Assembly: GCA_031270985.1 (NCBI GenBank)
Contig: JAISWR010000050.1
Coordinates: 1 to 41,547, forward strand
DNA: 41,547 nt
Origin: Bacteroidales bacterium
GTDB taxonomy: Bacteria; Bacteroidota; Bacteroidia; Bacteroidales; UBA4181
Direction of reading: 5' to 3'
In this document: in pieces, positions 1 to 41,547 of the stretch
How positions within the stretch are numbered: the stretch's first letter is position 1
Layout: each line of letters begins with the position of its first letter
The notes under the pieces: generated by a model
The model's database searches: none
The model's input: the letters and a program-made list of their open reading frames with translations, nothing else
Told to the model about the DNA's origin: nothing
Program-made: the position numbers and the translations under genes

Positions 1-233
1 GCAGGCTGCAATGTCTGCGCACTCACCACATAGGACTGAAACCACATCGTCTCGCCGATGTAGTAACCCGTGTTGTCGAAATGCAGATACACCTTCTCCT
101 GAGGGTACAGGTTGGAAAAGGAATTGATGTTCCGAGCAAAGGTTTGCAGGCGCTGCACGGCGTCGGACTGCTGCGCCGGCAGCAGAACCGCCCAACAAGC
201 AAGTAATATGAACAATATAATGCGAAGTCTCAT
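1..233 (-). CDS. Surface/periplasmic protein with MG2-like N-terminus (partial, runs off left edge)
   Basis: Only the first 77 codons are present, starting at the ATG at 233-231. The product opens with a basic, hydrophobic signal peptide (MRLRIILFILLACWAVLLP, then AQQ) and continues into YPQEKVYLHFDNTGYYIGET followed by MWFQSYVV. That phrase is typical of the macroglobulin-like (MG2) first domain of large Bacteroidetes proteins that often also carry a TonB plug domain. The protein is probably exported to the outer membrane or periplasm, but its role is unknown. It begins 11 bases after the stop of a C-terminal protein remnant on the same strand. The family assignment rests on the short conserved phrase only. 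Confidence 0.6.
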   Translation of the reverse strand, partial: MRLRIILFILLACWAVLLPAQQSDAVQRLQTFARNINSFSNLYPQEKVYLHFDNTGYYIGETMWFQSYVVSAQTLQP

Positions 234-244
234 TATCCAAATCA

Positions 245-482
245 TTAATTCCATTCATCTTCCACGGCAACATATTTCCAATCCGCTGTTCGCCCATTGC
301 TCCGGAAATCCGTCAACTGACGCCGGATGCGGTATCTCGGATAATCATTCTCGATCGCAATTGGATGGTCACAACTTGCGGACAGGGTCTTGGAACGTTC
401 GTCAAAATGTAAGAAAATATCGTCGGGATTGATGTTGCTGATGCGCTGCTCTACGTCATCCACCAATATCAGTGCATCGCTG
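245..482 (-). pseudogene. C-terminal remnant of a carboxypeptidase-regulatory-like surface protein
   Basis: An open frame of about 78 codons runs from just after an in-frame TGA to a TAA at 247-245. It has no convincing ATG; the first possible start is a TTG near 466. It reads through SNINPDDIFLHFDERSKTL and HPIAIENDYPRYRIRRQLTDF. This resembles the block 'NP..L.F......L.A.a..PI.IEN...YrI...L..F' of Bacteroidetes proteins with an N-terminal carboxypeptidase-regulatory-like domain. It therefore seems to be the tail of a longer gene that lost its 5' part. The stretch upstream to the tRNA (about 483-630) shows no gene. A genuine small protein with a TTG start cannot be excluded. Confidence 0.4.
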
Positions 483-630
483 TTGTTATTAACTCAAGTT
501 TCCCACCTTATTAAATAGTGATTATCTGTCAAATATTTATAGTTTATGGATAGACACTAAAAGATATGGTTACATGCAAATAAAAAACAGAGAAGCCTAC
601 TTTCCCCAGTAAATCATTCTCTTCCACCGG

Positions 631-704
631 TAGCGAGATGGGGGATTGAACCCCAGACCTCATGATTATGAATCATGCGCTCTGACCAGCTGAGCTACCT
701 CGCC
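631..704 (-). tRNA. tRNA-Met (anticodon CAU)
   Basis: A full cloverleaf can be folded on the minus strand. The acceptor arm is GGCGAGG pairing with TCTCGCT, the D arm contains AGCTCAGCTGGTCAGAGC, the anticodon loop is TTCATAA with anticodon CAT, and the T arm carries GGTTCAATCCC. The discriminator base is A and CCA is not encoded. The elongator Met type is most likely; a CAU tRNA-Ile with modified C34 cannot be fully excluded by eye. Confidence 0.92.
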
Positions 705-780
705 GTTGCTTTTGCAGGTGCAAAGATAATGCTTTTTTAATCGAGCGACACATTTTTACGCCAAAAACAGTTTTTTTTTG

Positions 781-788
781 TATTTTTG
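781..788 (+). promoter_or_regulatory. Putative -7 box of cysS promoter
   Basis: TATTTTTG matches the Bacteroidetes -7 consensus TAnnTTTG and ends 29 bases before the cysS ATG. No good TTG element is seen at the expected upstream spacing, so support is partial. Confidence 0.35.
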
Positions 789-817
789 AGGCGTTTTTAC
801 GTGTTGAATTATCTGGA

Positions 818-2287
818 ATGGAACACCCCTTATACGTCTATAACAGCTTGTCTCGCAGGAAAGAACAGTTTGTTCCGATGAATCCGCCTCATGCGGGACT
901 GTACGTCTGCGGTCCCACCGTGTATGGCGATGCACATCTGGGACATGCGCGTGCAGCCGTCACGTTCGACCTGCTGTACCGATACCTGTCCTATATCGGT
1001 TACAAAGTGCGCTACGTGCGCAACATCACCGACGTGGGGCATCTGGTCAACGATGCGGACGCGGGCGAGGACAAGATTGCGAGAAAGGCGCGGCTGGAAC
1101 AGTTGGAACCAATGGAAGTGGTGCAGCATTTCACCAACCGCTACCATCACAACATGCAACAGTTGAACGTATTGCCGCCAAGTATCGAACCTCATGCGTC
1201 GGGACACATCATTGATCAGATACAACTGATACGGAAGATTCTGGATGCCGGATATGCTTACGAAAGCAACGGTTCCGTGTATTTCGACCTCGACAGGTAT
1301 GCCAAAAAACACCCCTACGGCACACTTTCCGGCAGGGTGCTGGATGACCTCTATTCGCAGTCGCGCGAACTGGACGGACAGGACGAAAAACGTTTCCCGT
1401 TGGATTTTGCCCTGTGGAAAAAAGCCCTGCCGGAACATATCATGCGCTGGCAGTCGCCGTGGAGCGACGGTTTTCCGGGCTGGCATCTCGAATGTACGGC
1501 AATGAGCACCAAATATCTGGGTGAAACCTTCGACATACACGGTGGCGGCATGGACTTGCTGTTCCCGCACCACGAGTGCGAAATTGCACAGTCTGTCGCT
1601 GCGCTGGGACACGAATCGGTACGTTACTGGATGCACAACAACATGATTACCGTCAACGGAAAGAAAATGGGCAAGTCGTTGGGCAATTCCGTCACGCTCA
1701 ACGAGTTTTTTGAAGGCGCACACCCGTTGCTCGAAAGGGCTTACAGCCCGATGGCGATACGGTTCTTCATCCTGCAAGCGCACTACCGCAGTACGATTGA
1801 TTTCAGCAACGGCGCGTTGCAGGCATCCGAAAAAGGGTTGCAGCGACTGATGGAGGGGATGAAGACTCTGGACAATTTGCCGGCGTCGAAGAACAGTTCA
1901 ATCGACATCGGCGACATTGGGCAAAAGTGCCATGCCGCCATGAACGACGACCTGAACAGCCCGATGGTCATCGCTCACCTCTTCGACGGACTGCGTATCA
2001 TCCATCTGGTGAATGACGGCAAGGAAACCCTCTCCGCTGCCGACCTGCAACGCCTGAAAGAGGTGTACCACCGTTTCGTGGAGGACATACTCGGCATGAA
2101 CAGCGACCAGCCATCCAACCGGCAAACAGACCTGCTGAACGGGCTGGTGAACTTCATGCTGGACATGCGACAACAAGCCAAAGCCAACAAAGATTTTGCC
2201 ACTTCCGACAATATCCGCAACATGATGAACCGTCTGGGCATTGAGGTGAAGGACAAAAAAGACGGCTTTGAGTGGAGCATCAAATGA
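818..2287 (+). CDS. cysS: Cysteinyl-tRNA synthetase
   Basis: The 489-residue product is a class Ia aminoacyl-tRNA synthetase that charges tRNA-Cys with cysteine in the cytoplasm. The N-terminal active site reads [20 protein letters not shown], with the first zinc-ligand cysteine and the HIGH motif as [14 protein letters not shown] and HHECEIAQS supply the other typical zinc ligands. The signature loop is KMGKSLGNS, a KMSKS variant that is common in this family. A helical anticodon-binding region fills the last 130 residues. Length is normal. The ATG at 818 lies 29 bases after a TAnnTTTG box and fits the family N-terminus. The gene stands alone, convergent with the following GH97 gene. Confidence 0.97.
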
Positions 2288-2301
2288 TTCGGCACTGCCC
2301 C

Positions 2302-2325
2302 TTCGGTGATGCCTTCATCACTGAA
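2302..2325. terminator. Hairpin between convergent cysS and GH97 genes
   Basis: A ten-base-pair stem (TTCGGTGATG with CATCACTGAA, one G-T pair) closes a CCTT loop in the short space between the two converging stops. There is no clear U tract on either side, so its role as a terminator is inferred from position. Confidence 0.3.
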
Positions 2326-2383
2326 AGCACATTGGTGAAAAGCGCCTGACTGCGTATAGGATAAGGCGCCCTTGCCTCTATGG

Positions 2384-4672
<2,289 letters not shown>

Positions 4673-4674
4673 TC

Positions 4675-4698
4675 AAAAAACTGTTTTTACGGTTTTTT
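4675..4698 (-). terminator. Possible weak terminator after the GT4 gene
   Basis: AAAAAAC and GTTTTTT arms flank a ten-base loop and overlap the stop codon of the glycosyltransferase gene. The stem is almost all A-T, so this is only a candidate. Confidence 0.22.
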
Positions 4699-5879
4699 TA
4701 AAGTCGGGGCGGTACGGATACGGTTGTTTTTGCGGCAACGGATTTGGTTTTTTCATACAGTTCCATCATCTGTTCCGCAAAATATTCCCACGAAAAGCGC
4801 TGTTTTTCGGTTTTCATGTTTTCGGCAAACCGTTTCAGGTTATTTCCCGTAAAGGCTTTTTCCATTGCTTCCGACAGTTGGCGGGCATCTGGAGGGACGA
4901 CATAACCTGCTTTGTCGTCGGTCACTATTTCCGCAAGACCGCCTACGCGGGTGACAATCATCGGAGTTTCAAAATGGTAGGCGATTTGTGTTACTCCGCT
5001 TTGAGTAGCGCTTTTGTAAGGCTGCACCAGCATGTCAGCCAGCGAAAAATAGTATTTTACCTCGTTGTCTTTGATAAATCTGTCGTGCAGGATGATGTCT
5101 TCACGGATACCCAGTCGTTCCATTCTGTCCAAATATTTCGATGGGTCGGTATAAAACTCGCCGGCAACAATCAGTTTCCGTCCCGCCGTTCCACCCTGTT
5201 GCCGCCACATCGCCCATGCGTCGAGCATCAGGTCAAGCCCTTTGTAGGGACGTATCAATCCGAAAAAAAGCAGATACTGGTGGTTGGGGTCGAGATGCAG
5301 GCGAAGACAGGCTTCTTCGCGGGTAACGCGTTCGCCGAAATTGCTGAACAGCGGATGCGGAGCAAACACGGCGGGACGGGACGTGAACCTGTCGAGGTCA
5401 TCCTTTACCTGCTGCGACATATACAGGAATCCGTCCACGGAACGCACAAAGTAGCGTGTCAGGAGGGCATCGTAAAAATGTTGTTCGTGCGGCACCACAT
5501 TGTCCACGTTTGCCAATACAGTGGTATGGCGGTTTTTTCGCGCCAAACGGCACACCATGCCCAAAGACGGCGATAAAAAGGGCGTCCAGTAGCGCACAAT
5601 CAGCATGTCGGGCTGCATCCTGCGGATGCGGATACCTGTCCGTATCCAGTTGAAGGGATTGACGGAGTTCAACAGCCGTATGATGCGCAGACCGTCAGGC
5701 GGCGGTGATTCCGAAAACTGCGTTTTCCCGGGAAACAGCAACTGAGGGTATTGCAACGTGAAGGTTGCTATCTGCACGTCTTCGCCACGCGCTGTAAAAC
5801 TACGCGCCAGCATCTCGGTGAATGAAGCCAGCCCTCCCCGATAGGGATATGCCGGCGCTAAAATTAAAATACGGAGCAT
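4698..5879 (-). CDS. Glycosyltransferase family 4 protein (GT-B fold)
   Basis: The 393-residue cytoplasmic enzyme probably transfers a sugar from a nucleotide-sugar donor to a glycan or lipid. The N-terminal Rossmann domain starts LRILILAPAYPYRGGLASF, typical of GT4. The C-terminal domain carries LLFFGLIRPYKGLDLML, LIVAGEFY and the donor-site region YKSATQSGVTQIAYHF followed by VTRVGGLAEIV. In the last segment the E of the usual EX7E motif is not obvious. No membrane helix is seen. It starts 28 bases after the stop of the LtaS-like gene on the same strand, so the two are likely one operon and may act on the same envelope glycan or glycolipid. Donor and acceptor are unknown. Confidence 0.88.
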   Translation of the reverse strand: MLRILILAPAYPYRGGLASFTEMLARSFTARGEDVQIATFTLQYPQLLFPGKTQFSESPPPDGLRIIRLLNSVNPFNWIRTGIRIRRMQPDMLIVRYWTPFLSPSLGMVCRLARKNRHTTVLANVDNVVPHEQHFYDALLTRYFVRSVDGFLYMSQQVKDDLDRFTSRPAVFAPHPLFSNFGERVTREEACLRLHLDPNHQYLLFFGLIRPYKGLDLMLDAWAMWRQQGGTAGRKLIVAGEFYTDPSKYLDRMERLGIREDIILHDRFIKDNEVKYYFSLADMLVQPYKSATQSGVTQIAYHFETPMIVTRVGGLAEIVTDDKAGYVVPPDARQLSEAMEKAFTGNNLKRFAENMKTEKQRFSWEYFAEQMMELYEKTKSVAAKTTVSVPPRL

Positions 5880-5907
5880 AGGGGAAATGTAAAAATTGTT
5901 CCGGTAT

Positions 5908-7854
5908 TCATGGCTCTACGGTTAATCGGTTAGCGATCATACGCTCCGCATATTGCTGCATGCGGGCTTTGATTCGGTTTTCCGTTTCGGACGTAGGTGG
6001 TATTTCGCGTATCAGGTTATGTTGCAGACGGATGTCATGAACAAAGTCATAAACGGATATGATTTTTTGTTCATCAAACTGATACATGTAGTTTCCTTCA
6101 AAATATTGAAATACGGGCTTGTGGTACATCATGGCGCAATTGACTGTTGCGGAGTCGAGCAGATTTTTCCCGAAAGCCAGAAACGGACGGTCGTAATTCA
6201 GATAACCCAATACGGTGGGCATAATATCGGTCTGCTGGGCAATCTTTTTGATTCGTCCTTTCAGGCGACCGTCCGGTTGATAAAACACGATGGGGACTTT
6301 GTACATTCCGGCGTCATTCTTGTATTCGCCGTGCATCATTTCGTTGGTGTGGTCGGCGGTAATAACAAAGAGCGTATGTCCAAACCAAGGCATTCGGGAA
6401 GCGGTTTCGAAAAAACAGCGCAGTGCGTAGTCGGAGTATTCCACGCATTTGTAAATGGGATGGTTGCCTTTTTTATCCGTAAAACGGGAGACGTATTTAC
6501 GGGGAACGCGGAACGGATGATGTGACGACGCCGAAAAGACAGTCGTCATAAACGGTTGTCGGAAGGTATTCATTTTTTGGGCGAAGAACCGGAAAAATTC
6601 TTCATCCCAGACAGCCCACGTACCGTCGAAATCGCTCTTGTTGTCGTATTTGTCCATACCGAAATAATCCTTGTAGCCCGAGACGTTGGCAAATGCCTGA
6701 AAACCCATCGACCCACCGGGTGCGCCATGGAAAAAGGCGGTGTAATATCCTTTTTTGCCCAGTTCACCGGCTATTCCCGAAACGTCGTTGGACGAGCAGG
6801 AGGTAAGAAAATACGGCTCATAGAAAGCCGGAATGCTCGACAAAACGGAAGGCATAGCATCAATGGATTTACGCCCGTTGGCAAAGGAGTACTCAAAGGT
6901 CAACCCTTCGCGGATCAGCGAATCCAGAAACGGGGTATAACCCCTGTAAGCGCCGCCATCCAATTCCCTGTTCAGTTCGCCGACATATTCGGCCGAAAAA
7001 CTTTCCATGATGAAAACGACCACATTCAGGTTGTTAAATGCGCCGGAAGGTTTGGGATAAACGACAGGATTGAATACCGCGTCAAGTTCTTCGGCGGTAT
7101 TGAAATATCGCGGATTGGTGAAACTTCGCTTTCCGATGGTGCGATAGACGCAAAAAGGCGTGTTGAGCACAATATAGGCTTCATTCGCTCTATTGACGTA
7201 TTGGTTGGCATTACTCAGCGTAACAGGTCTTACGTGAACGCCAGCCCCACCCCTGACGATTATCACGAAACATACCGCAAACACCGGCAAAACAAGCGTG
7301 TGGCGGACATAATACCATACGTTTGCCCGAACGTTTTTTACCGCAACCGGACGTCTGTAGAGCAACAACAGCAGGCAGACCATAACAGCGCCAAACAGTG
7401 AAACATACCAGTATCCGACAATGCTTGTCCCGATAATTTTCAGAATATTATTTTCGTTTGCAAATTCGTTGAAAATAGATATTGTGGTACGACGCCCCGT
7501 AAACCGGTAATAAACCATATCTCCGCAATTGGCGAGCAACGCCAAACTGTTGGTGACGATGAAAATCCATTTCGCAACCGTTTGGTATTTCCTGTTTGCC
7601 CTGAAAGGAACGGGAAACAGCATCAGCAGGAAATAAAGCAGGTTGGTGTACAAAACAGCCGTCAAGTCAAACTGGAGAGCGCCTCTGCAAAGATGCACGA
7701 AATGACCGAACGTCATGTCGGGAAAATGATCGGCATTGAACAGGTAAAAGGCGATACGGCACAGCATGAACAGCAACATCACCAACAGCGTGTTGTAAAT
7801 CGCACGAATAAAACAATCACGCTTTATCCAGTCAAAAAAACAGGTACGAAACAT
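5908..7854 (-). CDS. LTA-synthase-like membrane phosphotransferase/sulfatase-fold protein
   Basis: The 648-residue product has five N-terminal membrane helices (for example LLVMLLFMLCRIAFYLF and SLFGAVMVCLLLLLY) followed by a large periplasmic alkaline-phosphatase-superfamily domain, which is the layout of LtaS and OpgB-type enzymes. Metal-site elements are VVVFIMESFS, the nucleophile region NGRKSIDAMPSVLSS (serine where LtaS uses threonine) and VITADHTNE. Family members move phosphoglycerol, phosphoethanolamine or similar groups between lipids and glycans; the substrate here is unknown. The ATG at 7854 is preferred, because an upstream in-frame TTG at 7881 lies inside a -7 box. It precedes a GT4 gene in the same operon. 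Confidence 0.9.
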   Translation of the reverse strand: MFRTCFFDWIKRDCFIRAIYNTLLVMLLFMLCRIAFYLFNADHFPDMTFGHFVHLCRGALQFDLTAVLYTNLLYFLLMLFPVPFRANRKYQTVAKWIFIVTNSLALLANCGDMVYYRFTGRRTTISIFNEFANENNILKIIGTSIVGYWYVSLFGAVMVCLLLLLYRRPVAVKNVRANVWYYVRHTLVLPVFAVCFVIIVRGGAGVHVRPVTLSNANQYVNRANEAYIVLNTPFCVYRTIGKRSFTNPRYFNTAEELDAVFNPVVYPKPSGAFNNLNVVVFIMESFSAEYVGELNRELDGGAYRGYTPFLDSLIREGLTFEYSFANGRKSIDAMPSVLSSIPAFYEPYFLTSCSSNDVSGIAGELGKKGYYTAFFHGAPGGSMGFQAFANVSGYKDYFGMDKYDNKSDFDGTWAVWDEEFFRFFAQKMNTFRQPFMTTVFSASSHHPFRVPRKYVSRFTDKKGNHPIYKCVEYSDYALRCFFETASRMPWFGHTLFVITADHTNEMMHGEYKNDAGMYKVPIVFYQPDGRLKGRIKKIAQQTDIMPTVLGYLNYDRPFLAFGKNLLDSATVNCAMMYHKPVFQYFEGNYMYQFDEQKIISVYDFVHDIRLQHNLIREIPPTSETENRIKARMQQYAERMIANRLTVEP

Positions 7855-7878
7855 CCTTTCCAAAAGATTTTGCGCTTG

Positions 7879-7886
7879 CAAAAGTA
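7879..7886 (-). promoter_or_regulatory. -7 box for the LtaS-like/GT4 operon
   Basis: TACTTTTG on the minus strand matches TAnnTTTG and sits 24 bases before the ATG at 7854. No TTG at the right distance was found. It faces away from the identical box of trkH. Confidence 0.42.
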
Positions 7887-7909
7887 CATAAAAATTGGGA
7901 TAATTTGAC

Positions 7910-7917
7910 TACTTTTG
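7910..7917 (+). promoter_or_regulatory. -7 box for trkH
   Basis: TACTTTTG matches TAnnTTTG and lies 30 bases before the trkH ATG at 7948. It overlaps an apparent upstream TTG start, which argues against that start. Confidence 0.45.
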
Positions 7918-7947
7918 CGCCCAATTATTCAAAAACACACTTGCGCT

Positions 7948-9393
7948 ATGAACGTCCGCTTCATTCTGCATGTACTGGGGACTTTGCTGGCGGCAGAAGG
8001 CATTTTGATGCTGCTCCCTGCAGCCGTTTCGCTGATGTACGGCGAAGGGGATGCGGTATCTATTCTCGCCGCCGCACTGACAACGCTTGCAACGGGCGCA
8101 TCATTCCGTTTTTTTTTCAAAAGCGGTTCGCGTGAAATCGGCAAGCGGGAAGGACATGTCATTGTCAGCGCGGTATGGATTGTATTTACCGTGTTCGGTT
8201 CATTACCGTTCATTTTCAGCGGGCAAATACCGTCTGTTTCCGATGCGTTTTTTGAAACCATGTCGGGATTTACCACTACGGGAAGCACTATTCTCACAGA
8301 CATTGAACGGCTGTCGCACGGCATGTTATTTTGGCGATCGCTCATGCACTTTACGGGCGGACTGGGTATTCTGGTGATGGCTATCGCCATTCTGCCCGTT
8401 TTCGGCGTCGGCAGCATGAGCATCTATCAGGCGGAAACGTCCAGTGCCATTGCCGGCAACCGGCTCAGTCCGAAGATCAAGGATACGGCAAGGCACATCA
8501 CCCGCATCTATTTGTTTTTCAATGTTGCGTGCATGTTGTTTTATCTTCCGGAAATGGGTGTGTTCGACGCCCTTTGTCACGCATTTTCTACAACGGCTTC
8601 GGGTGGATTTTCCACCAAAAATGCCAGCATGGGAACTTATTCCGCTTATTCGCAGTATGTATCCGTAGCGTTCATGCTGCTGGCAGGCACCAATTTCACA
8701 TTGCTGTTTTACGCATGGAAACGGGATTTCCGCAAGCTAACCTCCAACGACGAATTCCGCTATTACCTTTCCATTGTACTTGTGGCGTCTCTGTTTATCT
8801 GTTGCTGGTTGCTGTTCGACGGCGCGGGCACGGAACGTTCCGTCCGTGAAAGTCTTTTCCACACAGTGAGCATCCTCACCACCACGGGATATGTGGTGAG
8901 CGATTATACGCTTTGGACGCCGCCGTTGTGGTTTGTGCTCTATCTTATATCATTCGTCGGCGGTTGCGCCGGATCTACGTCGGGCGGTCTGAAAGTGGTG
9001 CGTTTTGTGCTGCTCTCCAGAGCCATACCGGTGCAATTCAAACGGATTCTCCACCAAAGAGGCATGATTCAGGTGAAGTTGAACGGACAGAACGTATCCG
9101 ACGATCAATTGTTCCGTACGTTGTCGTTCTTCATGATATTTCTCTGCATTTTCACCGTCGGCGCATTAGTGCTGATGATATGCGGACTTGATTTTGTGTC
9201 GGCTGTAGGCGCAGCCATCGCGTGTTTGAGCAATTCCGGGCCGGGTTTGGGAATGGTTGGTCCGGCAGGGTCTTTCGCCGAAATATCCGCCGTCGGCAAA
9301 TGGGTGTGCTCTTTCATGATGCTGCTGGGACGCCTCGAATTGTACGCCGTGTTGATATTGTGTTCCCGCAATTTTTGGAAATCGGAAGGATAA
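7948..9393 (+). CDS. trkH: TrkH/KtrB-family potassium uptake channel subunit
   Basis: The 481-residue inner-membrane protein belongs to the SKT superfamily of K+ (or Na+/K+) transporters. The four pore repeats can be seen by their selectivity-filter segments: [32 protein letters not shown] and [11 protein letters not shown], each with the central glycine. About ten hydrophobic helices alternate with them. The partner TrkA/KtrA regulatory protein is not in this window. The start is set at the ATG at 7948, because a TTG start 33 bases upstream lies within the -7 box. folE follows after 22 bases and may be co-transcribed. Confidence 0.93.
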
Positions 9394-9415
9394 TTTTACA
9401 TTTTACTTATATTAT

Positions 9416-9994
9416 ATGAATCAATCTCATGATATTGAGGAAATACAGCAGTTGTATGACAGGGTGTTGCAAATCATCGTGCCAGACCATCAGCGTGAAG
9501 GACTGTCCAAAACGTCGCTGAGGGTGGCAAAATCGCTGGAATTTCTTACCGGAGGCTATCAAATTGACCCGGAATCCATCCTCACTTCATCGGTGTTCCA
9601 TGAAGATTACCGCCAGATGGTGTTGCTGAAAGACATAGAAATGTATTCCATGTGCGAACACCACATGTTACCGTTTTTCGGGAAAGCGCACGTAGCCTAT
9701 ATCCCCGATGGAAGAATCACCGGGTTGAGTAAAATCGCCCGCGTGGTAGATGTCTTTTCGCGACGGCTGCAAGTGCAGGAGCGGCTCACGATGGAAATCC
9801 GGGACTGCATACAGAAGGCGCTCAATCCTATGGGAGTGGCGGTGGTCATCGAAGCGCAACATCTCTGCATGATGATGCGCGGGGTACAAAAACAAAATTC
9901 CGTCACTACGACTTCGGCATTCACCGGCGTGTTTCTGAAAGATCATCGCACCCGCGAGGAATTTATCCACCTCATCGGCGAGAAACTGCACTGA
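9416..9994 (+). CDS. folE: GTP cyclohydrolase I
   Basis: The 192-residue enzyme converts GTP to 7,8-dihydroneopterin triphosphate, the first step toward tetrahydrofolate and a branch point for queuosine precursors. The zinc ligands are Cys80 and His83 in MCEHHMLPF and Cys151 in HLCMMMRGV, with the same 3 and 71 residue spacing as E. coli Cys110, His113 and Cys181. [19 protein letters not shown] is the family signature and [12 protein letters not shown] lies in the substrate pocket. Length is normal for the bacterial T-fold enzyme. It follows trkH by 22 bases on the same strand. Confidence 0.97.
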
Positions 9995-10070
9995 TTGAGC
10001 TTGACGACAGTTTCCCGCGTATTCCCGCTATCGAACAATTGATTTTATAATGCGTTTGCAAAAAGATTAG

Positions 10071-10553
10071 GTGTATTATTCAAAAATATACGATATTTGC
10101 AAAAAAAATAACGTGGATATCAATTTATCCGTTTTCAAGCACAGTGTGGATATTCAGATAAGGTTCGGCGATATTGACCGGAACGGACATGTATCCAATA
10201 CCGTTTATCCGGCGTATTACGATTTCGGCAAGGTGCAATATTTCAACGCCGTATTGGGTGATATGGACTGGGGAGAAGAGGGGTTAATCATGGCGTCCAT
10301 CAAAACGGACTACCTGAAACCCGTTTACCTGAACACGAAAATTTCCGTTCTCACAAGGGTGGCATGTATCGGCAACAAAAGCCTGAACATGGAGCATTGC
10401 ATTGTGGAGCGCGACACGGGCGTCGTCATGTCCGTGTGTACGACGGCGTTGGTGTGTTTCGATTACTTGAGCGGCGAGAGCATTCCCGTTCCGGAACGTT
10501 GGAGGGAAAATATCAAGGATTATGAGCGCAACGATGATTTGTCTGCAGGGTAA
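10071..10553 (+). CDS. Acyl-CoA thioesterase of the 4HBT hotdog family
   Basis: The 160-residue cytoplasmic protein has the hotdog-fold signature [20 protein letters not shown], with the catalytic-type Asp, followed by the central helix and beta strands ([14 protein letters not shown]). Members hydrolyse acyl-CoA or acyl-ACP thioesters; the substrate is unknown. The start is uncertain. The GTG at 10071 gives 160 residues, while a GTG at 10113 gives 146 and fits the usual family N-terminus ([11 protein letters not shown]) better. The gene overlaps the next peptidase gene by 32 bases, so translation is probably coupled in a thioesterase-peptidase-plsY operon. Confidence 0.82.
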
Positions 10554-11262
10554 CATCTCCATGCGCGCCGAACCTTCCGAAAAGAGCGAAATGGTGTCCC
10601 AGTTGCTTTTCGGGGAATCGTTCGTCGTGCTACAAACGGACGGCAAATGGATTCGTATCCGTTCTGAAGCAGACGGTTACGACGGATGGGTATCGGCAAA
10701 CACGGCGGCATTGTGTGCGGAAGCGCCCTTCCGACAGCCTTTGCATGTGCTTACCGCGCCGCTTACCGTTTGCCGTGTGACGCCCGGCGGAGAAACGCTG
10801 TATCTTGCCGGTGGCAGCCTGTTTTCTGCCGTGCCGTTTACCTGTGCAGGCAAAACCTATGCCCCCGACATTTCCGAAATGCCTGCCGCGGATGATGTTG
10901 TGGCATTGGCGCGGCAATATTCCGGAGCGCCTTATTTGTGGGGAGGAAAAACGGTTTTCGGAATAGACTGTTCGGGACTGGTACAAATCGTTTGGCGCAT
11001 GATGAACAAATGGCTGCCCCGCGACGCCAGCCGGCAAGCTCAATGCGGCACGGCGGTCGTTTTTGAAGACGCATCCAAAGGCGATACGGCATTTTTCTGC
11101 GACGCCGAAGGACGGGTGATGCATACGGGCATCCTCTGCGGAAACGATACCGTTATCCACGCTTCAGGATGCGTCCGTATTGACCGCTTCGACAGGAAAG
11201 GTATTTTCAACCTGTCCCGACAAAGTTATACGCATCAATTACATTCAATCAGAAGAATATGA
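10522..11262 (+). CDS. NlpC/P60 (C40) peptidase with SH3-like domains, probably cytoplasmic
   Basis: The 246-residue product has one or two bacterial SH3-like domains in the first 115 residues ([29 protein letters not shown]). An NlpC/P60 domain follows with YLWGG, catalytic Cys150 in GIDCSGLVQ, His201 in MHTGIL and a second histidine in VIHASG. This layout is that of gamma-D-glutamyl-L-diamino-acid endopeptidases that cut peptidoglycan stem peptides, as in YkfC. No signal peptide is seen, which suggests recycling of imported muropeptides in the cytoplasm rather than wall cleavage. The ATG at 10522 lies inside the thioesterase gene, and the stop overlaps plsY by four bases. Confidence 0.9.
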
Positions 11263-11888
11263 ATCTCAATTATTTTTTGGCAGTCGGCGCGTACATGGTG
11301 GGGTCTATACCTTCCGCAGTGTGGATAGGGAAAGCGGCGTGCGGAGTGGACGTCCGCGAGCACGGGAGCAAAAACGCCGGCGCTACCAATACCATGCGTG
11401 TGTTGGGCGTCAAGACGGGCATCCCCGTCCTGCTGATAGACATACTGAAAGGATTTGTCGCCGTTAAACTTGCGTTGTATTCGTCACATGCGGCGGGCAG
11501 TAACGTTTATGTTAATTTTCAGTTGGTGCTGGGCGTGTGTGTCGTGCTGGGACACGTATTCCCCGTATTTGCGGGATTTCGCGGCGGCAAAGGCGTGGCA
11601 ACCATTGTAGGCGTGCTCCTGGCGTTGCATTGGCAGGCAACCCTCATAGCCGGCGGCGTGTTCCTGTCGACGCTGTTCATATCCAGATATGTTTCCGTCA
11701 GTTCGCTGATGATGGGTATTTCTTATCCCGTATCCATTATCGCCGTTTTCAAAACCGAATTTATCTCTCTGAAGCTTTTTTCGATAGTGGTATGCATTCT
11801 GCTGTTTTTCACCCACCGTAAAAATATTTACAGGCTGTTAAAAGGGGAAGAACACAAAGCCGACTTTTTGTTCAAACGTTCGAAGTGA
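11259..11888 (+). CDS. plsY: Glycerol-3-phosphate acyltransferase PlsY
   Basis: The 209-residue inner-membrane enzyme transfers the acyl group from acyl-phosphate to glycerol-3-phosphate, the first step of phospholipid synthesis. The three PlsY motifs are present: [27 protein letters not shown] and [17 protein letters not shown]. Several hydrophobic helices separate them. Its start overlaps the peptidase stop in an ATGA arrangement, so translation is coupled. The 3' end overlaps the convergent hemA by 17 bases, leaving no room for a separate terminator. Confidence 0.96.
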
Positions 11889-12828
11889 CACCTCTACGTG
11901 CGGCGCAAAAACAGTCTCCACGGTTTTTTGCCTCCGTGTTATCGCTGCATGTGACGCTGTTGCGGTACCACCCGTAGAACAGTCCAATTTCCTCTTCAAT
12001 GATGCGTTCTGCCTTTTCGGCCTCTTCGTTGCGCAGGGAAAGGTTTTGCTGTGCAAAATGCTCGATGTCTTCCAGATTGTATAATCTGATGCCCTTCATA
12101 TCGGCAACGGAAGATTCTACGTCACGGGGAAAGGCGAGGTCGAATATCAGCATATTCCGTCCTTCGGGAATATCTTCGCGGCGCACGACGACATGAGGCG
12201 CGGAAGTAGCGCAAATCAGGATGTCGGCACAGTCCAGCAGCCGTTTTTTTTCGTCCAGCCGAACGGCTGTCCCGCCGTATTGCCGCGCCAATGCTTCGGC
12301 TTTGGCGATATTGCGGTTGGACAGGAACACTTGTAATGCCTGTTTTGCTGTGAGGAATTTCAGGATATCCTCCGTCAGTTTATTGACTCCCACAATGCCT
12401 ACCACTTTGTCTTTCAGTCCGGCTGTTTCCCGTTTCAGTATTTCCGCCGTTGCCTGACTGTGCGACACCGCCCCTTCAGATATACCGGTTTCGTTGCGTA
12501 CCCGCTTGCCGACGTGCATGGCGGTTTGGAACAGTTTGTGCAATTGGGGCGACAGGTGGTAACGCTCGCAAGCCGCACAGTAAGCCGTTTTCACTTGTCC
12601 CTGTATGGCGCGTTCGCCGGTCAGGCTTGATTCCAACCCGGAGGTCACGCGGTACAGATGACGCACAATGCCGTCAGGGACGTCGCCCGCGCCCCAGTAC
12701 AGTTCCGTCCGGTTGCACGTTTGCAGCAATACGTGTGGTTTGTCCGTATCCGGACGTATTTCCGCGAAACGTTTTTCCCGTTCTTCGAGAGAAAAATCAC
12801 TATTGTTGATTGACTTGCACTGTATCAT
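11872..12828 (-). CDS. hemA: Glutamyl-tRNA reductase, C-terminally shortened
   Basis: This enzyme reduces glutamyl-tRNA to glutamate-1-semialdehyde, starting C5 tetrapyrrole synthesis. The catalytic-cysteine motif LLQTCNRTELYW, GERAIQGQVKTAY and HVGKRVRNETGISEGAVS are all clear. The NADPH domain begins VVGIVGVNKLTEDIL, so the usual GxGxxG pattern is altered, and FDLAFPRDVE is intact. At 318 residues it is about 100 short of the usual length. After FYGWYRNS the sequence diverges and stops, so the helical dimerisation domain is absent. It follows the precorrin-2 dehydrogenase by 12 bases and is last in a hemB operon. It may still be active, but this is unusual. Confidence 0.88.
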   Translation of the reverse strand: MIQCKSINNSDFSLEEREKRFAEIRPDTDKPHVLLQTCNRTELYWGAGDVPDGIVRHLYRVTSGLESSLTGERAIQGQVKTAYCAACERYHLSPQLHKLFQTAMHVGKRVRNETGISEGAVSHSQATAEILKRETAGLKDKVVGIVGVNKLTEDILKFLTAKQALQVFLSNRNIAKAEALARQYGGTAVRLDEKKRLLDCADILICATSAPHVVVRREDIPEGRNMLIFDLAFPRDVESSVADMKGIRLYNLEDIEHFAQQNLSLRNEEAEKAERIIEEEIGLFYGWYRNSVTCSDNTEAKNRGDCFCAARRGVTSNV

Positions 12829-12840
12829 CCTCTATAACTT

Positions 12841-13269
12841 TCAACTTTCAATTAATTGCCGGATTTTATCCCGCAATGCAATGGAGCGGCGTACATCCTG
12901 TCCGTTGGAGGACACCGCGACGCTCATGTTCTCCGATTTCCACACAGCGGGCGAAATGAAGTCGCAAAGTGCGGGATTGTCGCATACGCAAGCCAAAATT
13001 CCCCGTGCAGCACACTCGGCTTTGACGGCTGCATTCAGATTCTCATTTTCCGTGCAGATGTACACCAGAAATGCGCCTTCCAAATCGGCGGGTTCGAAGG
13101 TTTTGCACACCCGTGTGAAAGGCAGGGCGTCAAAGCCATCCGTAAATGCCGGCGATATGACGGTGGCTTCATCGGTGAACCGAAGCAGCGCAACGGCTTT
13201 GTGGAGCGCCACTTTCCCGCCGCCAATCAACAAAATACGCTTGCCGGCGACGTCGAGGCACAGGGGCAT
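12841..13269 (-). CDS. Precorrin-2 dehydrogenase (CysG N-terminal/Met8-like), short
   Basis: The 142-residue product matches the NAD-binding part of siroheme synthases: PLCLDVAGKRILLIGGGKVA with a GxGxxA-type nucleotide loop, then FLVYICTENENLNAAV, CVCDNPALCDFISPA and SVAVSSNGQDVRRS. The family oxidises precorrin-2 to sirohydrochlorin and may insert iron. The helical C-terminal part of Met8p/CysG is mostly missing. The ATG at 13269 follows the hemB stop by ten bases; an ATG at 13302 would overlap hemB by 23 bases and add 11 residues. Its place between hemB and hemA ties it to tetrapyrrole synthesis, probably the siroheme branch. Confidence 0.85.
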   Translation of the reverse strand: MPLCLDVAGKRILLIGGGKVALHKAVALLRFTDEATVISPAFTDGFDALPFTRVCKTFEPADLEGAFLVYICTENENLNAAVKAECAARGILACVCDNPALCDFISPAVWKSENMSVAVSSNGQDVRRSIALRDKIRQLIES

Positions 13270-13279
13270 GAATATTTTT

Positions 13280-14254
13280 TTACCGGAAAAATTGTTTGGC
13301 ATAATAACTGATGATATAATCCGCACCGGCTCGTTTGATGGCCGTGAGGCTTTCGGCAAACACCTGTTTTTCGTCAAAGAAGCCGCGGGCGGCTCCATTT
13401 TTCAGCATCGCGTATTCGCCCGACACCTGATAGGCGACCAGCGGATGATCGGGGAAACGTTCGGACGCGCGCCGGACAATGTCCAGATACGCAGCCGCGG
13501 GCTTTACCATGACCCAATCCGCTCCTTCGTCAATATCGGCGGCTATTTCGTCCAATGCTTGATGGCAGGTGCGGTAATCCATCTGGTATGTCTTGCGATT
13601 GCCGAAAGAAGGTGCGGAAGCAGCCGCATCTCGGAAAGGCCCGTAAAATGAAGAAGCGTATTTTGCCGAATATCCGAGTATCCTCGTGTGCAGCCCTGCA
13701 TCTTTCAGCCGTGTGCGAATGGCTTTCACCTGACCGTCCATCATAGCGGAGGGCGCCACAAAATCGGCGCCTGCTGCCGCATGGTGCAGCGCCATTTCCG
13801 CCAGCAACGGCAAAGTAGCGTCATTGTCCACATCCTCTCCGCGCAATACGCCGCAATGACCGTGCGAAGTGTATTCGCAAAGACACACATCCGTGATGAC
13901 CGTCGTTTGCGGAAAACGCGCCTTAATCGCTTTCACCGTGCGGCAGATCAAACTGTCGGGCGACATGCCCGCACTTCCGTATTCGTCTTTGCGTGCACGG
14001 TCAATCACGCCGAAAAGCAATATTTTGTCAATACCCAGCGCTAATGCTTCGCTCAAGTCCTCCATAAGCATATCGGCAGAAAAGCGGGAAATACCCTCCA
14101 TCGAAGGTATTGTTGCGCACACGTCCGTTCCCTCCGTCACAAAATACGGATAAATGAAATCCGACGGAGCAAGCCCCACGTCGGCATAACGGTCTCGCAC
14201 CTGCTGAGAGACACGAAACGGACGAAACCGTGCAAATTTTTCAGGCGTTGGCAT
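13280..14254 (-). CDS. hemB: Porphobilinogen synthase (delta-aminolevulinic acid dehydratase)
   Basis: The 324-residue enzyme condenses two 5-aminolevulinates to porphobilinogen. The Schiff-base lysines are in LGYSAKYASSFYGPFR and WVMVKPAAAYLD. The cysteine cluster in DVCLCEYTSHGHCG marks the zinc-dependent type. SYYAKQFFR is a normal C-terminus. The ATG at 14254 gives the usual length and starts MPTPEKFARFRPFR; an in-frame ATG at 14335 lies upstream of the -7 box and is rejected. It is the first gene of the hemB / precorrin-2 dehydrogenase / hemA operon. Confidence 0.96.
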   Translation of the reverse strand: MPTPEKFARFRPFRVSQQVRDRYADVGLAPSDFIYPYFVTEGTDVCATIPSMEGISRFSADMLMEDLSEALALGIDKILLFGVIDRARKDEYGSAGMSPDSLICRTVKAIKARFPQTTVITDVCLCEYTSHGHCGVLRGEDVDNDATLPLLAEMALHHAAAGADFVAPSAMMDGQVKAIRTRLKDAGLHTRILGYSAKYASSFYGPFRDAAASAPSFGNRKTYQMDYRTCHQALDEIAADIDEGADWVMVKPAAAYLDIVRRASERFPDHPLVAYQVSGEYAMLKNGAARGFFDEKQVFAESLTAIKRAGADYIISYYAKQFFR

Positions 14255-14272
14255 ACTGTCTGTATTTGAGGG

Positions 14273-14280
14273 CAAATGTA
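14273..14280 (-). promoter_or_regulatory. -7 box for the hemB operon
   Basis: TACATTTG on the minus strand matches TAnnTTTG and lies 18 bases before the hemB ATG at 14254. No TTG at the expected upstream distance was found. Confidence 0.45.
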
Positions 14281-14446
14281 CATGATTTTTTCTAAACTGC
14301 ACCGTACCTGAAAAGTTTTGACGGAGAAAATTCATGCTTTGCGCGGGTTGAAACAGGTGAAGGTAGATATGCGGCAGGGCGTTTGCGTCCGTTGCACTGG
14401 AGAAGCCGCTGAAACGGCGCTGTTCTCGGGGAATATTTAAGGATTT

Positions 14447-15802
14447 TTACGCTGTTTGCGAGACTGCCCTTGCCAACGTCTCAAGAAGATTCTTCCTAAG
14501 CGTTATCATTCTGCGGGTGTCGCAGTTTTTCCCGTGTTTCAGAAAACGGATGTCGGCAACCGTTGTTTGTAACGATCGATACCACCACAGTGCAAACAGT
14601 CCTGCGGGAAGCATCGCCGCAACGGTACAGATTTTCCCCGAAACACAAGGAACAAAAACGATGGAGAGTATGGCAACTGTCAGGTAGTACAGCGGGAAGA
14701 GCACCACGCAGGCGACGTACTGTACGGAACTGATGAACTGAGGGTCTTTTACTTTTGAGGAAGCCCGTACGGACAGCCTGTAAGGGATATAATTGAACAG
14801 CAATCCCGCCATCCACAGGGGAGTGCCTGCCAACAAGAGCAATATCCGCCAAAGCATGTCGCGTCCTGTGTGGGGCTGCGCTACGATATGATCGCGGAAA
14901 CGGTATGTCTCCAAAAGCAAGAGATATGCATCAATCTGTGTCTTCAGGAAGAGCATCCCGTCGGGATTTTCAAGGGCAAGCGTTTCCATTGCAGCAACAA
15001 TCCGCTGTTGCGCCGACAATCTTCCCTGTCCGTTGCGTCTCAAGCCGATTATCCCTGCGATTTCAGGCGCAAATATCCGTCGCGCCCATTCTATTTCATG
15101 ATAATAGCTGTCGTTCCCGATATGTACCATGCCTTCCTTCATGCGCGCGGAGAGTGTGTCCTGCAACAATTTGAAAGCCTTTGCGGGGTTTTCCGCATAC
15201 AAACCGTAATAATCCGACATTTCCAGCGCTTCCCCGTAGCGGATAATGACGTCACTCCGAAATTTCCGCGTGTCGGAATATTCCAGCCCCACAGGCACGA
15301 TTTTTACACCTTTGTTGTTGCCGTATTCTTCCTGTGCCTTCATGGCGATGCGAAAAACGCCTTTTTGCAACACATTCAAGCGTTTCTTTTCATTGTGGCC
15401 GCCTTCGGGCATGATGCCCATAGCCCGTTTGCGCCGCAACACCCGGATGAGGACGTCAAACGTTTCCTGATTGTTGTCCGTACCGCCGGCGCCGTCCCGC
15501 TTACGATAAACGGGAAGAATATGCAAAAAATGCAGAATACGGATAACCACCGGATGACGGAAAATATCGGCACGCGCCACAAAAACCGGCTGACGATTTT
15601 CCGTACACAGGATACATATCGCATCCATCAACGCATTTTGATGGTTGGGCGTAAAAATAACGGGGCCTTTGGGCGCCGAATTCCTCCCGACGACCTGTAT
15701 TTTTCGGTAAAAGAAAAGAAAAACGGGAAAAACAAAGAATGTCCGCACAAAAGCATATCCTTTTGAAAAACGCCCCATCTTCTTATCTAACGGCTCAAAC
15801 AT
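14447..15802 (-). CDS. PlsC-like 1-acyl-glycerol-phosphate acyltransferase family protein
   Basis: The 451-residue membrane-bound protein contains an acyltransferase domain with the catalytic HX4D motif TPNHQNALMDA, FVARADIF, and the substrate motif IMPEGGHNEKKRL. An IVPVGLEY strand follows. An N-terminal hydrophobic segment (FVFPVFLFF) and two to three helices near residues 320-420 (LLLLAGTPLWMAGLLFNYI, VVLFPLYYLTVAILSIVFV) anchor it. It likely acylates lysophosphatidic acid or a related lipid. The C-terminal extension of about 200 residues beyond the catalytic domain is usual for this Bacteroidetes group. It is preceded by a 430-base intergenic region with a duplicated repeat. Confidence 0.9.
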   Translation of the reverse strand: MFEPLDKKMGRFSKGYAFVRTFFVFPVFLFFYRKIQVVGRNSAPKGPVIFTPNHQNALMDAICILCTENRQPVFVARADIFRHPVVIRILHFLHILPVYRKRDGAGGTDNNQETFDVLIRVLRRKRAMGIMPEGGHNEKKRLNVLQKGVFRIAMKAQEEYGNNKGVKIVPVGLEYSDTRKFRSDVIIRYGEALEMSDYYGLYAENPAKAFKLLQDTLSARMKEGMVHIGNDSYYHEIEWARRIFAPEIAGIIGLRRNGQGRLSAQQRIVAAMETLALENPDGMLFLKTQIDAYLLLLETYRFRDHIVAQPHTGRDMLWRILLLLAGTPLWMAGLLFNYIPYRLSVRASSKVKDPQFISSVQYVACVVLFPLYYLTVAILSIVFVPCVSGKICTVAAMLPAGLFALWWYRSLQTTVADIRFLKHGKNCDTRRMITLRKNLLETLARAVSQTA

Positions 15803-15831
15803 AACAAATCCATTTTAATACATCAGTCCTG

Positions 15832-15839
15832 CAAAAATA
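15832..15839 (-). promoter_or_regulatory. -7 box for the acyltransferase gene, abutting a repeat
   Basis: TATTTTTG on the minus strand matches TAnnTTTG, 29 bases before the ATG at 15802. The 85-bp repeat begins at the very next base upstream, so the -33 region falls inside the repeat, where no TTG is seen. Confidence 0.42.
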
Positions 15840-16009
15840 CATCGTTTTTTTTTACCACAGAGGACACGGAGAACACAGAGTTTATTTTTCCTCTGTGCCC
15901 TCTGTGATCTCTGAGGTTAATAATCATCGTTTTTTTTTACCACAGAGGACACGGAGAATACAGAGTTTATTTTTCCTCTGTGCCCTCTGTGATCTCTGTG
16001 GTTAATAAT
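15840..16009. repeat. 85-bp tandem duplication with internal inverted repeat
   Basis: Two units, 15840-15924 and 15925-16009, follow each other with no spacer and differ at two positions only (C/T near 15874 and 15959, A/T near 15914 and 15999). Each has a run of nine T and an inverted repeat of about 27-base arms. In each arm the 9-base pattern nnCACAGAG recurs three times: ACCACAGAG, GACACGGAG, AACACAGAG on the left, and ACCACAGAG, ATCACAGAG, GGCACAGAG read back on the right. Similar CACAGAG palindromes are scattered in many environmental bacterial genomes. No coding capacity is seen. Confidence 0.9.
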
Positions 16010-16084
16010 CATCCTAATCAAAAAAGGCAATAGCGCCTCAAAAAAAGATTTAGCCAAAAAAACAAATATTTTGACGATACTTTT

Positions 16085-16123
16085 GAAAAAAAAGACTGTC
16101 TCGAATGCTTTTGAGACAGTCTT
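16085..16123 (-). terminator. Rho-independent terminator of the beta-helix lipoprotein gene
   Basis: Perfect 11-base arms AAGACTGTCTC (16092-16102) and GAGACAGTCTT (16113-16123) flank a ten-base loop. On the minus strand the stem is followed by a run of eight T. It lies about 110 bases after the stop at 16233. Confidence 0.78.
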
Positions 16124-16232
16124 ATAAAATTGGCATACTAATCTGTTTATCCGTATTTTATATATACTACTTTATCCCCATGAACGGTAATATTTTAAAA
16201 ACGGTTTAACTCTTTTGCGAGTTTTCCACCCA

Positions 16233-17654
16233 TCAATAGTCCGTATTTTGCGGGTCGAAGTTTGCCCAGCCGGCTGTCCAGTCGTCGGAGTCGGCGTCGG
16301 AGGCGAATGCGCCGGCGTAAGTCACTTTGTCGAAGCCGCTGCTCACTTTGTCGTCGGTGAAGGAGGCGCCGCTCAACAGCGGGCTGCCCGTTTGCGGGGC
16401 GTAGCGTTTGCCGGCGTTCAGTTTCAGGTCGGCGATGTCGGTGAAGGAGCGGTTGTTGCCTCCTTCGCGGCTGAAATAGCTTGCCGAAAATTCGCCTGTT
16501 GTTCCTCCATTGGCGTCAACGCCGAGTTTGTCCATTCCGCCGAAATACACGTTCTGTATTTTCAGTTCGCCGTCGGTTGCCCATTTTTGGGTGGTAGAGC
16601 CTTTGTCGTTTTCCACTATCAGTCCCACGGGGAAACCCACCGTCACCGAGTTGAAGTAGTTCAGCTTCGTGTTGCGGCGCAGGTGCATTGCTGCCTGAAA
16701 CACGCCGAGTTTCGATCCGTTATCGGGGTTCATGTCGCCGCCGTTGATGTACGTGGCAGAGTTATTGAAGCCGTCTTGAACGCGGGGCCCCACCATCGTC
16801 ACGTTGCTGAATGTACAGGAGGTGAAAGGTGTTTTGATGCTACCGTCGGCGTCGTTGTCCGACTCGAAACCGTTGGAGCGCGACGTATCGGCGATTCTCG
16901 GGTCGCGGATTGCCAGCGCATACTGTATTTTTCCGGAGAAGCCGTTGTCCGTGTCGAAATCGTCGTCCCAGCCTTTGTAGGCGATCAGGTATTTGGCGTT
17001 CACCGCGCCGCCGAACCACTCAAAGGAATCGTCGTTGCTGTAGGACACCTGCACGTGGTCGAACGTGGTGCCGCTGCCCACCGATCCCAGCGTGATGCCG
17101 TTGATTTCCTGATCGGTTTTGAAGGGGTATCCCGCAAATTCCACGCGGATGTAGCGGTACACACCCGAATTGTCGGTGTTGCTGCTACCTCCGTAGGTGG
17201 TGCGCGGACCGCCTTCGATGATTTTCGCGCCGCCGTTGTTCGTTGCCCGTCCGCAGATGATCAAACCGCCCCAGTCGCCCGGTTTGCGGCTGCCTTTCGT
17301 CTGCGCCGAAGTGAAGACGATCGGTTCGTCCTGCGTGCCTTCGGCAATCACTTTACCGCCCGGCTCTACCACCAGCGCCGCCTTCGTGTCCTTGTCGCCC
17401 TTGATGACCGTTCCTTTCTCGATGGTCAGCGTGGCGCCGTTGCACACGTATACCCAGCCTTTGAGCACATACTTGCCTTTTTCAAGCCGAAAGTCGCTCG
17501 TGATTTCAAACTCCTGCTCGCCGTTGCCTATCTGCGTGCCGTTTTCAAACAGCACTTCCGACACCGGAGTGTCGTCCTTCTTTTCCTTGTCGCATGCCGT
17601 AAAGGCGGCAAAAATCGCTGCCGCTACGATACTTAAAAACTTGTTCGTTTTCAT
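16233..17654 (-). CDS. Surface lipoprotein with right-handed beta-helix-like repeats
   Basis: The 473-residue product has a lipoprotein signal peptide (FLSIVAAAIFAAFTACDKEKK, modified Cys near 21). A long beta-rich body follows with repeated phrases such as GATLTIEKGTVIKGD, LVVEPGGKVIAEGTQDEPIV and YRYIRVEFAGYPFK. These suit a parallel beta-helix and are typical of a widespread Bacteroidetes lipoprotein family of unknown function, sometimes misnamed 'multidrug transporter'. Many Asp and Asn residues (DDDFDTDNGF, ESDNDADGS) suggest calcium or glycan binding. No TonB receptor gene is next to it. A strong terminator follows, so it is likely monocistronic. A long open frame on the opposite strand is a shadow of its base composition. 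Confidence 0.85.
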   Translation of the reverse strand: MKTNKFLSIVAAAIFAAFTACDKEKKDDTPVSEVLFENGTQIGNGEQEFEITSDFRLEKGKYVLKGWVYVCNGATLTIEKGTVIKGDKDTKAALVVEPGGKVIAEGTQDEPIVFTSAQTKGSRKPGDWGGLIICGRATNNGGAKIIEGGPRTTYGGSSNTDNSGVYRYIRVEFAGYPFKTDQEINGITLGSVGSGTTFDHVQVSYSNDDSFEWFGGAVNAKYLIAYKGWDDDFDTDNGFSGKIQYALAIRDPRIADTSRSNGFESDNDADGSIKTPFTSCTFSNVTMVGPRVQDGFNNSATYINGGDMNPDNGSKLGVFQAAMHLRRNTKLNYFNSVTVGFPVGLIVENDKGSTTQKWATDGELKIQNVYFGGMDKLGVDANGGTTGEFSASYFSREGGNNRSFTDIADLKLNAGKRYAPQTGSPLLSGASFTDDKVSSGFDKVTYAGAFASDADSDDWTAGWANFDPQNTDY

Positions 17655-17664
17655 GATAAAAAAT

Positions 17665-18144
17665 TTAAAATTTAAATAATATAAAATTGGTTAAAAAAAA
17701 TTTCGATGGTTGAACGTGGTGCAAATCCTGAATTTTAGATTTCTTAAATCCGTCAGGTTTTAAAAAGCCCGTCAGGTTTGGGAGGAAGTGTTTGAAACCA
17801 GTCGGTATCAGGTCTAAAAGACGGCTGAGGTACAGCACGGGAATCAACGAGCGGTAACGTTTCAGCATTGCAAAGACGCCGACAAACGACGCAAACTCGC
17901 CAAACGCATTGGACATACCGAATGTCGGCAGGTGCAAACATCCGGTCAAATTTCCCTTGCCCGGCATGTGGCGGGATTTTCGTGAAGTTAGTTCCCCGTT
18001 CGGACAAACTTGCATCCCCTCTGCGCTATCCGTCCGGGTTTTGCCTGCGAACTTGGAGGGCATAAACTCACGGGATAAATCGAACGCGGACTGCGCGGTA
18101 AATTTGCGGACTGCCGCCATCATGACAAATATTTTCCTTGACAT
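17665..18144 (-). CDS. Doubtful hypothetical ORF
   Basis: An open frame of 159 codons begins at the ATG at 18144 (MSRKIFVMMAAVRKF) and ends 11 bases before the lipoprotein gene. The translation has no recognisable domain, signal peptide or membrane helix. Its tail crosses repeated CCGTCAGGTTT elements (LTGFLKPDGF), which suggests accidental translation of non-coding DNA. A TACTTTTG box on the same strand at 18320-18313 could start a transcript here. It is listed only because nothing better explains the stretch. Confidence 0.2.
   Translation of the reverse strand: MSRKIFVMMAAVRKFTAQSAFDLSREFMPSKFAGKTRTDSAEGMQVCPNGELTSRKSRHMPGKGNLTGCLHLPTFGMSNAFGEFASFVGVFAMLKRYRSLIPVLYLSRLLDLIPTGFKHFLPNLTGFLKPDGFKKSKIQDLHHVQPSKFFLTNFILFKF
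17750..17779. repeat. Paired CCGTCAGGTTT elements
   Basis: CCGTCAGGTTT occurs at 17750-17760 and 17769-17779, 19 bases apart. The motif is close to the AACCTGACAGG-type interspersed repeats common in Bacteroidetes genomes. No function is seen. Confidence 0.4.
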
Positions 18145-18384
18145 AATAATTACATTGAATTACGCTGCAAAGAAACATCGCCGATGTTACCTGATGATTA
18201 CAGTAAGTTTACTTTTTTGTTAAGAAAGTGTTACGAAAGTGTTAAGGGACATGCTACGCGATTGCCCGTCACGGGAAATACCGGCGATACCGGTTAAAGA
18301 CTGTGGCTACATCAAAAGTAGCAAAACCGTCATCGGTAGTCCTCTGTTTGGGCGGGATTTTGCCCAAGGTTGCAACGTTTCACC
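18145..18384. other. Gene-poor stretch downstream of birA
   Basis: No gene is seen. The stretch holds a short direct repeat, GTTAAGAAAGT/GTTACGAAAGT (about 18219-18241), and a minus-strand TACTTTTG box at 18320-18313. Together with the doubtful frame at 17665-18144 it makes about 730 bases without a supported gene. Confidence 0.35.
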
Positions 18385-19113
18385 TCACGGTATGATGGTT
18401 TCCACTTCTTTGAAACCGAATGTTCTTATGCTGTTGTCGGCGGTGCGCAGTTCGAGCATTCCATAGCGGTTAACGCCGATGATGCGGGCTTCGAAGCGTT
18501 CTCCGTCGGCGCAGTAGGTTTTCCATTCGTTGAAACGGTACAGTCGGCGGATGTAATCGTTGTGTAGCGTTTCAGGTGTCGTGCGCAGTTGCAGATAGCG
18601 GTCGGCGATGCGTTGCAATATCCGGTGCAGGCAGTTTTCCAAATCGAAATACCGACTTGTTATCTGGTATAGCGACACGGGATTTGGGGCGTCGCCGACA
18701 AACTGTTCCTGATTGATGTTGACGCCTATCCCCGCTATGGTTTTTGTCACCCGTGCACCTTCCATAAAATTTTCCACCAGAATGCCGGTGATTTTTCGGT
18801 CGCCGGCATATACGTCGTTGGGCCATTTAACGGTAACGCTGTCCGCATATTGCGCAACAAAGTCGCATACCGCCAGCGCCACAGCTTTGGAGATGCCGAA
18901 CTGTTCGGCGCCTTTCACAAAAGTGGGGTAAAGAAGAATGGAAAAGGTGAGGTTTTTGCCCGATTCGCTTTCCCATGCGTTACTGCCCTGTCCGCGTCCT
19001 TCGGTCTGACAGTCGGCAACGACTACCGTTTCTTCCGGAAGATGTCTGCCGGCAGACAGTTGTATCAGATGCCGATTGGTGGATTCGGTCTGTTGCAGCC
19101 TGATGATATTCAT
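18385..19113 (-). CDS. birA: Biotin--[acetyl-CoA-carboxylase] ligase, monofunctional
   Basis: The 242-residue enzyme activates biotin as biotinyl-AMP and joins it to the lysine of biotin carrier proteins. The adenylate loop GRGQGSNAWESESGKNLTFS replaces the usual GRGRxGRxW, with the same placement. SVTVKWPNDVYAGDRKITGIL holds the catalytic lysine, and GIGVNINQ completes the active site. There is no N-terminal helix-turn-helix, so it is not the DNA-binding repressor type. The ATG at 19113 gives the family start NIIRLQQTESTN. It diverges from the gene at 19203. Confidence 0.95.
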   Translation of the reverse strand: MNIIRLQQTESTNRHLIQLSAGRHLPEETVVVADCQTEGRGQGSNAWESESGKNLTFSILLYPTFVKGAEQFGISKAVALAVCDFVAQYADSVTVKWPNDVYAGDRKITGILVENFMEGARVTKTIAGIGVNINQEQFVGDAPNPVSLYQITSRYFDLENCLHRILQRIADRYLQLRTTPETLHNDYIRRLYRFNEWKTYCADGERFEARIIGVNRYGMLELRTADNSIRTFGFKEVETIIP

Positions 19114-19138
19114 AATGGCGAAAATTCAAAAAACAGAA

Positions 19139-19146
19139 CAAATATA
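19139..19146 (-). promoter_or_regulatory. -7 box for birA
   Basis: TATATTTG on the minus strand matches TAnnTTTG, 25 bases before the birA ATG. No clear TTG element lies upstream. Confidence 0.45.
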
Positions 19147-19178
19147 AAGGAATTACCGGATTTTCGCATAATTTTTTA

Positions 19179-19186
19179 TACTTTTG
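19179..19186 (+). promoter_or_regulatory. -7 box for the 19203 membrane-protein gene
   Basis: TACTTTTG matches TAnnTTTG, 16 bases before the ATG at 19203. It diverges from the birA box. Confidence 0.42.
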
Positions 19187-19202
19187 TTTCGATATTTGAC
19201 GG

Positions 19203-19748
19203 ATGAAGCAGAGAAGTTGGTTTATTGCGGGTGTACGCCATAGAGTGAAGGCGGATATGGATGTGCGGCGTACCGCTATTTTTACGGCGTATGCACTGCG
19301 CTATTTGCAGATATTTGCCTTTGTCGGCGCATTTTTTGGCGTGATGATTGCTGTGGACTATTTTCTGCCTCAGGTGAACATAAAAGCACAAATTACGGGA
19401 AAAGAGCGTGACAACAGGGGTAATCACATTTATTTCGGACAGCGCTACTCCGTTACGGTGAACGTGGAGGCTTTCAACAACCTCCCAACCGGCGGCTTGG
19501 TGGATATTTACCGCACATCAGTGTTTGCTACGCCCGTAAAGATAGAATATCGTGGCGCGTATGTCGGCGCACCGTTCAACATTTACTGTTTTCCGCCACT
19601 TTTTTTTGTATGCATGTCCGGATGCCTATCGTTTTTTCTGTTGCTGAAAAACTGTCCCGATTCGGGCGTGAAGCGCGATACGCTAATTTCTGCAGGCATT
19701 CTCAATGTCATTGCATGCCTGCACACGCTGGCTTATTTGCTTTTATGA
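19203..19748 (+). CDS. Small membrane protein of unknown function
   Basis: I do not recognise this 181-residue protein. It shows three hydrophobic segments: about 34-55 (LQIFAFVGAFFGVMIAVDYF), 130-150 (PPLFFVCMSGCLSFFLLL) and 162-181 (SAGILNVIACLHTLAYLLL). Between the first two lies a soluble stretch of about 70 residues with alternating polar and hydrophobic residues, probably beta-rich and extracytoplasmic. It has its own -7 box, and its end overlaps the convergent rsmA by six bases. A plausible start and promoter suggest a real gene. Confidence 0.7.
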   Translation: MKQRSWFIAGVRHRVKADMDVRRTAIFTAYALRYLQIFAFVGAFFGVMIAVDYFLPQVNIKAQITGKERDNRGNHIYFGQRYSVTVNVEAFNNLPTGGLVDIYRTSVFATPVKIEYRGAYVGAPFNIYCFPPLFFVCMSGCLSFFLLLKNCPDSGVKRDTLISAGILNVIACLHTLAYLLL

Positions 19749-20504
19749 CAGCCATTGCGCAAGCGTTACGAAGTCCTGTACGCTCAACTGTTCGGGGCGT
19801 TTGCTAAGCAGCGGATGATTTTTGTTTTCGGCGGGCAGCAAACTTTTCAACGAGTTACTCATCATCTTCCGTCTTTGATTGAACGCGGTTTTCACCAGCC
19901 GGATGAACAAATGTTCGTTGCAAGGCAGCACGTCCGTTTGGTTGCGCGTGAGGCGGATTACTCCCGATTTGACTTTTGGCGGCGGCACAAACACGTGTTC
20001 ATGCACAGTGAACAAATATTCAATATCATAAAACGCCTGCAACAACACACTGGTGATGCCGTATGTCTTCGATCCCGGCGGCGCGGCAATGCGTTCCGCC
20101 ACTTCCTTTTGCAACATGCCTACCACTTCCTGCACCATGTTGCGGTGTTCCAGAATTTTGAAAAATATTTGCGACGATATATTATAAGGAAAATTGCCGA
20201 TAACGGCAATTTTTTCATGAAAATGTTCTTCCAGCGGATAGCGCAGGAAATCGGCAACCACCAATTTTCCGTGCACGTCGGGATACCGTTTTTCAAGAAA
20301 TGTCGCCGCTTCGACATCAATCTCCACAAAAGTGATGTCAAAACGCCGATTCTGTAGCAATAACGGCGTGAGCGCCCCTGTTCCGGGTCCCACTTCTATC
20401 ACCTTATGGACGCCTTCGGCACGCAACGACGACACGATTCTTTCCGCCGTTGCCGCATCGTTCAAAAAATGCTGACCAAGTTGTTTTTTGGGTTTTATGT
20501 TCAT
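19743..20504 (-). CDS. rsmA: 16S rRNA dimethyladenosine transferase
   Basis: The 253-residue enzyme dimethylates A1518 and A1519 of 16S rRNA using S-adenosylmethionine, late in 30S assembly. It opens with KKQLGQHFLND and shows the SAM loop VIEVGPGTGALTP and the catalytic motif IGNFPYNISSQIF. The C-terminal helical part (TAFNQRRKMMSNSL) is intact. The start overlaps the stop of the DUF3109 gene in an ATGA arrangement, so the two are translationally coupled. Confidence 0.97.
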   Translation of the reverse strand: MNIKPKKQLGQHFLNDAATAERIVSSLRAEGVHKVIEVGPGTGALTPLLLQNRRFDITFVEIDVEAATFLEKRYPDVHGKLVVADFLRYPLEEHFHEKIAVIGNFPYNISSQIFFKILEHRNMVQEVVGMLQKEVAERIAAPPGSKTYGITSVLLQAFYDIEYLFTVHEHVFVPPPKVKSGVIRLTRNQTDVLPCNEHLFIRLVKTAFNQRRKMMSNSLKSLLPAENKNHPLLSKRPEQLSVQDFVTLAQWLS

Positions 20505-21091
20505 AAATTAAATTTTGGAGATTGCTTGTGCGCCAGCATCTCTTGTGCAATACACAGTTGTTCGTGCCATTCCTCGCCGTACTTCCTGATCAAAGCCTCT
20601 TTCAGGAAAACATACAGTGGTACTCCCGCTTTCTGTCCATGTTTCCGTGCGTCGTCGCAAATATCCCAACAATGGTAGTTCACCGCCTCAAATTCGGGAT
20701 ATTTGGTGATACGCACAGGGTAGAGATGGCACGACAACGGTTTGCGAAAATCCGTCTTGCCCTCACGGTAAGCCTTTTCGAAAGCGCAACTCGCAATACC
20801 GTCCTCCATACAGGCAAAAGCACAATCGGCGTCACCCACCAGCGGGGTTACCCTCTCTCCATCGGCGTCGGTCACATAAACACCTTCCTTTTCTACCACC
20901 GCGATGCCATCCTGTGTCATATACGGACGTACACCCTCCCAGACGCGTTCCATGACGGCAATTTCCCCTTCTTCCAGCGGCGCGCCCAAGTCGCCGGCAA
21001 TGCAACACATGCCTTTACATGACGAAAGACAGCACATGAACGGCTGTTCAAGAACGTCCAAAGACACTATGGCGTTACCGATTTGTATCAT
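20501..21091 (-). CDS. DUF3109 cysteine-rich protein
   Basis: The 196-residue protein matches DUF3109, a Bacteroidetes family of unknown function. The cysteine pattern CCLSSCKGMCCIAGDLGAPL, CAFACMEDGIASCAFEKA, LSCHLYPVRI and NYHCWDICD suggests bound metal, perhaps a zinc or iron-sulphur site as in YkgJ-type proteins. No signal peptide or membrane helix is seen. The ATG at 21091 is preferred to the one at 21109, because the family starts near MIQIGNAIVS. It directly precedes rsmA with a four-base overlap. Confidence 0.9.
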   Translation of the reverse strand: MIQIGNAIVSLDVLEQPFMCCLSSCKGMCCIAGDLGAPLEEGEIAVMERVWEGVRPYMTQDGIAVVEKEGVYVTDADGERVTPLVGDADCAFACMEDGIASCAFEKAYREGKTDFRKPLSCHLYPVRITKYPEFEAVNYHCWDICDDARKHGQKAGVPLYVFLKEALIRKYGEEWHEQLCIAQEMLAHKQSPKFNL

Positions 21092-21218
21092 AATGCCACA
21101 AAGTAACACAAAAATCCCGACTTTTTAAAATTTTCGGAATGTCGTGAGATTTTTTTTGCACAGATACATCAAATAAACAAATTGATAACAAGAATATTAC
21201 AAATTAATTGCAAAATGT

Positions 21219-21250
21219 TTTGGAAATATTATTAAAAAATCATATATTTG
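21219..21250 (+). promoter_or_regulatory. Promoter of the GH3 gene
   Basis: TTTG (21219-21222), 20 bases, then TATATTTG (21243-21250) is a full Bacteroidetes consensus promoter. It ends 30 bases before the ATG at 21281 and overlaps a spurious upstream TTG start. Confidence 0.72.
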
Positions 21251-21280
21251 TATTCTCAAAAAACTAAAAAATATAAAAAT

Positions 21281-23896
21281 ATGAACTTTAGAAAAAACTT
21301 TGTTTTCCTCCTTTTGGGAAGTTTGTTATTTACCGCCTGCCATTCCGTTGAGCCGTGGAAAAATTCCTCTTTGCCGTTTGACGAACGAGCGTCGGACTTA
21401 TTGAAGCAGCTTACTATAGAAGAGAAAGTTACATTGATGACCAACAATTCTGCAGGCATTGACCGATTGGGTATTCCTCCTTACGAATGGTGGAACGAAG
21501 CGTTGCACGGCGTTGCACGCGCAGGCAAAGCCACCGTGTTTCCTCAGGCTATCGGTCTTGCCGCCACATTTGATGATGAAGGCGTGTATGAAACTTTCGG
21601 TATCATATCCGACGAAGCGCGCGCCAAACATCACGAGGCTGTCCGTAACGGCGAACGCAAACGTTATCAGGGATTGACCTTTTGGACACCCAACATTAAC
21701 ATTTTTCGCGATCCGCGTTGGGGACGCGGACAGGAAACATACGGAGAAGACCCGTATCTTACGGGGATGATGGGTGTTGCCGCAGTACGGGGTTTGCAGG
21801 GCGACGGCACGGAAAAATACGACAAAACCCATGCTTGCGCCAAACATTTTGCGGTACACAGCGGTCCGGAACGAAACCGCCATAGTTTTGACGCCAAAGA
21901 CATATCCAAACGCGACCTGTACGAAACTTACCTGCCTGCTTTCAAAAAACTTGTCACCGAAGCGGGAGTAAAAGAGGTGATGTGCGCTTATAACCGCTTT
22001 GAAGGCGACCCGTGTTGCGGTAGTCGTACCCTGCTGATGGACATACTGCGCAACGAATGGGACTATGACGGCATTGTGGTGTCCGATTGCGGCGCTATTG
22101 ACGACTTCTACAAAAAGAACCGCCACGAAACACATCCGACAGTGGAAAACGCTGTTGCCGATGCGGTGATTGCCGGTACAGACCTCGAATGTGGCAGCAG
22201 TTATAAAGCGATGACGGACGCCTGCAAAGCGGGGCTGATTTCCGAAGAGCAAATCAACGTGTCCGTTCTCAGGCTGTTGAAAGCACGCTTTCAGTTGGGT
22301 CTTTTTGACGAAGACCATGAAGTGTCATGGGCTTCCATTCCTGCAAGTGTGGTGGAAAGCGACGAACACAAAGCCAAAGCGCTGGAAATGGCTCGCAAAA
22401 GCCTGACGTTGCTGCAAAATAATAACCGTGTGTTGCCCCTCTCTAAAGAACTGAAAAAAGTGGCAGTGTTGGGTCCAAACGCCGACAATAAGGAAATGCT
22501 GTGGGCAAACTATAACGGTATTCCCGACGAATCAATAACCATCCTGCAAGGCATCCGCAGCAAGTTGCCGGAAGCCTCCGTTATCTACGAAAAAGGCTGC
22601 GACTGGGTGAATGACAAAGCGTTTTTCAGTTATTTCAACCATTGCATGTACAACGGTCAGCAGGGTTTCGGCGCTACATTCCGCAACACAGTTGATTTTA
22701 CAGGCGACGAAGCGGCGAAGATGCAGATTGTCGCCCCTTTATCGTTTAGCACGGGCGGCAACACAGTGTTTGCTGCCGGTGTAAACCTGAAAAATTTCTC
22801 GGCACACTTCGAATCGGTGTTTACCGCTCCCGCTACGGAAAATATCACGCTCCGCATCTCCGGCGCTGACGGCTACAAACTGTTTGTGGACGACGAACAA
22901 GTGATGGAACAAAGACGTCCCTCGTGGGAACTGATGTTTTCCAAACGGGATCATGTGATGAAAGTTGTCAAAGGCAAAGAATACCGCATTCGTCTTGAAT
23001 TTTTCAAAGGCGACGGCAGCACTCCGGCTTCACTCACATTCGATGTCGGCTACACAAAAGAGGTGGATTATGACGCTGTAGCCGCTTCGGTAAAAGATGC
23101 GGACGCCATCATTTTTGTAGGCGGTATCACTTCGGCGCTCGAAGGTGAAGAAATGCCTGTGGAAATTCCCGGATTCAAAGGCGGCGACCGTACCGGAATA
23201 GACCTTCCGGCGGTGCAGACCAAAATGCTGGAGACACTGGGAAAAACGGGCAAACCGGTAGTCTTTGTATTGTGCGCAGGTAGCGCTATGGCGCTTGCGC
23301 GGGAAGCTGTACATGCGGACGCTATCCTTAATGCGTGGTATCCGGGGCAACAGGGAGGCTTAGCCGTTGCCGACGTGCTCTTTGGCGACTACAACCCTGC
23401 CGGACGCTTGCCGCTGACGTTTTACGCTTCTACCGACCAACTCCCCGATTTTGAGGATTACCACATGGACAAAGGACGCACTTACCGCTATTTTAAAGGC
23501 AAACCCCTGTTCCCGTTCGGACACGGGTTGAGTTATACCGCGTTTGCATACGACGACGCACAATTGAGCAAGGACGCAATAGAAAAAACCGAATCCGTCA
23601 CGCTTACGGTAAACCTCACGAACAGCGGCACAACGGATGGGGAAGAAGTAGTGCAGGTGTATATCCGAAATTTGCAGGACATTGACGGTCCGGCGAAGAG
23701 CCTGCGCGCTTTTAAGCGGATTCCTGTGAAAGCCGGCGCTACGGCTTCTACAGACATCCACCTGTCCCCGTCGGCATTTGAATTTTTCGATCCGCAGAGT
23801 GAACAACTCACCGTGAAAGCAGGTACATACGAGATTTTTTACGGCGGTTCTTCGGCAGATGCAGCATTGAAAAAAACGTATGTGACCATCAAGTGA
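21281..23896 (+). CDS. Glycoside hydrolase family 3 lipoprotein with PA14 domain, xylosidase/glucosidase type
   Basis: The 871-residue product starts with a lipoprotein signal (LLLGSLLFTACHSVEP), so it is anchored in an outer or inner membrane leaflet. The GH3 N-terminal barrel has PPYEWWNEALHGVARAG, and the nucleophile Asp (about 269) is in GIVVSDCGAIDDFY. The C-terminal alpha/beta domain includes KSLTLLQNNNRVLPL, and a PA14 insertion of about 130 residues (SGADGYKLFVDDEQVME) lies near 460-590. A fibronectin-III-like domain closes the protein. The WWNEALHG layout is typical of beta-xylosidases or xylosidase/arabinosidases acting on plant oligosaccharides. The start follows from the promoter. 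It has no polysaccharide-utilisation partners nearby. Confidence 0.94.
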   Translation: MNFRKNFVFLLLGSLLFTACHSVEPWKNSSLPFDERASDLLKQLTIEEKVTLMTNNSAGIDRLGIPPYEWWNEALHGVARAGKATVFPQAIGLAATFDDEGVYETFGIISDEARAKHHEAVRNGERKRYQGLTFWTPNINIFRDPRWGRGQETYGEDPYLTGMMGVAAVRGLQGDGTEKYDKTHACAKHFAVHSGPERNRHSFDAKDISKRDLYETYLPAFKKLVTEAGVKEVMCAYNRFEGDPCCGSRTLLMDILRNEWDYDGIVVSDCGAIDDFYKKNRHETHPTVENAVADAVIAGTDLECGSSYKAMTDACKAGLISEEQINVSVLRLLKARFQLGLFDEDHEVSWASIPASVVESDEHKAKALEMARKSLTLLQNNNRVLPLSKELKKVAVLGPNADNKEMLWANYNGIPDESITILQGIRSKLPEASVIYEKGCDWVNDKAFFSYFNHCMYNGQQGFGATFRNTVDFTGDEAAKMQIVAPLSFSTGGNTVFAAGVNLKNFSAHFESVFTAPATENITLRISGADGYKLFVDDEQVMEQRRPSWELMFSKRDHVMKVVKGKEYRIRLEFFKGDGSTPASLTFDVGYTKEVDYDAVAASVKDADAIIFVGGITSALEGEEMPVEIPGFKGGDRTGIDLPAVQTKMLETLGKTGKPVVFVLCAGSAMALAREAVHADAILNAWYPGQQGGLAVADVLFGDYNPAGRLPLTFYASTDQLPDFEDYHMDKGRTYRYFKGKPLFPFGHGLSYTAFAYDDAQLSKDAIEKTESVTLTVNLTNSGTTDGEEVVQVYIRNLQDIDGPAKSLRAFKRIPVKAGATASTDIHLSPSAFEFFDPQSEQLTVKAGTYEIFYGGSSADAALKKTYVTIK

Positions 23897-23946
23897 GGCA
23901 ACGTTTTGCAACCGCTGTCAATAGGGTTGCACCTACACCGTAAAAA

Positions 23947-23987
23947 CTGAAAACTCCTGATTGTCATCGACAATCAGGAGTTTTCAG
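23947..23987 (-). terminator. Perfect 19-bp hairpin terminator of tRNA-Leu
   Basis: Arms at 23947-23965 and 23969-23987 (CTGAAAACTCCTGATTGTC and its complement) flank the three-base loop ATC. On the minus strand it begins directly at the 3' end of the tRNA and is followed by TTTTTA, so it should end tRNA transcription. It may also stop transcripts from the GH3 gene. Confidence 0.7.
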
Positions 23988-24071
23988 TACCCGGGGCCGG
24001 GATCGAACCGGCATGGGTGTAACCCCACTGGTGTTTGAGACCAGCGCGTCTACCAATTCCGCCACCCGGGC
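23988..24071 (-). tRNA. tRNA-Leu (anticodon CAA)
   Basis: A class II cloverleaf folds on the minus strand. The acceptor GCCCGGG pairs with CCCGGGT, the D arm is GGCGGAATTGGTAGACGC, the anticodon loop is CTCAAAC with anticodon CAA, a long variable arm GTGGGGTTACACCCAT follows, and the T arm has GGTTCGATCCC. CCA is not encoded. Confidence 0.95.
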
Positions 24072-24143
24072 AGAAACAGCAACTTTTCGGGGACAAAGAT
24101 ACATATTTCTTTATTTCACCCAAACAGTCATGCAAAAAAAATG

Positions 24144-24151
24144 TATTTTTG
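24144..24151 (+). promoter_or_regulatory. -7 box for the ABC ATPase gene
   Basis: TATTTTTG matches TAnnTTTG. It overlaps an apparent ATG at 24141 and so argues for a downstream start. No TTG is seen at the right upstream distance. Confidence 0.42.
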
Positions 24152-24191
24152 TGTCGCTTTTATGTCAGATGATGGAAATCGCTTTGTTTTG

Positions 24192-25226
24192 ATGGCACAA
24201 ACTCATTCTCATCAAGCGGATATGGTTTGTTTGGCCTCTGTGTCGGTCGGTTACCGGAGGCAGCCTGTTTTATCGGACGTCAGCGTTTGCGCCGACAGGG
24301 GAGAATTGGTGGCGCTTGTCGGACGCAACGGAATGGGGAAAAGCACACTGATGCGCACCATCGCCCGCTTGCAGCCCAAACTGTCGGGTGATGTGCTGTT
24401 GTGCGGGAAACCTGTTGAAGGCTATTCGCGCAACAGACTGTCCGGCACGTTGAGTATTGTGTCCACCGAAATTGTAAGCGTGTCGCACCTCACCGTGAAG
24501 CAACTTGTGTCTTTCGGACGTTTTCCACACACCAACTGGATAGGCAGACTCACGGCAGATGACATGGCTTTGGTGGAAGAGGCAATACAACTGACGGGTA
24601 TTGCTTCCATCGGCAACAAAAAATTGTACCAAACCAGCGACGGTGAACGCCAAAGAGCAATGATTGCCCGTACATTGGCACAGGATACCCCTGTTATCCT
24701 GCTGGACGAACCGACGGCTTTCCTTGATATGGCGGGCAAGTATGAAACCGTTAGACTGCTGGGGCAACTGACGCGCCGCAAGCATAAAACCATCATTTTT
24801 TCGACACACGACCTGAATATTGCCATGCAGGAAGCCGATAAGTTATGGCTGATCACCGACAACGGTATGTGCGAAGGGGCGCCCGAGGATATGGCGCTCG
24901 ACAACCGGCTGGACAGATTGTTTGAAAACTCCAGTCTGCATTTTGATGGCACAAGCGGCACATTCGGTATCCGTCGCAGCCATGCGTCGACAATTTATCT
25001 TCGCGGAAAGGAGAAATATCTGTTTTGGACACAAAAGGCGCTGGAACGAATAGGTTATGAAGTGGTTTTCCACCACGGCCATCCTGAGGATGCCATGAGC
25101 GTGTCGGTTGCGCTACAGGGGCAAGGCGATCCCTTTCCCTGCTGGACTTTGCAACGGAACGGACAGGAATTGCGCTTTAATTCCATTCTCTCGCTGTGCC
25201 GACATCTGCGCGACATCTGCACGTAA
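24192..25226 (+). CDS. ABC transporter ATP-binding protein, FecE/BtuD-like (iron-complex or cobalamin type)
   Basis: The 344-residue cytoplasmic ATPase would energise an importer for a siderophore, heme or cobalamin. The Walker A is GRNGMGKST (44-52), the signature is TSDGERQRAMIAR, the Walker B is VILLDEPTAF and the switch histidine is in STHDLN. At the Q-loop a TE pair (IVSTEIVSV) replaces the usual glutamine. About 95 C-terminal residues beyond the ATPase core (FGIRRSHASTIYLRGKEKY onward) are an extension seen in Bacteroidetes members. No permease gene is adjacent. The start is uncertain: ATG 24165 is also possible, while 24141 lies in the promoter. The last eight codons and the stop lie inside an 11-bp repeat array. 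Confidence 0.88.
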   Translation: MAQTHSHQADMVCLASVSVGYRRQPVLSDVSVCADRGELVALVGRNGMGKSTLMRTIARLQPKLSGDVLLCGKPVEGYSRNRLSGTLSIVSTEIVSVSHLTVKQLVSFGRFPHTNWIGRLTADDMALVEEAIQLTGIASIGNKKLYQTSDGERQRAMIARTLAQDTPVILLDEPTAFLDMAGKYETVRLLGQLTRRKHKTIIFSTHDLNIAMQEADKLWLITDNGMCEGAPEDMALDNRLDRLFENSSLHFDGTSGTFGIRRSHASTIYLRGKEKYLFWTQKALERIGYEVVFHHGHPEDAMSVSVALQGQGDPFPCWTLQRNGQELRFNSILSLCRHLRDICT

Positions 25227-25354
25227 TCTGCGCAACATCTGCGCAATACCTGCGCAACATCTGCGCAACATCTGCGCAACACCTGCGCAACATCTGCACG
25301 ACATCTGCGCAACATCTGCGCAACATCTACGCAACATCTGCGCGACATCTGCGC
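25201..25354. repeat. Array of 14 tandem 11-bp units (consensus AACATCTGCGC)
   Basis: Fourteen 11-base units run in exact phase from 25201 to 25354. Seven units carry one to three changes from AACATCTGCGC, and the sequence then drifts into unrelated DNA. The first two units and part of the third code the end of the ABC ATPase (HLRDICT, stop at 25224-25226). There are no spacers, so it is not a CRISPR array. Because 11 is not a multiple of three, it reads open in several frames. Confidence 0.95.
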
Positions 25355-25569
25355 GTAATATCTTCCCCAAATTGTTCATTTAAAGAAGATTCCCCGTCGG
25401 AGGAACAGCAGGGAAGGGAAACGAATATGTAAGCCCTGATTGTATTTTGTGATGTAACCTGCTGTTATATTGGCTAATAATACTTTATCGGTGAGGTATT
25501 TAACAATTATTAAGATTTTTTATATTTTATAAATGCGGCATAATGACTAACATTGCAAAAAAAAATCAG
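25355..25569. other. Intergenic region before the efflux operon
   Basis: No gene is seen. A nine-base inverted repeat, AACAGCAGG (25404-25412) and CCTGCTGTT (25458-25466), could form a long-looped stem or a protein site. Promoter-like elements here match the Bacteroidetes consensus poorly (TATATTGG at 25466, TAACATTG at 25547). Confidence 0.3.
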
Positions 25570-26616
25570 ATGAAGATTAAAAATATTATTTATATTGTTC
25601 TTGCCCTTGTATTTGTAGGGCTTATCCTCTATAAGATCGTCTCGTCGAAGCCCGTACAGACTCAAGGATATGCGCGGCAGGCGGTGATGGTCAATTTGCA
25701 GGTAATGAGGTCGGAACAGTTTACAGAAACATTGGCAGTGACCGGTTCGGTGGAAGCCAACGAAGAGGTCATTCTGAAAAGCGAAGTTTCGGGAAAAATT
25801 ACGGGGATTCACTTCAACGAAGGTACGCGAGTTGCAAAAGGCGACCTGCTCATCAAGGTGTATGACGATGATTTACAGGCACAGTTGGTGAAAGCGCAAG
25901 CCAATCTGAAACTCACCGAAGACGTGGAAGCCCGCCAACGGCAATTGCTGGAAAAAGAAGCCATCAGCCGGCAAGAGTATGATGTAGCGTATGCCAACCT
26001 GCAATCCGCACAGGCGGATATTGCGTTGCTGAAATCTCAAATATCGAAAACCGAGATATGCGCCCCGTTTGACGGCAGTATCGGTTTCCGCAAAGTGTCG
26101 CCCGGGGAATACATCACGCCGGGTACGGATATTGCCTCGCTGGTGAATGACAATCCGGTGAAAATACAATTTTCGGTGCCTGAAAAATACGCCGGCGCCA
26201 TCGGGAAAAATTCCATGATACAATACACGCTGGAAGGGATGTTGCAAGAACGGACAGCCTCGGTGTATGCGGTGGAACCTACTATTAATCAGGCAACCCG
26301 TACGTTACAGATGAAAGCCCTCACACCTAACGGAGACAGAGCATTGACGCCCGGTGCATTCGTCAGGATCAACGTCCGCATGGAAACTCGCAACGTTCTG
26401 ATGGCGCCCGCCAATGCATTGCTTTCCGAATCCGTCGGGCAAAAGATATTCATCTACCGCAACGGAAAAGTGGAACCTGTGGTGGTGCAAACAGGCACGC
26501 GCACCAACAACAGAGTGGAGATTCTCAGCGGCGTCAATGCGGGCGATTCACTCATTACTACAGGTTTGATGCAAATAACGCCACGATCGGATGTGCGTCC
26601 GGCAAAGATCGATTAA
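25570..26616 (+). CDS. RND efflux periplasmic adaptor (membrane fusion protein)
   Basis: The 348-residue protein would bridge the inner-membrane pump and the TolC-like channel. It has an N-terminal anchor helix (IIYIVLALVFVGLILYKI), a lipoyl-like half (VTGSVEANEEVILKSEVSGK), a short coiled coil (LVKAQANLKLTEDVEARQRQ onward), the second lipoyl half (ICAPFDGSIGFRKVSPGEYI) and a beta-barrel part (PVKIQFSVPEKYAG). The membrane-proximal end is VETGT-like (VVQTGTRTNNRVEIL). The ATG at 25570 is chosen; an ATG at 25543 would add nine polar residues. The pump gene starts 43 bases after the stop. Confidence 0.93.
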   Translation: MKIKNIIYIVLALVFVGLILYKIVSSKPVQTQGYARQAVMVNLQVMRSEQFTETLAVTGSVEANEEVILKSEVSGKITGIHFNEGTRVAKGDLLIKVYDDDLQAQLVKAQANLKLTEDVEARQRQLLEKEAISRQEYDVAYANLQSAQADIALLKSQISKTEICAPFDGSIGFRKVSPGEYITPGTDIASLVNDNPVKIQFSVPEKYAGAIGKNSMIQYTLEGMLQERTASVYAVEPTINQATRTLQMKALTPNGDRALTPGAFVRINVRMETRNVLMAPANALLSESVGQKIFIYRNGKVEPVVVQTGTRTNNRVEILSGVNAGDSLITTGLMQITPRSDVRPAKID

Positions 26617-26659
26617 ACCTGCGAATGTTCATGAACCTGAAAAACACCAGTACCCTGTT

Positions 26660-29600
26660 ATGAGTTTAGCCTCAACAAGTATCAAACGCCCTGTCATGGC
26701 AATCGTCATGTCGTTGGTGGTAGTAATTTTCGGATTGATAGGCATCACTTCGTTGCCTGTGCGCGAATATCCGAGCGTTGACCCGCCCATCATCAACGTG
26801 ATGACATTCTATCCGGGCGCCAATGCCGAAATTATTGATTCCCAGATAACGGAAATTCTCGAAGCATCCATCAACGGCATTGCGGGTATCCGTACGCTGA
26901 CGTCCACCAGCAACGACGGTATGAGCAATATTGTGGTGGAATTTGAGCTGGAGGTGGATATGGAAACCGCCGCCAACGACGTGCGCGACAGAGTATCGCG
27001 GGTACAAAACCGCTTACCGAGGGACTGCGATCCGCCTACTGTCACCAAGTCCGACGCCGATTCCAATCCCATCATCATGCTCGCCGTCCGCAGTGACAAA
27101 CGCGATCCGCTGGACTTGTCGGATATCACCGACCGTATGTTCAAGGAACGCCTGCAAACCATTCCCGGTATCAGCGAAATACAGATTTACGGCGAAAAAC
27201 GTTATGCCATTCGTATAACGCTTGACCCCGCAAAACTTGCCGCTTACGGGCTTACCGCAGCCGACGTCCGCACGCAGATTACCTCCGAAAACGTTGAACT
27301 TCCTTCCGGACGCATTGAAGGTACGGAACTGAACCTCACCGTGCGTACGCTGGGACTGCTCAGAACGCCGGACGAGTTTGAAAATCTGATTATCGCGGAG
27401 GTGAACGGCGTTCCCATCAAACTGAACGATATAGGCCACAGCGCATTTGCGGCAGAGAACGAAAACACCATCACCAAATTCAACGGCGAACCGTGTGCCA
27501 TCATTGCCGTTTTGCCGCAGTCGGGCGCCAACAATGTGGACATATCCGACCGTTTCAGAGAGCGGCTGGAGGAAATCAAACTGGACATACCTGAAGATAT
27601 TTCGGCGGAAATCATCAACGATACCACAGATTTTGTACGCAAATCCATCAAAGAGGTGGAAGAAACCATTCTTATTGCGTTTGTGCTGGTTGTGCTCATC
27701 ATTTTTCTGTTCCTGAGGAGTTGGCGTACCACCATGATACCGATCATCGCCATCCCCGTATCCCTCGTCGGATCGTTTTTCATCATGTATCTTTTCGGAT
27801 TTTCCATCAACGTGCTCACTTTGCTGTCCATCGTGCTGGCGGTCGGGTTGGTGGTGGACGACGCCATTGTGGTGATGGAAAACATTTTTGTGAAAATTGA
27901 AGAAGGCATGTCGCCCATAGAAGCGGCGTTCAAAGGATCGAAGGAAATCTATTTCGCCATTCTTTCCACCACCGTAGTGCTGGTATGCGTATTCATGCCG
28001 GTGGTTTTTCTGAGCGGCACGACGGGCAGGCTGTTTCGGGAGTTCGGCATCGCTATTGCGGGCGCGGTTATCATCTCCGCTTTTGTCGCGTTGAGCCTCA
28101 CCCCGATGATGTGTTCCAAAATTCTGAACGTATCTTCCTCACATACTAAATTCTACCGTATCACGGAAGGTTTTTTCGAGTCGCTCACCATCGGTTACAG
28201 CCGGATGTTGGGTAATTTTATTCGCCGCCGCTGGATGGCTGTCATTATCATTGTGCTGGCATTTGGCGGTATTGTGCTCATTTTCGTGAATCTGAAAACA
28301 GAGTTAGCGCCTCTGGAAGACCGCAGCAGGATTACTTTGCGGGTGAGCACTCCGGAGGGTACCTCTTACGAAAGTTTCCTCATCTATGCCGATGAAGTCG
28401 CCGACATGGTACAGGATTCCGTTCCCGAACTGTTGGGCGCACAGTCCATGATACGAAGCGGTTTCGGCTTTGTCCGCGCTTTTTTGGTCGATCCTGAGTT
28501 GCGCAACCGTTCGCAACAGGAAATAGCGGATAAATTAGTGGAAGACACACGCAACATGACGCAAGGAAAAATTCTGGTGACGCAAGACCCTACCATTGGC
28601 GACCGCCGATCGGGACAGGGCGTACAGTATGTGATTCAAGCAAATTCCATCGAAAAACTGAGGGAAATCCTGCCCTCATTTATGGACGGGGTGCAACGGA
28701 ATCCGACTTTTTCGTTTTCCGACGTGAACCTCAAATTCACCAAACCGGAATTAGTCGTGAATATCGATCGGGAAAAAGCGCGGTTATTGAACGTATCCAC
28801 TACGGCTATTGCCCAAACGCTACAATTAGCGTATGCGGGACAGCGCATCGACTATTTTACAATGAACGGCAAACAGTATCAAGTGATCGCCGAAGTAAGC
28901 AAGTTTGACCGCAACAAGCCCGATAACCTGTCCGCATTGTACGTTCGTAGCGGCAACGGCGACATGATACAGTTGGACAATCTGCTGACCGACTCGGTGA
29001 AAAGCAACACCCCGTCGTTGTACCGTTTCAACCGCTATGTGTCGGCAACCGTGTCGGCAACGATGGCAAAAGGCTATTCTTTGGGCGACGGCATCCAGGC
29101 AATGGATGAAATATCTTCCGGCGTGCTGGACGACACATTCAAAACAGATTTGTCCGGTCAAGCGCGCGAATTGTCCGAAAGTTCCAGCAGCATTTATTTT
29201 GCTTTCGTGCTGGCGCTGGTGCTGGTGTATCTGATACTTGCGGCACAGTTCGAAAGTTTCCGCGACCCGCTGGTCATCATGTTTTCCGTGCCGCTGGCAT
29301 TGGTCGGATCGCTCTTCTCCCTGTGGTATTTCGACCAAACCATCAATATTTTCAGTGAAATCGGGATTATCATGCTGATAGGACTGATTACCAAAAACGG
29401 CATCCTGATTGTGGAATTTGCCAATCAACGCAGGGAAATGGGTTATTCCATCTTTAAAGCCGTACTGGATGCGGCAAGCTCCCGTTTGCGTCCCATTCTG
29501 ATGACCAGTCTGGCAACCATGTTCGGCATCCTGCCGATAGCGCTGGCGTTGGGTGCGGGAGCGGAAAGCCGTGTATCCATGGGCATTGCAGTTGTGGGCG

Positions 29601-29704
29601 GAATGTTGTTCGGCACCATTCTCACCCTGTTCGTCGTTCCGGTGATGTACACGTTCATCACTGCCAAAAAGAGGGTGGTCATCAAAGAAGAAGATTATTT
29701 GTAA
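26660..29704 (+). CDS. RND multidrug/efflux pump, HAE-1 (AcrB-like) family
   Basis: The 1014-residue inner-membrane pump exports hydrophobic compounds using the proton gradient. It starts MSLASTSIKRPVMAIV and has 12 helices. Two large periplasmic loops flank the proton-relay helix LAVGLVVDDAIVVMENIF with its paired aspartates. The second half repeats the fold (VPLALVGSLFSLW, GLITKNGILIVEFANQRRE). The ATG at 26660 is favoured over an upstream ATG that would overlap the adaptor gene. Gene order adaptor-pump-channel makes a complete tripartite system. Substrates cannot be told, and no regulator is adjacent. Confidence 0.96.
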   Translation: MSLASTSIKRPVMAIVMSLVVVIFGLIGITSLPVREYPSVDPPIINVMTFYPGANAEIIDSQITEILEASINGIAGIRTLTSTSNDGMSNIVVEFELEVDMETAANDVRDRVSRVQNRLPRDCDPPTVTKSDADSNPIIMLAVRSDKRDPLDLSDITDRMFKERLQTIPGISEIQIYGEKRYAIRITLDPAKLAAYGLTAADVRTQITSENVELPSGRIEGTELNLTVRTLGLLRTPDEFENLIIAEVNGVPIKLNDIGHSAFAAENENTITKFNGEPCAIIAVLPQSGANNVDISDRFRERLEEIKLDIPEDISAEIINDTTDFVRKSIKEVEETILIAFVLVVLIIFLFLRSWRTTMIPIIAIPVSLVGSFFIMYLFGFSINVLTLLSIVLAVGLVVDDAIVVMENIFVKIEEGMSPIEAAFKGSKEIYFAILSTTVVLVCVFMPVVFLSGTTGRLFREFGIAIAGAVIISAFVALSLTPMMCSKILNVSSSHTKFYRITEGFFESLTIGYSRMLGNFIRRRWMAVIIIVLAFGGIVLIFVNLKTELAPLEDRSRITLRVSTPEGTSYESFLIYADEVADMVQDSVPELLGAQSMIRSGFGFVRAFLVDPELRNRSQQEIADKLVEDTRNMTQGKILVTQDPTIGDRRSGQGVQYVIQANSIEKLREILPSFMDGVQRNPTFSFSDVNLKFTKPELVVNIDREKARLLNVSTTAIAQTLQLAYAGQRIDYFTMNGKQYQVIAEVSKFDRNKPDNLSALYVRSGNGDMIQLDNLLTDSVKSNTPSLYRFNRYVSATVSATMAKGYSLGDGIQAMDEISSGVLDDTFKTDLSGQARELSESSSSIYFAFVLALVLVYLILAAQFESFRDPLVIMFSVPLALVGSLFSLWYFDQTINIFSEIGIIMLIGLITKNGILIVEFANQRREMGYSIFKAVLDAASSRLRPILMTSLATMFGILPIALALGAGAESRVSMGIAVVGGMLFGTILTLFVVPVMYTFITAKKRVVIKEEDYL

Positions 29705-29708
29705 AGAA

Positions 29709-31118
29709 ATGAAGAAAACGATTTGCCTTTTAGGCATCATAAGTTGCTGTATCGGAGTATATCCGCAGGAACAAGAACGAGTGGAAATTCTGACCGCATC
29801 CGAAGAGAAGACGCTCAATATTTCCGTCGATCGGGAATATAAAACGACAATAGTGTTGGAAGCGGAATTGTCGCGGCTTACCTTGACGGACGCCATAGCC
29901 GAAGGATTGAAAAATAATTTCTCTATCCTGTTGGCGCGCAACAATGAACAAATCAGCAACAATAACGTCACTCCGGGTAATGCCGGAATGTTGCCTTCTG
30001 TGACGCTGAACGGAACAGCGACCAAAGGAATTGCCGATTCCAACATGGAATTTGCTACAGGCGGTTCACAGGATAGAACAGGCGCCAAATCTACCAACCT
30101 GAACGGAAATGTGGCGCTGGACTGGACTATTTTCGACGGATTGACCATGTTTGCCAACTATGATCGATTAAAAGCCCTGCAAGTCGTAGGAAGGGAGAAC
30201 TTTCGCTCTGTATTGCAGGAGACCGTCGCTGCCATCATGACCGTATATTTCGATATTGTAAGCCGCCAGCAGGAACTGGATGCCATGAAACACATTCTGG
30301 AGATATCGCGCAGACGGTTACGCAGCGCCAACGACCTGTTTCAGGCAGGCAAAGTGTCCAAGGTGGATTTGCTGTCCGCGCAGGTGGACTACAACGCAGA
30401 TACCGCATCGTACATACAGCAAACCGAAGGGTTGAGGGATGCCAAAATCAGGATCAACCAACTGCTGGCACGGGATATTGACGGTGATTTCCGCGTGGCG
30501 GACACCATCGTCATCGACCAGACGCTGATATACGGGACGATACTCGACAAAGCCCTGTCGGAAAATCCGGATGTCATCATCTCCCGGATGGAAGCAAGTG
30601 CAGCCGGATTCACGCTGAAAGCAGCACAAGGCGCCCGTTATCCGGTGGTGAGGATCACCTCGTCATACGTCATGGCACAGCAAAATTCCGAGTCGGGACA
30701 AATATCCCAAAATAAATCCAATACGTTCAACTACGGAGCCACCGCAAGTATCCCTCTGTTTCGCGGGTTCAATATTAACCGCGAGATCAAAAACGCCAAA
30801 CTGGAAAAAGAATCTGCCGAACTGCGCTACGAGGAGATGCGAAAAGCCATTGAAACACAGGTGGCCAGAGCATACAGCGCATACGAAGTAAATCGCAAAC
30901 TTGCGCTGTTTGAAACCGCTAATTTGGGACTTGCCGCCGACAATCTGGACGTATCTATGGAACGCTACCGCTTTGGCGCCATCTCGGCAATAGAATTGCG
31001 CGACGTGCAACGCAGCTACATCTCGGCAACCAACCGCACGATTGTGGCAGTATATAACGCCAAAGTAGCCGAAACCGCATTGAAACTCCTCACCGGCGAG
31101 GTAATGGCATTTGATTGA
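29709..31118 (+). CDS. TolC-family outer membrane efflux channel
   Basis: The 469-residue protein forms the exit duct of the RND system. It has a signal peptide (MKKTICLLGIISCCIGVYPQ), then two OEP repeats with long amphipathic helices (LTLTDAIAEGLKNNFSILLA; SRRRLRSANDLFQAGKVSKV; MERYRFGAISAIELRDVQRS). It starts four bases after the pump stop, so translation is closely linked. A polar stretch of about 40 residues lies between the signal and the first repeat. It ends 46 bases from the convergent TonB receptor gene. Confidence 0.94.
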   Translation: MKKTICLLGIISCCIGVYPQEQERVEILTASEEKTLNISVDREYKTTIVLEAELSRLTLTDAIAEGLKNNFSILLARNNEQISNNNVTPGNAGMLPSVTLNGTATKGIADSNMEFATGGSQDRTGAKSTNLNGNVALDWTIFDGLTMFANYDRLKALQVVGRENFRSVLQETVAAIMTVYFDIVSRQQELDAMKHILEISRRRLRSANDLFQAGKVSKVDLLSAQVDYNADTASYIQQTEGLRDAKIRINQLLARDIDGDFRVADTIVIDQTLIYGTILDKALSENPDVIISRMEASAAGFTLKAAQGARYPVVRITSSYVMAQQNSESGQISQNKSNTFNYGATASIPLFRGFNINREIKNAKLEKESAELRYEEMRKAIETQVARAYSAYEVNRKLALFETANLGLAADNLDVSMERYRFGAISAIELRDVQRSYISATNRTIVAVYNAKVAETALKLLTGEVMAFD

Positions 31119-31163
31119 CTTCGCAATCGGCGCGGCGCGCCGCCCACGTCTTCGCCATGATAT

Positions 31164-33230
31164 TCAAAACACTGCCCGCATTCCTATTTTCATCTGTCTT
31201 CCGAAATCAGGATAAAGTGGAGAAACAGTGGCGTAGCGCCAATCGAAAATGTTCATCATCGAAGCGAATATTTGCAGGGGTGTACGCGGGATGGAACAGG
31301 TGAGGTTGGCATCGAAGTTGAAATAGTTGCCGGTATTCACTTCCTCCCTCAAGAAACGGTCGGTACGGTATTGTGATACATATTTGCCCATCAGGTTGGC
31401 TTCCCATGTACTTTTGGAGAACGAAACGGTGGCGTTGGCAATGAACGGCGGCTGTTTTGTGTAATGTTTCCGCGAGGAAGGGTCTTTGCGCCTGACGTAT
31501 TTGTAGGATACGTTGCCCGACGCGGAGAGGCAGCCCATCTGTTTGAGGCTGTGGAAAGACACTTCTATGCCGTAAGTTGCCAAATTGATGTTTCTCATGT
31601 AGTACCGCAACACGTTACGGTCGTCGTAATACGGTGTTTTGGTAAATTCCGAAGTATTTTTCTGGTTCATGAGAAAAAGTGTCCAAATGATGTGTCCCCT
31701 CTCTTCTATATGGTGTTTCCATCCGAGTTCCGCACCGGTGCGTATTTCCCGTTGTAATCCGCCCACAAGCGGTTTTCCCGTCGTTTCGTCCATCAAAGGT
31801 GCGCCGTTGTTTCCGGTGAGAAGTTGCAAGGCAGTCTTGTCCACCGGCAGCATACCGCTGTTGATGACAATGTTCAGCGTGCGTCTGCCGCGCTGGTGAG
31901 ATACGCCGGCGCTCATGCCGAACAGCGCGGGTTGCCATTCGTCGGACACCGCCTGCGCCGCATCGCCGAAGCCCTGCCCGGGAACGTAATATTCGTAATA
32001 TTCACGGATGAACTTTACGCCCGCATGAATATCTGTTTGCCCGAAAGTATGCTGGTCAAGCAGGGTTGCCGACAGGATTTTCTTTTTCGACATGCCGTGC
32101 GCATAGTTTGCCGACGAAGCGAACATGACGCCTGCCCGCAGCACGTTGTTTCTCACCGGCGAAAAAGCCTGAAACACCGCTGCCGTGAAAATCGAATCGG
32201 GTTCGTCCAGCATGTGGTTTCGTTTGATGGAATCGGCTATCTGCACCACCGATCCGGAAGAGGTAAAATAATAACGATCCGGGTATAAATCCATGCGGTT
32301 GAGAATATGGCTGAGTTGCAATTCGGTAGAAGCTTTTGCCGATTCGTTGATTTTCAGCCGCGCAGTTGCCACGTTGTAGCGCATCGGGTCGTATTCCCAC
32401 AAATCCGCCAACTGGCTTTGAGGCGCCGCCAGACTGTCGAATACTGCCTGCGTCACGTAGCGTGTGCCGTAAGTGTAAAAGTTTTCGAGCGCAAACTCTA
32501 TCCTGTCCTTATATTTATATTCCGCTTTTCCGTAGATGTTCCAAAGATTTTCTTTGCTGTGGCGTCCCTTTGGACCGTCGGTGCTGCTGTTGAACAAAGA
32601 CAGGGCGTAATGCAGGCGTCCCGTTTTGTCGTTTCCTGTCTTTCCGCCGTGCAGCACGCCGAAGCGCAGGCTGTTGAACGTACCGTATTCTACTTCCGCC
32701 TGCGTGATAAAGTCGTCGAAAGTCTTGGTTTTGATGTTCACCACGCCGTTCAGACCGCTGAAACCCAGCAGCAGTGAGTTGCCCGAACGTACCACTTCCA
32801 CCGATTCAATCATTGCAGCGGGCAACAATGAAGGCGCTTCCACCCATTCCGCCATAGGTCCTGCGCCGTTGGTGGAGAGCGAAACGCCATTGACCGCATA
32901 ATCCGCCGCCATGTTCTGTCCCCGCAGCAAATAATAGTGTTTTTTGCGGCGTCCTTGTGTGGAAGGCATTCCGTTGACCGAATACTTCAAGGCGTCGAAC
33001 AGGTTCACCGCTCCCGTTTTTCGATGTTCTTCGGATGTGATGTAAGTAATGGACGTTTCCCACGCCAACGGTTCCACTGTGAGATTGAGCAGGGGCGACG
33101 TTCGTTTTCTGCCGTATATTGACACCTCCTCAATGGAACGAACGGTGTCGGGCGGCAGTGTTTCCGTTTGTCCGGAAAGTTGCCCCGCCAGAGCGACCGA
33201 AAGGCAGGAAAAGATGAGACGGCGGATCAT
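31164..33230 (-). CDS. TonB-dependent outer membrane receptor
   Basis: The 688-residue receptor has a signal peptide (MIRRLIFSCLSVALAGQLSG), a TonB-box-like stretch (SIEEVSIYGRK) and a plug domain (HYYLLRGQNMAADYAVNGVS, MIESVEVVRSGNSLLLGFSG, VVNIKTK). A beta-barrel follows and ends MKIGMRAVF, with the terminal Phe needed for barrel assembly. There is no carboxypeptidase-like SusC extension, so a small-ligand receptor (siderophore, heme, cobalamin or metal chelate) is likelier than a glycan one. The ATG at 33230 leaves 11 bases after the binding-protein stop; the ATG at 33260 would overlap it. It is the last gene of the lipoprotein/binding-protein operon. Confidence 0.92.
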   Translation of the reverse strand: MIRRLIFSCLSVALAGQLSGQTETLPPDTVRSIEEVSIYGRKRTSPLLNLTVEPLAWETSITYITSEEHRKTGAVNLFDALKYSVNGMPSTQGRRKKHYYLLRGQNMAADYAVNGVSLSTNGAGPMAEWVEAPSLLPAAMIESVEVVRSGNSLLLGFSGLNGVVNIKTKTFDDFITQAEVEYGTFNSLRFGVLHGGKTGNDKTGRLHYALSLFNSSTDGPKGRHSKENLWNIYGKAEYKYKDRIEFALENFYTYGTRYVTQAVFDSLAAPQSQLADLWEYDPMRYNVATARLKINESAKASTELQLSHILNRMDLYPDRYYFTSSGSVVQIADSIKRNHMLDEPDSIFTAAVFQAFSPVRNNVLRAGVMFASSANYAHGMSKKKILSATLLDQHTFGQTDIHAGVKFIREYYEYYVPGQGFGDAAQAVSDEWQPALFGMSAGVSHQRGRRTLNIVINSGMLPVDKTALQLLTGNNGAPLMDETTGKPLVGGLQREIRTGAELGWKHHIEERGHIIWTLFLMNQKNTSEFTKTPYYDDRNVLRYYMRNINLATYGIEVSFHSLKQMGCLSASGNVSYKYVRRKDPSSRKHYTKQPPFIANATVSFSKSTWEANLMGKYVSQYRTDRFLREEVNTGNYFNFDANLTCSIPRTPLQIFASMMNIFDWRYATVSPLYPDFGRQMKIGMRAVF

Positions 33231-33241
33231 GCGCTTGGCAA

Positions 33242-34300
33242 TCAGTGGGATAAAAGCCATTCCACGTCTTCGTCAGTGACGGCGACATGATAGAACAGGC
33301 GAAAATAGTCTTTCAACGCCGCCCGCAGGTCGAAATCCAAAGCAGGGTAAAGCGTTTTCGCCAGCCAAAGCGCCCCCGCGATGCAGTTGGACGACGGCGG
33401 GCGGTCGAACCATCCGAACGGGAGGGACGGTATCTGGTACACCCTGCCTGTCTTCACCGCCTTCACCTTAGCCCATGCAAGGTTGGTGGTGATGTGTTCG
33501 CGCGTGCTTTTCCGTCCTTCGCCGCCCGGCAGCCCCATTCCTGCCGGAAAACCTGTCCACACGAGCACCACCTCCGGATTCCATTCCAGCAGTTGTTCCA
33601 TCGACACTTCCGACATGCCGTGCATGCCTCCTGTCTTTGCCTGTGCCACGTTGCGTATATGCAGGTACTCCATCACCTGACTGTGGATAGAAGCGGCAGG
33701 TTCCGTATTCAAACCCAGCGGCCCCTCCGCATAATACGCCGCAGGACGTTGCGACTCGGGAATAGCGGCGAGGCGGACGGCAAGCGGCGTCAGGCAAGCA
33801 TCTATCCATGCAACGATACGGTTGGCAGTGGCAACGCGATTCAGCGCATCGCCGAGAAAGACGTAAATGCTCCGGCTGTACGCTATGCCGAACTCAATCA
33901 CCAGCACGGGGATGTTCAATTTTTTCTGCATCGCATCGGCATCGGCTTTGGTGGCATCGCCGAAATGCGCCATCAGGATAACGTCCGGACGCAACTTCAA
34001 TATTTCTTCCGTTTCGGTCTCCACCAGCGGTTTGCCGGTATAATATTCCTTTGAGATGAATTTCTTGCCTTCTTCGCCGACGCGGAAAGTGGCGTTGCAC
34101 AGTATGTTTTCATCCAACGCAAAGACAATCAATGAAGTAAAACGGTCTGTAAACACCTTGTTGATAACGTCGGGAATCTCTACCCTGCGCCCTGCCATGT
34201 CCGTCACCGTACGTCCATGTGCGGTCATTACAAGAAAGAGAAGCAGGATGATAGTCACAGAAAGAGATTTTGATTTTTGACTTGAATATATCGTTTTCAC
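33242..34300 (-). CDS. Periplasmic binding protein of an iron-complex/cobalamin-type ABC importer
   Basis: The 352-residue product has a signal peptide (LSVTIILLLFLVMTAHG, no lipobox) and a BtuF/FecB-like fold. It shows VTDMAGRRVEIPDVINKVF, then EEILKLRPDVILMAHF, IPVLVIEFG, and near the end SMEQLLEWNPEVVLVWTGF and PFGWFDRPPSSNCIAGALW. Such proteins bind siderophores, heme, cobalamin or nickel complexes; the ligand is not evident. The apparent start is GTG (34300-34298). It lies between the lipoproteins and the TonB receptor. The only importer ATPase in the window is about 8 kb away, and no FecCD-like permease is seen. Confidence 0.88.
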   Translation of the reverse strand: MKTIYSSQKSKSLSVTIILLLFLVMTAHGRTVTDMAGRRVEIPDVINKVFTDRFTSLIVFALDENILCNATFRVGEEGKKFISKEYYTGKPLVETETEEILKLRPDVILMAHFGDATKADADAMQKKLNIPVLVIEFGIAYSRSIYVFLGDALNRVATANRIVAWIDACLTPLAVRLAAIPESQRPAAYYAEGPLGLNTEPAASIHSQVMEYLHIRNVAQAKTGGMHGMSEVSMEQLLEWNPEVVLVWTGFPAGMGLPGGEGRKSTREHITTNLAWAKVKAVKTGRVYQIPSLPFGWFDRPPSSNCIAGALWLAKTLYPALDFDLRAALKDYFRLFYHVAVTDEDVEWLLSH

Positions 34301-34369
34301 TTTATTATTGTTTATTGTTAAACGTTACACTATCTACTGTCTGATGCTTATTGTTTGCTATTTGTTGTT
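34301..34369. repeat. AT-rich degenerate short-period leader
   Basis: Between the lipoprotein stop and the binding-protein start the minus strand is built of loosely repeated AACAATA and CAGTAG-like words (for example TTTAACAATAAACAATAATA). It begins at the stop codon itself. Its role is unknown; it may arise from slippage. Confidence 0.35.
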
Positions 34370-35203
34370 CTACTGTTCACTGCTCCACACCCAGATGTCG
34401 TGTATTCTCACTGCGCGGTTGATGCCGTCGTTCACCGGGTTTTCCTTTCCGGTGAGGGCGGGGACGAATTTTAACTGCACGTTTTTTTCATGGATGTTCA
34501 CGGCGAACACTTCGCCCTCGTCGGGGTCGGACGGCAGGTAATCTCCTACCCGCACGAAGGACTTTGCTCCGTCGCTCTTTTTCCACAGGGTGACGCCTTT
34601 CACGTCGCTTTTCTGTCCGCCGATGGACACCGAAAAGCGCAGGACGGATACCGAAGGAAGCTCCGACAGCAGCAGGAGTGCGTCCGAATCATGCTGTCCG
34701 CACTCGTAGAAGATGAACTGCTGCAGGGCGACGTAGCCCGTGCTGACGCTGTCCGGCGACGTTCCCGCCCTGTTGCCGCACGCCGGATTGACGGCGAAAT
34801 CCTGCAAGATGTATGCCACCGTGAAGCCGCCATAGGTCTTTTTTACGGGTTTTTCCGTGCGATACATGATCACGGAAGTGGTCATACGGTCTTCCTCGCA
34901 GTCGTCTGTCGGCATTAGGTTCACGTAGCCGTCGCGTTTCCACGAACGAAAATCCTCGTGGAACGCCAGCGATCCATCGGTAGGATAACTGCCGGCATCC
35001 GTTTTGTCCACCGTTTCGTCCGGCATTTCTTCGCCGGCAAAACGGTAGTTAGATTCCTTTTCGCACGAGCACAGGACAGCGCCCAGCAAGAATCCCAAAG
35101 CGAAGGCTTCTCTTAAAGCCCTCCTCGCCCCTCCGAAAGAGGGGAAATTGAGACCCGACAGGTCAGTTGCGGACGGATGATTCCTCACATTTTTCATTTT
35201 CAT
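34370..35203 (-). CDS. Lipoprotein with one copy of an unrecognised beta-rich domain
   Basis: The 277-residue product is exported as a lipoprotein (ALGFLLGAVLCSCEKE). Residues from about 75 onward form one domain that is similar to the two domains of the protein at 35665-36972. Shared points are EDFRSWKRDGYV near its start, STGYVALQQ, LPSVSVLRFSVSI, VTLWKKSDGAKSFVRVG, VNIHEKNVQLKFVP and the end IHDIWVWSS. The signal peptide is preceded by about 28 odd residues (NHPSATDLSGLNFPSFGG and on) encoded by a palindromic interspersed repeat. It stands between a broken paralogue and a periplasmic binding protein, so it may be a surface ligand-capture protein. That is inference. Confidence 0.75.
   Translation of the reverse strand: MKMKNVRNHPSATDLSGLNFPSFGGARRALREAFALGFLLGAVLCSCEKESNYRFAGEEMPDETVDKTDAGSYPTDGSLAFHEDFRSWKRDGYVNLMPTDDCEEDRMTTSVIMYRTEKPVKKTYGGFTVAYILQDFAVNPACGNRAGTSPDSVSTGYVALQQFIFYECGQHDSDALLLLSELPSVSVLRFSVSIGGQKSDVKGVTLWKKSDGAKSFVRVGDYLPSDPDEGEVFAVNIHEKNVQLKFVPALTGKENPVNDGINRAVRIHDIWVWSSEQ
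35104..35180. repeat. Palindromic interspersed repeat inside the lipoprotein 5' end
   Basis: Two small hairpins, CCCCTC-CGAAA-GAGGGG (35128-35144) and GACC-CGACA-GGTC (35152-35164), lie in a stretch that encodes the extra N-terminal residues of the lipoprotein. The wording resembles REP-like elements that are scattered in Bacteroidetes genomes, often in intergenic DNA. Confidence 0.5.
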
Positions 35204-35224
35204 TTTTCAACTTTCAATTCCTCT

Positions 35225-35633
35225 TCACCTGCTCCATACTCTGATGCCGTGTACTTTGGTTTTGCGGTTGACGCCGAGGTACTTGCCCTTGTAAAGCTAG
35301 CCACTGTCCTTGCGCGATCCTTCGCCCGGACATATCCTGAACGATACGTTTTGGGCGTTTACCTTCACGCGGAGATACTTTCCGATACCGGTAAACCTGT
35401 CCAGCGCGGATAGATTTTTGTGCCCTTGCCCGTCTTGGAGGGCTGGAATACACCCAGCGGCTCCCATCCTTCGCCGTCGGCGGTGGAGCAGTAAAGCCCC
35501 AAGCCCCGTCCTTCGATACTCAGCGCGCTCAGCGAAAAACGCATCACCTGTACATAGGTGAACGCGCCTGCTTCCAGCGCGGATCGCATCCACCTCGTGC
35601 ACCAACTATTGCATCAGATAATAAAAACTTCAT
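35225..35633 (-). pseudogene. Broken paralogue of the neighbouring lipoproteins
   Basis: Fragments in two frames resemble the second domain of the protein at 35665-36972. The first reads YVQVMRFSLSALS, LGLYCSTADGEGWEPLGVFQ. After a frameshift near 35405-35415 the second reads GIGKYLRVKVNAQNVSFRI, against GIGKYFRYFINQKNVSFRF in the intact copy. An in-frame TAG follows KDSG, and the tail VHGIRVWSR then ends at TGA (35227-35225). The N-terminal half and the lipoprotein signal are missing, although an ATG at 35633 (MKFLLSD) may be the old start. At least three lesions make a functional protein unlikely. Confidence 0.8.
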
Positions 35634-35664
35634 GATAAAAGAATTTAAAAATTAGATAAGAAAA

Positions 35665-36972
35665 TCACGGTTTTCCGTCACTCCATATTCTCACGCCGTA
35701 TATCTTGGGTGTTCCGGTGAATCCGGGTTTAGGCATGAATCGGAAAGATACGTTCTTTTGGTTGATGAAATAGCGGAAATACTTGCCTATTCCGGCATAG
35801 GCGGTGATGATTACTTCGTCGTACAGCAGGTATTCTCCGCCGTTCACGGACTTGTAGAGTTGGTACTGTCCCGACATTCCGGTTGCGGCGATCCAAAACT
35901 CGACAAGCGAAACGGAAGGCACTGCGGATATGGTGAGCGACGATCGTTTGCCATCCGCCAGTTGTCCGTCAGGCGGCAATTGGACGTATCCCGTTGTCAG
36001 TCCGTACACCAGCGAGGTATCGCCGTGGTGGTTGTATCCCGCCGGATAGTTGGCGCCATTCCGTATTTCGTAAGTGACGGGTACGCCGGCATAATACGTG
36101 ACGGTTCGCGTATAGTCGGCGGGTTGCACGGTGAGGTTCGTACCCGCTTTGTTGATTGTCTCGGGATAAGGCGTTGCATAGCCGGTCATTTCCCATGTTT
36201 TGAAATAATCCTCTGCGTAGAGCGCCGATCCGTCGGGGACGCCTTCATTATATATTTTCAGGTCGTGTATGCACAGATATCCCTTTTCGTTATCGGCTGG
36301 GGCAAACTTGAACGTGACGTTAGCGGCGTCAATGTTGAGCGAATAGAACGAACCGTCGGGTTCCGGCTTGAATGTTGCTACAGGTGCGTAGTCGCCGCCC
36401 GCTGTCGCGCTGTATAGGGTAAGCCCGTCGCCGTCCTGTTCCATGCCGGTGAGCGTGAATTGCAGCACAGACACGCGGGGTATCGGTTTTCCGCCGCCGC
36501 CTGTTAGCGTCAGGTATGGGACAGCTGTCCCGCTCCGTGCCTGTTTGTTGGAGAAAATGAGATAGCCCTTGGAGACGTTCTTGTCGTCTGCCGTGATGCC
36601 GGAGTTGAGGGGACAGGTCGTATTGACGGCTACGTCATGGTAGCCGAACAGGATGGTGTCATTGTGCACGCCGTTGTAATAGGTTTCGCTCACCTCAAAC
36701 TCTTCGGTGGCACACAACATGCCTTCAGCGCCGTGGTGCGTGGATTCCGACGTTTCGTACCCGATTGCCGCCGTGGATTTGCCGAACCCGCTACCTTGCA
36801 GGTACTGGAAATTCCTGTCCACCACCGGCGATGCACCCGCCGGAACAGGGGCGTCAATCACCAGCGGTTCCTCCAATGGGCCTTCCGGTTCGTTCTTGTC
36901 ACACGCGCCCAACAACAAGACAACAGCACATCCTGCCGCCATCCGTCCATAAACATACATTTTGCTTTTCAT
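35665..36972 (-). CDS. Lipoprotein with two copies of an unrecognised beta-rich domain
   Basis: The 435-residue product has a clear lipoprotein signal (GCAVVLLLGACDKNE). It is followed by two related domains of about 190 residues, 45-230 and 231-435. Shared marks are an aromatic start (AEDYFKTWEMTGY in copy two), a GYLIF/GYVQL strand, PRVSVLQFTLTG/VPSVSLVEFWIAA, LTLYSATAGGDYAP/YQLYKSVNGGEYLL, LNIDAANVTFKFAP/FINQKNVSFRFMP and IHDLKIYN/IYGVRIWSD. I cannot name the family; the PSVS...G...LY.S..GG pattern recalls beta-sandwich modules in Bacteroidetes pectinolytic and surface proteins. It heads the operon and follows palindromic sites. A role in binding the ligand of the TonB receptor is inferred. 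Confidence 0.78.
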   Translation of the reverse strand: MKSKMYVYGRMAAGCAVVLLLGACDKNEPEGPLEEPLVIDAPVPAGASPVVDRNFQYLQGSGFGKSTAAIGYETSESTHHGAEGMLCATEEFEVSETYYNGVHNDTILFGYHDVAVNTTCPLNSGITADDKNVSKGYLIFSNKQARSGTAVPYLTLTGGGGKPIPRVSVLQFTLTGMEQDGDGLTLYSATAGGDYAPVATFKPEPDGSFYSLNIDAANVTFKFAPADNEKGYLCIHDLKIYNEGVPDGSALYAEDYFKTWEMTGYATPYPETINKAGTNLTVQPADYTRTVTYYAGVPVTYEIRNGANYPAGYNHHGDTSLVYGLTTGYVQLPPDGQLADGKRSSLTISAVPSVSLVEFWIAATGMSGQYQLYKSVNGGEYLLYDEVIITAYAGIGKYFRYFINQKNVSFRFMPKPGFTGTPKIYGVRIWSDGKP

Positions 36973-37119
36973 CGTTTTTTATTTTTGATATTGTTTTTAT
37001 TTGATATTATATAAAAAGATAACGGTTGTGCCGAAAATCCCTTTATATGTCGAATAAAATATGCAAAAATTGTGCCGCTTTTATAAGCGAGTGTATATCA
37101 GTATATTATGTAAAACGAG

Positions 37120-37176
37120 TGTAGGGAAAATCCTACATTTTTGTAGGAAATGAAAAAGAAGTTACATTTTTGTAGG
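37120..37176. promoter_or_regulatory. Cluster of CCTACA-N4-TGTAGG inverted repeats (possible operators)
   Basis: A perfect inverted repeat CCTACATTTTTGTAGG lies at 37132-37147. A second copy with one weaker arm, GTTACATTTTTGTAGG, lies at 37161-37176. A further TGTAGG at 37120-37125 faces the first CCTACA across six bases. The cluster is 150-200 bases upstream of the lipoprotein operon and downstream of rnr. This arrangement suits a dimeric repressor or activator, but no regulator gene is adjacent. Confidence 0.45.
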
Positions 37177-37208
37177 ATTTTGACGGAGAAAGGAGAAAGT
37201 GTGTTCGG

Positions 37209-37248
37209 CGTCATTGCGACGGCGAGGCACGAGGCGGGAAGCAATCCT
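37209..37248. repeat. REP-like element (GTCATTGCGA...GAAGCAATCC)
   Basis: The stretch begins CGTCATTGCGACGGCGAGG and ends GGGAAGCAATCCTG, with ATTGC/GCAAT arms. This is the wording of a GTCATTGCGAGG...GAAGCAATC palindromic repeat family found in many bacteria. It lies just after the rnr stop and could help end that transcript. Confidence 0.55.
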
Positions 37249-37254
37249 GTTTTC

Positions 37255-39417
37255 TTATTCTTTTTCCGGCAGTCTGAAATCCAATTGTTTTTTTAGCAGG
37301 TTGGCGCGCCACACCAGAATACGGATGGGTTCGCCCAGTTGGAAAGTACGTCCGTAATGGCGACCTTTGATGCAATAATTATCTTCATCAAAGATGTAAA
37401 AATCATCGTTCAGTTCGCGGATGTGGATCATGCCTTCGCATTTGTTGTCGTTCAGTTCCACATAGATACCCCATTCCGTAACGCCGGATATGGTGCCGTC
37501 GAAACATTGTCCCACCTTGTCGCTCATAAATTCCACCTGCTTGTACTTGATGGATGTCCGTTCGGCATCTACGGCGCGTTTTTCCATGCCGGAGGACTGT
37601 CGGCAAAGCGTTTCCAGATGCTCTTTGTTTGGCTTGTTACCTTTGCCGTCCAGATAGTATTGCAGCAGGCGATGCGTCATCATGTCCGGGTAGCGGCGTA
37701 TGGGCGAGGTGAAATGCGTGTAGTATTTGAATCCCAGTCCGTAATGCCCGATGTTGTCGGTGGAGTAATCCGCCTTTGCCATAGAGCGTAGCGCAAGGGT
37801 TCCGAACATGGTTTCCATTTTTGTTCCTTTTGCTTTTTCCAGCAGTTTGTTGAGCGATGTGGCGATGGTGTGTTCCGAGGTGATTTTGAGGGAATAGCCG
37901 AAACGGGTGACAAATCCCGCGAAGTTTCCCAGTTTTTCCATATTGGGTTTGTCATGTACGCGGTACACGCCTACTTTTTCTTTTCCGGCGCGGACGGGGC
38001 TTTCTGCGCGAATGACACCTGAGATAAACTCGGCTACGCGACAGTTTGCCAACAGCATGAACTCTTCTATCAGTTGGTGTGAGGTGGTGTTTTCCACATA
38101 GTACACGCCCAGTGGTTTTCCGTCTTTGTCGAGTTCGAATTTTGGTTCAGGGCGGTCAAAGAAGATGGAGCCGTTTTTGAAACGGTTGTTGCGGAGGATT
38201 TGCGCCAATCTGTGCAGGGCAAGTATTTGGTTGCTCATTTTGCCTTCGCCGGTGTCGATGATGGTCTGTGCTTCTTCGTAGGAAAGGCGATTGGTAGAAC
38301 GGATGATTGTTCTGCCGAACCATTGTTTCAGCACATTGGCGTTGCCGTCTGTTTCAAACACGGCGGAGAAGCACAGTTTATCTTCGTTGGGACGCAGGGA
38401 ACACAGGTTGTTGGACAGTTTTTCGGGGAGCATGGGCACCACGCGATCCACCAGATAAACAGACGTGGCGCGATTGACGGCTTCTTTGTCGAGAATCGAA
38501 TCCTCCGGTATGTAGTGTGTCACGTCGGCGATATGTACGCCTACCTCCCAGTTGCCATTGTTCAATTTTTCGATGGACAGGGCATCGTCAAAATCTTTGG
38601 CATCTGCAGGGTCAACGGTGAATGTGGGGACGCCGCGGAAGTCGCGTCTTTTGCCGATTTCTTCCGCCGTTATTTTCGTTGAGATGGCAGCTGCGGCGGT
38701 TTCCACTTCCGGTTCAAAACGGTAGGGCAATTCATATTCGGCAAGAATGGCGTGCATTTCCGTTTCGTTCTCGCCCGGATTGCCGAGTACTTGCAGCACT
38801 TCGCCGATGGGGTTTTTGGCGCGGTGGGGCCAATCCGTTATTCGCGCCACCACTTTCTGTCCGTCTTTTGCACCCTGAATTTTGTCCTGAGGGATGAAAA
38901 GGTCGTAGGGCATCAAACGGCTGTCGGGGATCATGAAGGCAAATTCCCGCATAACGCCGATGGTACCCACAAAGGTGGAACGGGAACGTTTTATTATTTC
39001 CATCACCTGTCCTTCCAATCGGGCATTTTTGCGGCGGGCAAAGAGATGTACTTTCACTGTGTCGCCGTGTAGCGCTTCCCGCAAGTGTTTCTGTGACACA
39101 AAGACGTCTTCCTTAGTCTGCTCCGAAATGATGTAGGCGTATCCGTGGGCGGTCATGTCCACCCGTCCGCTGATGCAGCCGGTTTCGTAGTTAAGACGAT
39201 GATTGCCGTGGCCGGTTTCTTTTATTTTTTTTCTGCTTTTTTTCTGCGCGGTCATATCGGGTATCAAACGCTGCGTGGCGTCATCATTGACGTTCATGTG
39301 TTCCGTTACCTGCTTGCAATTCATATCGTTTCCCGAATTACGGTTGAATGTTGCCGGCGTTTTTGCCGATAATCCTTCATGGTTCAGTGTGCTTTTCCGT
39401 TTTTTGCTGCGTGACAT
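37255..39417 (-). CDS. rnr: Ribonuclease R
   Basis: The 720-residue 3'-5' exoribonuclease degrades structured RNA and helps in rRNA quality control. After a basic, low-complexity N-terminus (about 80 residues) come cold-shock domains (GRVDMTAHGYAYIISEQTKE; FVGTIGVMREFAFMIPD). The RNB catalytic core has four aspartates in TVDPADAKDFDDALS, and also GVHIADVTHYI, RHY-type HYGLGFKYYTHFTSPIRRYP and a C-terminal S1 domain (FDGTISGVTEWGIYVELNDN). Length is normal. It lies 28 bases after the antiporter stop on the same strand, so they may share a transcript. Confidence 0.96.
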   Translation of the reverse strand: MSRSKKRKSTLNHEGLSAKTPATFNRNSGNDMNCKQVTEHMNVNDDATQRLIPDMTAQKKSRKKIKETGHGNHRLNYETGCISGRVDMTAHGYAYIISEQTKEDVFVSQKHLREALHGDTVKVHLFARRKNARLEGQVMEIIKRSRSTFVGTIGVMREFAFMIPDSRLMPYDLFIPQDKIQGAKDGQKVVARITDWPHRAKNPIGEVLQVLGNPGENETEMHAILAEYELPYRFEPEVETAAAAISTKITAEEIGKRRDFRGVPTFTVDPADAKDFDDALSIEKLNNGNWEVGVHIADVTHYIPEDSILDKEAVNRATSVYLVDRVVPMLPEKLSNNLCSLRPNEDKLCFSAVFETDGNANVLKQWFGRTIIRSTNRLSYEEAQTIIDTGEGKMSNQILALHRLAQILRNNRFKNGSIFFDRPEPKFELDKDGKPLGVYYVENTTSHQLIEEFMLLANCRVAEFISGVIRAESPVRAGKEKVGVYRVHDKPNMEKLGNFAGFVTRFGYSLKITSEHTIATSLNKLLEKAKGTKMETMFGTLALRSMAKADYSTDNIGHYGLGFKYYTHFTSPIRRYPDMMTHRLLQYYLDGKGNKPNKEHLETLCRQSSGMEKRAVDAERTSIKYKQVEFMSDKVGQCFDGTISGVTEWGIYVELNDNKCEGMIHIRELNDDFYIFDEDNYCIKGRHYGRTFQLGEPIRILVWRANLLKKQLDFRLPEKE

Positions 39418-39445
39418 TCTAAATGTGTGATTTTAAAATTAAAAT

Positions 39446-40900
39446 TTATTTCAATGCTTCAAATGTTGTATCGATATTTTCTTTGGAATCAGCCAAAATG
39501 GTGAGCCGGTCGCCAATCTCTATGACAGTGGAGCCGTTCGGCGTAAAATATTTGTTTTCCCGTTCAATCATCACGATAAGCGCCGTTTTGGGCAGCGACA
39601 TTTCTACAATAGTGTGGTTGACGCATCTGAAATTTGGTTCTACAACAGTTTCTTCCAGCACTGATTTGATGGTATCGCTGTCGAACTCCAATACGGTTTT
39701 CTTCGCCACCCGTTCGGGGATGTTGAGTTTCACCCATTTTGCGAATTTGAACAGGGTGGTGCCTTGCAGAAGCAGTGAGGTGAGTGTGATAAAAAATACG
39801 ATATGGAAAATAGTGCTGGCATTGGGGATGTGTTCCACCATTGGGTAGGTGGCAAAAATGATGGGCACTGCTCCTTTCAGTCCACCCCATGCAACAAGCG
39901 ACATGTCTTTGTAATACACCTTGAAGGGCAACAAACACAGGACAACCGCCACAGGACGCACGACAAACATCAGGAAAACGGATATTAACATGCCGATGCC
40001 TGCTACGTTGGTCATTTGCGAAGGGAATACCAGCAAGCCCAGCGAAAGGAACATCAGTATCTGCATTAACCATGCAAAACCGTCGTAAAACTTCAGCAGG
40101 CTACGCTTATGTATGAAGTTGCTGTTGCCCAACACCAGCCCCGACAGGTAAACAGAGAGAAATCCGTTGCCGCCGATGGTTTCGGTGAGTGCGAAACTGA
40201 TGAACATGAGGGATATGGCAAGCACCGGATAAAGACCTTCGGCAACCAGCCCGACGCTGTTGATGATGCGCACCATGAGTTTGCCCAGCAGGAAACCCAT
40301 CACCAAACCCAGCCCCATACCACGGAAAAAGATAAATATCATCTCCCACAAGGATGTTTCCGGTTGCTGTATCATGGTGATGAATGTGATAGTAAGGAAA
40401 TACGCCATCGGATCGTTGCTCCCGCTTTCCAACTCAAGGGTAGGGCGTAAATTACGTTTCAAACCGCTGTCTTTGCTGCGGAAAATGGTAAATACCGCTG
40501 CCGCATCCGTTGAAGACACGATGGATCCCAACAACATGGATTCCAGCAAACTGAAATCGGTCACCCAATAAACAAATATGCCCAAAGCCAGCGCCGTGAT
40601 GAGTACGCCCAGCGTGGAGAGGGTAATGCCACGCCACATCACCGGCTTTATCTGTTTCGTCTTGGTGTCCAAACCTCCCGAAAACAGGATAAAACAAAAA
40701 GCAATGACGCCTAAAAACCGCGCCGTTTCCGGATTGTCAAACGATATTTTGCCAATACCTTCCGAACCGGCAAGCATCCCTACCAGCAAAAACAACGCAA
40801 GAGCAGGCAAGCCTGTCCGACTTGCGGTCTTGCTCACCAACACACTCAATAACAACAAAATAGCGACAGCCAACAGAATCGTCGAAGGAACTATACTCAT
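39446..40900 (-). CDS. CPA1-type K+(Na+)/H+ antiporter with RCK_C (TrkA_C) domain
   Basis: The 484-residue inner-membrane antiporter has about 12 helices. Conserved sites are LFLLVGMLAGSEGIG, the ion-path motifs GSIVSSTDAAAVFTIF and LELESGSNDPMAYFL, and VAWGGLKGAVPIIFATYP. A C-terminal RCK_C domain follows (FRCVNHTIVEMSLPKTALIV, IGDRLTILADS). This is the layout of NhaP2/CvrA-like potassium/proton antiporters, for pH and ion balance. The ATG at 40900 follows a full promoter; the longer open frame to 41080 contains that promoter and is rejected. Confidence 0.93.
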   Translation of the reverse strand: MSIVPSTILLAVAILLLLSVLVSKTASRTGLPALALFLLVGMLAGSEGIGKISFDNPETARFLGVIAFCFILFSGGLDTKTKQIKPVMWRGITLSTLGVLITALALGIFVYWVTDFSLLESMLLGSIVSSTDAAAVFTIFRSKDSGLKRNLRPTLELESGSNDPMAYFLTITFITMIQQPETSLWEMIFIFFRGMGLGLVMGFLLGKLMVRIINSVGLVAEGLYPVLAISLMFISFALTETIGGNGFLSVYLSGLVLGNSNFIHKRSLLKFYDGFAWLMQILMFLSLGLLVFPSQMTNVAGIGMLISVFLMFVVRPVAVVLCLLPFKVYYKDMSLVAWGGLKGAVPIIFATYPMVEHIPNASTIFHIVFFITLTSLLLQGTTLFKFAKWVKLNIPERVAKKTVLEFDSDTIKSVLEETVVEPNFRCVNHTIVEMSLPKTALIVMIERENKYFTPNGSTVIEIGDRLTILADSKENIDTTFEALK

Positions 40901-40926
40901 GAGGTGATGACTTCTATTCTTTCGGA

Positions 40927-40958
40927 CAAATGTAAGAACGATTTTTCGGATTGCCAAA
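40927..40958 (-). promoter_or_regulatory. Promoter of the antiporter gene
   Basis: On the minus strand TTTG (40958-40955), 20 bases, then TACATTTG (40934-40927) is a full Bacteroidetes consensus promoter, 26 bases before the ATG at 40900. Confidence 0.72.
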
Positions 40959-41190
40959 AAAATTCCGTGAAAAACCGTTTTTTTGATTAGGGATGCGAAG
41001 TAAACAAGTTTTATGCCTTCGACATCACAATGACGACGAAATCCCGTCAGGGCGTCCATATCAACAGCAACGGACGTCATACCGTCGCCCGTACCCTCTG
41101 TCCTTTCTGTACGCTACGGCGTTCCCATTCGTCGATCAAGTTTTTTGCGCACTCCAATGGAGCGCAGTCGCCATAAATATTGCCTGCGAT
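40959..41190. other. Intergenic stretch between divergent antiporter and nuclease genes
   Basis: No gene is supported. A minus-strand open frame covers part of it, but only as an unlikely upstream extension of the antiporter. It holds a near-palindrome, TGCGC-A-CTCCA-A-TGGAGCGCA (41146-41166), similar in style to short repeats built on CTCC...GGAG. Confidence 0.35.
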
Positions 41191-41221
41191 TTTGCCAATC
41201 GGAATAAATTCGTTATTTTTG
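41191..41221 (+). promoter_or_regulatory. Promoter of the Rpn-type nuclease gene
   Basis: TTTG (41191-41194), 19 bases, then TATTTTTG (41214-41221) is a full consensus promoter, 44 bases before the ATG at 41266. Confidence 0.68.
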
Positions 41222-41265
41222 TGCAGTTAAATCAAAAATTGCGTAGCGTAGTAACCGAAAAGGAA

Positions 41266-41547
41266 ATGGGAACCAAGGATCAGAATGTAGGACAGCCGAA
41301 ATCATGTGTCATTGCCAATCCGATATACGACACTGTCTTCAAAAAGCTGATGGAAAACGAGCGTATAGCGAGATTTTTTCTTGGCACGCTGCTTGGAGAG
41401 AACATTATATCCGTGAATGCCCACCCGCAGGAGTTCACCTACAGGAAGAAGGTGGAAGGAAGCGTGAAGGCGTCCGACGAGGGTATTGGGTATTCCATTT
41501 ACCGTATAGACTTTATGGCCACCATTGAGACGAAAGGGGGCGAGTGG
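41266..41547 (+). CDS. Rpn-family/PD-(D/E)XK transposase-like nuclease (partial, runs off right edge)
   Basis: The first 94 codons are present. The sequence NPIYDTVFKKLMENERIARF followed by FLGTLLGENIISV, and then YRIDFMATIETKGGEW, fits the Rpn/PDDEXK_2 group often labelled 'putative transposase'. The Asp of YRIDF and the Glu of TIET match the start of the nuclease motif. These proteins promote RecA-independent recombination or act as mobile or defence-linked nucleases; the exact role is not known. The rest of the active site is beyond the window. It has its own promoter. Confidence 0.82.
   Translation, partial: MGTKDQNVGQPKSCVIANPIYDTVFKKLMENERIARFFLGTLLGENIISVNAHPQEFTYRKKVEGSVKASDEGIGYSIYRIDFMATIETKGGEW

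Follow-up and report, generated by a model that had tools for sequence, protein, structure and literature searches.

The window, by which we mean the whole stretch of 41,547 nucleotides analysed, carries an array of 11-bp tandem units that starts inside the 3' end of an ABC transporter ATPase gene and runs on towards the gene of an RND efflux adaptor (Table 1). The adaptor gene is accompanied downstream by an RND permease gene, and the gap between the last full unit and the adaptor gene is 188 bases. In the sequence-only reading the array was described as lying between two transport operons. Its neighbours are indeed an ATPase of the importer type and a pair of RND efflux genes, but this wording is loose, as the upstream side consists of a single ATPase gene followed by a tRNA gene on the other strand. 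The best NCBIfam match of the ATPase was FecE, with 193 bits, under the cut-off of 375. The true start of the ATPase may be later than the one called, as the majority of alignments start at about residue 24-29.

Table 1. Features at the junction of the ATPase and efflux adaptor genes. A dot means that no strand applies.
Feature	Position	Strand	Basis or remark
tRNA-Leu, upstream of ATPase gene	23987-24071	other strand	
ABC transporter ATPase, FecE/BtuD type, 361 aa as called	24141..25226	+	ORF, homology, NCBIfam
11-bp tandem array, 14 units	25201..25354	.	consensus AACATCTGCGC
TAA stop of ATPase, in unit 3	25224..25226	+	
GTAAT, end of periodic stretch	25355..25359	.	repeats start of unit 3 (GTAATCTGCGC)
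RND efflux periplasmic adaptor, next gene downstream	25543..26616	+	TIGR01730, 246 bits, cut-off 94.9

Tandem Repeats Finder (TRF) reported the array at 25202-25354 with a period of 11, 13.9 copies, 85% matches, 0% indels and a score of 222. Using a register starting at 25201, the identity to the consensus AACATCTGCGC is 92% across the 14 units. Columns 4, 6, 7, 9 and 11 of the unit are invariant in the array, and the departures from the consensus comprise 11 transitions and 2 transversions. At a lag of 11, 123 of 143 positions in the array match, compared to a mean of 55 and a maximum of 61 in 200 simulated first-order Markov windows of equal size. The array is far beyond chance expectation, and as in a minisatellite or long simple sequence repeat its units are placed head to tail in a number above chance. 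The claim of 14 head-to-tail 11-bp units over the ATPase stop was therefore borne out by both TRF and the lag-11 count. The array had been said to end at 25354; the 14 full units do end there, but the periodicity is in fact five bases longer and reaches 25359. The unit count of 14 is the figure of a draft genome and may be a product of the assembly.

The last eight codons of the ATPase (354-361) together with its TAA fall in units 1-3, which agrees with the earlier statement that the first copies encode the last residues of the protein. This stop is the first in-frame TAA, and 11 of the 14 units lie beyond it. The bulk of the array is 3' non-coding DNA. Other ORFs were seen over the array on both strands, and we infer that these are by-products of the open repeat.

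An ATPase match was present in all 60 genomes searched, our own genome included. Of the eight other genomes in the genus, seven gave a match with an E-value below 1e-117 and 55-62% identity, and G005 gave weak matches only. C-termini were read at 16 of 29 fetched loci from other genomes, namely those where the alignment reached residue 352 or beyond. The stop lies at most 11 residues past the alignment end in 14 of these 16 orthologues, and 18 (L007) and 29 (L003) residues past it in the two others, and the C-terminal tail is variable among them. Comparing the C-termini of orthologous ATPases had been proposed as a check. They end at about the same residue, which means that the stop in our sequence is near its usual place and that the tail affected by the array lies past the conserved part. 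TRF on the fetched orthologue loci found no period-11 array other than our own. Five genus genomes (G001, G003, G004, G006, G008) have clear orthologues of both genes, and in each of them the ATPase gene and the adaptor gene are located on separate contigs; the array-bearing junction was not seen in these five, which are drafts whose contigs could still adjoin.

The same unit had also been proposed as something to look for elsewhere in the genome, and here the outcome was negative. A DNA search of our own genome with the array matched the array itself only, and a pattern of two units with up to one mismatch had no match in the eight other genus genomes, leaving our own array as the only one among nine. 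Without mismatches the two-unit pattern was absent from 392 other genomes of the order, our own genome being the sole match among 393. As the units had to match exactly or almost exactly in these searches, an array that has diverged could have escaped them. Exact 11-mers of the array were absent from 582 kb of our own DNA outside it, where 0.3 were expected of each. A related 9-mer, CTGCGCAAC, occurs 12 times in the same 582 kb against 4.8 expected. GTDB genomes and viral contigs were searched as well, in collections where records of our own genome may be missing. The single two-unit match in the GTDB genomes, from Undibacterium, and a viral contig with 2.5 units by TRF were both rejected as relatives, being short and in unrelated context. 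Among plasmids the only match, from Streptomyces, was a partial one covering 17% of the query, and it was likewise rejected. Judged by these searches, the array is apparently species-specific.

A partial census of tandem arrays (minimum score 100, minimum of 3 copies, period no longer than 100) gave 9 arrays in 582 kb of our own genome, two of them with a period of 21-23, and 30 arrays in 536 kb of eight other genus genomes (L063-L082, L103-L114, L143-L162). Among the latter, 14 had periods of 21-23 and five had periods of 41-42. No array was found in 160 kb of two genomes of the family, and seven were found in 390 kb of twenty genomes of the order. The sampled genomes of the genus hold many tandem arrays, frequently with periods of 21-23 and 41-42 bp. 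This excess of certain periods is a lead only, since the stretches were chosen by contig number or earlier matches and not randomly, several arrays share a contig, and 21, 42 and 63 can also be divided by three. The abundance of arrays of 21-23 and 41-42 bp merits a proper census.

The units of the arrays differ between the genomes of the genus, and several are palindromic. A palindromic 23-bp unit, TTAGTTCCGAGCGCAACTAAATG, forms arrays on several contigs of G007 (e.g. L073 80-280 and L158 342-434) and is absent from the eight other genus genomes searched; these arrays are possibly a dispersed element. Our own genome has a second strong array at L086 16025-16172, a single-locus array of 6.4 copies of 23 bp between two converging ORFs. 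Additionally, a unit of 83-85 bp rich in CCTCTGTG and CACAGAGG words is repeated twice in tandem at each of two places in our own genome, 15840-16013 and L049 1150-1325, in opposite orientation.

The array is quite probably a neutral minisatellite that arose at its own locus, where slippage would have expanded an 11-bp duplication present at the gene end. We infer the seed, the slippage and the neutrality. The seed would have been a duplicated 11-bp stretch closing the ATPase gene and reading GACATCTGCGC-GACATCTGCGC-GTAAT. Its later lengthening would be due to unequal recombination or to slippage during replication, and the units would have diverged through point mutations, chiefly transitions. 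With the first in-frame TAA in unit 3, the protein would still end near where its relatives end. The two ends of the array carry a trace that is consistent with this course. Positions 25202-25227 and 25334-25359 hold the same 26-base sequence except for one base. All units resemble one another, and the telling part of this match is therefore GTAAT, which at either end (25223-25227 and 25355-25359) is preceded by a GACATCTGC-C unit. This is as expected if an old gene end, made of two units and GTAAT, had been copied or lengthened. Both TAAs are in the ATPase frame and are 132 bases apart, corresponding to 12 units or 44 codons. The neutral reading is further suggested by the presence of the unit at a single locus, by the zero indels with 11 of 13 departures being transitions, by the orthologue ends that lack an array, and by the arrays of many unrelated units that are common in the genus. 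Two observations count against neutrality, as it demands neither: an RNA fold better than that of shuffled sequences, and an inverted repeat that brackets the array.

The fold concerns 25190-25400, which beats dinucleotide shuffles with z of -3.3 on the plus strand and -4.8 on the minus strand, and which could mean that the repeated GCGC core forms hairpins ending or protecting the ATPase message. When the unit columns were permuted with the periodicity kept, equally good folds were obtained in 51 of 400 cases (plus) and 121 of 400 cases (minus). The fold thus follows from the repetition, and after this control a special RNA structure was rejected. The one Rfam match, with 17.2 bits, is not near its gathering score of 56, and a terminator-like site was not found on the plus strand. 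We regard an RNA element as very unlikely. The bracketing inverted repeat is 18 nt long (25127-25144 and 25406-25423) with 15 of 18 matches; in 40 shuffled versions of the flanks the best value was 14. It would fit the insertion of a MITE or another mobile element at the end of the gene, comparable to the BrickBuilt elements of Porphyromonas gingivalis with their 23-nt minisatellites. Its left arm, however, is ATPase coding sequence, the unit is found at one locus, and the genome holds the downstream flank (25355-25542) once, the best other match being 22 bases with an E-value of 0.11. A MITE would be expected at more than one locus, each copy bounded by terminal inverted repeats; with a single locus and one coding arm it was rejected, and a mobile origin is extremely unlikely. 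It is very improbable, too, that an active process of the genus makes arrays with periods near whole helical turns (11, 21-23 and 41-42 bp), with the array in the window as its one-turn product.

Two functional readings start from ideas that had been raised with the sequence. One is a repeat-number switch, where gain or loss of a unit within units 1-3 would shift the frame, swap the C-terminus of the ATPase and make uptake phase-variable. As 11 is not divisible by 3, and as the two other forward frames meet no stop within the array and run on to 25383 and 25432, such a change before the stop would indeed give a different and longer tail. This part of the claim stands for units 1-3 and fails for units 4-14, which come after the stop; changes in these 11 units would be silent. 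Long simple sequence repeats are among the recognised predictors of phase-variable loci (PMC11868660). Against a switch, the tail is beyond the conserved segment and varies among orthologues, the orthologues lack the array, and the units are non-identical, which in general reduces slippage. Furthermore, an importer ATPase is not known as a usual surface-exposed target of such switches, and we consider this reading very unlikely. The other is a cis element, i.e. a phased protein-binding or curved region controlling the downstream efflux operon, for which the period close to one helical turn and the position of the array, ending 188 bases before the adaptor gene, can be cited. Over 13 steps the 11-bp step drifts by 177-270 degrees from a helix of 10.4-10.6 bp, however, and the unit has no A-tract, where phased curvature would show A-tracts in phase with the helix. 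Five regions in front of orthologous efflux adaptor genes were readable, and none holds an array comparable to ours; one contains a short 7-bp repeat with a score of 53. The efflux operon is moreover equipped with a conserved element of its own (25499-25521). The idea of phased or curved DNA was therefore not upheld, and a cis element is highly unlikely.

The array is real but ordinary and fits a known kind, that of minisatellites or long simple sequence repeats. Some prokaryotic genomes have a strong excess of 6-11 bp tandem repeats between their genes (PMC4060949). Like the long repeats treated there, with units up to 11 bp, our array has head-to-tail 11-bp units in one place, is largely non-coding and has a length far above a random model. 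Unlike these, its units are not perfect (92% to consensus), and it starts inside a gene and covers the stop. BrickBuilt and PgRS (MITE464) of P. gingivalis are also tandem repeats between genes in a Bacteroidales genome; they are 23- and 41-nt tandem repeats inside MITEs (PMC4596501), dispersed and with terminal inverted repeats, whereas our array has 11-bp units at one locus and no mobile copy. The intergenic TAACTGA direct repeats are known from Beggiatoaceae, cyanobacteria and five Bacteroidetes, and some overlap stop codons (PMC4679880). They resemble our array in being short tandem repeats at a gene border and in some cases over a stop codon, but there a 7-bp word recurs at many loci, usually ahead of start codons, while ours is an unrelated word at a single locus after a gene. 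In literature searches on tandem repeats of Bacteroidetes and Bacteroidales, on long simple sequence repeats, on frame-shifting repeats at stop codons, and on 21-23 and 41 bp repeats and the helical turn, an 11-bp array of comparable kind was not found. The array is useful as a calibration, in that an eye-catching repeat over a stop codon can be ordinary, and if its unit number proved variable it could serve as a strain marker for this Bacteroidales-like species.

The element at 25499-25521, upstream of the RND adaptor gene, has the sequence TTTAACAATTATTAAGATTTTTT and is conserved in the genus. It precedes the orthologous adaptor exactly in G004 and G008, with one mismatch in G006 and G001, and in looser forms in G003 and G005, and four more near matches are found elsewhere in the genus. 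From this conservation, TTTAACAATTATTAAGATTTTTT is likely a promoter or regulator site of the efflux operon.

Follow-up and report, generated by a model that had tools for sequence, protein, structure and literature searches.

A candidate nitrogenase-linked TonB uptake operon with a putative new family of surface lipoproteins, possibly for a molybdenum complex, in a gut Bacteroidales bacterium

The window analysed here, a stretch of 41,547 nucleotides from a gut Bacteroidales bacterium that is probably a termite symbiont, contains a minus-strand operon that runs from position 36972 to 31164. Its first gene (35665..36972) encodes a 435-residue lipoprotein with the lipobox LLGAC and two copies of one domain, copy A at 36241..36828 and copy B at 35665..36240, all on the minus strand and both copies with approximate limits. 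A decayed copy follows at about 35620-35226 (minus strand), of which only the C-terminal half is present, with a frameshift and a TAG. Next are a single-domain lipoprotein of 277 residues (34370..35203, minus strand; lipobox VLCSC), whose family is conserved in nitrogenase-bearing Bacteroidales, a periplasmic binding protein (PBP; 33242..34300, minus strand; Peripla_BP_2, 2.3e-18) of a clade marked by YYAEG, HS and DRPP motifs, and a TonB-dependent receptor (31164..33260, minus strand; Plug, 3.9e-11), with the genes of the latter two overlapping by 19 nt. In the related locus L091 the two lipoproteins have directly consecutive orthologues, without the intervening copy, and three more lipoprotein-like genes lie 5' of the pair (L091:1243-4766), two of them resembling beta-propeller surface proteins by eye. 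An earlier note on this DNA had proposed two lipoprotein genes followed by a binding protein and a TonB receptor in one operon, which the lipoboxes and the Peripla_BP_2 and Plug matches confirm; its limits for the feature (33230-36972) omit most of the receptor, which extends to 31164, and the promoter region at 37062-37174.

The three intact domains match each other in pairwise BLASTP with E values of 3e-7, 2e-12 and 2e-12, so that their similarity is not due to chance, and the decayed copy is found both with the domain profile (E 1.7e-5) and with domain B by tblastn (2e-9), in agreement with the earlier count of three intact copies and one decayed copy of a single domain. The window lipoproteins match no Pfam or NCBIfam family at its cut-off, which upholds the view, formed by eye, that they belong to no family of the BtuG, HmuY or SusD type; HmuY, SusD and DUF4374 (the XusB family) in particular gave no Pfam match above cut-off for these proteins or for the aligned members. 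A PDB sequence search with the lipoprotein profile returned nothing meaningful, and a contig scan of genomes with the 435-residue protein as the sole query returned no relative. The best reading of these sequences is that they form a new family of surface lipoproteins, and the two lipoproteins probably reside on the cell surface.

An AlphaFold2 model built from 18 sequences (mean pLDDT 80.9) is a beta-sandwich, and the solved structure nearest to it by VIA-align is 8x8h (Z 12.2, 2.6 A, 136 aligned), the carbohydrate-binding domain of a putative pectate lyase, with the likewise carbohydrate-binding 8wc1 at Z 10.9; reelin, MAM, CBM4/29/36 and gingipain adhesin domains are the next neighbours. 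The pectate-lyase domains share the type of sandwich with the window lipoproteins but only about 10% identity, and they are attached to an enzyme, whereas the protein here is a lipoprotein in an uptake operon. Distant sequence relatives of the domain are parts of secreted pectinesterases. The resemblance to 8x8h, these pectinesterase relatives, and the position of the lipoprotein gene after SusC-SusD pairs in L019 and L098 would fit surface proteins with a carbohydrate-binding or adhesive role and no part in uptake beyond sharing the operon. We regard this as quite unlikely, given that function is not shown by a common fold, that the lipoproteins, PBP and receptor have operon and promoter in common, and that nitrogenase genes are present in the genomes that have the close family. 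The modelled fold is a common ligand-binding sandwich and therefore does not name the ligand; the lipoproteins may themselves bind the ligand of an uptake system, and the likeness of their model to carbohydrate-binding modules is a point against the uptake reading.

The PBP model is closest to 4pag (Z 29.9), followed by MolA (3psa, Z 23.9), Helicobacter pylori CeuE with nickel (Z 23.4) and YiuA (Z 23.1). The molybdate-binding MolA is thereby among the nearest solved relatives, with a sequence E value of 9e-18, although 4pag is closer and nickel and siderophore binders score similarly. The model identifies the PBP as a predicted metal-complex binding protein. The idea of a plain MolA orthologue did not hold up: the DRPP and HS motifs that mark the PBP clade are missing from MolA, and 4pag is nearer. 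The receptor gave nothing meaningful against the PDB by sequence, and its best NCBIfam match is TonB-siderophor at 70.6 bits, below the cut-off of 223.5. That match, and the similarity of the PBP model to the ferric-siderophore binders YiuA and CeuE (the latter at Z 19), are what one would expect if the ligand were an iron chelate, a xenosiderophore or other ferric complex, a reading to which we return below. In L050 a match to the Bacteroidetes sRNA FopS (Rfam, 77.5 bits) lies just 3' of the PBP gene (L050:9190-9256).

Genes for a MolB/MolC-like permease and ATPase are absent from the window operon. In G007, a genome of the same genus, a second FecCD-FecE pair, on a separate contig, is orthologous to pairs found within PBP operons; its FecCD is 65% identical to the permease of the G175 PBP operon and has one TACA-N4-TGTA-type palindrome 109 bp upstream. 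A second FecCD-FecE pair of this kind was not found in the host's own 85% assembly, where the only FecCD is of the genus-wide type. This single FecCD was rejected as a dedicated partner, since six further members of the genus have it at 75-79% identity and five of these lack NifD.

The region upstream of the operon start at 36972 contains two TACA-N4-TGTA palindromes 29 bp apart and the sequence CGGCAC-N5-TTGCA. The distal palindrome, TACAAAAATGTA (37163..37174, minus strand), and the proximal one, TACAAAAATGTA within CCTACAAAAATGTAGG (37134..37145, minus strand), are candidate activator sites 1 and 2, and CGGCACAATTTTTGCA (37062..37077, minus strand) is a sigma-54-type promoter with 11 of 12 consensus positions. 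Both palindromes lie 5' of the operon, and the window has no others of this type. The host's own nifH is preceded by two TACATTTTTGTA sites 29 bp apart and by TGGCACAGCATTTGAA, a layout matched by the operon promoter. The composite of paired sites and promoter occurs 12 times in 661 kb versus 0.1 expected in shuffled sequence, a figure to be read with the facts that the loci searched were chosen for their content and the pattern was defined after these promoters had been seen. It stands 5' of the lipoprotein operon in the window and in L090, L091 and L092, 5' of nifH or anfH in L034, L059 and L099, 5' of PBP/TonB operons in other bacterial families in L049 and L056, and 5' of an SBP_bac_6 gene in L052 and a ModE-like gene in L060 (both assigned by eye), with a further occurrence 0.65 kb before an ATPase gene in L099. 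The nine ORFs with a composite upstream, among 513, are all nifH or anfH or the starts of uptake-locus operons. Several nifH -12 elements deviate (TTGA, TTGT), and the NifA-like gene of G007 scores 485.1 bits, below the cut-off of 528.85. The likeness of the operon promoter to a nitrogenase promoter suggests that the operon may import the metal of nitrogenase, most likely molybdenum. The L049 and L056 operons (L049:6667-12831 and L056:4326-10558) have the order TonB, methyltransferase, PBP, SBP_bac_6, CobW/HypB-like GTPase and ABC ATPase, and their SBP_bac_6 protein is without an obvious signal peptide.

The host genome carries nifH-I1-I2-D-K (L034) and nifE (L035), with NifD (656.7 bits) and NifE (611 bits) both above cut-off; it encodes a Mo-nitrogenase. 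NifD is found in 26 of 393 genomes of the order and the PBP clade, called at E <= 1e-30, in five, all of which have NifD (p 9e-7; by genus 4/4, p 8e-5), statistics in which phylogeny is partly controlled and the assemblies are incomplete to varying degrees (85% completeness for the host, 88% for G007). Within the host's genus NifD and the locus are found together in the host (G000) and G007 only, some of the other genomes of the genus being incomplete. Within the order, the close lipoprotein family was found in G000, G075 and G161 only. Scanning GTDB genomes for the lipoprotein gave ten loci, in Bacteroidales, Tannerella sp. and Dysgonomonadaceae MAGs and in Barb4, two of them SusC/D-linked (L097, L098). 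All seven further lipoprotein-bearing genomes have nitrogenase-family genes, six above cut-off, with G400 having only NifE/N-like matches. From the MAG names we take the hosts of the lipoprotein-bearing genomes to be termites, and Barb4 is presumably a protist ectosymbiont of Cryptocercus. The order lipoprotein, PBP and TonB receptor recurs in other Bacteroidales genomes (L092, L094 and L099), and lipoprotein with PBP in L003 and L006, so this neighbourhood survey places homologues next to binding proteins and receptors, as the earlier note had anticipated. That note's broader proposal, a capture module for a small metal complex or cofactor, stands as regards uptake by lipoprotein, PBP and TonB receptor and is compatible with a metal complex, but nothing points to heme or cobalamin, with no riboswitch and no BtuG, HmuY or SusD match found.

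The neighbourhoods of these loci contain several other associations. Lipoprotein relatives follow SusC-SusD pairs in L019, L097 and L098; the pair in L097 (G075) lies near a nitrogenase-like HBDK cluster with an O-acetylhomoserine sulfhydrylase, which we guess to be a methylthio-alkane reductase, and that in L098 has an SsuABC-like transporter nearby. The lipoprotein gene has a TrmO/TsaA gene next to it in L094 and L099 and appears fused with one in L093; such a gene also adjoins the ModE-like gene in the nif cluster of G075 (L057:17632-18120). Three nif clusters encode similar outer-membrane porin-like proteins next to ModA (L058:16632-17999, L060:14778-16106 and L061:4700-5995).

A physical link to nitrogenase is seen in Barb4 (L099), where the stretch from an Fe-only nitrogenase cluster to nifV/nifA contains orthologous lipoprotein, PBP and TonB genes. 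On the minus strand are anfD-I2-I1-anfH, followed by plus-strand genes for FecE, TonB, PBP, two further proteins, TrmO, lipoprotein, PBP, TonB, a SUMT-like protein, TonB and PBP, and then by nifV (minus strand) and a nifA-like gene; AnfD, on a truncated fragment, scores 797 bits, NifV 417.7 and TrmO 103.7. The PBP of the window is 56% identical, and its receptor 65%, to their counterparts next to the Barb4 lipoprotein. Promoter layout, co-occurrence and linkage thus tie the locus to nitrogenase, and we hold it likely that the operon serves nitrogenase-linked uptake; the useful question is therefore which nitrogenase metal it carries.

ModB is the main reason to favour molybdenum. It scores above cut-off in 24 of the 25 NifD genomes that lack the lipoprotein-PBP locus versus one of the seven that have it (Fisher p 5e-5; 2e-4 with the host's genus counted once), a contrast weakened by incomplete assemblies and by kinship among genomes that remains in the statistics. 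Among the seven, ModB is absent from G000, G007 and G401-G404 and present in Barb4, which carries both the locus and ModB and in which the locus adjoins the Fe-only nitrogenase. The count leaves out G405 (SusC/D context, ModB present) and G400 (no NifD), and it includes G404 (L096) and G403 (L095) on the strength of the lipoprotein, in L095 with the receptor, the PBP gene beside it not being fully read. An iron chelate as the ligand of the same nitrogenase-regulated locus would suit the large iron requirement of nitrogenase and the Fe-only cluster of Barb4; siderophore and TonB genes are also raised during N2 fixation in A. vinelandii (PMC10669500), and XusAB of Bacteroides is a lipoprotein-fed siderophore uptake system (PMC13142918). 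It leaves unexplained why six of the seven NifD genomes with the locus lack ModB, and we consider it somewhat unlikely. On balance we lean towards molybdenum as the ligand.

Uptake of cobalamin, heme or another tetrapyrrole has to be weighed in view of the uroporphyrinogen-methyltransferase-like gene that adjoins related PBP/TonB pairs in G175, G191, G088 and Barb4, and of the PBP fold shared by BtuF and heme-binding proteins. A riboswitch was rejected, as positions 31000-37400 of the window contain no Rfam match of any kind and seven related loci no cobalamin riboswitch; the receptor reaches only 24.9 bits with the BtuB-type model (TIGR01779) against the 599.7 needed, and the nitrogenase-type promoter and the distribution also argue against a tetrapyrrole, which we judge very improbable. 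The methyltransferase-like genes score 160.7 and 178.4 bits, just below the cut-off of 185; they occur in PBP/TonB operons of nitrogen fixers, among them L099:13869-14612 and L050:12603-13346.

We find it somewhat more probable than not that the operon is regulated with nitrogenase, serves TonB-dependent uptake, most likely of a molybdenum complex, and encodes a new family of surface lipoproteins. The operon would be expressed together with nitrogenase, a NifA-like enhancer-binding activator of the nitrogenase type binding the two palindromes and turning on the sigma-54-type promoter. The lipoproteins may catch the metal complex, most likely molybdenum as oxyanion or chelate, and pass it to the TonB receptor for entry into the periplasm; from there the Peripla_BP_2 protein could deliver it to an ABC importer of the FecCD/FecE type whose genes lie outside the operon. 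Molybdenum is a requirement of the gut symbionts that fix nitrogen in wood-eating insects, and in termite-type lineages the TonB route appears to have taken the place of ModABC. More tentatively, and as a possibility that we rate below even chances, termite-gut Bacteroidales may have replaced ModABC with a nitrogenase-regulated TonB molybdenum route whose surface receptors are new CBM-fold lipoproteins for molybdenum complexes, perhaps drawing on molybdenum bound to plant catechols or to metallophores of other microbes. If a nitrogenase-tied outer-membrane metal route is real, it offers specific genes, a candidate nif activator site for Bacteroidales and a new testable lipoprotein family, and it may explain N2 fixation in several of these genomes without a recognizable ModABC.

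A literature search found no account of such a system in termite Tannerellaceae, most subscription journals lying outside its coverage. To our knowledge, the MolBC-A system has neither a TonB receptor nor lipoproteins. MolBC-A of Haemophilus influenzae (PMC4031551) resembles the window operon in its class of binding protein, MolA (3psa) being near the PBP, and differs in the missing DRPP and HS motifs and in that MolA is not the nearest relative. XusAB (PMC13142918) passes a metal chelate from a surface lipoprotein to a TonB receptor, as we propose here, although XusB is a DUF4374 beta-propeller, whereas the protein here is modelled as a beta-sandwich without a DUF4374 match, and there is no PepSY protein. 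ModABC beside nif in Bacteroidales (PMC4356463) supplies molybdenum for nitrogenase, the role proposed for the window locus, but at the inner membrane only, and ModB was not found in most locus-bearing genomes. Nitrogenase-tied TonB uptake is a known kind of system, because VnfA1 controls such operons in Azotobacter vinelandii: the regulon includes three TonB-receptor operons with ABC components together with modA2B2C2, under paired sites (PMC9542535). The class B regulon of VnfA1, as described there, is similar both in placing a sigma-54 activator of the nitrogenase family over TonB-receptor/ABC operons and in having two similarly spaced sites in most promoters; it differs in phylum and in its site, GT(T/A)C-N6-GTAC, and the passages on it mention no surface lipoproteins (PMC9542535). 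The present case is new in its phylum and site, in the family of its lipoproteins and in that ModB appears to have been lost.
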